DNA of 64,000 bases from contig JAQGDQ010000118.1 in the NCBI GenBank assembly GCA_030141605.1, positions 62,001 through 126,000 of the forward strand. Reading direction: 5' to 3'. Below the pieces are notes generated by a model, which saw only the letters and a program-made list of their open reading frames with translations, had not been told where the DNA came from and searched no databases. This DNA is from Tubiluchus corallicola (taxonomy: Eukaryota; Priapulida; Priapulimorpha; Priapulimorphida; Tubiluchidae). The position numbers and the translations under genes are program-made. Within the stretch, counting starts at the first letter, position 1, and each line of letters starts with the position of its first letter. Positions 1 to 64,000 of this stretch are shown here, piece after piece.

Positions 1-229
1 AGTAATTACAATTTAGGTTTAATGGGCTACAGTATTTAGGCATTTATTCCAATACTTATGTAACCTAGAAATAAATAAACACTCATTGCCAAATATATTA
101 CCTATCAATTTATTGTAAGTGTTAGTAGCTCTAATTTTAGTGGATAAATAGATCTTCTATTACTAAAATCAAAATATGGCAAGTTTAGATCAACACACAT
201 TTGTCTAACCGAGTATTCATAGTGTAGAT

Positions 230-888
230 CAGTGGTTCCCAACCAGGGGTACGCAACAGCAATGCCAGGGGTACGCAGAAGGTATGTCAGATCGACACAT
301 TTTTTCTTTCTGTAGCCGGTGAAAAGGGTAAAATACACCAAGTTGCAGCATCGCGATATAGATGAAGTTCAAGACCACGTCACTAGAGAAGTTCTGGACA
401 CAGCTAGGTACAGACTTCAATGGACTGAAAATTGCGGCTTTCGAGGTGTTGGTTCCATTTGTGACAACATACAAATGTGAACTAGGCTTCAGTGCAATGC
501 TACATTTGAAGACAAAGGCAAGAAACCGTTTGGATTTGAGGAGCGACATGCGAATCGCAATATCAACAATTAAACCTGATATCAAAAAACTTGTTGATAA
601 TCATCAAGAACAGCGTGCGCATTAATTATGACTGCTGTGAAGATCGCGTTTCCTTGTATTGATGTTTTCATATTCAAGAAAGTTGTTCAAATTACGTATT
701 TCTTAATAATCAGTGATAAAATTCATGTTTTCAAAAAAAGTTAAAATAAAAAAATGTCGATAATATTAATCGTTGCTTTCTGGAAACTGGTTTTTCAAAC
801 GATTTGTTGAAAAATATCAGGTGGGGGTACGCTGAAGATCGCCACATTTAGAAGGGGTACTTGGCAAGGAAAAGGTTGGGAACCACTG
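230..888 (+). mobile_element. hAT-type DNA transposon remnant, internally deleted
   Basis: The element starts with CAGTGGTTCCCAACC (230-244) and ends with its reverse complement GGTTGGGAACCACTG (874-888). It is flanked by a perfect 8-bp target duplication GTGTAGAT at 222-229 and 889-896. Eight-base duplications and CAGTGG..CCACTG ends are hallmarks of the hAT superfamily. At 659 bp it is too short to be autonomous. It keeps a piece of transposase coding sequence (362-625). The intact duplication and ends suggest a fairly recent insertion of an already deleted copy. Confidence 0.9.
362..625 (+). pseudogene. hAT transposase C-terminal dimerisation fragment
   Basis: An 87-codon open frame inside the hAT element. 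It contains a stretch like FVTTYKCELGFSAMLHLKTK followed by ARNRLDL and further on IKPDIKKLV. This is the pattern of the C-terminal hAT dimerisation region found in ZBED/FAM200-like domesticated transposases (T-x-x-CE-x-x-FS, then K-x-R-NRL). The catalytic DDE core, BED finger and N-terminus are missing, so it cannot encode active transposase. A stop codon lies directly upstream, so the frame is limited to this fragment. I call it a pseudogene fragment. Confidence 0.8.
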
Positions 889-1104
889 GTGTAGATTAAA
901 TAAACTTCTGCTCCCTTTATTATACGCAACTTTTGAGCTATTGTCATAAAAGTTGTTTCACAATGCAGCACAAGAAAAGTTACAACAATATGCTTTGAAC
1001 AAAGTTTGTTTGACGTCTGTAGTACAGTTAGAAAAATGTCGACGCTGATGGTCAACATCCGTATTGTCTGCTTTATCTGAGAGAGCTATGTAGTTCGGGC
1101 AGTT

Positions 1105-2456
1105 GATTGATTGATTGGTTACTATTTATTTCAGCATAAAAACATACAATTAAAATTTACAATGACTAAAACTAGAAATATTAAGAATTACTGTATACGA
1201 AATGTGAGTAAAAGCATTTTAAATTTACAATGTCATCAAGAAGTTAAGACATTAATTTAAAAAATTTAGATTTAAAATGCACATCAGCATTCACAATAGA
1301 AAGTAAAATAATTACAAAGGTTGGCACATATAGTAGATACACTACAATCACATCTAAGCGAAATAGTTTATTTTAAGCAACTTAGATAAGCGAAATAGAT
1401 TATTATAAGCAACTCTTAGTCTGTTCAACACATCATTACTGTAATTTTCACATTATTATTTGAACAGCATGAGAATTTTGTAATGAGCAAGTTTACACAA
1501 ATATAAAATAGTCTTATCTGATTTTCAATGTCAGTATTATCATTCATGTCAGTGCGCAAGACATGTCCAAGATACTTTTCCTGCACACTCACAGGAACTG
1601 CATTGCCATATAGAAACACATCTCCTGGACTATTGTTCTGAAATTTTTTTTCTTTGTTTTCCTAGTGTTAAAGTGAATATTGTGAATCTCTGAATATCTT
1701 ACACAATAGTCTAAAATTTCCTGTAAACATATATCATAGAGGTAAAAATTATTATGTTATCTTCATACAAGATATGATTTGCAGTTGATTCACCTACCCG
1801 ACAGCTCTTCATTTTATTTAATTTTGATGAAAATCGTTTACATAGACATTAACGAGATGATGTAATAGTACCCTATCTTGCCTTCGTCCATTTGTTATAT
1901 TAAAACCGTCATAGACAGTCCGACCTTATTTAACAAACAGTTGCTGACTACTGTACCAAGAAAACAAAGAATTAATCACGGTAACTGGAAAACTATATTT
2001 TTTTAGCTTATCAAACAGTACTGCATGATTCACACGATCAAAAACTTTACTAGCGTCTAGGAGACAAGCATGTACAGCACTATTGCTATCAATGTAATAT
2101 TGAATCAGTTCTTTACATGCATAAACAGCAAGTTCAGTTCCAAGAGCTTTCTTATATCCAAACTGTGCATCATTAGTAACAAAATGTTTGCTACATTTAG
2201 TAACAATTATTCTTTCAAGTATTTTACTTAATAGACTGGCAACAGCAATAGGCCTGTAATTATCGACTGAAGAGATATTTCCCATTTTGTTTTTAGCAAT
2301 AGGTGTGAGCATAGAATCTGCTACAGATTTAGGTATGTGTTGATGTTTTAGCACAGCATTAAATAAACAAGTAAGGTGAACAGCCGTACCAGGACCAGCT
2401 TTAAGAAAATGTTCAGAGTTTAAGCCATCATATCCAGTAGATTTACCAGTTTTCAA
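1105..2456 (-). mobile_element. Degenerate non-LTR retrotransposon (CR1/L2-like), 5'-truncated
   Basis: On the minus strand 2456-1926 reads as the first half of a reverse transcriptase, with STGYDGL, NYRPIAVASLLSKILERI and the palm motif DASKVFDRVNH. After frameshifts the protein resumes near 1810-1740 with HILYEDNIIIF, where the catalytic YADD has decayed to YEDN. It continues at 1619-1425 with EKYLGHVLRTDMNDNTDIENQ. The 3' end near 1105-1120 carries a TGATTGATTGATTGG repeat, as in the short tandem tails of CR1/L2 elements. The 5' end stops about 40 bp before a RAD51D exon. Dead copy; class assignment below superfamily is inference. Confidence 0.82.
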
Positions 2457-2497
2457 CTTGCTTAGAGGTTTTCATGTCATCGTCCTTTCCTTTTCAG

Positions 2498-5400
2498 CTT
2501 TGTTTCGGATTTGCTTCTTCCGTCGCCACTTCTGCCTTACAAAATGTTCTCTACATTGACACGGCATGTTCATTTACAGCAGAGCGGATTTTTCAGATTA
2601 TGACAGCTCACTCACCGAACACTCTAAGCAAGGTTAAGTATACTTGCAAATGTAAATACAGTTTTCTGGTTATTGCTTCTTATCAAAATAGGTGCGCCAT
2701 AGTTTACTTGTAAATATAGGATATTTAAATGAGAATTTAGTTGTGCATACACACCGATGTTACAAACCAGGTGTATGGTACTGAGCACAATGAAGGAGTA
2801 CTTATCGATATTTTTGCGTAATGAGGTTGAAAAGTTTTTTACTATTTCAGGATGAGCTGACTGCAGCTTTAAATAGAATAAGAGTTGTACAAGTTTTTGG
2901 ACTAGATGAATTATTTCAGATTTTAAAGCAAGTCCACGAATCACATGAGGTATTGCAAAACTCTTATCTGATATTTTGTGTTTAGATGCACTATGTACGT
3001 TGTAATAAAGTTGCAATGATTTTCACAATAGAAATAGTAAGAAAAACTATCCAAAACTTGTTCGCATAAGATGCTGTATCAGTATCGAAAACTACGTATC
3101 TTGCAGAGCATTTAGCACCTTCCGTTATGCCAGTGAAACCACTCACTTGAAGGTTTGTTCAAATAGCTCAGTCACCTCAGCCACCATGCTTAACTGTAAT
3201 TGACGTTTAACTGAAATAGGCCTTTTCGCAGTTCCAGCTTTTGATGATGATCACAAAAAGGTAAAGGTCAAAGTGCCTCGCAGCCCAAGCTACTATAATA
3301 CTTATAGTTTTAACAGCTAGGTAGAACCTTACCTAGTTCATTTTTTCTTTTTCCCAAGCAAACTTCTGCTAGTAAATCACTCTATGCACAGACTAATGCA
3401 TAATTAAGTTAGTAAAGTCCACATAAAACAACTGAAGTAACTGAACTGATACGGCAGATGGCTTTGCTTTACACACGTCTCGTGAAGGTTGTAGTTAAGA
3501 CGCATTGCTGTGGTACACTTAACCTTCGACCTGCAGCAACTGCGTGTGCGTACAACATAATTGTAAAAAGCCTTATTATTTTAATGTTTGAGTTTAAATT
3601 AAAAATACGTAATACCTAGGATGTGTATTTAAGTACATCTAATGTACAAATGAATTGGAATTTGACCAGTCCCTGACAGTAACTATAATACTTACAAAAG
3701 TTTATAATTGTTAAATTGTTATTATAGCCATCTAGTGTTACAGGAAGATGAATTTTTCGGATGTGTGAAAGCAGTGATAATAGATTCCATAACTGCTGTC
3801 GTGGCTCCCCTACTGGGTGGAAAACAAGTACAAGGTACGTTTTCACCACTACCATTTAGTCAGTTTATGAATGTTCTATTTGCTCTTCATCAAGTTGTTA
3901 AATATTATGAATTTCATTAAGGACATATCCAGCTAAAAATAAATCCAAGACACGTGATGGACAGTCATTCGGAATAATATGAATGTGCCATTTGAATATG
4001 TAAAAAACTTGCAACTTACCATTCTAGAACATTTGACAAGTTTGGCATGTCGAACAGGCATGCTGCAACAAAGTCTTGTAGCCCCAGATTGCTCGTCCAC
4101 AGAAAGTAAGTCGGATATTTGAAACATGAGACCATGCATTGCTCATTGATGGCCGAGTCTACAATTGCCAAAATCACCGCACTATGTATTATCATAAATA
4201 CATTTCGCTCCCAGTAAGGAAAAAATATATCAGTGTTTTAAAACTGCCTATTTCAACTCTACTTTTGTCAATAATACATCTGAAACAAACATACATGTAT
4301 ATCAATTATCCATTTTGAACACTAACAATCCAATAAGTTACTAGTCTTGCTATCTTAATTTTCTATAAGTACTACAACAAATAGCTTCAGATGGCTGGAT
4401 TTCAAAATAACTTCATTTTTTAATCTTTTTTTATTTTAAGGTTAATTATGGGTATTCGAGGTTTAGGACGGGATTGGGGTTCGGGTCAGGTTCAGTGGCT
4501 CGGGATCGGGGTATGGGATAGTAAGTGAGTTCCAAGTCGTGCCGGTTACATTATTATGACAGAATTTTAGTAATTTATTTTATGGTATGACAACAGGTGA
4601 AATATTTTTGAGCATTTTTAATCCATGGCATTCCATTTTCCGTTAGTAGCTGAGTGGTTATAGTGCAAACTTGGCTGTGGTAGTTAAGCACTGTCAAGGC
4701 TGGTTAGTAAACGGAGGGAAAATTACTTCAGGGCACAGCCTCATTTGTCATATTGTCTCCAACTACTATCTTGTTGTATGTGTATATGTATCCAAATTAA
4801 CTAAAACACCATTGGCCTTTTTACGTTCTTACCTCACGGGATTTCTTGGGCAGTGAAATAGGCTTTGGCTTTGCTACACAACACACCATTAGTAATGGGA
4901 CTTGCTATTGTGTGTGAAATACTAACCTGCCTTGTGCTGATCTGAGTATAAAACCTTGCAGGGAATCATTGAATTATCACTTTGTCTGTCAATTCTTGAA
5001 ACATACAGTGCTACCACTTTTCTACCATCATAAAAAGTCATATAATTCTTAAGAGTCTGAAGACCATTCATCATTCATTATTGTGTTCCAAACTTCCCAC
5101 CCTAACAATATTATTAAGTATAGTTTGTTATTATCTGTAGGTGTCTGTATTGCAGACATAGAGGTTAGAAATTAACTTGAATATTTTTTACTTATGATAT
5201 ATTTTAGCGACATTAACACAACTTGAAGTAAACTTACTGCAAGTTCTTTAAATAATCTAGAATAACTTTCTTTTGTTTGTCAGTAAAAATATTCTTTAAG
5301 ACGTACTGCTATTTACTATTTATTACAAACCAAATTAGCAAATATTTCAATGCAACTGTAGTGAAAAAACAGATTTTTTGTCAAATGTTGCCAAAACTTG

Positions 5401-7655
5401 AGACCCTACAAACATAAAGGATCCTAGTTTGCAGCCTATACTAGCTTATAGAATAATCTGGCCCTGATGAAATTAATTTCATTATGAAATTATCAGCAGT
5501 CAGTTACCACTTGTACCACCAAAGCAAGAATGTGAAATTTTCTTACTTGACCTAAAAGTCTTTTGTCAATGCAAGACTCGACTTTTAACGTGGTGACGAC
5601 TGACGACTCTATTTAATGACGACAATAAGTAAAAACAAGGGATTGACAACTGGACATATGAATATGCATGCAATTATTTAATAAATATGGTATTGTTTGA
5701 ATACTTTATTGTTAATTTTTGTGATTTTCAGGGCACGGTAAAATGATGCAGTTGTCACGGGAACTAAAAACCTTGTGTATGGAGCATTCCATTGCCGTTC
5801 TGGTGCGTTTGTATTGCGTTTCAGCGAAAATTTCAAACTAATCAGAACATAAGCTCAAATTATGCAAAGTTTTTAACATAACAAATTCTCCATTATTGTA
5901 TTCCCATAGCAACCTTTAATGTTAACAAATCATCATTAAATGAAGCCATATTTCTGTCGAAAATGGTAAATGATTAAGTGATAATGAATAAAGTTTATTT
6001 TTTAAGAGATTACTTTCTTAAGAGATACTTGATTGTACAGAGTAGCACTGTACAATAAATCTCATAATTACAATTAATACCTGAAATATGAAACATGTAA
6101 ACATAAAGTGCAGCATATCTTACTAGCAGCCAAGTTAATTTACACCAAGCTTTGCCAATTAGTAAATGGAGAAGTATAAAAACATTAATGACATCAGACA
6201 ATACCACTCATGGAGTTTTTTCAGTCACCAGACGTAGAGTTTCCATGTCTAGAGCAGTGCTGAGACATGGTTGGCAGTAGTACAGCCACAGAAATTATTT
6301 ATAGTCCTAACTTAAATCAAGGTTTGTATTTTATTTGCTTCAGGTTACTAATACAGTGGTGCCATCTGACATGTCTCGGCCATCAATGGGCAATGCATGG
6401 TCTCATGTTCCAAATACTCGACTTTTGCTTTCTGTGGATGAACAATCTGCGCCTACAAGACTTAGTTTCAGCTCACCTATTCGACATGCCAAACTTGTCA
6501 AATGTTCTAGAATGGTAAGTTGCAAGTTTTTTACATATTGAAATTTGCACACTCGTATTATTCTGATTGACTTTCCATCACGTATCTTGGATTTATTTTT
6601 AGCTAGAAATGTTCTTAGTTGGTTTGTTAATGAACTCAACGTGGTATCAATATTTAGCAGCTTGTTATGTACAACAAGCCATGATGTTCCAAATTGTCAC
6701 TCATAACACTTGTGATTGGACTGCAAGAAATGCTAATGTTTTGCAATATTCTGTTTTATATCCCTTTTCAATGTCATATTCCAAGATACAAAAGTTCAGA
6801 TAGTATGATTTTTTACATTTTAGTACGGTTTAATGCATGAAATGTACTATACGTAAGTAACTAAGTTTATTAAAACAAACACATTACAGTTAAAAGAACT
6901 GAATTACTGTGTTTATACAAATGGTAAAAAGAATAAAATTAAATTAAAAGGCCTCAATATTTTGTTAAACAATATAAGTTTTACACGCATCTTTAATGAA
7001 AATACAAGTTATTTGTCAACCATCGAGAAATCTAACTAAATTTTCCAAAACGTTTCGCTTGATTTTCTGTGATCTTTGTCATTCATTAATTTAATTATAT
7101 GTTGTAAAAGCAACGTATGATATCTATCAGTTCTACATTTTTCTTCAACATATTTTTCTTTAGTGACGAAAAACGTACTACTGATAGATATTATACATCG
7201 TCTTTACGATATTTAATTAGATTATCGAATGGCAAAAATCACAGTAAATCAAACGAAACATTCTGGAAAATTTAGTTAGATTTAGTGCAAGTTTCCAGTT
7301 TATCTACATTGATTGTGATAATTGTGCATGTGTTGCTAGAATTTATAATTTATCTGCAGAATCTGTCAGTTGGCAAGTAAGGTCGCTTTTGAGGTAGTGG
7401 AAACTATTAGAAATGAAAATTGTAAAAGTTTTATGCTGCATCCATTTCTGCTTCATGCTTTTATCTTGTTTGTAAAACAGCTTGAAGGATTAGATTCAAT
7501 ACATTATGCACCTATTCCGTAATAAATAATGAAATGCAATGCTTTTCTTCATAAATTCTATTTGATGAAAAGTTCTCAAATATTTTCAGGCTGTGCCAAA
7601 GTCTGTCGTCTTTCAAATCACTGACAGTGGAATACAGGAGGCAGCATCTGCATAA
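2498..7655 (+). CDS. RAD51D: DNA repair protein RAD51D (C-terminal part, six exons)
   Basis: RAD51 paralogue that acts in the BCDX2 complex to promote homologous recombination (known for the family). Exons 2498-2632, 2851-2949, 3744-3834, 5732-5802, 6344-6514 and 7590-7655 have GT/AG borders and matching phases, giving 210 residues. Visible landmarks are SALQNVLYIDT (the beta strand after Walker A), the Walker B strand VKAVIIDSITAVVAPLLGGK, MMQLSRELKTL, and AWSHVPNTRLLL near the end; these match animal RAD51D closely. The human protein has 328 residues, so roughly the first 115, including Walker A, are missing. A dead LINE fills the sequence just upstream and I found no earlier exon in the window. 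Stop is TAA at 7653-7655. The introns hold repeats, an inverted exon copy and a large palindrome. Confidence 0.9.
3217..3575. repeat. 360-bp interspersed repeat, copy 1 (MITE-like)
   Basis: This stretch in a RAD51D intron is clearly related to 11615-11979 in the same orientation. Shared blocks include GTTTTAACAGCTAG, CCTTACCTAGTTCAT, AACAACTGAAGT and AGTTAAGACGCATTGCTGTGG. The ends resemble each other as inverted repeats (TAGGCCTTTT at the left, AAAAAGCCTTA at the right). No coding potential is visible. Length, ends and copy number fit a non-autonomous DNA transposon; a TA target site is possible but not proven. Confidence 0.7.
3931..4157 (-). pseudogene. Inverted duplicate of a RAD51D exon and its flanks
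   Basis: Read on the minus strand, this segment copies 6375-6604 of the same gene: most of the exon 6344-6514, its donor GTAAGTTGC, and about 90 bp of the following intron. Identity is high (for example CGACATGCCAAACTTGTCAA is unchanged). The copy has substitutions and a 2-base deletion where the true exon has CTTTTGCTTTC, so the exon frame is broken. It lies in the intron between exons 3744-3834 and 5732-5802, antisense to the gene, so it cannot be spliced in as a coding exon. The transcript could instead fold the copy onto the real exon. Confidence 0.9.
4440..4525 (+). other. G-rich cluster in RAD51D intron
   Basis: In an otherwise AT-rich intron the plus strand carries a dense run of G tracts: GGGATTGGGGTTCGGG, then, after a gap, GGGATCGGGGTATGGG. 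At least five runs of three or more G lie within about 60 bp. This could form a G-quadruplex on the sense strand and hence in the RAD51D pre-mRNA. No gene is visible in it. Confidence 0.5.
4641..4740 (+). repeat. Possible tRNA-derived SINE head
   Basis: The stretch TAGCTGAGTGGTTATAGTGC (about 4646-4665) resembles the A box and D arm of a tRNA (consensus TAGCTCAGTGGTTAGAGC). I do not see a convincing B box downstream, so this is at best a decayed tRNA-derived SINE. The remainder of the intron to 5731 shows no other feature I can name. Confidence 0.28.
7028..7283. repeat. 256-bp palindrome (long imperfect inverted repeat)
   Basis: The left arm begins AAATCTAACTAAATTTTCC and the right arm ends GGAAAATTTAGTTAGATTT. 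Matching continues inward, with CGTTTCGCTTGATTT against AAATCAAACGAAAC and GATATCTATCAG against CTGATAGATATTA. Arms are roughly 100-110 bp with a short centre near 7140-7175. It lies in the last intron of RAD51D (6515-7589). It may be a foldback MITE; RNA from it would form a long hairpin. Confidence 0.8.
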
Positions 7656-9111
7656 GACAAAGGCCTTAACATCATGGGAAATGAACAAAACTCGTGGCTT
7701 GCTTTGTTGTAATTATACAGGAATTTATTGTTTTAAGTTAATTGTCATTAAACGCAGTATTTTCAATTGTTCACATTGTGAAGAAAATCAAATCAAAAGT
7801 AAAAATGAACAAAATTATTTCCATTTACGGAATTCTAAGGCAACTTACGTAAATATATAACTCAATTTTGATATAAATTCGCTGCAGTATACATATGTAG
7901 CTATATTTGTTAGACTTATAATAAATAAGTATTTATTTACACAAACTAATAGTAAGATGTTAATTTACATATTTGTTTATAGAGGAAAGGCTAGTACCCG
8001 CTTGTGAAACCTAATGCATCAAAGCTCACAAGACGTGTCTTAGTTAAAAAAAAAAATTTGCAAGTTAACTGGAGTTGTGTAACTTAAAGTAAAGATTTCT
8101 TAATGTGTCCGATTTTTGTTTAAAATTAATTTCGTCTCCAACTCTGTGAAAAATGGAAGTAGGCATTATGCTTAAATATAGTGCAGTAGCAGTTTCTAAG
8201 TTACTTAAATATACATCACAACAATTAACAAACACTGCTTACTAACAAAAAAATAGTTGCATATGCAACAATGTCATGAACTTATTTGCAGTTAAAGTAA
8301 TGATGTATCAGTTACTTATCACCAAATATTATGCACCTATTGAAGTTGTTGGCATTCAAGCCAAAAGATGGCAGAGCCTGTACAGAATCATGTACTCAAT
8401 TTTCCACTGAAGTCTAATTCATTTTATCAATTAATTCATTACAGAACTAATCTTATCTATATGCAGTTATCTATATATCTATATTTGATATATGCAGTTA
8501 TCTATATTCCAAAGTTTAGTCACATGCAGGCAGTACATAGGTTTTTGCTAGAAGGGTACAAAAACGACGAATAATTACAGAACAGTTTATTGCATCAAAG
8601 TACTGCAGATACAATAGACAATATATCATGCCCTCTACATTGAGTCTGGAAACCTCGTGCATCTCCCACAGCCTGCAAATTTGAGAGTATAATCAAAACA
8701 GTGAGCCAAAAAGATTGGGATTAATTCACTTTCTCGACCGAACCGAGTGTCTTGGAAATTCAAAGCCACTTCATTGAAACTCAGCCCCGTCAAACACGAC
8801 AGACTGGTTATTCAACAGACAAGCATGTGAGATCTCTTTGGCTAGAAAAATCTGTTGTGAGATCTTAAGTTGTTCGAGTCACTGTTCAGCTCACATCTCT
8901 CAAATACTGAAAGTGGAGTGAAATACGGCAAGCCTTCTAGACTAAATATAATGAACAGTTCCATACTATTACTCGCCATTTTTCTAGCCCCACTAGCCTG
9001 TATTTGTGTAAGCTACCTGTAAAATCTAGTAAAAACTGCCAGTGTCTAAATTGCCCATGCGCAACGTGCTTAGCATAACCTGAGTACAGAAGTATTCTTT
9101 CCAGGCACTTA
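7656..9111. other. Convergent 3' region between RAD51D and the CCCH gene
   Basis: No protein gene is visible in this AT-rich interval. It should hold the 3' untranslated regions of both genes. A candidate AATAAA for RAD51D is at 7920-7925, and one for the minus-strand gene at 8586-8591. Around 8455-8510 there is a short TATC/ATATCT-rich stretch in which TATGCAGTTATCTATAT occurs twice. Confidence 0.5.
7920..7925 (+). terminator. Candidate polyadenylation signal of RAD51D
   Basis: AATAAA about 265 bp after the RAD51D stop codon, the first canonical hexamer I noticed on the plus strand. No transcript evidence is available. Confidence 0.4.
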
Positions 9112-12100
9112 CTATGTTGAATCTCTTGTCAACCAAGGTTTTTCCATTGTTTGTTGCTTGTGATAAGCAGTCATTACACGTTTAGGAGGAACTAGAGATT
9201 TTGCTAATCCCGGCCGCTTCTTTTGCTTTTTCATTGCATTAAATTCAATGTCATTGTCATTGCCTGTGCAAAGAGGATTTCCAGCAGAATTTGCTATCTG
9301 TGCTTGATGGATATTTGCTCCATATTTACAGTTATTGTGTGTCATATTCAGTTCTTTATCTGGTTGTGCAGATCCTACACTATTAAGATTGTGAGAAAAT
9401 TTACAAGCCTTTCCAAATCGACACTTGCCTTTTTTGAACTTTAGACAAATTTGTTTTTCTTTAGAATGCAACTCGTTTTCCGATAATTTCACGTGTTTTT
9501 CTAAAATGGCTTGTTTGGCTTCTTCTGCCGCTTTATACGGATTCACAAACACAGATGATAATGGTACATGTAGTTTAGTCTCAGTCACAACATCATCAAA
9601 ACTTGGCAAAAGGGTCTTTGGTGCTTGTTCCAATGGCTAAAAAATAAAGTGTTATTTGGTTACAAGGCTAATTATATCCTGTAATTATCATCGCTGTTGA
9701 TGTTGTTGCTGCTGCTACTAGTCCTACTACTACTACTACTGCTGCTACTACTTTTACTATTATTATTATTATTATTATTACAGTAGTCGCCGCTTAATAG
9801 ACTCACGGTTAATAGACTCAATCGCTTAATTGACTCAAAAACGCCTAGAACGAGCAGCTTCTATTCAAATATACATAAAAACTATCAGTAACTGACTCAA
9901 ATAACTCCACTTAATTGACTCACTTTACTTTGCTTTTGTGCACTGTAATATAGGTAGAACAATCATCTTAAGTACCGTTTTAGTTGTAAACAGGTACGTT
10001 TATCATGCGCCAATACGCTAGCGTAGTGGTTTTACTTTGAATCTGTTACCCGCTAGCCCACTGTTGCCCAAAGAATTTCTGGAAGCTAAACATTTAATCA
10101 CTTGCCTAGCGGTTTCCTTTTGATGCTCTCATTGCAAATCATGCTTTCAGGCTTAATGAGTTAACAGTCAAAGATGCAGGTACTATAATCAGTTGATATT
10201 CTTCGGGACTGACAAGACTAAACATCGTACAGCAAATAAGAGCAATGTAAGTGAGCAGACGATTCGGAACTGTTTTAGTCACGCACAACAACAGATTTTC
10301 AACGTTTTTATAATTACGAGAACTTTGTGAGCCAACTTCTTCGCGAGAAAATGAAGCAGGCAACCTTGAAGGAGTTTTGTAATTTTTGCAAATAAACAGA
10401 CTTAGAAAAGTCTATAATTTAGAAAAGTATACTTTTTAATTGTATATAAATATTCTTATTAAATATACTTATTGCTAATTCACTTACATAAACTAATATT
10501 TTAAAATATTTTTTCTAATTTTTAACTGCACAAAGGAATTTAGGGATTAGTTTGTTTCTAAAATTCATTAAAAACCGTTGCAGTGCAGCTGATGGCTCAT
10601 ACTTCTACTTGTAATACTACACCCATTGGTTAATAGGTACAGTCGGTTAATTGGGTCAAAACACGCCGGTCCCAAAATAAGTCTATTAAGCAGTGCCTAC
10701 TGTATTATTATTATTAGCATTAGCATTTATTTTGTACTCATGCTACAGCACCATACAATACAACAAAGTGAGCGAATACGATACAGTAAGTGCCAAACTG
10801 GTTAGTCTTACAAAGTTAACTAGCAAAATTTTTTAATGCTTACCTTGCTTGAGTTATTCTTGTCTTTATCACCGTTGTCAGCAACATCAGTTAGGATGTC
10901 GTCAGTATTAGCAGGAAAAAAGTACGTGGATCGTTCTATAGTTGAAGTAACTACATGGCATGTTTCATTTACACTGCAAAATAGTAAAGATCGCCATTTG
11001 GCTGAATCTCAGAATGCAAATATTACAACCATATTAGGCAAGGAAAAATTGTGAAGTATTATTTTTAGGCATATTTTTCAAAAAAGCACGAAATGACAGG
11101 ATTTTTTATTTGGAGAAATGGTGGGAGATGGAATTTATTTTCTGTGTTTCTTGATAAAAACACGCTACAGAAATTTTTCTTGATTAAACCTACACTACAA
11201 AAATTTTTGTTGATTAAACTAACAGTGTCACAACCACAGGTACTTAGGAAACAAAGCAACATTTCCCAAAAACACTCGAAGTAGCCAGGATACAACTATT
11301 ATAGCAAATGAGATTTATTAGGAAGTTATGTTTTATTTTTTAGTAGGAAAATGAGGCACATGCGACAGTAAAAAACAAGTACTGCAATGGACATTCCATA
11401 TGTGCAAATACTTCATAAAAACATATGAATGAACTCACAGAGTTATATTGTACAATTGTCACCTTGCTAATCAGATGAATGAAATATTAACAGTTCCCAA
11501 ATACAACAGAATTTTGTAAATGAATGTTTCAGATCAAAAATTTAATTTTATTACTTCCATTGTTTATTGTCTCATAACAAGCTATGTTTAAAATTCTTTG
11601 AACTATTATTACAGTAGGCTTCTTGACGGTTCCAGCGACTGATGATGATCATGTCAAAGGTTAAGTCTACCAGACAATGTATTTGCATACACTTGACAAT
11701 GCCTCGTATACCATGCTACTGTAATAGTTTTAACAGCTAGCTATAACCTTACCTAGTTCATCTTTTCTTGTTCCCAAGCAAGATCCTGCTACATACATAC
11801 TATTGCATAATTAAGTAAAGACCATGTAAAACAACTGAAGTTACTGAACTGATGGGGCAGACGGTTTTGTTTTACACACATGTCACGTGATGGTTGTAGT
11901 TAAGACGCATTGCTGTGGCACACTTAACCTTTGACCAACAGCAACTGCGCGTGTGCATAATAAAACTGTAAAAGGCTTACTAAAGGACATATCCCCAACT
12001 GCTAGGCAAGGACTCGAGATTTGAATAGTAAAATCTTGCTCTAAGACTTGAACAATGACAACTCGATCTTCGTAACCCATAAGTACCATAACCTTATTTT

Positions 12101-15059
12101 GAAATGCTTGAGAACTGTACAGGGCATTTCAGAAGTCACTACATGCTTTGCATTTTCTGTACTTCAAACAAAGCAATACGCTTGAAAATACGCACAGATA
12201 AACTAAATTATGGCAATTCTTTTAATCAAAGTAGATGAAAATCTGAGAGCTCTATACTGGAAGGCTTTTTTGGTAATGATTAATACATGTATTTAAGCTA
12301 AATGTTTGCATAACAATCTCTAATTCTTAACTGAAGCACATTAATGTGTATTGGTCTTTTTGCACAAATTTCTGCCTAATAATATTAGTTTTACAAAAAA
12401 TTGCACGTTTGTGTCAAGTTGCAAACTCGGTACATGTATGAAATGTCTCAGCAGTGTTTGGTCAGTGCTTAAAACAGCTGGGTGCCAAGCCACTGAGTGA
12501 TTTGTTATTTTTTTTATAGTTAATAGACAAAATCACCTTTCGACACGACATATTAACAACTCCGGTGTGTTTATAATGATATTATTATATTGATAATTGA
12601 TTTATTGACAGATTGATAATGTTCTGATGATAATGTCTTGCCTATTCCTTCTTCTGGCTGGAATGCTGACTCTCTGAATGATATTAATTTCAGTATTAAC
12701 AATGTATATGCTAAGCTTATTTAATTAACACCATTTAAGGCTACAGGGTCCGATGAAGTTCGCGGCTTTATTTTGGAATCCTGAAAAGCTGTGCTCTTTG
12801 GCTTACTCTCCCTCTTTTCCTTTTGTTGCGTAAGTCTCTTGATTCTGGAGTCTTCTCCTAATGCTGGCTTAACTGTAACGTTAATCCCATCCCTAAACAG
12901 TCAAATGCATGTCCTTCGTGTGATGATCTTTACCCCATATCTTTGTCATCTGTAGTTGTCAAATGCTTTGAATCCATATTTTAGGTCGAGATTCTAACCT
13001 TTCTTATTCAAACTGAACGAATATGTAAGTCCCAACATGGTTCTCTTCCTCTTCGTTCAGTCGTCTCTAATTTATTGTCTTGTTTAAATCAGTAGACTTG
13101 CTTCTTAAATAATCCTACTTTGCCTGGTATTGATGTGCTTTATCTTAGTTTCAAAAAGGCATTTGATTCTGTCCCCCACCAACATCTCTTACTTAAGATG
13201 GAATATTCTGGCATAAGAGGTAAGCTCAAGTGGTTCAGTTACTTTCTTACTCTTCATTTCCAACGTGTTGTTCTTAACGGTTTAACCACTGAATGGTGCC
13301 CTGTTATAAGTGGTATCCTTCAAGGAACCACGAGTGGCCCATACTGCTTCCTTATTTTTATAAATGATACTACTGATTGTATTTCCCCAGGGACTAGCAT
13401 CCCATTATTTGTTAATGATTTAAAGCCCCTTCATCCAAATCATACAACATGACTTGGATGAAATTTTAGACTGGTGCAGTAAATGGTTGATGACACTTAA
13501 ACCCAGTAAATGTGCTTTACTTAGAATACAGCCTAAATCTATTACACCTTACTTTCTAAATAATGCTCAAATAGCTGAAAAAAGTTGTATCAGAGACTTG
13601 GGAGTAATGATTTCTAATGACTTCAAATGGAATTCCCATGTGAATCATATCATTGCTCAAGCAAACTGTCGTATTGGCAGATTAACAGGTGTGTGATATC
13701 GAGAAATGCAACAGTTATTATTCTTCTCTGTAAAGCTGTTGTTCGACTCATTCAGGAATACGCGTCGGTTGTATGGTCACCCCGGTATGCTACTCTCAAG
13801 AATGCTCTCAAAAGAACTCAGGATAGATGTACTCGTCTTGCTATTGATTTGGATCCCGCTTCAATGTCTACTCTTGAGCAAAAGCGTGAGACCTTGTAAA
13901 CTGCTTCAAAATAATTAGTGGAAATACTGTTCTGACTGATGTACATATAGATAGTTACCATCTAGTCCTTATTTCTTTGGATAAGGTTGATTCCTGCGAG
14001 AGCTTGCCAAGATTGAAAATTTAAAGAATAGATATCAAAGTGAATAGTGTCTTTTGAGACACCCAGGTCTCTATATGTTCTTGGTAAGTCCAAGTACCAT
14101 TTAAAAATCCCACAATTAAAAACCAGGAAAAAACACGACGCTTCAAACACTGCATGTCGTTTATCTTCAGGTGACAGAAAAAGAAGGAAATATGTTGTTT
14201 AGAATGTTTTCTACTGATGATAAAGACATATTGTTAAAATCGTTCATAGTTTACCTAAGACCTGTTGTAGAGTATCACTCGCCAGTCTGGAATCCAGCTT
14301 TATTGGGTAATGATGACCGTATAGAAAGTGTGCAGCGATACTTTACTGGCGCCTGTTTATAGACGTAATTTAACGTATATGACATATCCTAAGCGTCTGG
14401 AGATTCTACATCTAGAGTCTTTAGAGGAGAGATACATTCACAAAGATTTAGCTTTATGCTACCAAATTATTCATAGAGAAGTTGATGTTGACTTTGACAA
14501 ATTTTTTACCCGTGTATATTGTAATAGAACAAGGCAAAATCATTTTCTGAAGCTTTTCGTGCGTCGAGCAGCTAAAGTATCATTTGGTCAATTTTTCTCA
14601 AATGGAGTGCCGATTTGCAACTCACTGCCTGCATATGTTGATGCGCACCCTTCGTAACAGCTCAAAATAGTAAGTTATTTAAAAGCCGCTTATATAAAGT
14701 TAACTTGCATAAATTCCTTGTACACAATAGACACATATAAGCAGTTAATCTCTTTGTCTTTACCACACTCTTGTAAACATTTTATTCGTATGTTTTTTTG
14801 ACAACGTGTTTTATATTATACTGTTTTTATTGTAGACTGTATTTTAATAGTAATTGCCTATTGGGTGTGAATAAAATAAATATTATGAGTTTTCAAATTA
14901 ACAGAAACATTTTTGCAACCTAATTAGTTATCTTCACTAGCACTTTTCGCCCACAGCAATAACTGACCTAGAATCAAAAGCGTTACAGGTTTGAAAATCG
15001 TCGGAATCGTCTGTATTATCTGAACTTTCACCATAATCAGCAACCAAGGAAGCCGCCAT
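9112..15059 (-). CDS. Small CCCH zinc-finger protein, complete, three exons
   Basis: Exons 15059-14968, 10973-10844 and 9636-9112 join in phase (92+130+525 nt) to give 248 residues. The ATG at 15059 has an in-frame TAA two codons upstream. The acidic start MAASLVADYGESSDNTDDSD resembles 'LVADY/SD' N-termini of some RNA-associated proteins. A conserved-looking block (LLPSFDDVV..SSVFVNPYKAAEEAK..LEKHV) precedes one CCCH finger, CLKFKKGKCRFGKACKFSH, with spacing C-x8-C-x5-C-x3-H, followed by a basic tail (KKQKKRPG). CCCH fingers usually bind RNA; nuclear RNA processing is inference. I do not recognise the orthologue by name. It shares a divergent promoter with the GTPase gene. Introns carry a dead LINE, a MITE and a pogo-like element. 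Confidence 0.82.
9695..9780. repeat. Trinucleotide microsatellite
   Basis: A run of GCT/ACT/ATT triplets (TTGTTGCTGCTGCTACTAGTCC, then CTA units, then ATT units) in the second intron of the CCCH gene. The pogo-like element begins right at its end, inserted at a TA. (Motif described in pieces.). Confidence 0.7.
9781..10702. mobile_element. pogo/Tc1-like DNA transposon, 922 bp, non-autonomous
   Basis: The left end is CAGTAGTCGCCGCTTAATAG and the right end, reverse-complemented, is CAGTAGGCACTGCTTAATAG. TA flanks both sides (9779-9780 and 10703-10704), as for Tc1/mariner/pogo elements. The subterminal regions also repeat TTAATAGACTC / TTAATTGACTC in tandem. I saw no DDE transposase; the open frame at 10139-10363 (-) has no recognisable domain. 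It is inside a CCCH-gene intron. A related right end occurs at about 48975-49047. Confidence 0.75.
11165..11224. repeat. 30-bp tandem duplication
   Basis: Two adjacent 30-bp units beginning CTACAGAAATTTTTCTTGAT and CTACAAAAATTTTTGTTGAT differ at a few positions. The repeat lies in the first intron of the CCCH gene and has no visible function. Confidence 0.6.
11615..11979. repeat. 360-bp interspersed repeat, copy 2 (MITE-like)
   Basis: Second copy of the family at 3217-3575, same orientation, inside an intron of the CCCH gene. It starts TAGGCTTCTTGACGGTTCC and ends AAAAGGCTTA. It keeps the shared core (AACAGCTAG, CCTTACCTAGTTCATC, AGTTAAGACGCATTGCTGTGG) with small insertions and substitutions. 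No open frame of interest. Confidence 0.7.
12710..14870 (+). mobile_element. Degenerate non-LTR retrotransposon sequence, one or two copies
   Basis: From about 12725 the plus strand encodes broken reverse transcriptase: KATGSDEVRGFILE, then 13120-13450 with SFKKAFDSVPHQHLLLKM and SGILQGTTSGP. There the catalytic YADD position reads FVND. Then come 13454-13696 (ILDWCSKWLMTLKPSKCALL, DLGVMISNDFKWNSHV) and 13706-13899. A second C-terminal part at 14171-14657 (FIVYLRPVVEYHSPVWNPAL, RLEILHLESLEERY) is out of frame. It is followed by SKLFKSRLYKVNLHKFL after another frameshift. The end near 14870 is A-rich (AATAAAATAAATATTATG). The break at about 13920-14165 suggests two copies or an insertion. Inactive. 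It lies in the first CCCH-gene intron, antisense to that gene. Confidence 0.78.
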
Positions 15060-15347
15060 GATTTAAGTAATGTGAGCCAAAAGGGGCTAACCTGACTCTT
15101 TTCACTTACTACGTGGTGACTGATTCTCATTTGTTTGCAAAACCTTGGCATATTACCGGAAACCGATTCGTCATCTTCTTAACTGCGCGATACTTATTGA
15201 TTGCTTTCCGATTCGAAATTCTTGCTATGACATTTAGCTGATGGTTAATGCTGATCAGAGTTCATTCATCCCTGTCGGTCGCGACGTTGGCTTTGCCATT
15301 TTCGCGCGGCGACTGCTTGGCGTGGATGGTGAAGAAGGCAGAACAGG
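15060..15347. promoter_or_regulatory. Divergent promoter between CCCH gene and GTPase gene
   Basis: The two start codons are only 288 bp apart and face outward. The interval is visibly richer in G+C and CG steps than its surroundings (for example GCGCG, TCGGTCGCGACGTTGG, TTTTCGCGCGGCGAC). No TATA box stands out on either side. A shared, CpG-containing bidirectional promoter is the simplest reading; co-expression is inference. Confidence 0.65.
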
Positions 15348-15358
15348 ATGTCTGGTAA
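15326..15358 (+). promoter_or_regulatory. Short upstream ORF overlapping the GTPase start
   Basis: ATG at 15326 opens a 10-codon frame that ends with TAA at 15356-15358, so it overlaps the main ATG at 15348 in another frame. The main ATG has A at -3 (better context) while the upstream ATG has T at -3 and G at +4. If the mRNA begins upstream of 15326, leaky scanning would be needed for GTPase synthesis. Confidence 0.45.
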
Positions 15359-18300
15359 GCTGAAGCAGAGACTGGGTGCAAATTCTGTGGAAAACATTGG
15401 TCTTTCCGTAAACGAACGCATTCTCAAAGAGTGCTACCTTCTTTATACAGATGAAACTAAAGGTAAGTTAGTTAACCTAAAGAAAACGTTTAGCTCTTGC
15501 ACTAAACACACTAAGCCTCGATAGTTCATTTCACTTATCACAAAATTACGCGTTGCTAGGTATCCCGGGAAATCTGGCGGCCCACTGGAAGTTGGGTAAA
15601 CGGTGGAATAGAGTTCATGCGTTGCATGAGTAAATTATATAATTATTATTAGGTACAGTGGTTCTGTGTATGCTTCCATATTGTGATATTAATAATATAC
15701 TAGTAATAGCCTTTCAGTGCAAATGAAATGAAAACTGAAAAATTAAAAGGTATCACAGCTGTCTGTAATGCACATTGGATCTGGTATCTCGTTTTGAATC
15801 ATTCGATTTTCACACTTCATGATATCTGTCGTCGTAGTAAGTCTCTTGCATACTGGGTTAAAATAAGTGCAACTGGTGGACATGAACTAATTTGGATTTT
15901 CCGATGTTATATTTCTGCAAAAAACCTAACTTGAATAAAATGAAGCTCTGATAAAAAAATTGGACATAACAGTAATGGAAACTGATGCAGAAACCTTTGA
16001 ACCTAAAAATAATGCCAAAAAATTATTCTAGTTATTAAGCCTTATGTCCTATGAGCCAACATCAGAAACATCCAAACAGTTTTTACGAACTCAATCATAC
16101 CAAGCAATTGTCATCCCCATTCTTGTGTATTGTCACATCTATGACCATCATTTCCAATGACATTGTATCACTTCTTCCAATAGCAACATCTATTAATTCT
16201 TTATACTAGCTGGCTCTCAGATGTATAAATTATTTTTCCATTTGAAAGTCAATCTTGTAAAGACATTGCAACATGGTTTTTTGTGTAGTATATTAACATG
16301 TATAAAATGTATTAGCATATATAACATGTATAATATATTAATATGATATATTAATTTTTGTCACAGACTCACCATATATTGCAGTTAGCATTAAATTTAA
16401 AATCTTTTGTTTACATTGTAAGTTAACATTTTCTGGTTATAATGCATTTCTCGACTGTTAAAAGCTATAAATTATAAAATGAAGAAATGATAAAGTCAAT
16501 AGCTTTACAGCTTTATAGAGAGAAGTTCAGGATGTCATGAAACACTAAGGTTTTGAATAGTGAATTTGTCAAACAAAATGCACTAGTGAATTAAAATGTA
16601 AAATTCCTATCCAAATTTAATGTTCTAGCTTCTCATTGTTCAGTTACATAAATTAATGTGCATTACACGTCTAGTCATGAGTCATACATAATAATAAATT
16701 TCACAGTTAGATCTCAAACGTGGTCTCACGTGTTAAACTATCTTCTACTGTTACTAAGTGATCATCATCAAGCCACGAGCCTCCTCTAATGTAGGGCATT
16801 ACATAATGTTGAAAAACTTTCTACTGTTGGCAATATTGAGTCATTCGTAATAGGGATAATAACATTACATCACAAAATTATAGCTGTGTGGAATCCTGTT
16901 ATATACGCAGAAAATAAAAAATAATTCAAAATATACATGTAACATAAGTAACAAAATTAAAAATGGACACCACTTTTAAATAGCGTGGAACCACTTTTGC
17001 GAATACAAAAGTGCATTCATTAGGTCCCCTGACTTTCCAAGGGGGGTCCTTGTATCGAACAAACTGTGGTCTTATAAAGGCATGTTTTGTCCCTCAAAAT
17101 GTCATATGTAGATTTATTAGGCATTGAGTGACAATTTTTGGACGATTGCTGTATCCCAGGATTGTGGGTGTAGTGGGAGAATCAGCTCATTGCAAGGCAT
17201 ATAGTTGATATAGGTGATTGCAGCTGTCACGTATTGGCAAACTTAGCTGTGACAAAAATATTTAGGCCTTCCCTGACCCCAATTCAGGGAGGACCCGGGA
17301 TTTGAACAGTTACAACTGTGGTGTTGTATGAAATTTGGACTTGAAAACTCTGACCAAGAGACACTGCTGGAAAGTTAGGGCTTTTTGCATGCATATGTTT
17401 CCTAATTTTGTAAACCAAATTTGGCTAACGAGAAGGATCTTGCGTCATACGTCAAGATTCTCAAGGTTTCAAATATGAGAGTCAGGAGACCTGCCACAAC
17501 AGTATCATTGATACTTTCATAGATAAAACAAATCTTTAATACTTAACGTTTCGAACATATTTTTCAGCTTTCTCTGGAGCCTAGTAATAAAATTTAAGAT
17601 ATTTTTATAATGACTTACCTAAATACTAAGTCTTTGCTTGCCATTTGTAGTTTTGGAAATTTTGTAGCACTTAAGCCAATGTTTATTAAGACCTTAGTCA
17701 GATCAAAACTGCGGCTTAAGCCAATGTTTATTAAGACCTTAATCAGATCGAAACCGCGGCTGGAAAGGGCCTACAGTTTTAAAAGGGTCATACTCCCATT
17801 GCTAGAAGCTTGCCATATTACCTTTTTTCTAGTTATAAATTATTCGAGCTCCTTATAGGTACTGTCTGTTACTTGTAAGCACATCATAGGTCAATAAGTC
17901 TATATTTTAGTGCTTATTAGAATAATACTTAATGAAGAAAACATTTCCCATTTGGCCAGGACCAGTGTCCAGCTCACCATAGTCCCTGGCCTAACATAAG
18001 AAATGTTGAATAACTATTTGCATATATAATTATATAGAGTAAATCTCTTCAACCCATTCACATAAACCTAGCTCCATGGTTTGTCCAGTAACTCCATTTG
18101 AATGTTTGGTAAATATTGTGTCCATAACTTAATGGCATTTTTTACTTTGTGTTCAAAGGATTGATTGGCATTGCTGAAAGTCTTGGTCTGAAATTACTGG
18201 CTCCAAGAAAGAAGATAAATGTGATGTTGCTAGGCAACCACTCTGCTGGAAAGAGCAGCTTCATCAATTGGTAAGACTCATAATTACAATGATTTTTGAT

Positions 18301-21300
18301 AAAAGTTTATCATTCCTGTCCATCCCTATGTAGCAGTTTATTTAATTGTACTTGTAAGTATTTTTCACAAATAACATAAATGTCTATTGCGGTGATTGAG
18401 AGATTACATCACTATTTTTATATCACCCCCAAAGCCATTTATTTTACTTGTCTTAAATTAAGAGGCACCAATATGTTTGTTAAAATAAGTTTATTTTATT
18501 ACAGTATTTTTGTGAGTATATATACCTATTATATTTCTACTTGAGAACAATAAAGCAAAGTGTATTGTTACCAAAGTTACATTAATCCTTTCAGTCCCAA
18601 ATTATTTTTTTAATAAGAAAAATTTTTTTGGCTTGGTACTTTTATTCAGTATGTCCATCTTGTTTGCACATAATATTTTTTTTCTACCTGTGCCTGCGTG
18701 CTAAATATAGCCTGTATCCCACGGGATACATTGGGATTGAATGGAAGCATAAAATGTGCTTCATTTTGCAACTGCTGATATTTTTTAAAGTATTTAAGAC
18801 ATTTAGTATGCATGCTATGCTGATCTGTAAAAAGTCGTCTCTAAGGTACTGTACCTTGAGCAGTTTTTTATGCTATGTAGATTTTCTAGTTTGCCATTTT
18901 ATCACCATTTTTAGTCTATTGTTATTGGCTTAAATCAAAATAACTATTAACAGATCAAATAACTGTCAGTTTTAAAATTTTATTAATTTTAAAGGCAGAA
19001 AATATTCTCGTATCCCACGGGATACAACGGGTATGAAAGGGTTAAGTAAAACTAAATGTATGCTTTCTCCATTTTACTTAAAGCTCAGTTAAGGTCTGAT
19101 ATGATCTGTTGACAAAATGTGCGAATTGCATTCCCATTTTAGTTAGTAAATCACTAATCACTAGTAGTAAACTAATGCCTCAGTGTTGAACTCGTATTCT
19201 TCTATCTCTAGTGAACTAACCAGCTTTTTGTCTGTTGCAGTTGGGTTACCTATAAATTAATTTTTTGTAGGTCTAAATATTTTTTTCTGACTGAAGAAAC
19301 CCTGACACTAAGTTGTGGAATTACCAGTATTAGGCATTTTGTTATTTTTACAAATAATGTTACAAGTAATACGACCAATTTTTCAAAGAATATTTTATTG
19401 CACCAGGTATGGTATTTTCAAACACACACATCATAAAGCTACATAAGTTAGTCTAAAATAATTTAACGAGTATACATTAAAAGACAATGGCTAACTGTAA
19501 TTGGCAAGAATAGCATGCCTTAAATTAAATAGCTGCATGCCCTCTACCAGCTTTTGAGTTACAAAGCTTACATATACAGGTTTTGGATAAAAGCACTGGT
19601 TGGAGCAGATTTATGGTGGAATCCATGACATACATGTCTCTAAGAATGCAGTTAGAGAAATTTCCAAATTTCTTAAATGTAGAGCTAACAAAATCTAAAC
19701 TACTGTTAGTGGCGATGACATTTTTGCTGGTTCTCTGTGTTTAATTTCTTAATTTGCAATCATTTAATTGTCAACTATAAAATTACACAGAAAAGGCAAG
19801 GTGATGCCACGTTCAACATTATCTACACCTGCCCAGAGAGTGCTTTACGAATACTGCAAACAGCAGAATGAAAGCAAATCGCCTGGCTGACTTTTACATA
19901 TATAATCAACATTGACTAAACGCTAGTAAACTAAGCAGACCATGGTCGTTGAGTTACTTGTAAATTTGTGTTCAGCTCCGTAGCAGCTGCTGCCATAATC
20001 CATGCATTAATGAGGATTAGTTATGTTTTATTTAAGATTTACCTGAGTACATGCCATCAGAGAGCCATTGCAATGGCAATGTTTGGTGAACTATATGCCT
20101 CATGGATTATAACTGTATAATGCACGGTTTTATGCACTAATTGTATTTTATGCTATATGGATGAGAAGTTTGAAATAGTCTATCTGTCTATCTATCCATC
20201 TATCTACAAATAGTTATGCAGTCGATTTATTATCAGTTTATTAATTCGTTCTTTTATTGTTATGGTCATGAGGATTGGGTGCCAAGTAAAACGGCCTTTC
20301 ATAAAAGTAAATAAGTTGGTCTATAATAAACAGTTGGTTACATAAATGTTTTACAAATTTTAGTATCTTTGTATTACCAGTGCCAATCATTAGAAATGAC
20401 TTATATTTACATAATTTATATAGAATAAGAAATTATTTATTTTAAATTAAGATTTCTTGGCGTTACAGTCTAAAAAAATGCAAACCATGTACATCCTTTT
20501 TTGCTTCCCACCTCCTCTCTCTCCCTCCCCCCACACACTCACTCATTTTCTCACTTTGTCCTCGTTCATGCTTGATAAATCCGTAAATTGTGTTTAGTTT
20601 AGTTAACTTTTTCTCCGTTTCATGTCCAGAGCACAGTTTCAAATAAGTGGCATCATCAGGTGATGCCTCATTTCCGAAATCTGTAATTCCTGTATTCCAT
20701 GCACTGCAAGTGTAAATCTCACATAATGTTCATTTGTGTCATTGACTTTCTACCGAATTGCTGAGCTTATGATTAAGTGTTGGATAATGTAGTACGCGGC
20801 TAGGGTTATTTGCATTGGCTGTCGTGTCTCTGAAGTATTGGCGAAGCCATAATATCAGCTGCTGTATCAGTAATGGAATACAAATGAACGAAGTGAGACA
20901 AGTTCGTTGTCTAAAACGGTTGCACTTTTAAAGGGCTGTAAAGCGCGTAAAGGTTCTCTTAGCAGAATTGAATTTGTCGACTCACAGAAGCCAGCATATG
21001 GCAAGATGTGAAACAACTTAACCCACATTTAAAGTGAACGTCTCGGTAGATTTGGTATGCACCCATATTTAAAGTTGTAAGCATCTCATAGAAAACGAAT
21101 TGGACACCGTGCGAAGAAGAGATGGTAGAGCTACTACATTGGTAGAATGTAGTGCGGTAAAATATGAAGTGGTTATAATGTTTAGACAACAAATGTAGGG
21201 AAGATTGACAAGCGTCTGCAATAAATAATGTTAACCTTTTCCATCTGTAACACACTTGTTATGTATGTGATTTATAGTACAGACTTATTCATTAATTAAC

Positions 21301-24300
21301 ACTGATTTCATAACACGTATTAATTCTTAATGAGAAGAATAGTGACAATGAATAAAAAATTGCAAAATTAAAGAAATTTGCAGGAACAAACTTCTTGCAA
21401 TGAAAAAGCTAGAAATGGCACAACTACAACTGCAGTTATTCTACATGTGAACAAAAAAGAACAATACAGAAAAAGGTCGCAAGGGATTACTAGCCACAGT
21501 AACACAAGAAAGTGAAACTAATGAAATATTGAACAGGAACCGTGGCTTTTATACAGGAAAGGTTGTCAAACATGTGCATAAGTCACAGTTCCTGTTAGAG
21601 ATTTCAGTAGTTTCTTTTGTGATTCACTTTGTTATGTGACTGTGGTTAGTAATTTTATTCTTCTGTGTTTCTGCCTTGTGTTTCATCAGAATGTGCTTCT
21701 GTGTTTTTTTCTAAGTGCTTGCATCATGTTAGCATGATTTCATTTTATATGAGTGAAAGCTAAAAACAAAAACTGCACAGAAAATTAATTCTGTAGCTCT
21801 AGCAATTCTTCGTGATTTTTTTTGCTTATTTCTCCTTTTTTGCTCGCCCAAAGAAGAATTACAATGTAGTCGGAAACATTGTGCCAATATTCTTTCTTTT
21901 CCTTATTTTTTAAATTGTGGGATTTTTTATTCTTGTGATTTTTATGCTTTTGGATAAAACTCCATGCCAGCACAGATGGCAGTGATGAGCAAAAGCCCAT
22001 AATAGGCAAATGGTTGCATGGCAGATGACAGATTAATAATGCTGATGAGCATTTTATTAAGGCTTGTTTTCAATATTTCTTGTATGCTGCAGATTAAACT
22101 AGTTAATAGATACCGAATTGCTACTGAATGTGAACTTGTCAAATTGGTAGTGATCAGTAAAATTCAATGAGAGTAACACTGGGGCTAGGTTATTAGCATT
22201 CAAACTGATTACCATCGAATACCATTATAAACTCCAATGTATACTTTGTGAAAGTGTGTACGTTTTTATCATTCAAATTTTAAAACCAAAATAGTATGTG
22301 GATAAATGTCAGGCGCCTGTCAACTTAGCCCCATACTAATTTGGTGTCTTCGACCTCAGTACCAACAGGACACACAACGTCAGCACCTACAGCAAGACGT
22401 ATCAGTGACTCAAAGTTGCACTTTTATCCACGTTGTTTGCTTGTGCTCTTCATTGCCAAAGCAGTTTCTATTGGGTTCGCCAGGGATCCATAAACATTGG
22501 AAGTAAAAGCTTCTACTATACCTACTACAAAACCCCATGCGGGAAAAGGCTGTCTGTCCTTCATTGTTACCAATTCAACGTCTAATGTTACGTGTTGCTG
22601 ACGAACATGTGGCTGACATCAATACCCCGTGGGTGGTGTCGACCCCTCTCACATTGTCCAAGCTTTGCAGGAAAAAACTTTCTTCGCGTGGTATCAGTTG
22701 ATCCAGCCGTGGTCCATTGCTGCTTTGGAAAAGTCCGCTTGTAGTTTCTCAAGTTACCGTTAATTGTTCCTATCTTCGGATGTACTGGACAGGCCTGGTA
22801 GTATGTGTGTATATTTGCAGTATACAGTCTACGTACTGTGATTTATTGAGATATAAATGGACAGTTTAATAGATTATTAAGTTGGGAAAATTCATAAAAC
22901 AGAGGTGTAAATAGTTGTTGTCGAACCAGCCATTTATTACTTCTGGGCAGCTTTCGTTTACTATTCAGTCATTTGTTACTCAGTAATTATTGTTTCATTT
23001 ACAGACATAATTATTCATGATGATACAGTTAGTTAATAAGCATTTATATACATACAGTGTATAAACATTAAAATTGTGTATTTATAGAATTATTAACTTT
23101 AGTAATCTATTTATGCCATATTCTTTTCTGTTATTGTATGATCATTGGATTTGTTTTCATTATTTTTTACCTGATTTATTTTTAGTTTAATGATATACAG
23201 TTTTGACATTGTTTTCATTCTTTTTCTTCTTTTTTCCATTGGATTGTGTTTCTTGATTTAAATTCAAATTTTTGTTTTGCTTGTTTTTTTTATTTCATGT
23301 TTATTCATTGTTCGCCATTTTTATTTTCAAATTGATGATTTTATTTAACTCATTATTTGTTTATATCTACTTGACAGGTAACTTAATTTTCTTTAATTTT
23401 GGTTGGCCTGGTGACCGTTGGTCTTTTCGCCAGGACGTCTCTTTTCGTTTTTATTATATTTTTTGCTTTTGCTTATCTTTGTTCTTTAAAAATTTTGAAA
23501 CAAATTATTTACTTACTTTCTTTACTTACTTAATGTAAAGATGATAACGCAAGCTAAATGAACCTAGTAATGCTAAAATTTTCATCAGTTGAACCTTGTC
23601 AATCAGAAGGCTTAAAAGAGGAAATTTTCTTCATTTTATTAGTTGCGTGGCTAACATTTGTTGCTGATATGCGACTGTGTGATATACGTGTATACTAGCA
23701 CTGCCTGATGTCTTAGCTAACGTAAGCAAGGGCGTAAGAAATACGTGATGACGGTCAGTCAGTTTCCTGCCTGCCCTGTTAAACCTAAGACTATTTCCTT
23801 CTCGTAAACAACTTTTATTCAAACTTTTACTGAAGCTTTTGAGAACATCCAAAAATCTTCCTGGAAATTTTGACGCCATCGGCTACAGTACAGTACAGTA
23901 TATTTAATGTTATATTGAGTACTGTTCGGTAAGGAAATCATACGTTATTCTGCTAACTGTTACGATTAGAAAAATAGCGGTATGTGTTATTGCTTATATA
24001 ATGTAACTTGTAATTAATAATCTTGAAGCATTTTGACACAAGTGAACTTTTGCTTTCTTTAAAATTTCGTGTTTCTTGGTCAGTACTGGCCAAACTTTCT
24101 GAGAATCTAAACCTTGCTAATATAGGTGTCCTTCTTATCTTGGTGTCCGATGTTTACAAAACTGTTTAATAACAATTTACGACACTATTTTATTGCTACT
24201 GTTACCACTGGCCCGTCAACCCTGGCCAGGTTTGGGCAACACATGTTCCACACGTGTTTGACCAATGCTCATGGATCTCTCGTCACCAGATGACTTAATT

Positions 24301-27300
24301 GTCAGTTAATTGACAGATCGTCGCTTGGTTAACAACTAATGAAAAAGGGCAGCGTTTAGCCATAGCCTTACAAATGATGTGTAGACAGTGGTGATTTACA
24401 AGACGCATCCTGAAAAGTGGACCGTTTTTCTACAATGCGTAACGTAGATGTGATAAATTAATTGCGCTTTTTCATCATGTGAGCGTGAGTCCGCGATAGT
24501 TTACGCTGTGTCGCTGATTTGCAAACGCAGACCTAAATGTACAGGTATATCATAGTCAGTATCGGTACTTAATGTACAATAGTGTAAGCATGCGATGTTA
24601 ACGAATATATAACAAAGTTTTTGAATCTGTATTAACTCCTGGACCGAACCGCTCAAAATAGGTTCTATAAGACCTATGACTTTTTCTGCTACTGTATGAG
24701 CACAGACATTACTAAATGATTACTAATTAGGTACTGTTCTCTTCGGAGATGCTTTTATACGCAATTCTGGAGATGCTATTTGTTTAAGCATTCATAAGCG
24801 ATTTATTTGGATAAAATTAAGAAGTACATAGCCTTTTCAGACATTCCGTTGTCTAGGGTAAGCAAATGCATTTCATATATAATTCTGCGTGAGAGCATAT
24901 TAATTGAGGAGTAGGAAGCTACAAAAATTATCAAATATAATGTAATCGTTGCTTAGTGACAGCAGTTTTTCATGAACCCACGCAAAATGCAGCAAACTCT
25001 TATGGCCCTGAAAGTGCTAAAAATGATTTTAATTTCCCGTGACGTTTTGCAAAATCATTTTTTCTGGGTGTTTGCTTGCTGGTTTAGCCAGCAGTGACTC
25101 AGTACTGTTTAATATCAAAAAGGAGTACGGTTTCTCAGATCATTTCGCTTGAAGATTGATAGATTCTTTCCGTTGCATAATCGATTACAATGGGTTGCTG
25201 GCTTTGGTGTTCGCTGCGTTTCAATAAATCCCGTCGGCATTTTACGTCGCTGCATTCTTCGTGTCACTGCTTTTTATGCTGCTCTTTTAAAATTCTTATA
25301 ATCATCATCATCAACAGTTGGTTCAGTTCATTGTCGTCGTGAAAAATATGGGTTTTATTAATACTGATTTATTCGAAGATGATTCAAATTCAGATAACTA
25401 GTGAAAATTCGATGTGCACTGGTATTCACAGAGTCCGAATCTAATATAAGGAGTTGTATTAAACTTTTAATCCACAACTATTCTGTTTTGTTTTAAAGAG
25501 CATCGCCCAGTTTACAGCTAACCTAGTTTTTGACCGTCCTCTTCAACCTACCCACCCCTAGAGCAAGAACTGGGCTTGTCCAACTCATCCCTTCGCCAGC
25601 TGTCAAGTTTGTATAACGATTCCCACACTGAGGGGGTATAATATGATACGCAACTGGTGGTTGCTTCTTGCTCCCGGTTTTGATGTGTTTCACACGGTAT
25701 CTGTTATCAGTGGTGCTAGAACTCCTGCTTGATACGTGTGCTGCGCAAATTCGGTTAGAATAATTATTTGATTTTTACAACAATTAATTGTAATTTTGAT
25801 ATTGTCTTTGAGTTTTCTCATTTAAATTTATAAAGAGGTTTGCGATTTTTTTCCAGTTCAAGTTGTCTGCATGTAAGTTTGTGTTCGAATACAACAATGC
25901 GCTGCTTGTTTTTTTTAAATGAATAATGTTTCCAAAGATTTATAATAATACATGTCTAAGATCTGTTCATTTTTTTTCAGGTACATAGAAGAGCACATCC
26001 AGAAAACTGGTGTTGCTATAGAAACTCAGGGATTTGCTTTTGTAACAAGTGGCAGAAAAAGGGAGACATTAACTGTAAGTCATATATTTAACTGTAGATC
26101 TACTGTTTACTTAGTTCTGAGTTATACTCAAACGGTTCATAAACTATTACAGAGCTCAAATACATGGGATTTTGTGGAAATTTAGAATACTTAAATAATA
26201 TTTTAGTGAAACTTATTATTTGCAATTCATAAAGCATTAAATGTTAAACCTCTTGTGTTTTAAGACTTTTAACATGAAACTTTTCATTCTAATTTCACCT
26301 GGATTTTCAAAAAAAAATTCAGGGCTAAATTCATACATGTATTAAGATACTATTAATATTAACTGAATGTTGGCTGCTAAGTAGTGGATAATTATCTTTA
26401 ATTACTGCAAAATTTCAGGTCATGAGATAGTTGATTGTAGGTCTTTTTTACTCATGTTTGTCTATTGGTATTTGTCAGAATTAATCGCCTAATTCTTGCA
26501 CTGTTTAATTCAGGGAAATGCAACCATACACCTCTATCCGCACTTCCAAGGACTGGCTGAAGTTCCTGGTTAGTACCTTCTCGTTCTTTATATTCTAAAC
26601 TTGTGGTTTTTCCGGATTTATGGGACTTTTCTCACACAGCTAATAACTGTAATTTTTAAAACTTGCTATTGTAATATGCATTTTGCCATATATTGTGGCT
26701 AAAAATTCAGCAGATGGTTTAGTCTAACATGGATAACACGTTAGTATCCATCTGGAGTGTTGCTCGCTCGATGGCACACAACCAGAAACTTTACCAAAGT
26801 CTTTAAAATGGCACCTGCCCACTGCTGTTACCTATATTTACTTTGCACCCACTTTGCTGAAAACTTGCTACTGGCACTGTGTTCAATAATAGACATTATT
26901 ATGAATAACGGGGAAAATATGCTAACTGTAGATTTCCTCAGTTTCTTATGTTTCGACGATCACGCCACATGTTTATTTAGCGTAGCTTTTAATCGCAGAA
27001 GAGTTATATTTATTATCCGCAAGAGCTGCTTTTTATAAAAAAAAGTCGACAGAATTTTGTGTACATTCTTCGTCAAAAATTGGATGATTTATTCAGAAAC
27101 CTTGCATTTTACTCTGGCGTAGATTTCATAAAATTAAACACTGTTAAAGTTGGACAGCTGTTAGGTTTCAGTATCAGATTTTAGAAGAGCTAACCCCTTT
27201 TTGAGCCAAATAAAATAATAGCTCCTCTCAGTAATACTTAGCTCTTTGCCATTTTTAAACACTGGCCATTACACTATACATTCTGGTGGTCAGTGTATTA

Positions 27301-30300
27301 GTTAATTTGTAAAAAAAAATTGAATAGCTTTGATTTTTCATATTATTAAAATCATTAATGATAAATACTTTGATTTTTGAAATTATTAACATGTTTAATG
27401 AAAATCTTTGCATTCATTGCTTTTTACCAAGTAATTAAGTGTTAACTTAATGTCTTAACAATACTATTTGATAATGCGTGCGTGATGTTATTTTAGTGTT
27501 CTTCATTTACATAATGCTACTGAAGTACCTAAACATATGTATAACATGTGAACATGTAATTTATGTATGAAGTATGAACTTTTTATAGTAAGGTTGTCAT
27601 AAACTATCTGTCTTGGGTAGTGAAATTTAAGTAGTACAGGACAATATTATTCTGGTGCTTTTCACTGCTCGTCAAGTCATTGTTTAACTGATGCATTGTG
27701 ACATGTATTCAATAGCTTTTAGTCAATAAGTAAAAGATTGTTGTAGTTCTAGTTCTAGTTCTCTTGTGCTGGTGTTACAAACATACTGTGCGAATCGTCT
27801 TTCATTTGGTGGCATCTGTGAATAAGTCTTCAGAGCTGCCAGGTGAAGGGCTGTTTGTGCAGCATAGTCTTCATTGCCTTGCTTTATGGTTGACAGTACT
27901 GACAGATCTACTGTGGAAACTCTGCAGCAGACATCGAGGATATAGCAGATGCTAGCGTCAGCTGTGTCCAGCCACTTCAAAGGGCTAGCTGTCTCTGGTT
28001 TTAAAATGAGAGCTGCCCGTTGAAGGGCTGTTCAAAGCTGATTTGATTTACATTAGTATTTCTTGGCAAGCCTTTTTCAGTTGCAGTTCCAAATATTTTA
28101 ATAGTCACTGTTTATTTATATTGATAAATAACTGTCTAAGCCAAAGTGACTCATCTCCTAGATGAAGGTACAGATTTAGCAGATTTGTTTGAGTGCCTTG
28201 TATAGGCCTGGGGGTAGTTTTTTTCAAAATTCTGAACACAGAAGTTCAAGTTCAAGTTTATTTTTTACTTCGACACAATACATTAAAGATAACTATATCA
28301 AAACAAATACACATTTGACCAAGATTGTAGCCAGATGTTGAAAATTTTAAACTATTTGTCTACAATAATTAACTGTAATTTTAAATCTTGTTTTCAACAT
28401 GCCATTATGTCGCAAATCACTCTGAAAGCAGAGCTTGTTAGAGTGATTTGACAGCAAAAAAAGGAAAAGATTACGATGAAGACAAAACATAGTGAATCAG
28501 GATAGAACAAGTTAAGCAGGGTTTAAAGGGGTTAATAAGGAGGAGTTTGTGAGTGATCACTATGACAGAGCAAAGACTGAAAGTAAAATTGCAGTGTAAT
28601 TAATTAGATACTAAAGTCAGATTTCCTGTTAAATGAAATTCTGTACTGCTATATCTCATTATTTAGACACTAAGTATCTATATTGGTAGAATGGTTAAAT
28701 TTAACTTTCCAGTAATTAACTTTTGCCATTTCAGCAGTGTAGTGACAGTGGTCTTAAAATTTAGTCACTGATTTCATTTAGTATTAGTGGACTAACAAGT
28801 ACTATTGTGTGTAATAGGCAAAAAACAAGCATTGTCTTCTGACTTCAGTTCATTGTAATTTTTTTGATGGTTGTCTGATTAAATGCATTAATTAGTGGGC
28901 TTTTTTGAAAACTTTATAATTCTTGTATTCTTCTAGGTGTTTTGGACTACGTTACTACAGAAATTTCCACATCTAAACAGAAAAAATTTGGTTTGGTTAC
29001 TTTCATTGATACTCCGGGGCTCGTTGATGGTGATACAAAATACCCGTTTGATGTTAATAAAAGCATACTGTGGCTGGGTACTTACCTATTTTGTTTACTA
29101 ATTTACTGCTTTATTTGTTTTTATCATCGTTTTTTTCAGTTAGGTGTCTATGTCAAGTGTAACTGTACTGGGCAAACTGTTGTCTCCTTTAATAATGTGC
29201 AAAATAAATTTCATTATGGTAATTTTTCTGAATTATAATAGATGTGCACTGCGTTTGTTGATTACTGATTGTGTAGCAATTTTTTGTCCATTTAAATTAC
29301 TAAGAATTTCTTTTTTAATAACCTGAGCGCTTCAACAAGTAAGAAAGCTGCTGTTTGGCAATATGAAGTTATTTTACGATTTTTTAAAATTCTATAATTC
29401 ATATGTTGATTTACGGCTGTTAAAAAGTAAAGCTGTGTATTATACATTTGTAATATCCTACTTTTATAGCATTTTGTGTTTGTTTTTAAATTGGGAAAAT
29501 TGGAATCATTCTAAGGAACTTTAATTTAGCTTTTAAAAATAGCTGAATTACTAACCATCAGATCAGTTTTGTGTCAAATATGGTAAACTTTGGGCTAGCA
29601 AAACAGCGTGGTCAAATTTTTTTGTTTGATTATGAACACTTTTTTAGAAGCACTATCTACTTGAAGGAGTTCAGCAGCCACAAATATTTTAACCAAAGCT
29701 ACCTTTATTGATATCTCTTGTTTTATTTTTTAGGTGAGCTAGCTGATTGCATATTTGTCTTCTTCGATCCAATCGGCCAAGCTTTGTGCAAGAGGACGTT
29801 AATTATTGTGGAAGCTCTCAACGAGAGACACAGTGACAGAGTAAAGTTTTTTCTGAGCAAAGCTGACGAAGCTGGTCACGAATCCGATAGACAGGTGAGC
29901 TGATTTGACTCATCACTGTATTCATACCGGTATTCAAAGTGGTATATTTCATTAGATTGTTTTGTTTGAGATGAGACACTCGTTATTTGCAACAAACGTA
30001 TTACTAGCGTAAAGTCTGGATTCTGTGTTAAGTTTTTCCACTGTTGCCAACAGTTGACAGTTTTGTTGTGTTACGATTCACTGTGTGTAAAAATGTTAAT
30101 TGTTATTACGCCTAGCAGTGTAGAGACCATTTCAAAATTGCATTGTCTTAATTGTCATTTCAATTTGCTCACTTGTTCATAAATGCTCACTAAATAATTA
30201 TAATCTGCACATTGCATCACAGTTATTTTTTATATGTGTTAATGTCTCTTAGTTTTAGCTAAGGAATTTACTAGGACGTTGTTACTTTTACTATTTAATT

Positions 30301-33300
30301 TTTCAGTATATCTTTGATTTTATTTTTATTAATTTGATAAAATTTTTACAAAATTTCCTCTAAAATAAAATTAGAATACACTTATTAAATAATTTATAAC
30401 TTTAATTGCTTGTAGTGTTACAGAACTATTCATCAGCCTTGAATTATTGTCCTGCTCACAAAAATTCATTTTGTGTTTCAAAAATTTGTTTTTCAGCGAG
30501 TTTTAATGCAAATTGTACAAGAGTTGTGCAAACGGCCTGGGCTCAACAAGTGTGGCTTCGACATGCCTACAATTTTTATACCTCCCCTGCAAAACAAGGT
30601 AAGTATTAAATTTTTAACATTAATAAAAATGCTGTTATTTCTCTTTGATATGTAAGCATCAATGTGAAAGACATAAAAATTGTTGGTTGTGGCTGCTGGA
30701 TACTTATTGTTGGAGACGCTTCTTGAGAAAAGAATTCTGCTAAATTTGCACTAATTTGTCAAGTTGCTTTATCTTAGATCATATCTTTTGTTTATCTTCA
30801 CATTTGTGTATGAGACAGGAAGCTAAGTCATCGCGTAACATCCTTCAGAATAGTATTATAAGCTTTGTATCAATTTTTTTCCCAAAAACAATAAATATAT
30901 GAAGGATAGTTTAAAAACAATTTAGTATATTGATGAGCCAGATTTATATTAGTCTGCTGTAATGATGATTATTATATTGAAAATGGTTTTTTAAGCAGAA
31001 TATTTTTTGTTTATCAGAATAGCCGCTGTACAAATCAGATACATGAAGTCTGTGATCAAATTGAAAAGACAATCAATCACACCATCCAGAATACACTAAA
31101 TAGTTTGGAAAAGGACTGCGAAGAAATTTCATCAATAATTGACCAAAAACTACAAAATGACAGGTGCAGTATCAACACACTGTATATAAAATTTTGTAAA
31201 TATTATATGTATGTGCGGTAGACAGTATCTATTTGCATATTGAAAATCTTAATAAAATTTACTGTTGCTTTTCAGAATTAAGAAACATTTTTGTGCTACT
31301 ATATAAACTGTACGGTTTGCAGGGCCAGCTCTACCACAAGGCAAACAAGGCAGTTGGCTAGAGTGCCAAATTCTGGAAGTAACTCTAATCTTTAAGATCA
31401 GTATAACTAATAGCATAGTGTTTGTGTCATTCCTTAGATGCACAACACTAATTAAATGAAGCAAACCAGTTGCGCTGTTTTCCTGTCGAAATATTCAATT
31501 TCAAAGTCAATCAGCACAAGTGGGTTACACCTACACTTAATTGGTACGCTACAATATATGCATAAGCATAACATACAGGTACTATTACATTTCTTTATAA
31601 TATTAAACAAGAAAAATTCAATATTGGACGCATGGTGGGAATAGGAGTTGACCGTTGAAGAGGTGGTACTAAAAAAAATTTGCATCAGTCTACCTAGAAC
31701 TGGCCCTGACAGTCTGTGTGTAAAAACACCTTGTTTGTAGAAAAGCTTGGGAAGTATCTGACTTTGTCTTAAGAATGGTAGAACTTTTTCGGGTCTGAAA
31801 ATTGTATTTATGTAACTTCATCATTATGCTTCATCATTATACAGTTTGAAATAAAACTTTAATTATCACTTTTTAATGTTATTCAGCTTGTTTCAAATGT
31901 GTTCTGTATTATTCAGGTTGGCTCAGTCACACAATCGTCGTGCTTTTGGAAAAAGCTGTATATTTTCCATTTGTGGTTTATTTTTGCCTGTCATTTTCCT
32001 GTTGAATCTTCTCGTTGGCAGCTCTTCACATGGTTTTTTGAACAAGGAGTGGATGCTACTGATATATACATACTTGGTATGTAGGTGACAATATTTATGT
32101 CTAAATTTTTGATGTAGTGTCTGTATAAGTACAGTAAGCAGTGACTTCATTGTTTAATGTTCAAGAAGCATTAGATGTTGGCTTATTTACATATTTTGCT
32201 TTACAAAGGTTTCCCTCATTGGCTATTTCACCTTTTAGAAGTAATTTTAGAATAAATGGTTGAACATTACCATGCATGCATTCCAAGTACTTCCCATCAT
32301 ACAGAACAGTGTTCCTAGTATTATATCATTTATTGACTCACATGCATCAATTTTTGTATACTATTCAACAATGTGTTATTTTTATTTTTAGACCCCATTC
32401 AGGACCTTGTGGGCAGCTGTTCCATTAGGCTGGCAAGAAGAAGTTTTGGGCATCATTGTCATCACGTCTATTGTTTTCCTCTTGTTAGCAATATTTTCAG
32501 GAAGGTAATGTATCAATGTTGCACTCTTAAGGACGTTAAATTAGTGAATTGAGCTTGGAAAAGTGTCTGGTGCAGCTTAAACTTTTATGGTTTAAATTAG
32601 ATTTTAAGCTCCTGTATAGGCTCAAAGCAAGCATAAGTGCATCTTCTGGACAATCATTAAAGAAAGTCCATTTATATTAAAAGAAAAATGTACACACTGT
32701 ATACAAACCGATTTAGTGGGCCTGTTTTTCTGTAGACCAAGTTTTTAATATTCACTCAGTTAAAGTGCACCATATTTGCCTCTTTTGAGTGCATAGTGTT
32801 AATTTTTATTTTCACGATTGCATTGTTTAGTATGGAAACTGTAAATTGTAATTTTATTAATTTCTTTAGCTATGTTTGCTTCAGTATGAGTAGGTATTTC
32901 CTTAAACGAGAAAACATTGCACTATGCCGTAAATTGTTGAGTTGATGCCACTTTATGCAATAAATATATAAATTTTTTGAGTACCTAAATGTGCGATTTT
33001 TCTTACTAGCTTAAAATCACCGCTGTCTCGTCGACAAAAGCGAATGCTCTTAGAACAACAAGACTATGTCCTGCATCATGTCAAGGGTAAAAGGGTAAAT
33101 AAATTTCATATTTACTCTTACTTTGTATATAAAAGTAAGTGTTTATGTTTGTGTGTTTAATCTCCATAATCCCTCGAAGACTAAGTGGATCACAATATTA
33201 ACACAGTACATAATGATGAATCTTACAAGTACCTCTTTGAGATTAAACTTTCACTAAAAAGCCAGTAAAAAGTATAACATTATCTATGTACATGAGCAGT

Positions 33301-33385
33301 GCTTACTGTATGCATTTTACTTTTTTTGCAGAAAAAGTTGTACGCAGAGTATTTGCAACAAAGTATTAATGCTAGTGACCTGTGA
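15348..33385 (+). CDS. Dynamin/EHD-like GTPase with C-terminal membrane hairpin
   Basis: Twelve exons join in phase to 445 residues: 15348-15462, 18159-18270, 25981-26074, 26514-26568, 28937-29077, 29734-29894, 30497-30598, 31018-31163, 31917-32076, 32392-32504, 33010-33094, 33332-33385. An in-frame TGA lies upstream of the ATG. G1 is GNHSAGKS (64-71), G3 is DTPG (150-153) and G4 is SKAD (214-217), a TKxD/NKxD variant. Layout and the LADCIFVFFDP segment resemble EHD/dynamin-family G domains. A helical region (about 261-308) follows, then two hydrophobic segments, about 322-343 (IFSICGLFLPVIFLLNLLV) and 382-398 (IIVITSIVFLLLAIFSG), then a basic tail (401-445). No EH domain or pleckstrin-homology domain is seen. 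Likely GTP-driven membrane remodelling at an unknown organelle (inference). I do not know a named orthologue. Confidence 0.85.
15463..18158 (+). other. GTPase intron 1
   Basis: No gene seen. It holds an imperfect AT-rich stretch near 16300-16350 (ACATGTATA / ATATTAAT repeats), a relatively GC-richer patch at about 17020-17330 of unknown origin, and the 45-bp tandem repeat at 17670-17759. A short open frame at 17610-17858 exists only because of that repeat. Confidence 0.4.
17670..17759. repeat. 45-bp tandem duplication
   Basis: Two adjacent 45-bp units begin CTTAAGCCAATGTTTATTAA and end with CTGCGG or CCGCGG. They differ at three positions. The repeat sits in intron 1 of the GTPase gene; recent local duplication is likely. 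Confidence 0.8.
18586..19041. mobile_element. piggyBac-type MITE, 456 bp
   Basis: TTAA lies at both borders (18582-18585 and 19042-19045). The left end reads TCCTTTCAGTCCC and the right end, reverse-complemented, CCCTTTCATACCC. TTAA target sites with CCCTTT..AAAGGG ends are typical of piggyBac elements. The motif TATCCCACGGGATACA occurs twice inside, near 18715 and 19012. No transposase is present; the open frame at 18628-18933 is hydrophobic, T-rich and not recognisable. It lies in GTPase intron 2. Confidence 0.72.
19046..25980 (+). other. GTPase intron 2, remainder
   Basis: Nearly 7 kb without a recognisable gene. I see a TCTA microsatellite at about 20178-20206, a pyrimidine-rich stretch at 20500-20550, a strongly T-rich tract at about 23140-23540, and a GC-richer patch at 22300-22800 with broken frames I cannot assign. 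A short frame near 25350 (ATGGGTTTTATTAATACTG) ends quickly. Unidentified old repeats are likely. Confidence 0.4.
20178..20206. repeat. TCTA/TCCA tetranucleotide microsatellite
   Basis: A short run of TCTA-type units (TATCTGTCTATCTATCCATC and onward) inside GTPase intron 2. Confidence 0.6.
26569..28936 (+). other. GTPase intron 4
   Basis: The intron has an antisense protein-like ORF (27723-28031, listed separately). At about 28250 there is a repeat-like start, AGTTCAAGTTCAAGTTTATT, that resembles the 3' tail of a LINE on the minus strand. The plus-strand open frame 26757-27038 has no recognisable domain. Confidence 0.4.
27723..28031 (-). pseudogene. Unidentified GC-rich protein-like ORF, antisense in GTPase intron
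   Basis: A 102-codon open frame on the minus strand, bounded upstream by TGA and ending with TAA after SFTY. Its base composition is visibly richer in G+C than the flanking intron and its residues look protein-like: PLKWLDTADASICYILDVCC, DYAAQTALHLAALKTYSQM, PPNERRFAQYV, ELELELQQ. Two related segments (TALQRAALILK and TALHLAALKTY) suggest helical repeats, vaguely ankyrin- or TPR-like. I see no initiating ATG before its 18th codon and no sure splice sites. It may be a retrocopy or captured exon of an unknown gene, or part of a nested gene. Confidence 0.4.
31320..31708. mobile_element. hAT-type MITE, 389 bp
   Basis: The ends are CAGGGCCAGCTCTACC at the left and CTAGAACTGGCCCTG at the right, inverted copies of each other with few differences. 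Flanking 8-mers ACGGTTTG (31312-31319) and ACAGTCTG (31709-31716) match at six of eight positions, consistent with an aged hAT target duplication. It contains the AAGGCAAACAAGGCAGTTGG stretch common near the ends of such elements. It lies in a GTPase intron (31164-31916). Confidence 0.72.
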
Positions 33386-33795
33386 AGATCAGGACATGAG
33401 ACTTAAATTTGCATCAATGTTTATTCTCTTTGTCTAAATGTGCAACAATCTTTGTTCTCCTTTGTAAGATACTCGTGTAATTTAATGAAGTGCAGTTTAT
33501 TAGTGTCGTGTAATGATTAGTATGCGTTTGAGAGTTTGTTATTTTTGCATCAAAAGACCCATAAGAGAAACAGTTACTTCACTTGTGTATGGCAAACTTC
33601 TGTTGGAAAGTTCGGTACAGCATGTATCATGAAGTTTTTGTTGTTACTATGTGTTGTTGTTTATTGTTATGTTGTGAATTTTGTGATCTATACTCCTGTG
33701 TGATCTATAGATCTTTTGATCTTGTTTACCCTGGTGAGATACCTAAAGTTTCTGAAATTATAGTATTTATTTTTTATTAAAAAATTTTCATTACA

Positions 33796-33801
33796 AATAA
33801 A
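33796..33801 (+). terminator. Candidate polyadenylation signal of the GTPase gene
   Basis: AATAAA about 410 bp after the TGA stop, in AT-rich sequence. Predicted only from the hexamer. Confidence 0.4.
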
Positions 33802-34138
33802 AACAGTAAAATACTTATGCTTAAAGCTTTTGTATATTTGCACTGTACTTGGGGTTTCACAATTTCTCAAATTGTTTATTATTTTTGAGATAAGTGTAAC
33901 TGCTTTTTTACACTACACCAGAATTGATAACGCAAGTGAATGAATTTACAAACCTTTCCACATTCTTTAAAACAGAGAAGGAAAACCCACTCCCAAGATT
34001 CTCGTTACAGATGCATTAATGATTATTGGCATTTCATTTTTATTTGCAGGCAAATAAGACAGGTGTAATGACTTTTAAAATGCACACACTGTCAATGAGA
34101 CCACAGACCACTTAGCAACAGAATAATGTGACAAATAA

Positions 34139-34144
34139 TTTATT
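34139..34144 (-). terminator. Candidate polyadenylation signal of the MNT-like gene
   Basis: AATAAA on the minus strand about 1 kb downstream of the stop codon. Other hexamers may exist closer, so the choice is weak. Confidence 0.3.
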
Positions 34145-34418
34145 CAGTCAAAATTACATTAAACTGAAACGTCAGTTTAATCACTGAAATTCTATATACA
34201 CTTACGTTTTGCATGAAGCTTTCATACAATCAACAAAATATAAAACTTGGTCAAAATTTAAAAATTAAACGTGTATACAGACTACTCTATATGTTAATAA
34301 CTGGTACACTCTTCAAACTAGAGCACTTTGTACAAATTATACAGAATAAAACAGCAGAATGCATTAACGGCTATTAATAAATCAACATGATTCAAGAAGT
34401 ACGAATTTAAATGCAACT

Positions 34419-34440
34419 GCACACACACACACACACACAC
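34419..34440. repeat. CA dinucleotide microsatellite
   Basis: Eleven or so CA units in a row, in the predicted 3' region of the MNT-like gene. Confidence 0.85.
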
Positions 34441-35177
34441 AGCAAAAGTAGAACTAACAAAAAAACTAGTAAAATACACAAAACTGTTGAAAAACTGCAA
34501 GTGCTGCCAAATGTAGCATGAAACTAACAAAGATCCTGCTGTTCAAAATTTGTCTGAACACAGGACTTTCGATCATAAATCCAAATTTTTTGATATACCA
34601 AGACTAAAGGTACAACTAACTGAATAACCAACTTATTGAAGCAAAGCACATGTGAACAAGATGGGGTGCTTCAGCATGAGGCCTAGTCATCTATTTTTTG
34701 TCACCATTCCAAGTGTGAGCAGTTATGAACCCATACTACTGTTTAAAATTGACAAGAACATTACAGTGCCATGTACTGTATAGAACACGTTGTAATTTTC
34801 ACCTTTTTCCTCGAATAACTAATACGTTGTTTTTTTAATTGGAGATGAGAACAGAAATATCAAGTTCTAAATTGAATTTATGACATAATATTGAAGGAAA
34901 AATTGATTTTTGCTTCGTGTTTTCAATTTATCTTGCCTGCTGCATGGAGTAAAGTGAAGAAGCCCTTGCAAACGGCACACAATTACATTATATATTTTAC
35001 CTATAAGTGTAACTTCGATTACTACGCAATATAATAATTGCATTGTTATCAAATTTTATCATGGACCTCTTCTTCGAAGTGCACAAAATTTTTGCATCAT
35101 GATATTAGTGAAACCTGAAATTACAGGCTCAAAGAAATGATAGAAATTCGAATTTGTGAACGTGTTTCTCCAAAAGC

Positions 35178-37319
35178 CTATGAAGCCAAGGGTACTGACT
35201 GCACTGTAACATTTTCCTGCAGTTTTGACGAAGCCAGTGTCTTGGCTTTCTTAATTACATAAACATACTTTGGAGGCACGCTTTTCTCGGGCAATGAACA
35301 TGTTACTGCTGATAGTGATGCCACATTTCCAAAAGAACTGCTTGTAGAAATATTCACAGCTTTAGATTGTATTGCTCCTGAGCTAGGAGTTACACTGACA
35401 TAAGATTTCGTCTGAGTGTTCTTCAATATGGGTTTTACTATACTGGCCAGTGAGGATTGCAATTGGCAATTTGCAGTGGTTGTTGGCAGTTGGTTTAATA
35501 GTTTCACGCTGCTACCCACTTTCGTTTGTCGTGGAAGTCTAATTACAGCCGGTGATATTCCACGAGGAGTTTTGCGCGCAGCCGGTTCACAGGCTGATGC
35601 TATAAACAAGTTATCTGAATTTGCGATGCTCGTCATGTAGTTGTCATTGGTAACATACTGAATGGCTGCATTATCATCTGTTACAGTTTGCTCTTCCACA
35701 AAACTAACAACACTAGGCCCCACCATAGCAGTCGCAGTACTAGCCTGAACAGTGTCTATCAAAACTTGCGTCCCATCAAGAACATTATCATAAATGCAAG
35801 TTGCATCATCAACGTTTGCAGACAAGATTGTTTCCTGCTGGGGTATTAAAGCGGGCTCTTGTGACTCCAACACTGCATCTCCAGGCAACAAATAAACCAC
35901 TTTCATTTCTTCACTCTGCAGCGCTATTGGTTCTGTTATGGACCACTGTACATTACTATCACATGTGACATGCATATTACTGGTAGTGTTATCGGGAAAA
36001 GTGATGACACTATCACCTGAAGATGTTTGCTGAACCAGTGAAGTTGCACTGCTGTTTTCAGTTTCACTTACCATAACGTCAGCTGGTAAGTCCACAATTT
36101 CACCTTCGACAGTCACTTCAACAGGTTCGATAATTTCTTCTTCCTTAACAACAGTCAACCACTGGGCATCATCATAAGCAGTAATAACCTGTGGGTCAAC
36201 TGTATGCACACTTGCAACAGACGTATTATTGAAATGTACTGTCTGAACATTAGGCTCAACTGGAACAGTGTTACTGGGAGCCTGTTTTGGCTTTATCAAG
36301 CTTTTCATTGGTGACTTTTGCACTACTTGAAAAGGAACACCTTTGTCAGAGGATTTGATTATAATCTGGGAGGACGTTGTTCCAAATGAATGTATGTAAT
36401 TCGTAGAGTTCGAGTTGCTGATTGAAACTGAAGGTACGGTGTTCACAGCAGAAACAACATTTGTGATAGAAGATAATTTTGGATAAACTACCTGTTGATT
36501 AATTTCAGCTTGACTTGCTTGTTTCTGTCTAGTATAGACTCGTGGAACTGCTGAAACAGGTGCTGCTGCACTTACTGGAATAACTGATTGAGCAGAAGAC
36601 CTTTGGGATACAGCGGATGTTTGGGAGCTGCTAGAACCAAGAAGTGGTATAAATTCGGAGTCACTCAGAGGCCCTTCTGATGCTGTCGTTGTAGAAGAGC
36701 TACTATCACAGTCAATATCAAGTTCACTGTTGAAACAATATCCACTATACTCACTACTATCAGCAGTAATGCCTAGTTCGTTTTTGAGATCCGACACTTT
36801 CTTTGCTGCATCGTGTAATCGCTTTTGCTGTTTCTTCAAACTGCTTTCATAATTTCTACTTCGTCTTTCGAGAACTTTAATATACCGCACAGCATTCCTC
36901 AAAATACTTAAGTTTGACATCTTGTCTCCATATTCTAAATGAGGCAGTTCCTTTTTTAACTTTTCAAACCCTTCTCTAAGTACGGCTCGGCGATTTTTTT
37001 CTAACAAATTGTGCATGTCACGATGGACTTCACGACTAAGTCCAGGGGTTTGCCGTTTGCACGGAGATACCTTTCTTATAGGAGATTTAGCAACTGACGT
37101 TATAACTTCTGAGATGGTATTGTCAACATTTTCCTCGATCTGAGAACTATCGTAAGTATCATAATACACTTCCACTAATGGCTGCCCTAGTGGAATGACG
37201 CTGTCGTCGCTATCAGACTCTCCTTCATCCTTCGAGTCTGAAGTTTTTAGCTCTATGAAAGCCGCAGCTTCCAAAAGTGCTTCAACACTTCTATTGTCTG
37301 CATCAGTTATTTGATCCAT
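35178..37319 (-). CDS. MNT: MNT/MXD-like bHLH-leucine zipper repressor with SID
   Basis: A single uninterrupted frame of 713 residues. ATG is at 37319, with an in-frame TAA five codons before the GTG that precedes it. Residues about 10-24, RSVEALLEAAAFIEL, match the Sin3-interacting (SID) helix of MAD/MNT proteins (LLEAAxxLE). Residues about 99-151 form the bHLH; HNLLEKNRR carries the His-Glu-Arg set that contacts E-boxes, and the loop and helix 2 (SNLSILRNAVRYIKVLERR) fit MNT best. A heptad region follows (about 150-183). The rest is Ser/Thr/Val-rich and probably disordered, with acidic stretches. Known family role: dimerises with MAX, binds CACGTG and recruits Sin3 to oppose MYC. The single coding exon is unusual in this intron-rich neighbourhood. 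It could be named MXD instead. Confidence 0.88.
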   Translation of the reverse strand: MDQITDADNRSVEALLEAAAFIELKTSDSKDEGESDSDDSVIPLGQPLVEVYYDTYDSSQIEENVDNTISEVITSVAKSPIRKVSPCKRQTPGLSREVHRDMHNLLEKNRRAVLREGFEKLKKELPHLEYGDKMSNLSILRNAVRYIKVLERRSRNYESSLKKQQKRLHDAAKKVSDLKNELGITADSSEYSGYCFNSELDIDCDSSSSTTTASEGPLSDSEFIPLLGSSSSQTSAVSQRSSAQSVIPVSAAAPVSAVPRVYTRQKQASQAEINQQVVYPKLSSITNVVSAVNTVPSVSISNSNSTNYIHSFGTTSSQIIIKSSDKGVPFQVVQKSPMKSLIKPKQAPSNTVPVEPNVQTVHFNNTSVASVHTVDPQVITAYDDAQWLTVVKEEEIIEPVEVTVEGEIVDLPADVMVSETENSSATSLVQQTSSGDSVITFPDNTTSNMHVTCDSNVQWSITEPIALQSEEMKVVYLLPGDAVLESQEPALIPQQETILSANVDDATCIYDNVLDGTQVLIDTVQASTATAMVGPSVVSFVEEQTVTDDNAAIQYVTNDNYMTSIANSDNLFIASACEPAARKTPRGISPAVIRLPRQTKVGSSVKLLNQLPTTTANCQLQSSLASIVKPILKNTQTKSYVSVTPSSGAIQSKAVNISTSSSFGNVASLSAVTCSLPEKSVPPKYVYVIKKAKTLASSKLQENVTVQSVPLAS

Positions 37320-38954
37320 CACTGAATGCGGCTTTTATCTAAGCATCTCTCAAAAGTTTTTATACCAGCACAAATGCCTGAAAAATATTCACCAGCATGA
37401 ATTGTAAGACGGTTGTCTTATCTCATGAGTTCAAAAAATGATAGTGGGGAGGAAGAAAATTTTTTTAAAGCTTTGTGAATGTTTAAAGCTGAATCGCAGA
37501 ATGTTTAGAATCAGTTGAAATCAAAGTTTGCTTATTTTGCTATTTTTCACTAGTTAGCAGTAGCGTTTTAAATTTTTTAAATGCACATTTTTGCACTTTG
37601 TTTTTAGTGTCACATTACTAAATTATTGCATAATTATCAATTATCATACAGTTTCTTTTTTGTATTGTATGAACATGTTCTGATAATTATGGTATAAAGG
37701 GCAACACTACTCGGCCACTAATACGATAATTTGACAGAAAATGTGATAAATTTTTGCATCCTTGCCAAAACAATGATATAATTTTTGCAATTTACATTTT
37801 AAATAAAAAGTATGCTGTTATATGAGTGTGCCAGGTAAGTATATGAATGTACAAATTACCTAGGCGATTAGACAGAAAGCAAAGTATTTTTATTGTCAGC
37901 CTAATGAATTTTCTAAAATCATCAGTCCTTTGACAATATTTCTCTTGAGAATCTTTGATAGATGCATAGAGGGCAACTATAATCTGCTGCTTCTGCTGAA
38001 GTACTCACCTAAAACACAAAAATAAGAAAAACTTGTCATATCATTTGAGTTAGTATTAAAGACCTAGCCACGCACTTTACCACAAAATTCATCGAAAACA
38101 CGTTTTCTGAATGACATGTGACTTGCATATTTCGGTGATATTTATTTTAGCCTAAGTGCAATTAGAATGTATTTTGAAGTACAAGGTGCTCTCCTATCAG
38201 ACTAGGATGGCAAAGGTAACAGCTAACTAATCATGGTATCTTGGCAAAAAAACTAAGACAATGTTAAGTCTGTAAATGGATGGGTGAAATCCTGGAATGT
38301 AACAGCCTTGCCTGATATATGCGTGCCATCACGGTTCAGTCTAGTATAGGCATGCCAACATAGTTCAAGCAGCACTCAGACTGTCCACAACAAACAAATA
38401 AAAAAAAGTAATAGGCAATCAAATATGTGACATAAAAATGGTAATGCAACATACTTAAACCAGCACTATTACACTGCCTACGTTTTTCTAGGCCATTATT
38501 TGTTGACACGCTTGTAGGCCACAAAACAGACCAGCAGGCATAACATATGGCAATTTTAGGTAATATTATAAGTTTTTAGGCATTACAATTCCTCACTAAA
38601 GTTATTCAATACTTACCACAAACAGGCAAAAAGTGCCATGTGAATAACTATTTATACACTAACGCCCAGTCGATTGACATATGGAGCCCATAACCTGTAT
38701 TTTTAGTTTCATTATTGCTACGATCGTAATGAGTTACAACCACAGGAGTTTGTAATGTACAGGCTTACAAATCTATTTTAAAAATGCGTTAGCTGGTGAA
38801 CTGTAATAAAAAATAAATAGCTTTCAAAATTAAAATTATGTATGTTTATTTTTTATTGTATTTTTCCTGCAATTTTTTACTAATATTATTAGGCGACATC
38901 ACAACCACCTATCAAGCAAAACTATCACCATCATTACTACCATCACACTACTAC

Positions 38955-39180
38955 CACTAGCTTCTTGTTCTTTTTCTTGCTGTCTTGTTCTTGTAGATTT
39001 TTCTTTGTTTTTTTTTCTAATTCGCCTTCGGCTTGTGTTTTTTTCTGTTCTTGCTACTGTTCTTTACTCGTCATGATCACTGTCATCATCATCATCTTTA
39101 CCGTAGCCATCTTTAGTCACTGTTGTTGTTCTTCTTTTTGTTGTTTCTTGGTCTGCTCCTTTTTCACTTGGAGTGTTGAA
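38955..39180. repeat. TTCTTG-rich low-complexity tract
   Basis: Pyrimidine-rich sequence (TTCTTGTTCTTTTTCTTGCT and similar) that translates as Phe/Leu/Cys/Ser runs. No gene signal. Confidence 0.6.
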
Positions 39181-39714
39181 GGGAAAATATTATTTGTTAG
39201 TTTTGTTAAGAAATTATGGATAAAATGGACAATAATTTGTCTCAAAATTAAAAGAAAATGGCATCGCGGAAACAGTACATCTCACTTGGCTGATGCAACC
39301 GTTAGGTTGTCTTGGGTGGCATGATGCTGACATCACGATCACTTCAAGTTGTATGGATGCTAGTAGCGAAGTCGTGCAACACAGTAAGCGACCCAAAGTT
39401 AAACGAAGACAGAATTACTACACAGAGAAGCACCTCAGAAATGTTACGAGAAAAACACTGCATGAACCAAGGACAAAGAGAGAAGCTTAGCAGACACTGA
39501 ACAATATGCCATAGATATTTAATAAAGAATATTTCATACACAAATACATGTACTCAAGAGATATGATCCTGAATGTAATCTATATTCTATATGCAGTGAT
39601 GTACAGACTTGAATAAACTTTCTTCTCATATTGCTCCTCAGGTTTCGGTCACATGCCAAAGATTGTCTTTTGAGAGATATCCCAAAACAAAACAAACAAA
39701 AAAGGAAATCACTT

Positions 39715-39930
39715 TAATCTTCTTCTTGTTGTTGCCACTGTTTTGTTGTATTGTTCCTTCTTCTTCCTCCATTTCTTCTTGTTCTTCTGATTGTTCTTGT
39801 TTGTCTTATTGTTCCTATTCTTTTTCTTCGTGTTGTTCTTGTTCTTCTTCGTCCCCTTGTTCTTGTTCTGCTTCTTCCTGTTGGTGGCAACGATGATCAT
39901 GATGGTGGTGGTGGTGATGGAGATGACGAT
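39715..39930. repeat. TTCTTG-rich low-complexity tract followed by GATGGTGGT units
   Basis: A long imperfect TTCTTG/TTGTTC repeat followed by GATGGTGGTGGTGGTGATGG. Open frames on both strands here are by-products of the repeat. Confidence 0.65.
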
Positions 39931-41236
39931 GAAGACTGTAACATAATCATGGCAGCGCTGATAGGGAAAAGAACAAAGGTGTTTGTGAAAATAATGTTCA
40001 GTGATGGATGATAAGGATACAATTGCTGGCCAAATTAAGCCATTTTCAACTGTTCATTGCCATTAAATACTTTGCTTGTAATACAGTAACTTCATAATAT
40101 ATAAAATAAATAGGTTTTAAAAACTGCAGCATCTCTGAAAATGCAGTTGACATTTAAAATTAATTTGTGCATAGGCAGTGTAGGCCTAAAATGCAATATG
40201 CACAGGCCTACTATCCCATAATTCCTGTACCATTTTGCAAATTTGTTGCCACTTGGTTGCTACATAGACAGTGTCTCTTCAAAGGACTAATCCAGAATTT
40301 TAATTTTCAGGCTCTTGAATGTAGTCAGTTCCAAATTAACTGACCTGTGCAATCAATGTTTTAGGTGACTAATGACAACAAAATTTATCATTGACTTGAT
40401 TTTACTACTTTAAACATGCAGTATTAACTTTTTAAACAATTACAGGTCTCTTCCTTTGATAATTTGTTAGCATTTAATCACAAGTTAACTTAGAGAAAAG
40501 CACATTTTATTCTTGCCAAAGTGCAGTCGTAAGTTTGCAGCAAATATACAATGAAAATTATTACTATTAGTTTTGATGCTCACATGCATAGATACTAAAT
40601 AGGCCTTACTCTTATTTAGCATGTCTTTTTAAATTAGGCCCTGATGGTCGATAACGTATTACAAAATTCGACGCCTGAGCACACGCATGAGCATGATAGT
40701 GAACTAACTGCATATCGTGCAACTGTACGAATGCGAATAGTACGCAATTATTTGTAAACTAATTAACATACTAAATATAGGACTAAATTATCACGGAAAT
40801 TATCAGAAATATTCACACATGACGTAAAACTAATAGAACAATGACCTACAGGCGTATAAACAAATCATAACCTATAAAAAAACGAGATGCAAAAGTGTAA
40901 CAACGCCACTTAAACCTAGGTCTACATAATTGTTTCCAATTTTACAGCTGAAGTTAGTTACTTTTTCTGACACAATTGTAACTAGTATTTTTTTATGTTA
41001 CTATAGCCAACCAAGCATTTTACTGGAGCTTACTCAACAATGATAAATAATGCACAGACTTTTTGTATCTTTTCCAAGACCTAAAAATCATAACGGCACA
41101 AAATATTGGTACTTGGGCACAGGCGCTAAGTCACGTGGTCTGCCGCAATAGTGAAGTTCTTGTTTTTACCACTTGGTGTTCTGATGTAGCCATTGTAACC
41201 ATTATGAGGTGAGTAGTAATCATTATGTTGTAACCA

Positions 41237-41569
41237 TTAAGAGGTGCACATTCTAGAAAGCGAATTCGAACCGAACTCCAGTATTTTGAATTGAGATTGG
41301 AACAGTTTCGAACAAGTTTTCGAACCACCAGTTCAAAAATAATACAATTATTCGATTTTGTTCGTGTAGTAAAACCAGTAATAATTTGTGTAAATTGTGA
41401 ACAGAAATCACATCTAAATTATGCTAACTGCACGATGTTTCAATCGTTTTAATGATAAAGACCGTATGTGGTTAAAGTGCTGTATTATTTGAATTTATAT
41501 TTTTAGGTTCGATAAGAATTTGAACATTTGCACTCGAACGTTCTATGCTCATCATTTACGATCATCAGT
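41237..41569. mobile_element. Diverged hAT-like MITE, second copy
   Basis: Clearly related to 42166-42574 in the same orientation. Shared pieces include GAATTGAGATTG, CAAGTTTTCGAACCA, ACAGAAATCACA, GTGCTGTATTATT / GTGCTGAATTATT and GCTAACTGCA. The ends (GAGGTGCACATTCTAG and CGTTCTATGCTCATCAT) resemble the same terminal repeats but are decayed. I cannot identify a target duplication with confidence. Confidence 0.6.
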
Positions 41570-42165
41570 AACGAGCAGTAACCATTTACGATTAACATTC
41601 CATCGATTTAACCTTGTTTTTCAAACTACTACACAAACAATAATATAAGAAATTAATGTTCTTACACTGCCTTATAAATTCTGACGATAGGACAATGGCA
41701 AGAACGGTTTTAATGGATAAAAAAACAAAAAAAGCTAAAAATGTTATTATAAAGAGATTGAAATCATAATGTTAACACCGCACATCATTTCTGATCTGAA
41801 AAATTGAAAAAAGAAAATATTCCAATGGCATTCTTCATTTCTGCCCATCTTTTTCTCTTCTCTCTTTCTTTCAATCTTTCCAACTGCATGGCACTATTCC
41901 TTATTACAGAATGTGGGCAGAACTATCAGATTTTTTGAAAACATTTTCAAACATGAATTAATAACATGTCAGACTATACTAAATAATACTGAGCCTTGTT
42001 ACTAAGTCGTATTAAAATTATGAACTAAAATTAAAAAAGTAGTTTTGTTTCAAGATTGATGGTATGAACTATGTAAAAACTTGTCATTCACACTTTGAAT
42101 AAAATGTTAATATACTTCTTAGTATTATTGTTCTCTGTATGCAGATAGTAATTATTAGTGATATC

Positions 42166-42574
42166 TAGATGTGAGCATTCTCTACCAGAAAGTGAATTCG
42201 AATAGAATCGAATTTGTGACTTTCGGATTCAAATCAAAACGAACTTCAGTATTTCGAATTGAGATTGAAACGTTTTCAAACAAGTTTTCGAACCATCAGT
42301 AAAAATTTGTCTTACAAAGATCATTCATATTACTCGATTTTGTTCTGATAATTTGTTTAATATTGTGCACAGAAATCACAGCTAAATTGTGCTAACTGCA
42401 TGGTGTTTCAATCGTTTTGGTGGTAAAGAACGTTTGTGATTGAAGTGCTGAATTATTCGAATCTATAGTTTTAGCTTCGAATCGAATTCGAACTATAAAA
42501 ACTCGTTAGAATCGAATTCGAACGTTCGAATTCAATTCGAACGTTCGAACTTGAACGCTCGATGCTCACCACTA
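42166..42574. mobile_element. hAT-type MITE, 409 bp
   Basis: Left end TAGATGTGAGCAT and right end ATGCTCACCACTA are inverted repeats. A perfect 8-bp target duplication GTGATATC flanks the element (42158-42165 and 42575-42582). Inside, the right side is packed with GAATTCGAA / CGAACGTTCGAA palindromic units. No coding sequence. It lies upstream of BCKDK. Confidence 0.85.
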
Positions 42575-43094
42575 GTGATATCTGCCAGGAAAACAAAAAT
42601 AAACATATCAGGCCCGAGATCTGTGATATACCAATGCAAGTGTGGCAAAAAGAACACAGCAACCAAAATTCTAAAGTTTTACTATACTACATATCCGTGA
42701 TGCCCTAGCAGTCGAGCACTTGTTCGTTGTGTTATCAAAATATTTGTTTTTATTTTTATTATAATGCTTTGTGATCATTGAGAAAAAATAATAAAAAAAT
42801 CTTTGTCAATTTGTTCTTGAACAAAGGAAATAGCCGCAACGAAAAACTTAATTACAACTGCAATAATCGATGTTCATAGACGTTCAGGGCAGATGAAAGT
42901 GATTTGGCATGCTAGCTGTCACATCTGCACGTCCATGTGAGAAACATGGTCGACGATGTTGTAGGTCGTTAAATTTAATTAATTTTTCGCGTCTGCATGC
43001 ACAGGAATTAACTTTCGAAAAATACGTTAGCTCACAAAAGCTCTTTGACTTCACGTCTTAGTATGAAGCTGCAGATGCCCAAGTTAACGTAATC

Positions 43095-46000
43095 ATGTCT
43101 TTGCAAAACGTGAATTTCTCCTTTAAGATAGGCGTAGGCGTTTTTGCAAGGAAAACGTCGTGCCCTAGGTTCTATTCAGTGCAAGGACAGGGAGCTAAAG
43201 AAAGACGTAAAACAATTTCCGGCTTTTACAATCACACAGCAGTCGATATCGCAGCTTCAAAGGTACTTTTGCAGTGCTGATAATAATGTTGTTGTATTTG
43301 CTTTTTTAATTTAATGAACTTTGACTGTACAGGTTTTGAACATGGACATTGAACTCTTTCATTTATTCATTTAACTTCAATTATTCGCCAGAATGACGAA
43401 GGAATTTCATCTTTTATAAAAATAGCTCCATTTCAAATTCAGTGTGCAAATTGTGTAGTTACTGCAATGTGAATATTTTCAGTCATATCTTTCCTTTGTT
43501 GTATAATTTCATCTGTGTTCCTGAATTTACTTTGAAAATTTATTTAAAATAATGGTCATGCTTTGATGTACAATAATGTATCTCTTTAAATTTGGCTTTT
43601 AATTTTTTCTTTTAGCCATCTGTTCGACTGACACCAGCTACCATGCTGTATGCTGGGAAAATTCCAGATGGAAGTCATCTTTTGGTAAGATACCTATTTT
43701 GTACAAACTAAATTGCATACATAGAGAGAGAGTACTTTGTAATTTTGCATAGTATTAATGTAAAATTTTCATTATGTGGTTTGGTGTATTCGCACTGTTT
43801 GTTGCAAACTATCCTATTTTTGCACCATCAGACCGTGCGACATGTTTAAGACTTGGTTTTACCATTTTTTCTATAATCGTGTTTGACGACAGGATACTGT
43901 GAACCACTGAAGAATTTTTGCAAGTATTACACAATTCATTGATGTAACTTTATATCAATTCTACTCATATTGTAACGGCCTCATAATTGCTGTTGCAATT
44001 AATCAATTTTATCGAAAGTAAATCAACTGTGGCATTCAACTAGCGCTCACTCGTAAATTAACGTGATCAATGATTGCTAATACAGTAAGAGTGAGATTTT
44101 GCACACTTCACCACCAATTTCTGTATTTAATTAACCATAGCACAGAGATCCTAAAGTGTCAATTAGAGATAAAGCAAAACATACAAAGTGAAATAACAGC
44201 CAAGAGCTTAATGTTCTAAAATTTCATAGAAATGCAACACTACTAATTATTAGGATCGATTGTCAGTTAACAGTCGTCAATTGCATTTGAAGATTGAAGA
44301 TTGATCATAGAAATGAGACTGATTCCCAACACTGTTAGTGGGGCAGCTAAGGTTATATACTAAAAGAACTGTGCATTTATTGACTAAAGCATGAAATGTT
44401 TTCCAGAGTTTTAATAGACCATAAAGTTCATTTTTAAATGTGGCGGCATTTGAGATTTGACCTCTGGGACTAGGTAAAGGGCAAAGACTTTCAGGCTGTC
44501 AAATTATTATTTTTTCTTATTTTTTCAGAGACATGACGGAAATTCTCAATGTTAGTGTTTTATGTTAACTATACACTGTGTCCAAACAAAGTCAAGTTAA
44601 TGTTTATGAGTTTTGGTTTATATTTTTCTTTTGGAAAAAATGCTGGTTTATGAGAAAAATCTGATTTTAGGATTCTCTGTTATACAAAAATTAGTATGAA
44701 TTTGTAGAAACAGGCAAAGTGTAAATGTTATGTGACAGCATTTATATAGCTTCTTTGTTGATTGTGTATGCAGAGAAGTGCCCAGTACTTGCACAAAGAG
44801 CTTCCGGTTAGAATTGCGCATCGTATTGCTGGATTTCGTGGTCTGCCTTTCATCGTTGGATGCAATCCCACAATTCTTCATGTACACGAGATGTATATTC
44901 GAGCATTTCAGTTGTTATCAGAATTTCCCATGGTATGATTGTTAGTAATATGTTGGTTTGTAGAATGTATTATGAATGTAGTTATCAAGTAAAATGAGAA
45001 CAATGTTGATCTGAACCTCACATTCTTCTCTCTTCGAGTGGCACTTATCTTTGTTAGGATACTTATCTAAATATGAGCACTGTATTTCTGTAGCACTTGC
45101 TATATTTACCACTTTATGCTAAACTTTGTGGGTAATTAGGGGTTTTAAAATAGATTACAGACTTCGAAATAGAAGAAAAATATACCAATATGTTGAAACG
45201 ACTTTTGGACGATCATCGAGATGTTGTAACGATGCTGGCTGAAGGTTTTCGAGAATGCAGAAAACATATTCAGGTATTACCTAAACCCTTTCCTTTAGAC
45301 GAAATGCTTAGTTCTTGGGGTCTTGTCTAGTTGTTTTAGGCAAGCTTGTCATCACTACTGCAGGTACCTTCCTATTGATTGCTAACACTGTGAGAAAATA
45401 GACTGATAGGTTCTGTATTTGCAAATAATTATGTATATCAATAACTTGACCTGTCAACTTTTTGAAGAAAAATGCATCGAATAAGTTAAATGCTCCGAAT
45501 GAGTTAGGTATTTTCACGGCTCACTATTTACTAATATTTTATTCAAATTGTGTATGTCAGTTTTTACCCGAGTTTCGTAGTATCTATATTGACAGCTTAA
45601 CAACTTTAGTATTATCATAATTAATTAATGATTTAATGAAGTTTTGTAACAAGGCTTAAAATGATTTTGAATATTGTGGCACTGCTAATTCAAATTTGAA
45701 ACTGTTTGAACAAAATGTGATAATTGAGCCCACATTCTGTAATAGGAAATCAGAGACGTAGCAAGGTGGAGATGACAGGGGGCAAGGGTGAGAGGCCGCA
45801 GAATTCTTCTAGAGGATGAGGGGTCACAAGTCAAACTCGGGGTGATTCTTAGAAAAAAAATTTTTATCTTTATCCCATCATTTCAAAAAAGGAAAGTCGG
45901 GTTCTGAGATGTGACTTCACCCATGAAACATATAATCAAAACATTAAAAGAGTAGGATGCCAGAAGTTTTTTTGCCCCTGGGTACCACAAGCACTTGCTA

Positions 46001-49000
46001 TGCCACTGTAAGAAATGGTACCATTTGGGAATGTTGAAAAAACGAGAAGAGAAAAAGATGGAGAAAATGAAGCACACCTTTGGAATATTTTTGTTTCCAA
46101 TCTTTCAAATCAGAAATGATCTGTGGGCATGTACATTATGTTAATATCAGGTATTTATGTCTATGTTTCTTCAGGATGAGACAATGGTGCGGCAATTTCT
46201 GAACCGTACATTAACATCTCGTCTAGGCATTCGCATGCTGGCTCAGCATCACTTGAATCTTCATGAAGATATGGTAAATGTTAAAATGTCTTTTTATAAC
46301 ATTAAAATTTTTTGTATTTTTTAAATTTTTTTATTGCACTGTTTAGTGTAATTATTCTATGTGAGACTAATTTTGAAACCAACTTCAACGTGTACTCAAA
46401 ATTAGTTTGTGTTAGACTAATTATCCATGCAGACTAATTTCATAGAATTTTTTCATTCCAAATGAGGATTATTTTCAACGAAATTTAAATAACAGGAACA
46501 GTGTTTTCCTTCTCAACCAGATTCTTCTTCAGCAGATTAAAACTCAGAGCTAGAAGTTTCTTTATCAACCATCTTGCCACTGCACTCTTTTTGTAATTTG
46601 CTATGATTTTCTGCAACACGGGGGCACAGTTGCCGTCTACATCCAGTGCCACGTCAGTGTGTATCATTGCCTTCCTGGCAAAAGTTATTTGTCTTGCTAA
46701 ACATTTGGTGCAGTAACAGAGTCAGCTGTTAGATTGCAAAATCCTTTGTTTTATGTGTGTTCAAGACTTGTGCTGCACAGACCAGCTTATGCTATTTTTG
46801 AAATACAGACTAATTAAATACCGGAAAAAGGTACAAGTGCACTTTAAAATTAGTCTGGTGACACTATTTTTCCACACAGACTAATTACAAAAAACAGTGT
46901 AATTGCTTCTACTTGACTGCATCAGTAACAAAACATCTTATTAGAAATATTTATAGAACATACTATCATGGTAAATCACAGATCTTGCTACACACTATTG
47001 CACACACATAACTGTGTTGCATTGATGGTAATTCAAGTTGCATGATTTTCATCTGTTTGTTGTATCATTACAGTATGTTGCAAATGTGTTTAATTTTTAA
47101 ATTTAATTTTCTGTAGACAAACTATGTTGGAATCATCTGTGTAAACATGCAGCTGAAAAAAGTGATTGAAAACTGGGCTGACTTTGCAGCGTAAGTTCGT
47201 ATATTTATGCAATTTTCTTGAAAAATAATGTTTTCCCTTTCAATATTTTATAGGGTGCTTTGAGCAATGGGTTAAGATTGGGTCTGGTTTTCCTTTAAGT
47301 ATTAGCTTAGAAAATTAGTTTAACAACTTGTTAATATAGCTAATCATGACATCACCGTCGTCATAGTTTTCTAATGGCAGGAGTCTTCCTTGTAGGTCTT
47401 GTACATGTTCCTGAAAGCAATAAATGCTTTACTGAGGTAATGCTTTGCTAGGCTACCCTTATGACATTATTTATTAATGTATTATCCCTTTTTACAAGTT
47501 TTGTTTTTTAACTTTTATTATATCATTCTGTAAGCCATAACTGGCAACTTCTGTTAACATTTTTTTCTTTTTTTATTGAAAAATGTAATAAATTGTGGAT
47601 GTAAAACAATGACTTCTATGCTTGATAAGAATCTTTTTATATGTGATGGTGATGCCTCGACAAATTGAACTCAATTAAGGTATTTAATGTTGTAACATGT
47701 TCTTGACAGTTTTTGTCTAAAACTGGGCCAATTTAGTGATTTGTAAATGCCTTTATACAAATGTAAGTACTTACTATATGTATACTATATAAACTTAATG
47801 TAACTTTTTCAAGAAATCATACAAACTAAAATAAAACACAGTATTTCTAAATGGCCATCTTAGTAACCCAACAACACTGGGTCATTTATAATCGAATTAC
47901 TGAACCTTGATCCTGCTTTGAGCTAGTACATTACTTTATTTAACAATGAAGGGATATTTAACACCAAAAAAGTCTAGCTTTTAAATTTGCATTCAGAGAT
48001 AGACTGTATGATCTGTGCACTTTGGTTAGTAAAGATAATATCTGACAGGAAACACCTGTTCTCTTCTCACTACTTAGTTGATGTTTTGCTATGTGCCTTT
48101 GCTGTACTATAAGATTTGCACTGAATTTTATAATCCTTCAAGTAACAAGACACGATTGAATAAATAATTATCTCCACGAACATTTCTAATTGTATCATGT
48201 GATAAAATTCAACTGACAATACTAGGTAGTAAATCAGTGACAGTATTTTTTGTAGCACCAGTTCATATTCTGTGTTTTAAATGATCATCGCTCATGAATT
48301 ATAAATTATTTTTCCAGCAAAGTGTGTGAGCATCGTTATGGCAGGATGCCACCTGTTCACATAAACGGTCATCTGAATGCCCAGTTTCCTTACATTCCTC
48401 AGCCTCTTGATTACATCCTACCAGAGTTGCTGAAGAATGCAATGAGGTGAATAAACATTTACTGGTTAAATTAGTTTCTTAATGTTATTATTGATTTGTG
48501 TTCGTTTACTTACGTATACTCACCGATACAGCTTTTGCAGTATATAGTATAGCTTCAAAGTTTTTTGCCTTATTTTTAGAGCTACTGTAGAGAAGAATGC
48601 TGACTCTAACACTCTGCCACCTGTCACAGTTACTATTGCTGTAAATGATGTTGACTTTGTGATAAGGTAAGAAACATAGATATGTCTGTTATAATGGCTT
48701 TTAGTGTATACTCATTAACTTTTACATGACCTTTACACCTTTCTTTGGACTGCTGGTGAGTTCAGTGCGATTATTTTTTCATTGTTAGCTTTTTCTTAAA
48801 GGCCTATATAACCCTAACGGACATTGAGTTTTTTTAATGTATTACTATGATTACACAAAGAATTCATAGTTATTATTAAACAAAAGAAACTTTTAAATTA
48901 AATAACCTTCCTTTTTCTGGCGAATTTCGAATGCGTGCATTGCCGTAAAGATCGCCATGTTTCGCGTCTTTCGGTTAGTAGGTTCGGTCGGTTAATTGGG

Positions 49001-50414
49001 TCAAAACACTTCGGTCCCAAAGTGAGTCTATTAAGCAGCGCCTACTGTACTTATAGTTAGAAACCAGTTAAAAAAGACACAATACTAATACATAGTATGC
49101 TGTCATTTCATAAGAATGCAGAACAATAAACTAAACATATGTTTCATCAATGATCTACAAGAGATTTTGTGTGAGAACATAACATACAGCACAGTATTGT
49201 GGAATGCACCTGGCTTCAGATGCTGATTAGCTGGTTAACGTTACTTGTAAACCTTACGCTGGTTGCGTAACAACCCCAATCCCACGGCTGTTTTCAACAA
49301 CGTTTTTGCATGTCCCTAGCAGCCCTGGGTGACTGCGCCTAGTGCTGAGCTTGGGCTGCAGTCTACCGCCTTCCGTCCCTTGCATGAAAAACATAGGCGG
49401 CACTGTGCTGCCTTCCATAGTGAAAGGGTTAAATTTGCTTTACTACCTACACAAATTGCTTACCTTGGTTTTTCCTTTGAACCTGTCTCCACTACATAAT
49501 TTTCTATAAATAAATAAATAATGGCTTTTACGAAAAAGTCACACCACTAGCAGTAAAACTGAATGCAAAGTGTGAATACAATAAAAATAGAAAAAAGAGT
49601 ACAAAAGACACACAAGAGACATTGCTTGCAAGATAAAAATTTGGAGAAATGACATCACAAAGTCAGTAAAACAGTTTAAAACCGATTGCGACAATAAAAT
49701 TTTTAAATCTTTTCACTATAATATACAAAGTAGTTCCTTATTACTATTTATGGTTGCAATGACAACAGGCACTGCTAAACATTTGTAATGTTCTGTTCGA
49801 ATTTTAGGCATGACTAATTCTGCTTCTAATATAACGGCATGATTTTTATTGAACAAATAAACGAGTCTCAACTATATTGCCAATGTATCATTCTTTTAAC
49901 CGTGATAAGCTTTTTGTTTTCTTACATTTTTTATCTTTAGGTTTTTTTGTTATTTCTGAGCTGATGCATTTTTTACCTACTAGGATCTCTGATCGCGGGG
50001 GAGGAATACCACATGCTTTTATAGACCGTATTTTTGATTACCACTTCACAACAGCTGGAGAAACGGCCATTGACCAAGCCGATGATGGTGGATTTGGAAC
50101 CATCATGGAGTTATCAAATCCAAGTCCTGGTGCCGGGCCGATGTATGGGTAGGTATCAATATCGAGTTTAAATAAACTACTCACTTACTTACATACTTAA
50201 GAATTAAGACATATGAGGTAGGGAGTTCTATGGCTGAGTAAATTACCTTCGTTGACCCTTTTTTTGTAGGTTTGGATTTGGACTTCCGACGTCAAAAGCT
50301 TATGCCGAATATTTGGGTGGAAGTCTTCGTGTGGAGACGATGCAAGGCATTGGCACTGATGTATTTCTACGATTACGTCACATTGACGGCAAACACGAAA
50401 GTTTTCGTATCTAG
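43095..50414 (+). CDS. BCKDK: Branched-chain alpha-ketoacid dehydrogenase kinase, complete
   Basis: Mitochondrial kinase that phosphorylates and inactivates the branched-chain ketoacid dehydrogenase complex (known for the family). Ten exons join in phase to 404 residues (human 412): 43095-43262, 43616-43684, 44774-44932, 45154-45273, 46175-46273, 47117-47190, 48318-48446, 48580-48666, 49984-50148, 50270-50414. It is the first in-frame ATG after a TAG. The N-terminus is basic and poor in acids, as a mitochondrial presequence. Near-identical family blocks are visible: [41 protein letters not shown] and [14 protein letters not shown]. The GHKL ATP site is complete: N-box [13 protein letters not shown]1 DRGGGI, G2 GFGFGLP, then [13 protein letters not shown]. 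It ends ESFRI like human BCKDK, which separates it from PDK paralogues. Confidence 0.96.
45751..46008. mobile_element. hAT-type MITE, 258 bp
   Basis: Left end CAGAGACGTAGCAAG and right end CTTGCTATGCCACTG are imperfect inverted repeats. Flanking 8-mers TAGGAAAT (45743-45750) and TAAGAAAT (46009-46016) differ at one base, fitting a hAT target duplication. It sits in the BCKDK intron 45274-46174. Confidence 0.7.
46337..46899. mobile_element. Terminal-inverted-repeat element, 563 bp, family unknown
   Basis: The left end CACTGTTTAGTGTAATTATT and the reverse complement of the right end, CACTGTTTTTTGTAATTAGT, match over about 30 bp and continue with a GACTAATTTT motif that recurs several times inside. 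A minus-strand open frame (46485-46667) in the middle might be a transposase scrap but I cannot identify it. No clear target duplication. It lies in the BCKDK intron 46274-47116. Confidence 0.6.
48667..49983 (+). other. BCKDK intron 8 with transposon ends
   Basis: Besides the pogo-like end (listed separately), 49260-49430 is GC-richer than its surroundings and ends in AGTGAAAGGG before TTAA (49429-49432), which resembles a piggyBac right terminus. I find no matching left terminus. Nothing else is recognisable. Confidence 0.4.
48975..49047. mobile_element. Right end of a pogo-like element
   Basis: CGGTTAATTGGGTCAAAACA, then CGGTCCCAAA and TCTATTAAGCAGCGCCTACTG followed by TA, match the right end of the element at 9781-10702 closely. 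Sequence further left is unrelated to that copy, and I find no CAGTAG left end nearby. Truncated copy or another subfamily. Confidence 0.65.
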
Positions 50415-50530
50415 GTGCTAGCATTTTTGGGAACGTTGTTTATGGCTTTCAAAGTCAACTTACTTTATTTATTTTACTGCTATTTTGATTGTTTCTATTT
50501 ATAAAACACTAATCATCCATCGGGTACCCC

Positions 50531-50536
50531 AATAAA
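50531..50536 (+). terminator. Candidate polyadenylation signal of BCKDK
   Basis: AATAAA 117 bp downstream of the TAG stop codon, the first hexamer after the gene. Confidence 0.5.
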
Positions 50537-53500
50537 TACCCGCATTGTTTATTACCCGAACCTGATATTTCTACCCAGTTCCAACAGTGAAAGTGCAGGC
50601 ACTGTTTGTAATACATCATTGTTGGAGAATTTGAAATTTACATGCCACCTTCTGCTGTGCATTTCTACTAGCAGACTATTAACTGCTGTCTTGGTAGCTT
50701 GCTAGGTTAAGAGCCAGTAGGGATGGCAGACTAAACAATTTTTGATGTAGGGGTGGCTTACAAAAAACAAACTATGATTTCTTTATCAAGAGGTTAATTA
50801 TTCAAATGAAATTGTTTATTACCTTTTAAAAACTTATTCCAGGCCACTAACAATACGTATAAACGGATTGTTAAATTTAACAGCACACAAATAGGATAAT
50901 ATAGGTTAATTTATTCCCGTAATCCCTACGCTGTATTATCAGTGCAATACTACCTAGGCTGAGGTGGCCAACTCTTTGACAAAGCGTACAATTAAGTAAT
51001 TTAAGGTCTGTCAGGTAAAAAATCAATTCTCTGTGTGGAAAACACAAAATTTTGCAATTCACAGAGACTGTGTTCAGGCTTTCATGGTGTAATAAAAGAA
51101 TGCTTGTTGTTAACATAACAGTACAGTTAGTTAAAATGCACCAGTGGTTGTTTTTATTTGTGAATATAAATGACTACAATTCCTTCACTGCTGCTGAATT
51201 TTAACATCAGGTAGCCGATGGATATAAAGAATTTGCTACTCATGTAAGCATTAAAAAGCACTCAACATATGGTAAATAATAGAACTAAACTGCTGGGTAC
51301 CTATTTGCTTGTGCATAACTGTAGCCACACTAAAAGCAAGAAACACGTAACAAAATTCTGCACGACTTATAGATTCATGTAACAGAGTTACATGAAGCAA
51401 TTGGCTCACACGTTTCTCTCAGTCCTTATGATTCAAGGACATTTAATTCAAAGTAACCACAGGTTTTTTTTGCTAGTTTGAACTTGTATTTTATGCCTTA
51501 ATTCAATTTTTTCATTTTTGTGGATGTGGATATACTCTCAAATTAACAATCTCATTTTTTTCTGGATTAATTATTGGAATTCAAGGCTCTATTTTAAATG
51601 CTGACTCATAAATAAATTCATATTTCCTTTCAATCAAGTTTGACTTCCAAATTTGTAGTTATTTAAAAATGATGGCACTTTGTGCAGGTGAAATGAAAAA
51701 ATTATTAGTATGATGATGTGATATTGTTTAGTACTCTAGTCCATGATTATTATTAATACAGTTGCTTAAAGAATTTAAGTGTAAGAAATCTGTATTGTAT
51801 TAGGAAATTTGAGAAACAGAGCAGCGAAATAAACTGCTAAACTTCAAAATTTCAAACAAGTAAATAAGTCATTCAGCATTGAAAACTGTATTAAAGAAAG
51901 TTGGTTGTATTAAAATTCGAGTGTGATTAAGTAGTGAGCACGTTTAGTTATGTTACACACTTTTATGTTATTTCAGGTAGTTAAAAAATGAAAACTAGAT
52001 CTTGATATTCCTATGATTAAGTTATGAAAAGATTAATTTTTGAATCTCACATCATGCAGGTCAGCTATTAAAGAAATGCTGTTGCATTCCATAAATTTTT
52101 GCATAGGTTAATTTTGATGATATTTATTGCTTATGCTGGCTGGAATTCTTTTCTAGTTTTCTTACCAATATGTATTAACATGGCCATTTAGCAGATCTGG
52201 GCGTCTTATATCAATAGCTGTATATAATACACTTTTTTATGCAAACTATGCGGCTACTTGCAAAAAATTGTAAAAATCGGGTACAATTTTAGTGATATTA
52301 TAGTGCTTTTAATTGCTCTTTCCTTTAATGATATTTTTGTTAAATGTTTCATGATTTACTATCGAGCTTCGGCCAACCAAACCAATTCATATTTTGTGTT
52401 TTACTGAGAATTGTAAAACACTAGAAACATGTTGCAAGTCGTTTAACAATTTTTTTTTTGCTAATTTTACCACCATATCATTGATAAGACTTGGTAATGT
52501 GAATGAAGTGTTCAAGTGAAATTACGGTAGATTCTACATTATTTACCCCGGTGACAGTGTAACTATATTTGTATGTATATTAGATATACTTGTGTACAGT
52601 TACTTTAGTCCTATTCAGAGTTTAGATCTGATAATTTACACAGCGACATTCTGCACCAATGTTGTTTTGTTAAAATGATGATTATGTTTGTGCTAAAAAC
52701 TTAAGCAAACCTGTTCTGACATCATACTGACAAGCATCCTGTATTGCCCTCTCTTGCTAAAATATATATTGTTACACAAAATAACTAAATTGATAATGTA
52801 AATTTTCTTCTTTTTTAAAGGTTGAGAAAACATTGTTATGGTACATGTAACTATAAATACCGTTGGTGCCGCAAATACCAGTGTCTTATGATATTAATTT
52901 TGCTTTAAACATGGTTTTAAACCATGGTAGATCAATGAAATTCAGCCTGCCCGTAATGTGTTTGTGATTGATAGCCTCAGGCAATGAGTATGTATAAATA
53001 AAAGTTCAAGATGAGAATTGCTTTTGTATATCAACCTAGTTTAAGAAAGTTTATCTAACTGCTAATTTAAGCATTATTGAGGCCGACTGCTTATCAATAA
53101 TACAATTTCAAGCAGACATTACATCAACTCACAGCATAATAAAACTTCTTATTGCCTAGTTTCTTAAAGTACAGTGTTTTTGCAATGAACGATATGCAAA
53201 TTGCCTACCATATGGCATAGTCATTGGTTAATTTCCACTTCCAATAAGTGATCACAAGGACATTGATCATATTGTAAGTTAAGATGTAAATTAAATTATA
53301 TGAACTCATAAAAGCACAAATTTACATTTTTTGTGGAATTTAAACGAGTTAAAAAATTTCACAAAGCTGCTGTGAATTGTTTACTCAACTTTGCTTAAAA
53401 CTGTACTCAAAATAGTGATGCTGGAAATGTGAAGTATTTGAAATAATATTAATACTAATTAAGCAATCTCATGACTTCTTCCTTAAAAAAATCTGTCTGT

Positions 53501-55354
53501 AACATTCTTGTTGTTGGTGTGCTTGCTATGTTGAAGAGAAAGTTTCACTTGACAACAATTGCTTAACTTTATAAAGTCAAGTAATGAGTAATGCATGTAA
53601 ACAATCCACTGAGAGCTAGTTATACAATAGTAATGTCATTTTCTCAGCTACATTTTACAGATTTAACAGTTTACTGATAAATTAATCTTTCCCAATTTTA
53701 TTACAAATATAACAGTAATAGTTAAAAATCACCCATTTTCCATCCAAGCTAAAAGTAAGGTCTAAATACAATGTATGAACTAATGCTGTGATGCTAAACA
53801 CTTCTACATCCATGTACATGTAGATACTAATACATATGTTTTGTACATCCATTAATAATGTTCAATGACATGCTGTCGAGAATGACTTTCAGTGCAGAAA
53901 CTGACTAACCAGCAAAAGGACAAAAAGGAAAAAACATTCCTAACTGCAGAGCAAGCCCCAAATAGCTATACATGCGGACTGGACCTAGCATAGCTAGATA
54001 AACAGACGTGGCATAAATTTATAAAAACAGTTCTATTTTAGTAATACAGATTAGACAGTAAGACAGCTCATACTAGTTTTACATCAGATCTTGTCACAGA
54101 AAAAGGTATCACAGAATTAGCAATGCAATTTGCCAGTGATTTCTATGTTTTATCGATTTTGCAGTGTACCCGATAATGAAAAATACTTTTTAATTATACA
54201 ATGTTTGATTAGCAGAAACTCCTTAAGTGAAACTCATTACTGCTTTCACAAAGCAAAGAAATTATTTCAAATTCAACAAAAGTGTCACGAAATAAGTATG
54301 TTATACAATCATGAATTAATTAAATGTGCTCACTCAATTAGAATAATAGTTATAATGATCAAGCTCTGTTTCCTATACACGTTCACTTCTACAGTTAGGT
54401 TTACTCAGCAGTTTGTTCAGCTCTCGGAAATCGGTTAACAAATTTCAGAACAGCAAACCGATATAATAGCAAGCTTCCACTTAATGGATAACCGGATCTT
54501 GCAGCATTTATTTGCAATGTAGAGTTCAATACTTGAACAGAAAAACACAATGACCGACCATTTACCGTTACCGTTGAAGGAAAGCGGTTAAGCATAGCAG
54601 CTTATGGACTGCTCCACTCTTAACTGTTTACTTTATTAAAAAACTAACCGCTTCACTGCTCCACAAACAATAATTATTCTGCAAATGTAATATGTTACAT
54701 TGATTTTTGACTGTAATTGTAACAACTGCAATTTCTCAATAAATGCGTCACATCTGTAGGCTCTTTTGCCACACAACTTCAATGGCTTCTGAACTGTACG
54801 TGGGCATTAGTCGATATGGTTAATCACAACAAAATTCGTGGCAGGAAGTAACAGATAGGACAATGTTTTTCTAAAGACTGCCTAACAAAAATCGTGTCCA
54901 CAATCTTTTATTTTACTGCAATTTCTGATTTTTAAACTCAGACTTTTTGGGCTGCTCATTTGCAAATAATGCTGTAGAGCTGTTCATTTTGCCATGTTCG
55001 AGTTCATGTAATAGAAAACTTTGCCATTTACTCATTGTGATGTAAATAATGCATATTAAGTTTTCACAAAGATGGATTCTATGACAAATGTAAACACATA
55101 TCTATAATCTTTTAACAGCTAACTAGCTTATTACCATCATTTCTGGCCAGTTTTTTTATATCATCTCGATCGCCATGTTGTGGAGGATCACTACTAGCCA
55201 TTCATTTTTTTGAAAAGTTTGTTTCTGTGTGGGATATAACCAACTTTTCAATGGCATAACACTGCATTTTAATTACAAGTAGATGCTTTTAATAGTTTAT
55301 TCCAAAGGGCAAAGCTAAATAAGCAATGACTACAACAAGGCAGAGGGGAGTCAG

Positions 55355-55490
55355 ATAAAAAGAGTGAAAGAGAGAGAAGAAGGGAGGAGGGACAGAAGTG
55401 AGGAAAAGAGACGGGAAGAGCAGAGAGAGAAAAAAGAGAGTGTCAGAAAGAGAGAGAATGAGAGGAACAAAGAAAAGTTGGACGTTGACG
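55355..55490. repeat. GA-rich purine tract
   Basis: Dense AGAGAG/GAAGGGAGG sequence on the plus strand. It keeps a frame open by composition (Glu, Arg and Lys only). Confidence 0.55.
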
Positions 55491-55880
55491 GAAATGAGTC
55501 TGCGACTAAAGCTAGCAGTACCATAGTTCAGCTTGTAAAGCAGCTAAAAACTAGTAAATAGTGTTCAAAATGACACATTTTGGCATTTGGGCAGAAAGAA
55601 CTAAATAAGTGAGCAACCCTATGGTTCTCATTTAAAGACTAGTTATAAAATCACAAATAAGTTATACTACTATCTCATTACAATTATATGAGCTTGCATT
55701 ACTAGTTACGTGATGACAATATGAGCAACATTAGGGCATTTCTGTGGTTAAAAAATATAAAATTCCACATTGCAAATTTCACATCTTTTGTAAAATATGC
55801 CACAAATCATCAACAATAAATAAGTCCACGGAATAGCATGATGGTCCCTGGATATCGTATCACATGAAACCGGGTAAATG

Positions 55881-58800
55881 TTACCTATTTTCCTCTTCAT
55901 CCAACTAAAACACAAAATAACAACATTACAGTGCACGCACCAAGCAAGTTTTACCAATACGGAATAAAAAAAAGACATCTAAAATCAAAATGGTATTAAA
56001 TGAAACATTTTGTTTGAAGTTAAAGACTGTAATTTTGAGTGACATTACGGACAGTAGATAAATCAAAGTGAATTTACTTAAAAAGAAATTTAACGATCTA
56101 CGGAACATCTATTTTTAAATATACAGTAAATGACGGCTGTTATAATCGTAGTCATCATGTTACACAGCACTGATAATAGAGTAAATGTCAAAAACGAACA
56201 AAATTTAAAACAACACCTGACCGTAAAAATAAACTGGTGGACTTTTACTTTCCATACTGATAATGAAAATAATTATTATTTTCTTGTCTTTCACATGTAT
56301 CAGTTTTTGACTTGGGGGTTATAAGGAAAAACTAAAATCATCTTTAGAACTGTAATCTTTATGAATATAAGAATAATGCCCCAATTATCAACAAATTTCT
56401 TTGCAGTTTTGCTAGTAATTAGCGCAATGAGCTAACTGATGCTTCATTGTATTTATTACTAATGCATATGTATTTGTAATAATTGTAATGTTTTCTTCAA
56501 ATAAGATATTGTTTTAAACTAACTGATGCTGCTCGGCCAACATACTTTGCTACTACGTGACACAACACCATAACAGTTTTAATAAATTGTTTTTTCTCGC
56601 GAAGTTGTAAGTCTCATTTTTGCAACATATTCTACGTATGGATATGGAATTGCTCCTATCGCTGAAAAATATATAATCAAACGTCATAAAAGATAGCATT
56701 TTTTACCCCTGTCCTGCTGACCTAAAATTAGGTTTCTAAGCTGCTAATTTTTTGAATTTCACAATACTGGTATTTATTATAGTTTCCAAACTATAAGTCA
56801 AAATGAGCTGTGGTTTAAGATTAGCCTCATTTTTCTGTAAATGCAAGTGATGAGGAAAATTACTAACCAAAAAGCACAATAGCATGGTGTTAGTAGGTTC
56901 ATTCAGTTAATTCCTCTTGAAGCTGGTAACAAACAACAAATTGATGAAGACAGAAAATGAAACATAATTATTGTAAAGTGTAAAAAAATGGAAAACAAAA
57001 TTGACTAGGCTTATCGTTAGATTAAAATAGGTTAGAACATATTAAAAAATGTTAGAAAAGTTTTTAGGAATTTATTTAACCATAGAATGCCTCACAAATT
57101 TTGCAATGTCACAATGTCTATTTCAACTTTTTGAAAGGCAGAACTTAAACATTTTTAGATAGGAAAATAGTCGTAGGGTGCGTGGTCATAGGGTGTGCTT
57201 ACTGCTTAGCTAACAAAGTTAAGCAATGCGGGGCCCGCTTATTAAATGGAAGGTTGACTCATCAGGAAAATCACCTCCTCAGCTATCTATCTTGCTCAGT
57301 GAGAACGCACTTTAGAACTCGACTTCTACACGGCCTACTCACAGTTGCATCTTGGACGATTACTTTTGATAATAAAATTAACTAGATTCCATTCCTGTCA
57401 CAATTGTCGATATAAAAAGTAGGCTCTGCCTCTAAGTGCTGAATTCTGGCAGCTTGCGTTTTGCTGAACTGTTTAAATGAAACTATTGTAGTGACAAAAT
57501 AACAAACAAAGTAATTAATGGAGATAAAATATAAAGCAAAAAATAAAAAAAATAATGAAGCTTAGAAAAAATAAAAAAATGAACTACGAGAATAGAGAGC
57601 CAAACCTGGAAATAAGTGAAAATTCATTTCACTATTGTTGCTGCTGCTTATGATGACAATGACAATGACGATGATAATGATGGCTCCAAAGTTGGAACCA
57701 AAATTGAAATAATTTCAGCGCTAGGTAACTGGTCAAGCTCTAAAAATGTTTTTGCTTATGTGTGATACCGTCACACCGAGAAAATGTGGAGAACAGTTCT
57801 TCCTATGGAACATTATTAAAGTTTTATTTATCATGTTGCTTGCACACTGCTGTTACACTCACTATTTTTCAATTTTGTGCACAATGTACATACATATGAG
57901 GCAAGGAAAGATTTTTTTGTGTAGACTAAAATGCTCTAAGGACACTTCTGTTAAGAAATAAAAGCTGAATCGAAATTTAGCTTTACCAACAATCTACGTG
58001 TACTCTGAATATTTTTTATTATACAGGTCTTAGGAGTTGGGACTTACTTGTCTGTAGACATTAAAAGAAGAGAAAATGCAGACGGAAACTGTAAAAGTGA
58101 AGAACTGTTAGTAAAAAGTACATTTAGCAGAAGTTAAAAAATGAAACAACCCTTGAGAATAAGGCAGATGATTCAAAATACAGTTTTATTTATATGTTAT
58201 CACTGACCTCATACGATACTACCCAGTCGTCGATTATTTTACTTCCTTCATTTGGCAACTAGCAGTATAAAAATAATTCCTACATAAGTTGATTAGTTCC
58301 GCAAAAAATTTTGTACAATAAGTAGTGATCAGCAGGAGGTCAACTAGCAAATTTGAGAAATGCATCTATTTAAGTCAGTTCATTTCATGTCATTCGATTG
58401 GCATTTATAGATATTCAACTAGTAGAGTGCTGAATTTAATTTAGAAAAGGCATTTATCAATGCCAAATTACGTGGAAGGTATTTGTGCAGGTGTAATACA
58501 GGAGCTATATCAATCGTATTTTGCATTGGATTTACAAAAATGAATTTTCTTCAATATAAATATTATGCCTGTTCATGTGTAAGTACGTGCACCAATAAAT
58601 TCTTGAGGGACTTCACATTGTACCATTTTCTTCACTATGTAGTTATTAACTAACTCCAGACAATATAACATCTGAATCAACTAACAACATTATAGAATTG
58701 GCTCATGATCTGGTCTAATGAATAGCTAAGTAACTCGTGTTGGAAATGTGAGAAATGATAACAAAAGAAATCCAACTGCTTTAACTCCAAACCATAAATA

Positions 58801-61800
58801 AACAATCAGGGAAAAACAAACAAATTTAATTGGTACACTGGCCAACCACGGCTAAAAAAAGAAAATAAAGATTTACATACCAGGAAGGCATCATCGTCTT
58901 TGACAGTGAGGTACTTTTTCTCTTTGTAAAATTCACGTTTTTGTAGCAAGTAGAGAACAACTATATCACAAGCTATGGTAGCCTAAAAACAAATCTATGA
59001 ATATTAAAATTTTTCTTCGCAGCCTTACTGGTGCAACAACAAGAAAAGCTGGCAAATTTGACAGTCGAATGTCCATAATATGATTTTCAAGGGACCAAAA
59101 TATTTTTTTGTGTTAGCGTATTCGTACCATCCATTACGTCCACTTTTGCTATGTTAATTCTAATGCAAAATATCAATTAACAGATGCATGTACTGCGTAG
59201 TTAGCGTAGTCCTTAAGCTTGTTTAACCACTATTTCCCAAAAGCACAAACTACGAAATTATATCAACACGCTGCCAGCCTGCTAGTCAGTCTAAACTCAA
59301 ACAACTGCAAGCAAAGGGGTTACCAGTGCCAGAGAGTTTGCGCTATGTTGTTTTTGCTATTTTACGTATAATTGGATACTTGTAAACGAAGCCTAGCTGT
59401 TAGGTATAGGAAGACAGGCGGTAACAAATATAGGTGGTTTTAAAATATAATGGCAAATTTTTATCAGAATTGGAGGCCTAATGCTTTTCGGAAAATAACA
59501 ATTTGACTGCGTAGTCATGGCATTTAAACCTATGCAGCAGACTGTATTAATTCAACTGCAACCTAGGTATGATAATGTACGTATAGTACATGCATTACAT
59601 TATAACACACAGTGAGTTGTAAAGACAATCTATAGTCATGGTGGCAACAGGCGAAAAATGTCTAGACAGGGGCGGGCCGCATCAGAAATCATATTACATG
59701 TGTTTCGTGTATTAAACTCATATTGGTAGGATTTTGGGGAAACATTGCACAAACAGTAGTTTCATAATAATTAGTTTCATAGTAATCATATATGATTACA
59801 TAGGATTTATTATAACCTTGGCAGAGACAAAATAAAATCATTGTACTACTGAGAGTTCTATTATAAGCCATGTCGTATTACCAATCTTCAACTGTATTAT
59901 TTGCTCTCCTCCAAACCTATTTAATCAATTTACTTGGCATTCTATAAGGTATGTTAATGGATTGTTGAAGGTTCTTATTAACAAATGATGTTCCTTAGCA
60001 GCTATATTAATGTGACTACCTAAATCTTGATGCTATAATCTACTTTTGCAAACTGATTATCTGAGCCGACATGGAGTATACAAGGACTAGTACGTTAACC
60101 TGCTTGGCAGATTGGAAAATCACATTGCCAATCTAGTCTGGTCTAATATAGAGTCAATGTGTTGGGGTAAGAATCTAGCTTTACAATTATGAACATACCA
60201 ATATGCTTGCCAAAGAAATATCACAAAAATGGCTGTTAGCAGACGAAGTCACATTAAAGGATCAAAACACCAAGAATTTCAAAATTTGTATAATGAAATA
60301 ATTGTTAAATTACATAACTAACTAATCCTTGTGCATTAACATCAGTCTTGTGCATTATTCAGCAGTAAAAATTTTACATTGCTGTACAAGGATGAAACTT
60401 ACCAAAGCAAGTAAAGCAAGACCAGCGCCAACATTGGTTGCTAAGGGAATTAAATTGAATTTTCCAGCTTGTCCAGTAACAAGGATGAAGTAACGTATTC
60501 CGGTCGCTTTATATAAGACTCTTGTCATCACTCCGTTGACTTCATAATAATGTGCATATCTAAAACAGAACAAGAAAAGTAACAGTGTAAAGTGGCTGCA
60601 ACAACATACAGGTCTTAATTAAAAAACGAAACTAGGATCGCAAAAAAATCACTAGTAAAATCTGTTACATAACAAAATTTCTTATAAGGATTGTAAATGG
60701 AAGAAACTACTAAAAGTTATGTAAATGGCACATCAGCTAACAGATCCGTTAGAGAAAAGTGCTGGGTACTGAGCATTCTTATTCAAGCAAATGTTGACAC
60801 ACTGATAGCTGGATTTCAATTCCATTTAAAAATGCGCTGTTCGAATACATTTGAATAAACACAAAAATATTCAAAAGTTTACAGCAGTAAGCTACTTGCT
60901 TGTCAATGAGAAAATGATGATAAACAGTCCACATGCATGTATAAGTATGTTAGTAGGTAAGTAAGTTATTCTATTTCGAACAAGATGTTCATATAACATA
61001 TTTACCGAAAAAATTAAGATTTACAAAAATTATAAGATTAAGTTAACAAAATAAATGTTTTACAAGTTAGAATTTCGGTTAAAATGCAGTGAATCACCTG
61101 TAAAATGCTGATTGCCAAAACTTAGGTAACTTTAATCATTGTAACCTGAATATCTAAACTCATTAAACAGCAAGTAACAATAATATCACAACAACTCAAT
61201 CATATCATGAGGAATAACAACATTTTCGTAATATAATAAAATCAAAATAATTCGATCAACACACATTAGTCAAACAGTTTGTTACGAGTGACACATTAGA
61301 GCAAGGCCAACAATAAAAATACTTCTGTATAAACAAACTTTGATTTCAATTGATTTTAAATATTCCACAATTCAGCTTTAAACACACACAGATCTTAAAA
61401 AACAATTTTTTGAAAAAAAATTTCCTCCCCTCCTACTGACATGTTTTGAGCTCAAGTTGTAAAACAGAAATAATTTTTTTGTGGCCGACTTAGCAATAAC
61501 AATATATTAACTGATTCTGCTTTAATCAAAATGCGCTGTTTCGGTTCTTGGCTAAAGATATATATATTATCCTTCCCATTAGTTTCTCTTTACAAGTCTG
61601 AATTCACCTCGAGTTCAGTAAATGTACATCAAGTTTACCGGAAGTTGTATCCATTGGCTAGTACGGCATTCGGATCATCTAAACGCCGAAACGTGTATTC
61701 AGGGACACACTCACTCCAGTCTCTGTCTAAATTGCAATCCCAGTTTATTACAATTTGTATCACTCCTCCCTGTAGCAAAATAGTAAAATCATAATCGGAT

Positions 61801-63273
61801 ATCATAATCACTAACATAATCAACAAAAAACTTACAAAATTAAACGTGCTCACATGGCAGAATGCTATTAATTCATTGCTTATAAAGAAAATAAGAGTTA
61901 TAGAGTATGCAACTAAACAATTTTACTCTAGGCATCACACCAGGTTCTCCAGTTAAATTTATCAATAGTTAAATTTAGAAAAAAAAGCTCTGAAAAATTG
62001 TGTCAACCAGGATTTGAACTCAGTATGTTGTGATTTCAGGTAACATGCTCTAAGAATTGGAGCTATCAAACCACATGGCCAAAGCAGGTTTGAATTATCA
62101 CAGTAGCCAGCATGGAATCGGTCAGTGCTACCTATCCAACGTAAAGAGAAATTAATTAATAAGCTGGAGCCTTAGTAGGGAAAGCAATGTCCACACACTA
62201 CTACAGTTTTGACACAAAAGCGAAAAATTGCTATAATGATAAAAGTTTTATGATAATACCAATAACTGTAGATTTTCGACAAATTCTTTCAAAAGTATAC
62301 CTACAATTTTTAAAGGTTTTACTAGAAAAGTATTGAGAGCTACATCTACTGCAGCACCAAATTAATAATCTGAATGCTTTAATTAGTGCCGTTTCAAAAT
62401 GTGTGGTTTTATCACATCTCAATCCTTATTTTTAAACTCGCCAGTGAGAGCTTTGAATTGACACAGTCCACTATAAGGCAAGCATTCGGCATTTCAACAA
62501 ATTACACTAATAATGTATGCAGCAATATTTCTAAGCTTGAAATAAGAGAATGTTACCTTAATAGCCATTATATCATAGTCTTGACCGGCAACAGAAACAA
62601 TGGTGCCCAAGCGAAAAACTGGACAAAACTTTGCTGTTTCATTGTTTGGACTGTAGCGACATTTTGTTAGGAATTCTTTATCTGTTGTATCTAAAACATT
62701 TCGCCTATCAGAAAATCAAAGAACAGAAAAGTTACAAATAACAAAATAGTGTCAAATTTCAAAAAAAAAACAAGACAACTTCAACTTAACAAAGCCTTCA
62801 ACTTTAACAACTTGTATGTACCATTACATCAACCATTTTGAACATTCAGCAAACAACTGTTTAGTCTACTTGCAAATTGCCAACTTACTTTTTGAACCCA
62901 AACTTTGGAAACTCAATGTTATTTTTAATCAGAACTGTAAATTCTTTGGAATCTTTAAGTAATGCTTCTCCTTTTCTGAAAAATTAACATTTAAGATCAT
63001 TAGTAAGACTCTGATTTATAATTTCTATGTTCTTTGATTATCTTTCTATATGGGATGAGAGTGGAATGCTTAGTGACTTCTTTTAACACCTAGTTTGGGA
63101 GCAATACATTACTATCGTTATACTAGCTTTGTCAATTTACAATAAAAATGTCACAAAATGCTGTTCAACTTACAAAGGAAGTTCGTCATTTTCAACGGGA
63201 CACCAAGCAAAAATTTCACAAACATTCAAGGATTCATTGCGAGTCGACTGAATACATTTACCTGTTCGTACAC
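55881..63273 (-). CDS. P2X ATP-gated cation channel (C-terminal two thirds)
   Basis: Trimeric channel opened by extracellular ATP (known for the family). Exons on the minus strand: 63273-63174, 62975-62889, 62704-62557, 61769-61639, 60559-60403, 58982-58881, and a tentative last exon 55904-55881. Phases agree and give 248 residues. Family marks are VCEIFAWCPVEN, FTVLIKNNIEFPKFGF, KFCPVFRLGTIV, INWDCNLDRDWSECVPEYTF, GYNFR, and LYKATGIRY..GQAGKFN. ATP-site residues are visible as the Thr of EFT, the Asn and Arg of NFR, and the Lys of LYKA. The conserved cysteines of this region are present. TM2 follows (LATNVGAGLALLALATIACD), then a short basic-acidic tail (KREFYKEKKY, ending LDEEENR) like P2X4. 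The N-terminus with TM1 lies beyond 63273, probably off the window. The subtype cannot be assigned. Confidence 0.93.
55905..58880 (-). other. Last P2X intron (tentative)
   Basis: Apart from the 5S-like SINE at 57178-57262 no feature is visible. Small GAT/CAATGA runs occur near 57640-57690. Confidence 0.35.
57178..57262 (+). repeat. 5S rRNA-derived sequence (SINE3-like or 5S pseudogene)
   Basis: The stretch AAAGTTAAGCAATGCGGGGC, then CCGCTTATTAAATGGAAGGTTGAC, follows the internal promoter part of animal 5S rRNA (AAGTTAAGCAACG..GGGCCCG..TTAGTACTTGGATGGGTGAC) with scattered changes. The upstream GTGCGTGGTCATAGGG also resembles the 5S start (CTACGGCCATA). It is too diverged to be a working 5S gene. 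Being a single copy in an intron, it fits a 5S-headed SINE or a pseudogene. Confidence 0.55.
62001..62080 (-). repeat. tRNA-derived SINE head or tRNA pseudogene
   Basis: On the minus strand an A-box-like TGGTTTGATAGCTCC is followed at tRNA spacing by GAGTTCAAATCCTGGT, close to the B box GGTTCGAATCC. The flanking arms do not pair into an acceptor stem, so it is not a functional tRNA. It sits in the P2X intron between exons 62704-62557 and 61769-61639. Confidence 0.55.
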
Positions 63274-64000
63274 CTGGAAACACATTGATTAAACACACTA
63301 AATGATCAGCAGCATAAAGTATTGCACGAATAGTATATGTCTCGAAAGTGACCAGATTTTACAGAAATTCTGCAGACTGTAAACTAATAATTCCGTTAAT
63401 AAACGTCAGCAATAACCAATCATTTTCTGTACTTCAAGTCAATTTTATAGACATGATAGCATCTCTGTACTTTAGCCACAATAAAAGAGATAAAATAGAC
63501 ACTATTCTTATTAAAACCTATCACAGTATTTCGATATCCGAATGAACATCATTGTCAAGGATCAAAGTTTTAATTTAATCAGTAGCCAATCAATTTATAT
63601 CCTTCAAGAATGATAGTCTTGAAATTTAGATGTGATCATATCAATTTTATAGAAGATGAATTTCCAAATGAAGCAGGTACGAAAAATTTTGATAGATTCA
63701 TGATTCGTAATCAGTAATGAGATAAAAATTTCAACAAGCAAATTGGCATCAAGTCAATGATAACTTAATCATCAGTGAAAAAAGATGTTTAGCAGATTTA
63801 ACTGCACCTTATTCATAGTGCACTTCTAGTTTACAAAGTATTATGCAAACAATTAACAATGTTACATATGTTGCACAAATAACCATTTTGACAAAACCAC
63901 TATGTTGTTCAAATAAAACTGTATAGAAGTACAATTACGTTCAACATGTTAAATATCAGCATTTTCAAGCATAACAGTAAATTTTATTATAAACTCTGTG
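63274..64000. other. P2X intron or upstream sequence at the window edge
   Basis: I searched the minus strand for the preceding P2X exon, which must end with a single G before the phase-1 junction, and found nothing convincing. The remaining N-terminal exons probably lie beyond the window. Confidence 0.35.

Follow-up and report, generated by a model that had tools for sequence, protein, structure and literature searches.

The window, a stretch of 64,000 nt from Tubiluchus corallicola, contains a RAD51D gene, for which a model covering the exons from about 2500 onward was made by hand from splice signals and reading frame; residues 1 to ~120 are encoded by exons upstream of the modelled part. 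The hand-spliced conceptual protein, whose query version was a few residues too long just before 3744, where a different acceptor had first been assumed, matches the Pfam Rad51 family and has human RAD51D as its best solved match (E = 3.8e-31, versus 2e-8 for RAD51B, the next one). The first-pass annotation had placed an antisense copy of one RAD51D exon inside an upstream intron of the same gene; this is borne out by alignment and by the RAD51D protein match, and the coordinates it had given for two exons (5732-5802 and 6344-6514) are supported as well. The features of the locus are:

About 2500-2632: RAD51D coding exon, from splice signals and frame
About 2851-2949: RAD51D coding exon, from splice signals and frame
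3744-3834, + strand: RAD51D coding exon upstream of the inverted copy, EDEFFGCVKAVIIDSITAVVAPLLGGKQVQ; hand model, acceptor picked by reading frame
3918-4157, - strand: arm 1, inverted partial copy of exon 6344-6514 and its downstream intron, inside intron 3835-5731
4019/4020: antisense copy of the donor within arm 1
5176-5467, + strand: copy of a dispersed repeat, about 290 bp, within the loop and unrelated to the inverted copy (1072 candidate places, of which 40 were scored, most of them at 78-84% identity)
5732-5802, + strand: RAD51D coding exon of 71 nt in the loop between the arms; frameshift if skipped
6344-6514, + strand: RAD51D coding exon of 171 nt, phase 0-0, VTNTVVPSDMSRPSMGNAWSHVPNTRLLLS..., donor ATG/GTAAGT
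6375-6617, + strand: arm 2, the source, comprising the final 140 nt of the 171-nt exon, the donor and the first 103 nt of the following intron
6480-6539, + strand: longest identical stretch in the alignment of copy and source, 60 nt, pairing with 3995-4054 and spanning the donor at 6514/6515
7590-7655, + strand: last RAD51D coding exon, containing the stop codon

Other elements lie in or beside the gene. A reverse-transcriptase-like ORF fragment, recognised by eye on the - strand (1926-2471), ends ~30 nt before a RAD51D exon. The last RAD51D intron holds a near-palindrome (7028-7283; two 120-nt arms, 83% complementary and 16 nt apart), which resembles a fold-back MITE or a further local inverted duplication. 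A direct repeat of about 280 bp (3299-3575 and 11717-11979, 81%), one copy of which is inside a RAD51D intron, probably represents a repeat family.

When the reverse complement of 3918-4157 was aligned to 6375-6617, as the first-pass annotation had proposed, 214 of the 243 columns were identical (88.1%) and 29 differed, and the match obtained by BLAST within the window had an E value of 4.6e-77. The limits previously assigned to the pair (3931-4157 and 6375-6604) were right in position and stopped some 13 nt too early on one side. The copy lies ~2.2 kb upstream of its source, in the same pre-mRNA, and has neither the acceptor nor the first 31 nt of the exon. The 2-base deletion described earlier is real; it falls opposite 6423-6424 and breaks the frame, and a second gap, of 1 nt, lies opposite 6544 in the intron part. 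A tandem or mutually exclusive coding exon is therefore ruled out, the copy being antisense, frameshifted and devoid of acceptor and exon start, in agreement with the previous view that it offers no coding alternative.

The match is far beyond chance: searching the whole 343.5-Mb assembly with the copy returned the copy and its source and nothing elsewhere, although such a search may overlook weak matches. To the left of the copy, intron 3835-3917 is unique in the assembly; to the right, 4158-5731 is unique except for the dispersed repeat, which is a kilobase from the copy. The ends of the copy fall arbitrarily across exon and intron, no similarity was seen to extend past either of them, and the target-site duplication sought there was not found in convincing form (the longest direct repeat has 5 nt, with one of its copies inside the arm). 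A transposable element or a fragment captured by one is ruled out by the copy number of two, the unique flanks and the want of a convincing target-site duplication. The copy is a single local inverted duplication, not a mobile element: two nearby inverted copies on one contig rather than a dispersed family. Young gene duplicates in animals are often inverted or partial (PMC4546093, PMC3449122). No support was found for a false inverted join in the assembly. The alignment of the arms has indels and 29 differing columns among 243, the flanks are unique and continuous, and the assembly has no further locus for this sequence, so that an artefact has a next to negligible probability. Since the arms are 88% identical and carry indels, a fold-back read is likewise disfavoured, and the 12% divergence rules out an assembly palindrome.

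We also estimated how common such pairs are in this genome by comparing each of twenty 10-kb pieces of the same assembly, together with the window, with itself (264 kb in total); the pieces came from contigs met in an earlier repeat search and are not strictly random. Among the candidate inverted pairs for which the genome was searched, three besides the RAD51D pair were single-copy, one of which includes low-complexity sequence:

L017, 4183-4386 and 5526-5728: 204 bp, 91%, 1.1 kb apart
L019, 4-361 and 1253-1611: 358 bp, 76%
Window, 41897-42112 and 45529-45748, with outer pieces 41784-41881 and 46028-46120: 72-83%, 3.4-4.1 kb apart

A further candidate pair, in L024, proved to be a satellite repeat and was dropped. 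The rate is thus 3 in 264 kb, or roughly one in every 90 kb; so small a count leaves a wide margin, and thousands of local inverted pairs would be expected in 343 Mb. An arrangement that takes in an exon donor may be rarer than this class. The RAD51D inverted copy is a real but ordinary duplication in an unusual position.

The direction of change between the two arms could be read from human RAD51D, which polarises three differences (G at 6389, P at 6410 and T at 6417). All three changes occurred in the copy, which has S, S and I where the exon keeps G, P and T. As the frame is also broken there, the copy is the derived, non-coding partner. Differences in the exon part of the alignment affect all three codon positions, and divergence is about equal in the exon part (17 of 140 columns) and the intron part (12 of 103). 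Because exon 6344-6514 has stayed intact while the copy decays at conserved codons, the exon must still be in use, and RAD51D evidently tolerates the copy. This intactness argues against strong interference by the copy with the exon.

The 60-nt identical stretch reaches from 35 nt before the donor to 25 nt after it. Its length is somewhat greater than expected by chance when alignment columns are shuffled (p = 0.005) and less exceptional (~0.02) in a simulation that matches the mean number of differences but lets neither the donor nor codon positions 1 and 2 change in the source arm; the stretch was chosen post hoc, so these values are suggestive at most. It counts against a purely neutral reading, in that gene conversion or a constraint on pairing could have preserved it; given the weaker p value under source constraint and the post hoc choice, neither gene conversion nor selection is claimed. 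It is conceivable, and we consider it highly unlikely, that the copy has been retained, at least near the donor, and works as an inbuilt antisense control on the level of productive RAD51D splicing by covering the donor and offering a duplex to ADAR or Dicer, with the 60-bp helix under selection or gene conversion.

Both arms are transcribed in one pre-mRNA, so the copy can pair with its source. As RNA, the two arms are predicted to form a duplex of -341.5 kcal/mol, compared with about -49 for each arm alone, and in the minimum free energy (MFE) structure of the 2.9-kb pre-mRNA segment 3835-6700, 221 of the 240 copy bases are paired with the source arm. The earlier suggestion that copy and exon might fold into a long duplex is therefore supported as regards capacity. 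Every base of 6510-6523 is paired with the other arm, so that the whole donor lies within the helix, buried in a perfect stretch of 60 bp inside the 240-bp predicted duplex. Shuffling the copy raises the folding energy of the segment by about 225 kcal/mol. A stable intramolecular duplex is thus predicted, as for a dsRNA-forming inverted repeat; the folding is an equilibrium prediction that leaves aside proteins and co-transcriptional order. An ADAR carrying both dsRNA-binding motifs and an adenosine-deaminase domain is encoded in the genome, as is a Dicer dimerisation domain, and enzymes acting on such duplexes are therefore likely to be present. An ADAR-like gene with dsRNA-binding motifs and a deaminase domain occupies L027 529-2535 as one uninterrupted ORF of 668 aa. 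Inverted repeats in transcripts can lower expression (PMC5080714).

The most direct prediction from the anatomy is that pairing would cover the donor of exon 6344-6514, so that either 57 residues would be lost in frame or the intron would be retained. If this happened in a substantial share of transcripts, functional RAD51D would be lowered, and the copy would act as a splicing control. The predicted burial of the donor and the energy cost of losing the pairing speak for such control, as do the general observation that long-range duplexes can hide or loop out splice sites (PMC7404189) and the exon skipping promoted by reverse complementary matches in C. elegans zip-2 (PMC8330042). However, the MFE calculation takes no account of co-transcriptional timing or proteins, and the loop measures ~2.2 kb. 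Whether folding across such distances competes with splicing was reportedly doubted early on, by Eperon in 1988. Moreover, the exon has kept its frame and conserved residues, so it must mostly be included, and control on that scale seems unlikely to us.

Pairing of the arms might instead join the ends of exon 5732-5802, which would then be back-spliced into a circle or looped out. This exon is flanked by the inverted arms and has its own acceptor and donor in the ~2.2-kb loop, and back-splicing is usually aided by the pairing of flanking sequences (PMC8938519). The second arm, though, consists of the next exon and beyond, not of flanking intron; 71 nt is short for a circle, skipping of the exon breaks the frame, and a circle of two exons would require the buried donor. 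A circle or loop-out is possible in principle and less favoured than covering of the donor of exon 6344-6514, and we regard it as extremely improbable. A similarly slight chance attaches to a role as a small-RNA source, in which Dicer would cut the intronic hairpin into siRNAs directed at RAD51D mRNA, as at a newborn hpRNA locus. The perfect helix, the encoded Dicer domain and the existence of Drosophila hpRNA loci with arms resembling their targets (PMC10317233) would fit such a source, whereas the 2.2-kb loop, the decay of the copy and the fact that no independent transcription unit was seen all stand against it.

Taken together, the copy is quite probably a neutral, non-coding and decaying inverted duplication with at most a slight effect on RNA; both its neutrality and the mechanism of its origin are what we infer from the sequence. 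A RAD51D segment made up of the end of an exon, its donor and the start of the following intron would have been duplicated once, in inverted orientation, into the intron ~2.2 kb upstream, with a template switch or a repair event as the probable mechanism, and would then have decayed free of coding constraint. Any consequence would most likely be slight: unspliced RNA might undergo a little A-to-I editing, and the 171-nt exon, its donor being covered, might perhaps be skipped at a low level. On the predicted structure, editing at low levels, in-frame loss of this exon from an occasional transcript, and the production of small RNAs are each plausible.

Among known systems, intronic inverted Alu/SINE pairs form dsRNA, serve as ADAR substrates and have effects on circRNA formation and splicing. 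The RAD51D pair resembles them in having two inverted arms of similar length (240 bp) about 2 kb apart in one pre-mRNA; unlike them, its arms are not a transposable element, and one of the two takes in a coding exon and the donor of that exon. It is also like local inverted partial gene duplications in being partial, inverted, near its source, non-coding and decaying (PMC4546093, PMC3449122), and differs in that the copy lies within an intron of its own source gene, with both arms in one transcript. With hpRNA loci and inverted-duplication small-RNA genes it shares an inverted copy of coding sequence and a hairpin complementary to the gene itself; in contrast to hpRNA loci, it has a long loop, and no separate transcript was seen. 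Finally, complementary stretches on either side of an exon recall the zip-2 matches, which promote both skipping and back-splicing (PMC8330042), but those are both intronic, whereas the downstream stretch in RAD51D includes an exon and its donor. In the open-access literature, represented mostly by titles and abstracts, no account was found of an exon copied in inverted orientation into an intron of its own gene, which counts as weak evidence.

If the duplex acts, the locus would test under natural conditions whether a constitutive donor of a live gene can be hidden by a 240-bp helix that closes a ~2.2-kb loop; the gene serves in DNA repair, and the readout would be clear and in frame. If the duplex is inert, it would be a useful negative, showing that an exon can tolerate an extended antisense match to itself within one pre-mRNA. 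Judging by the survey, local inverted duplications are numerous in this genome and could be studied as a set.
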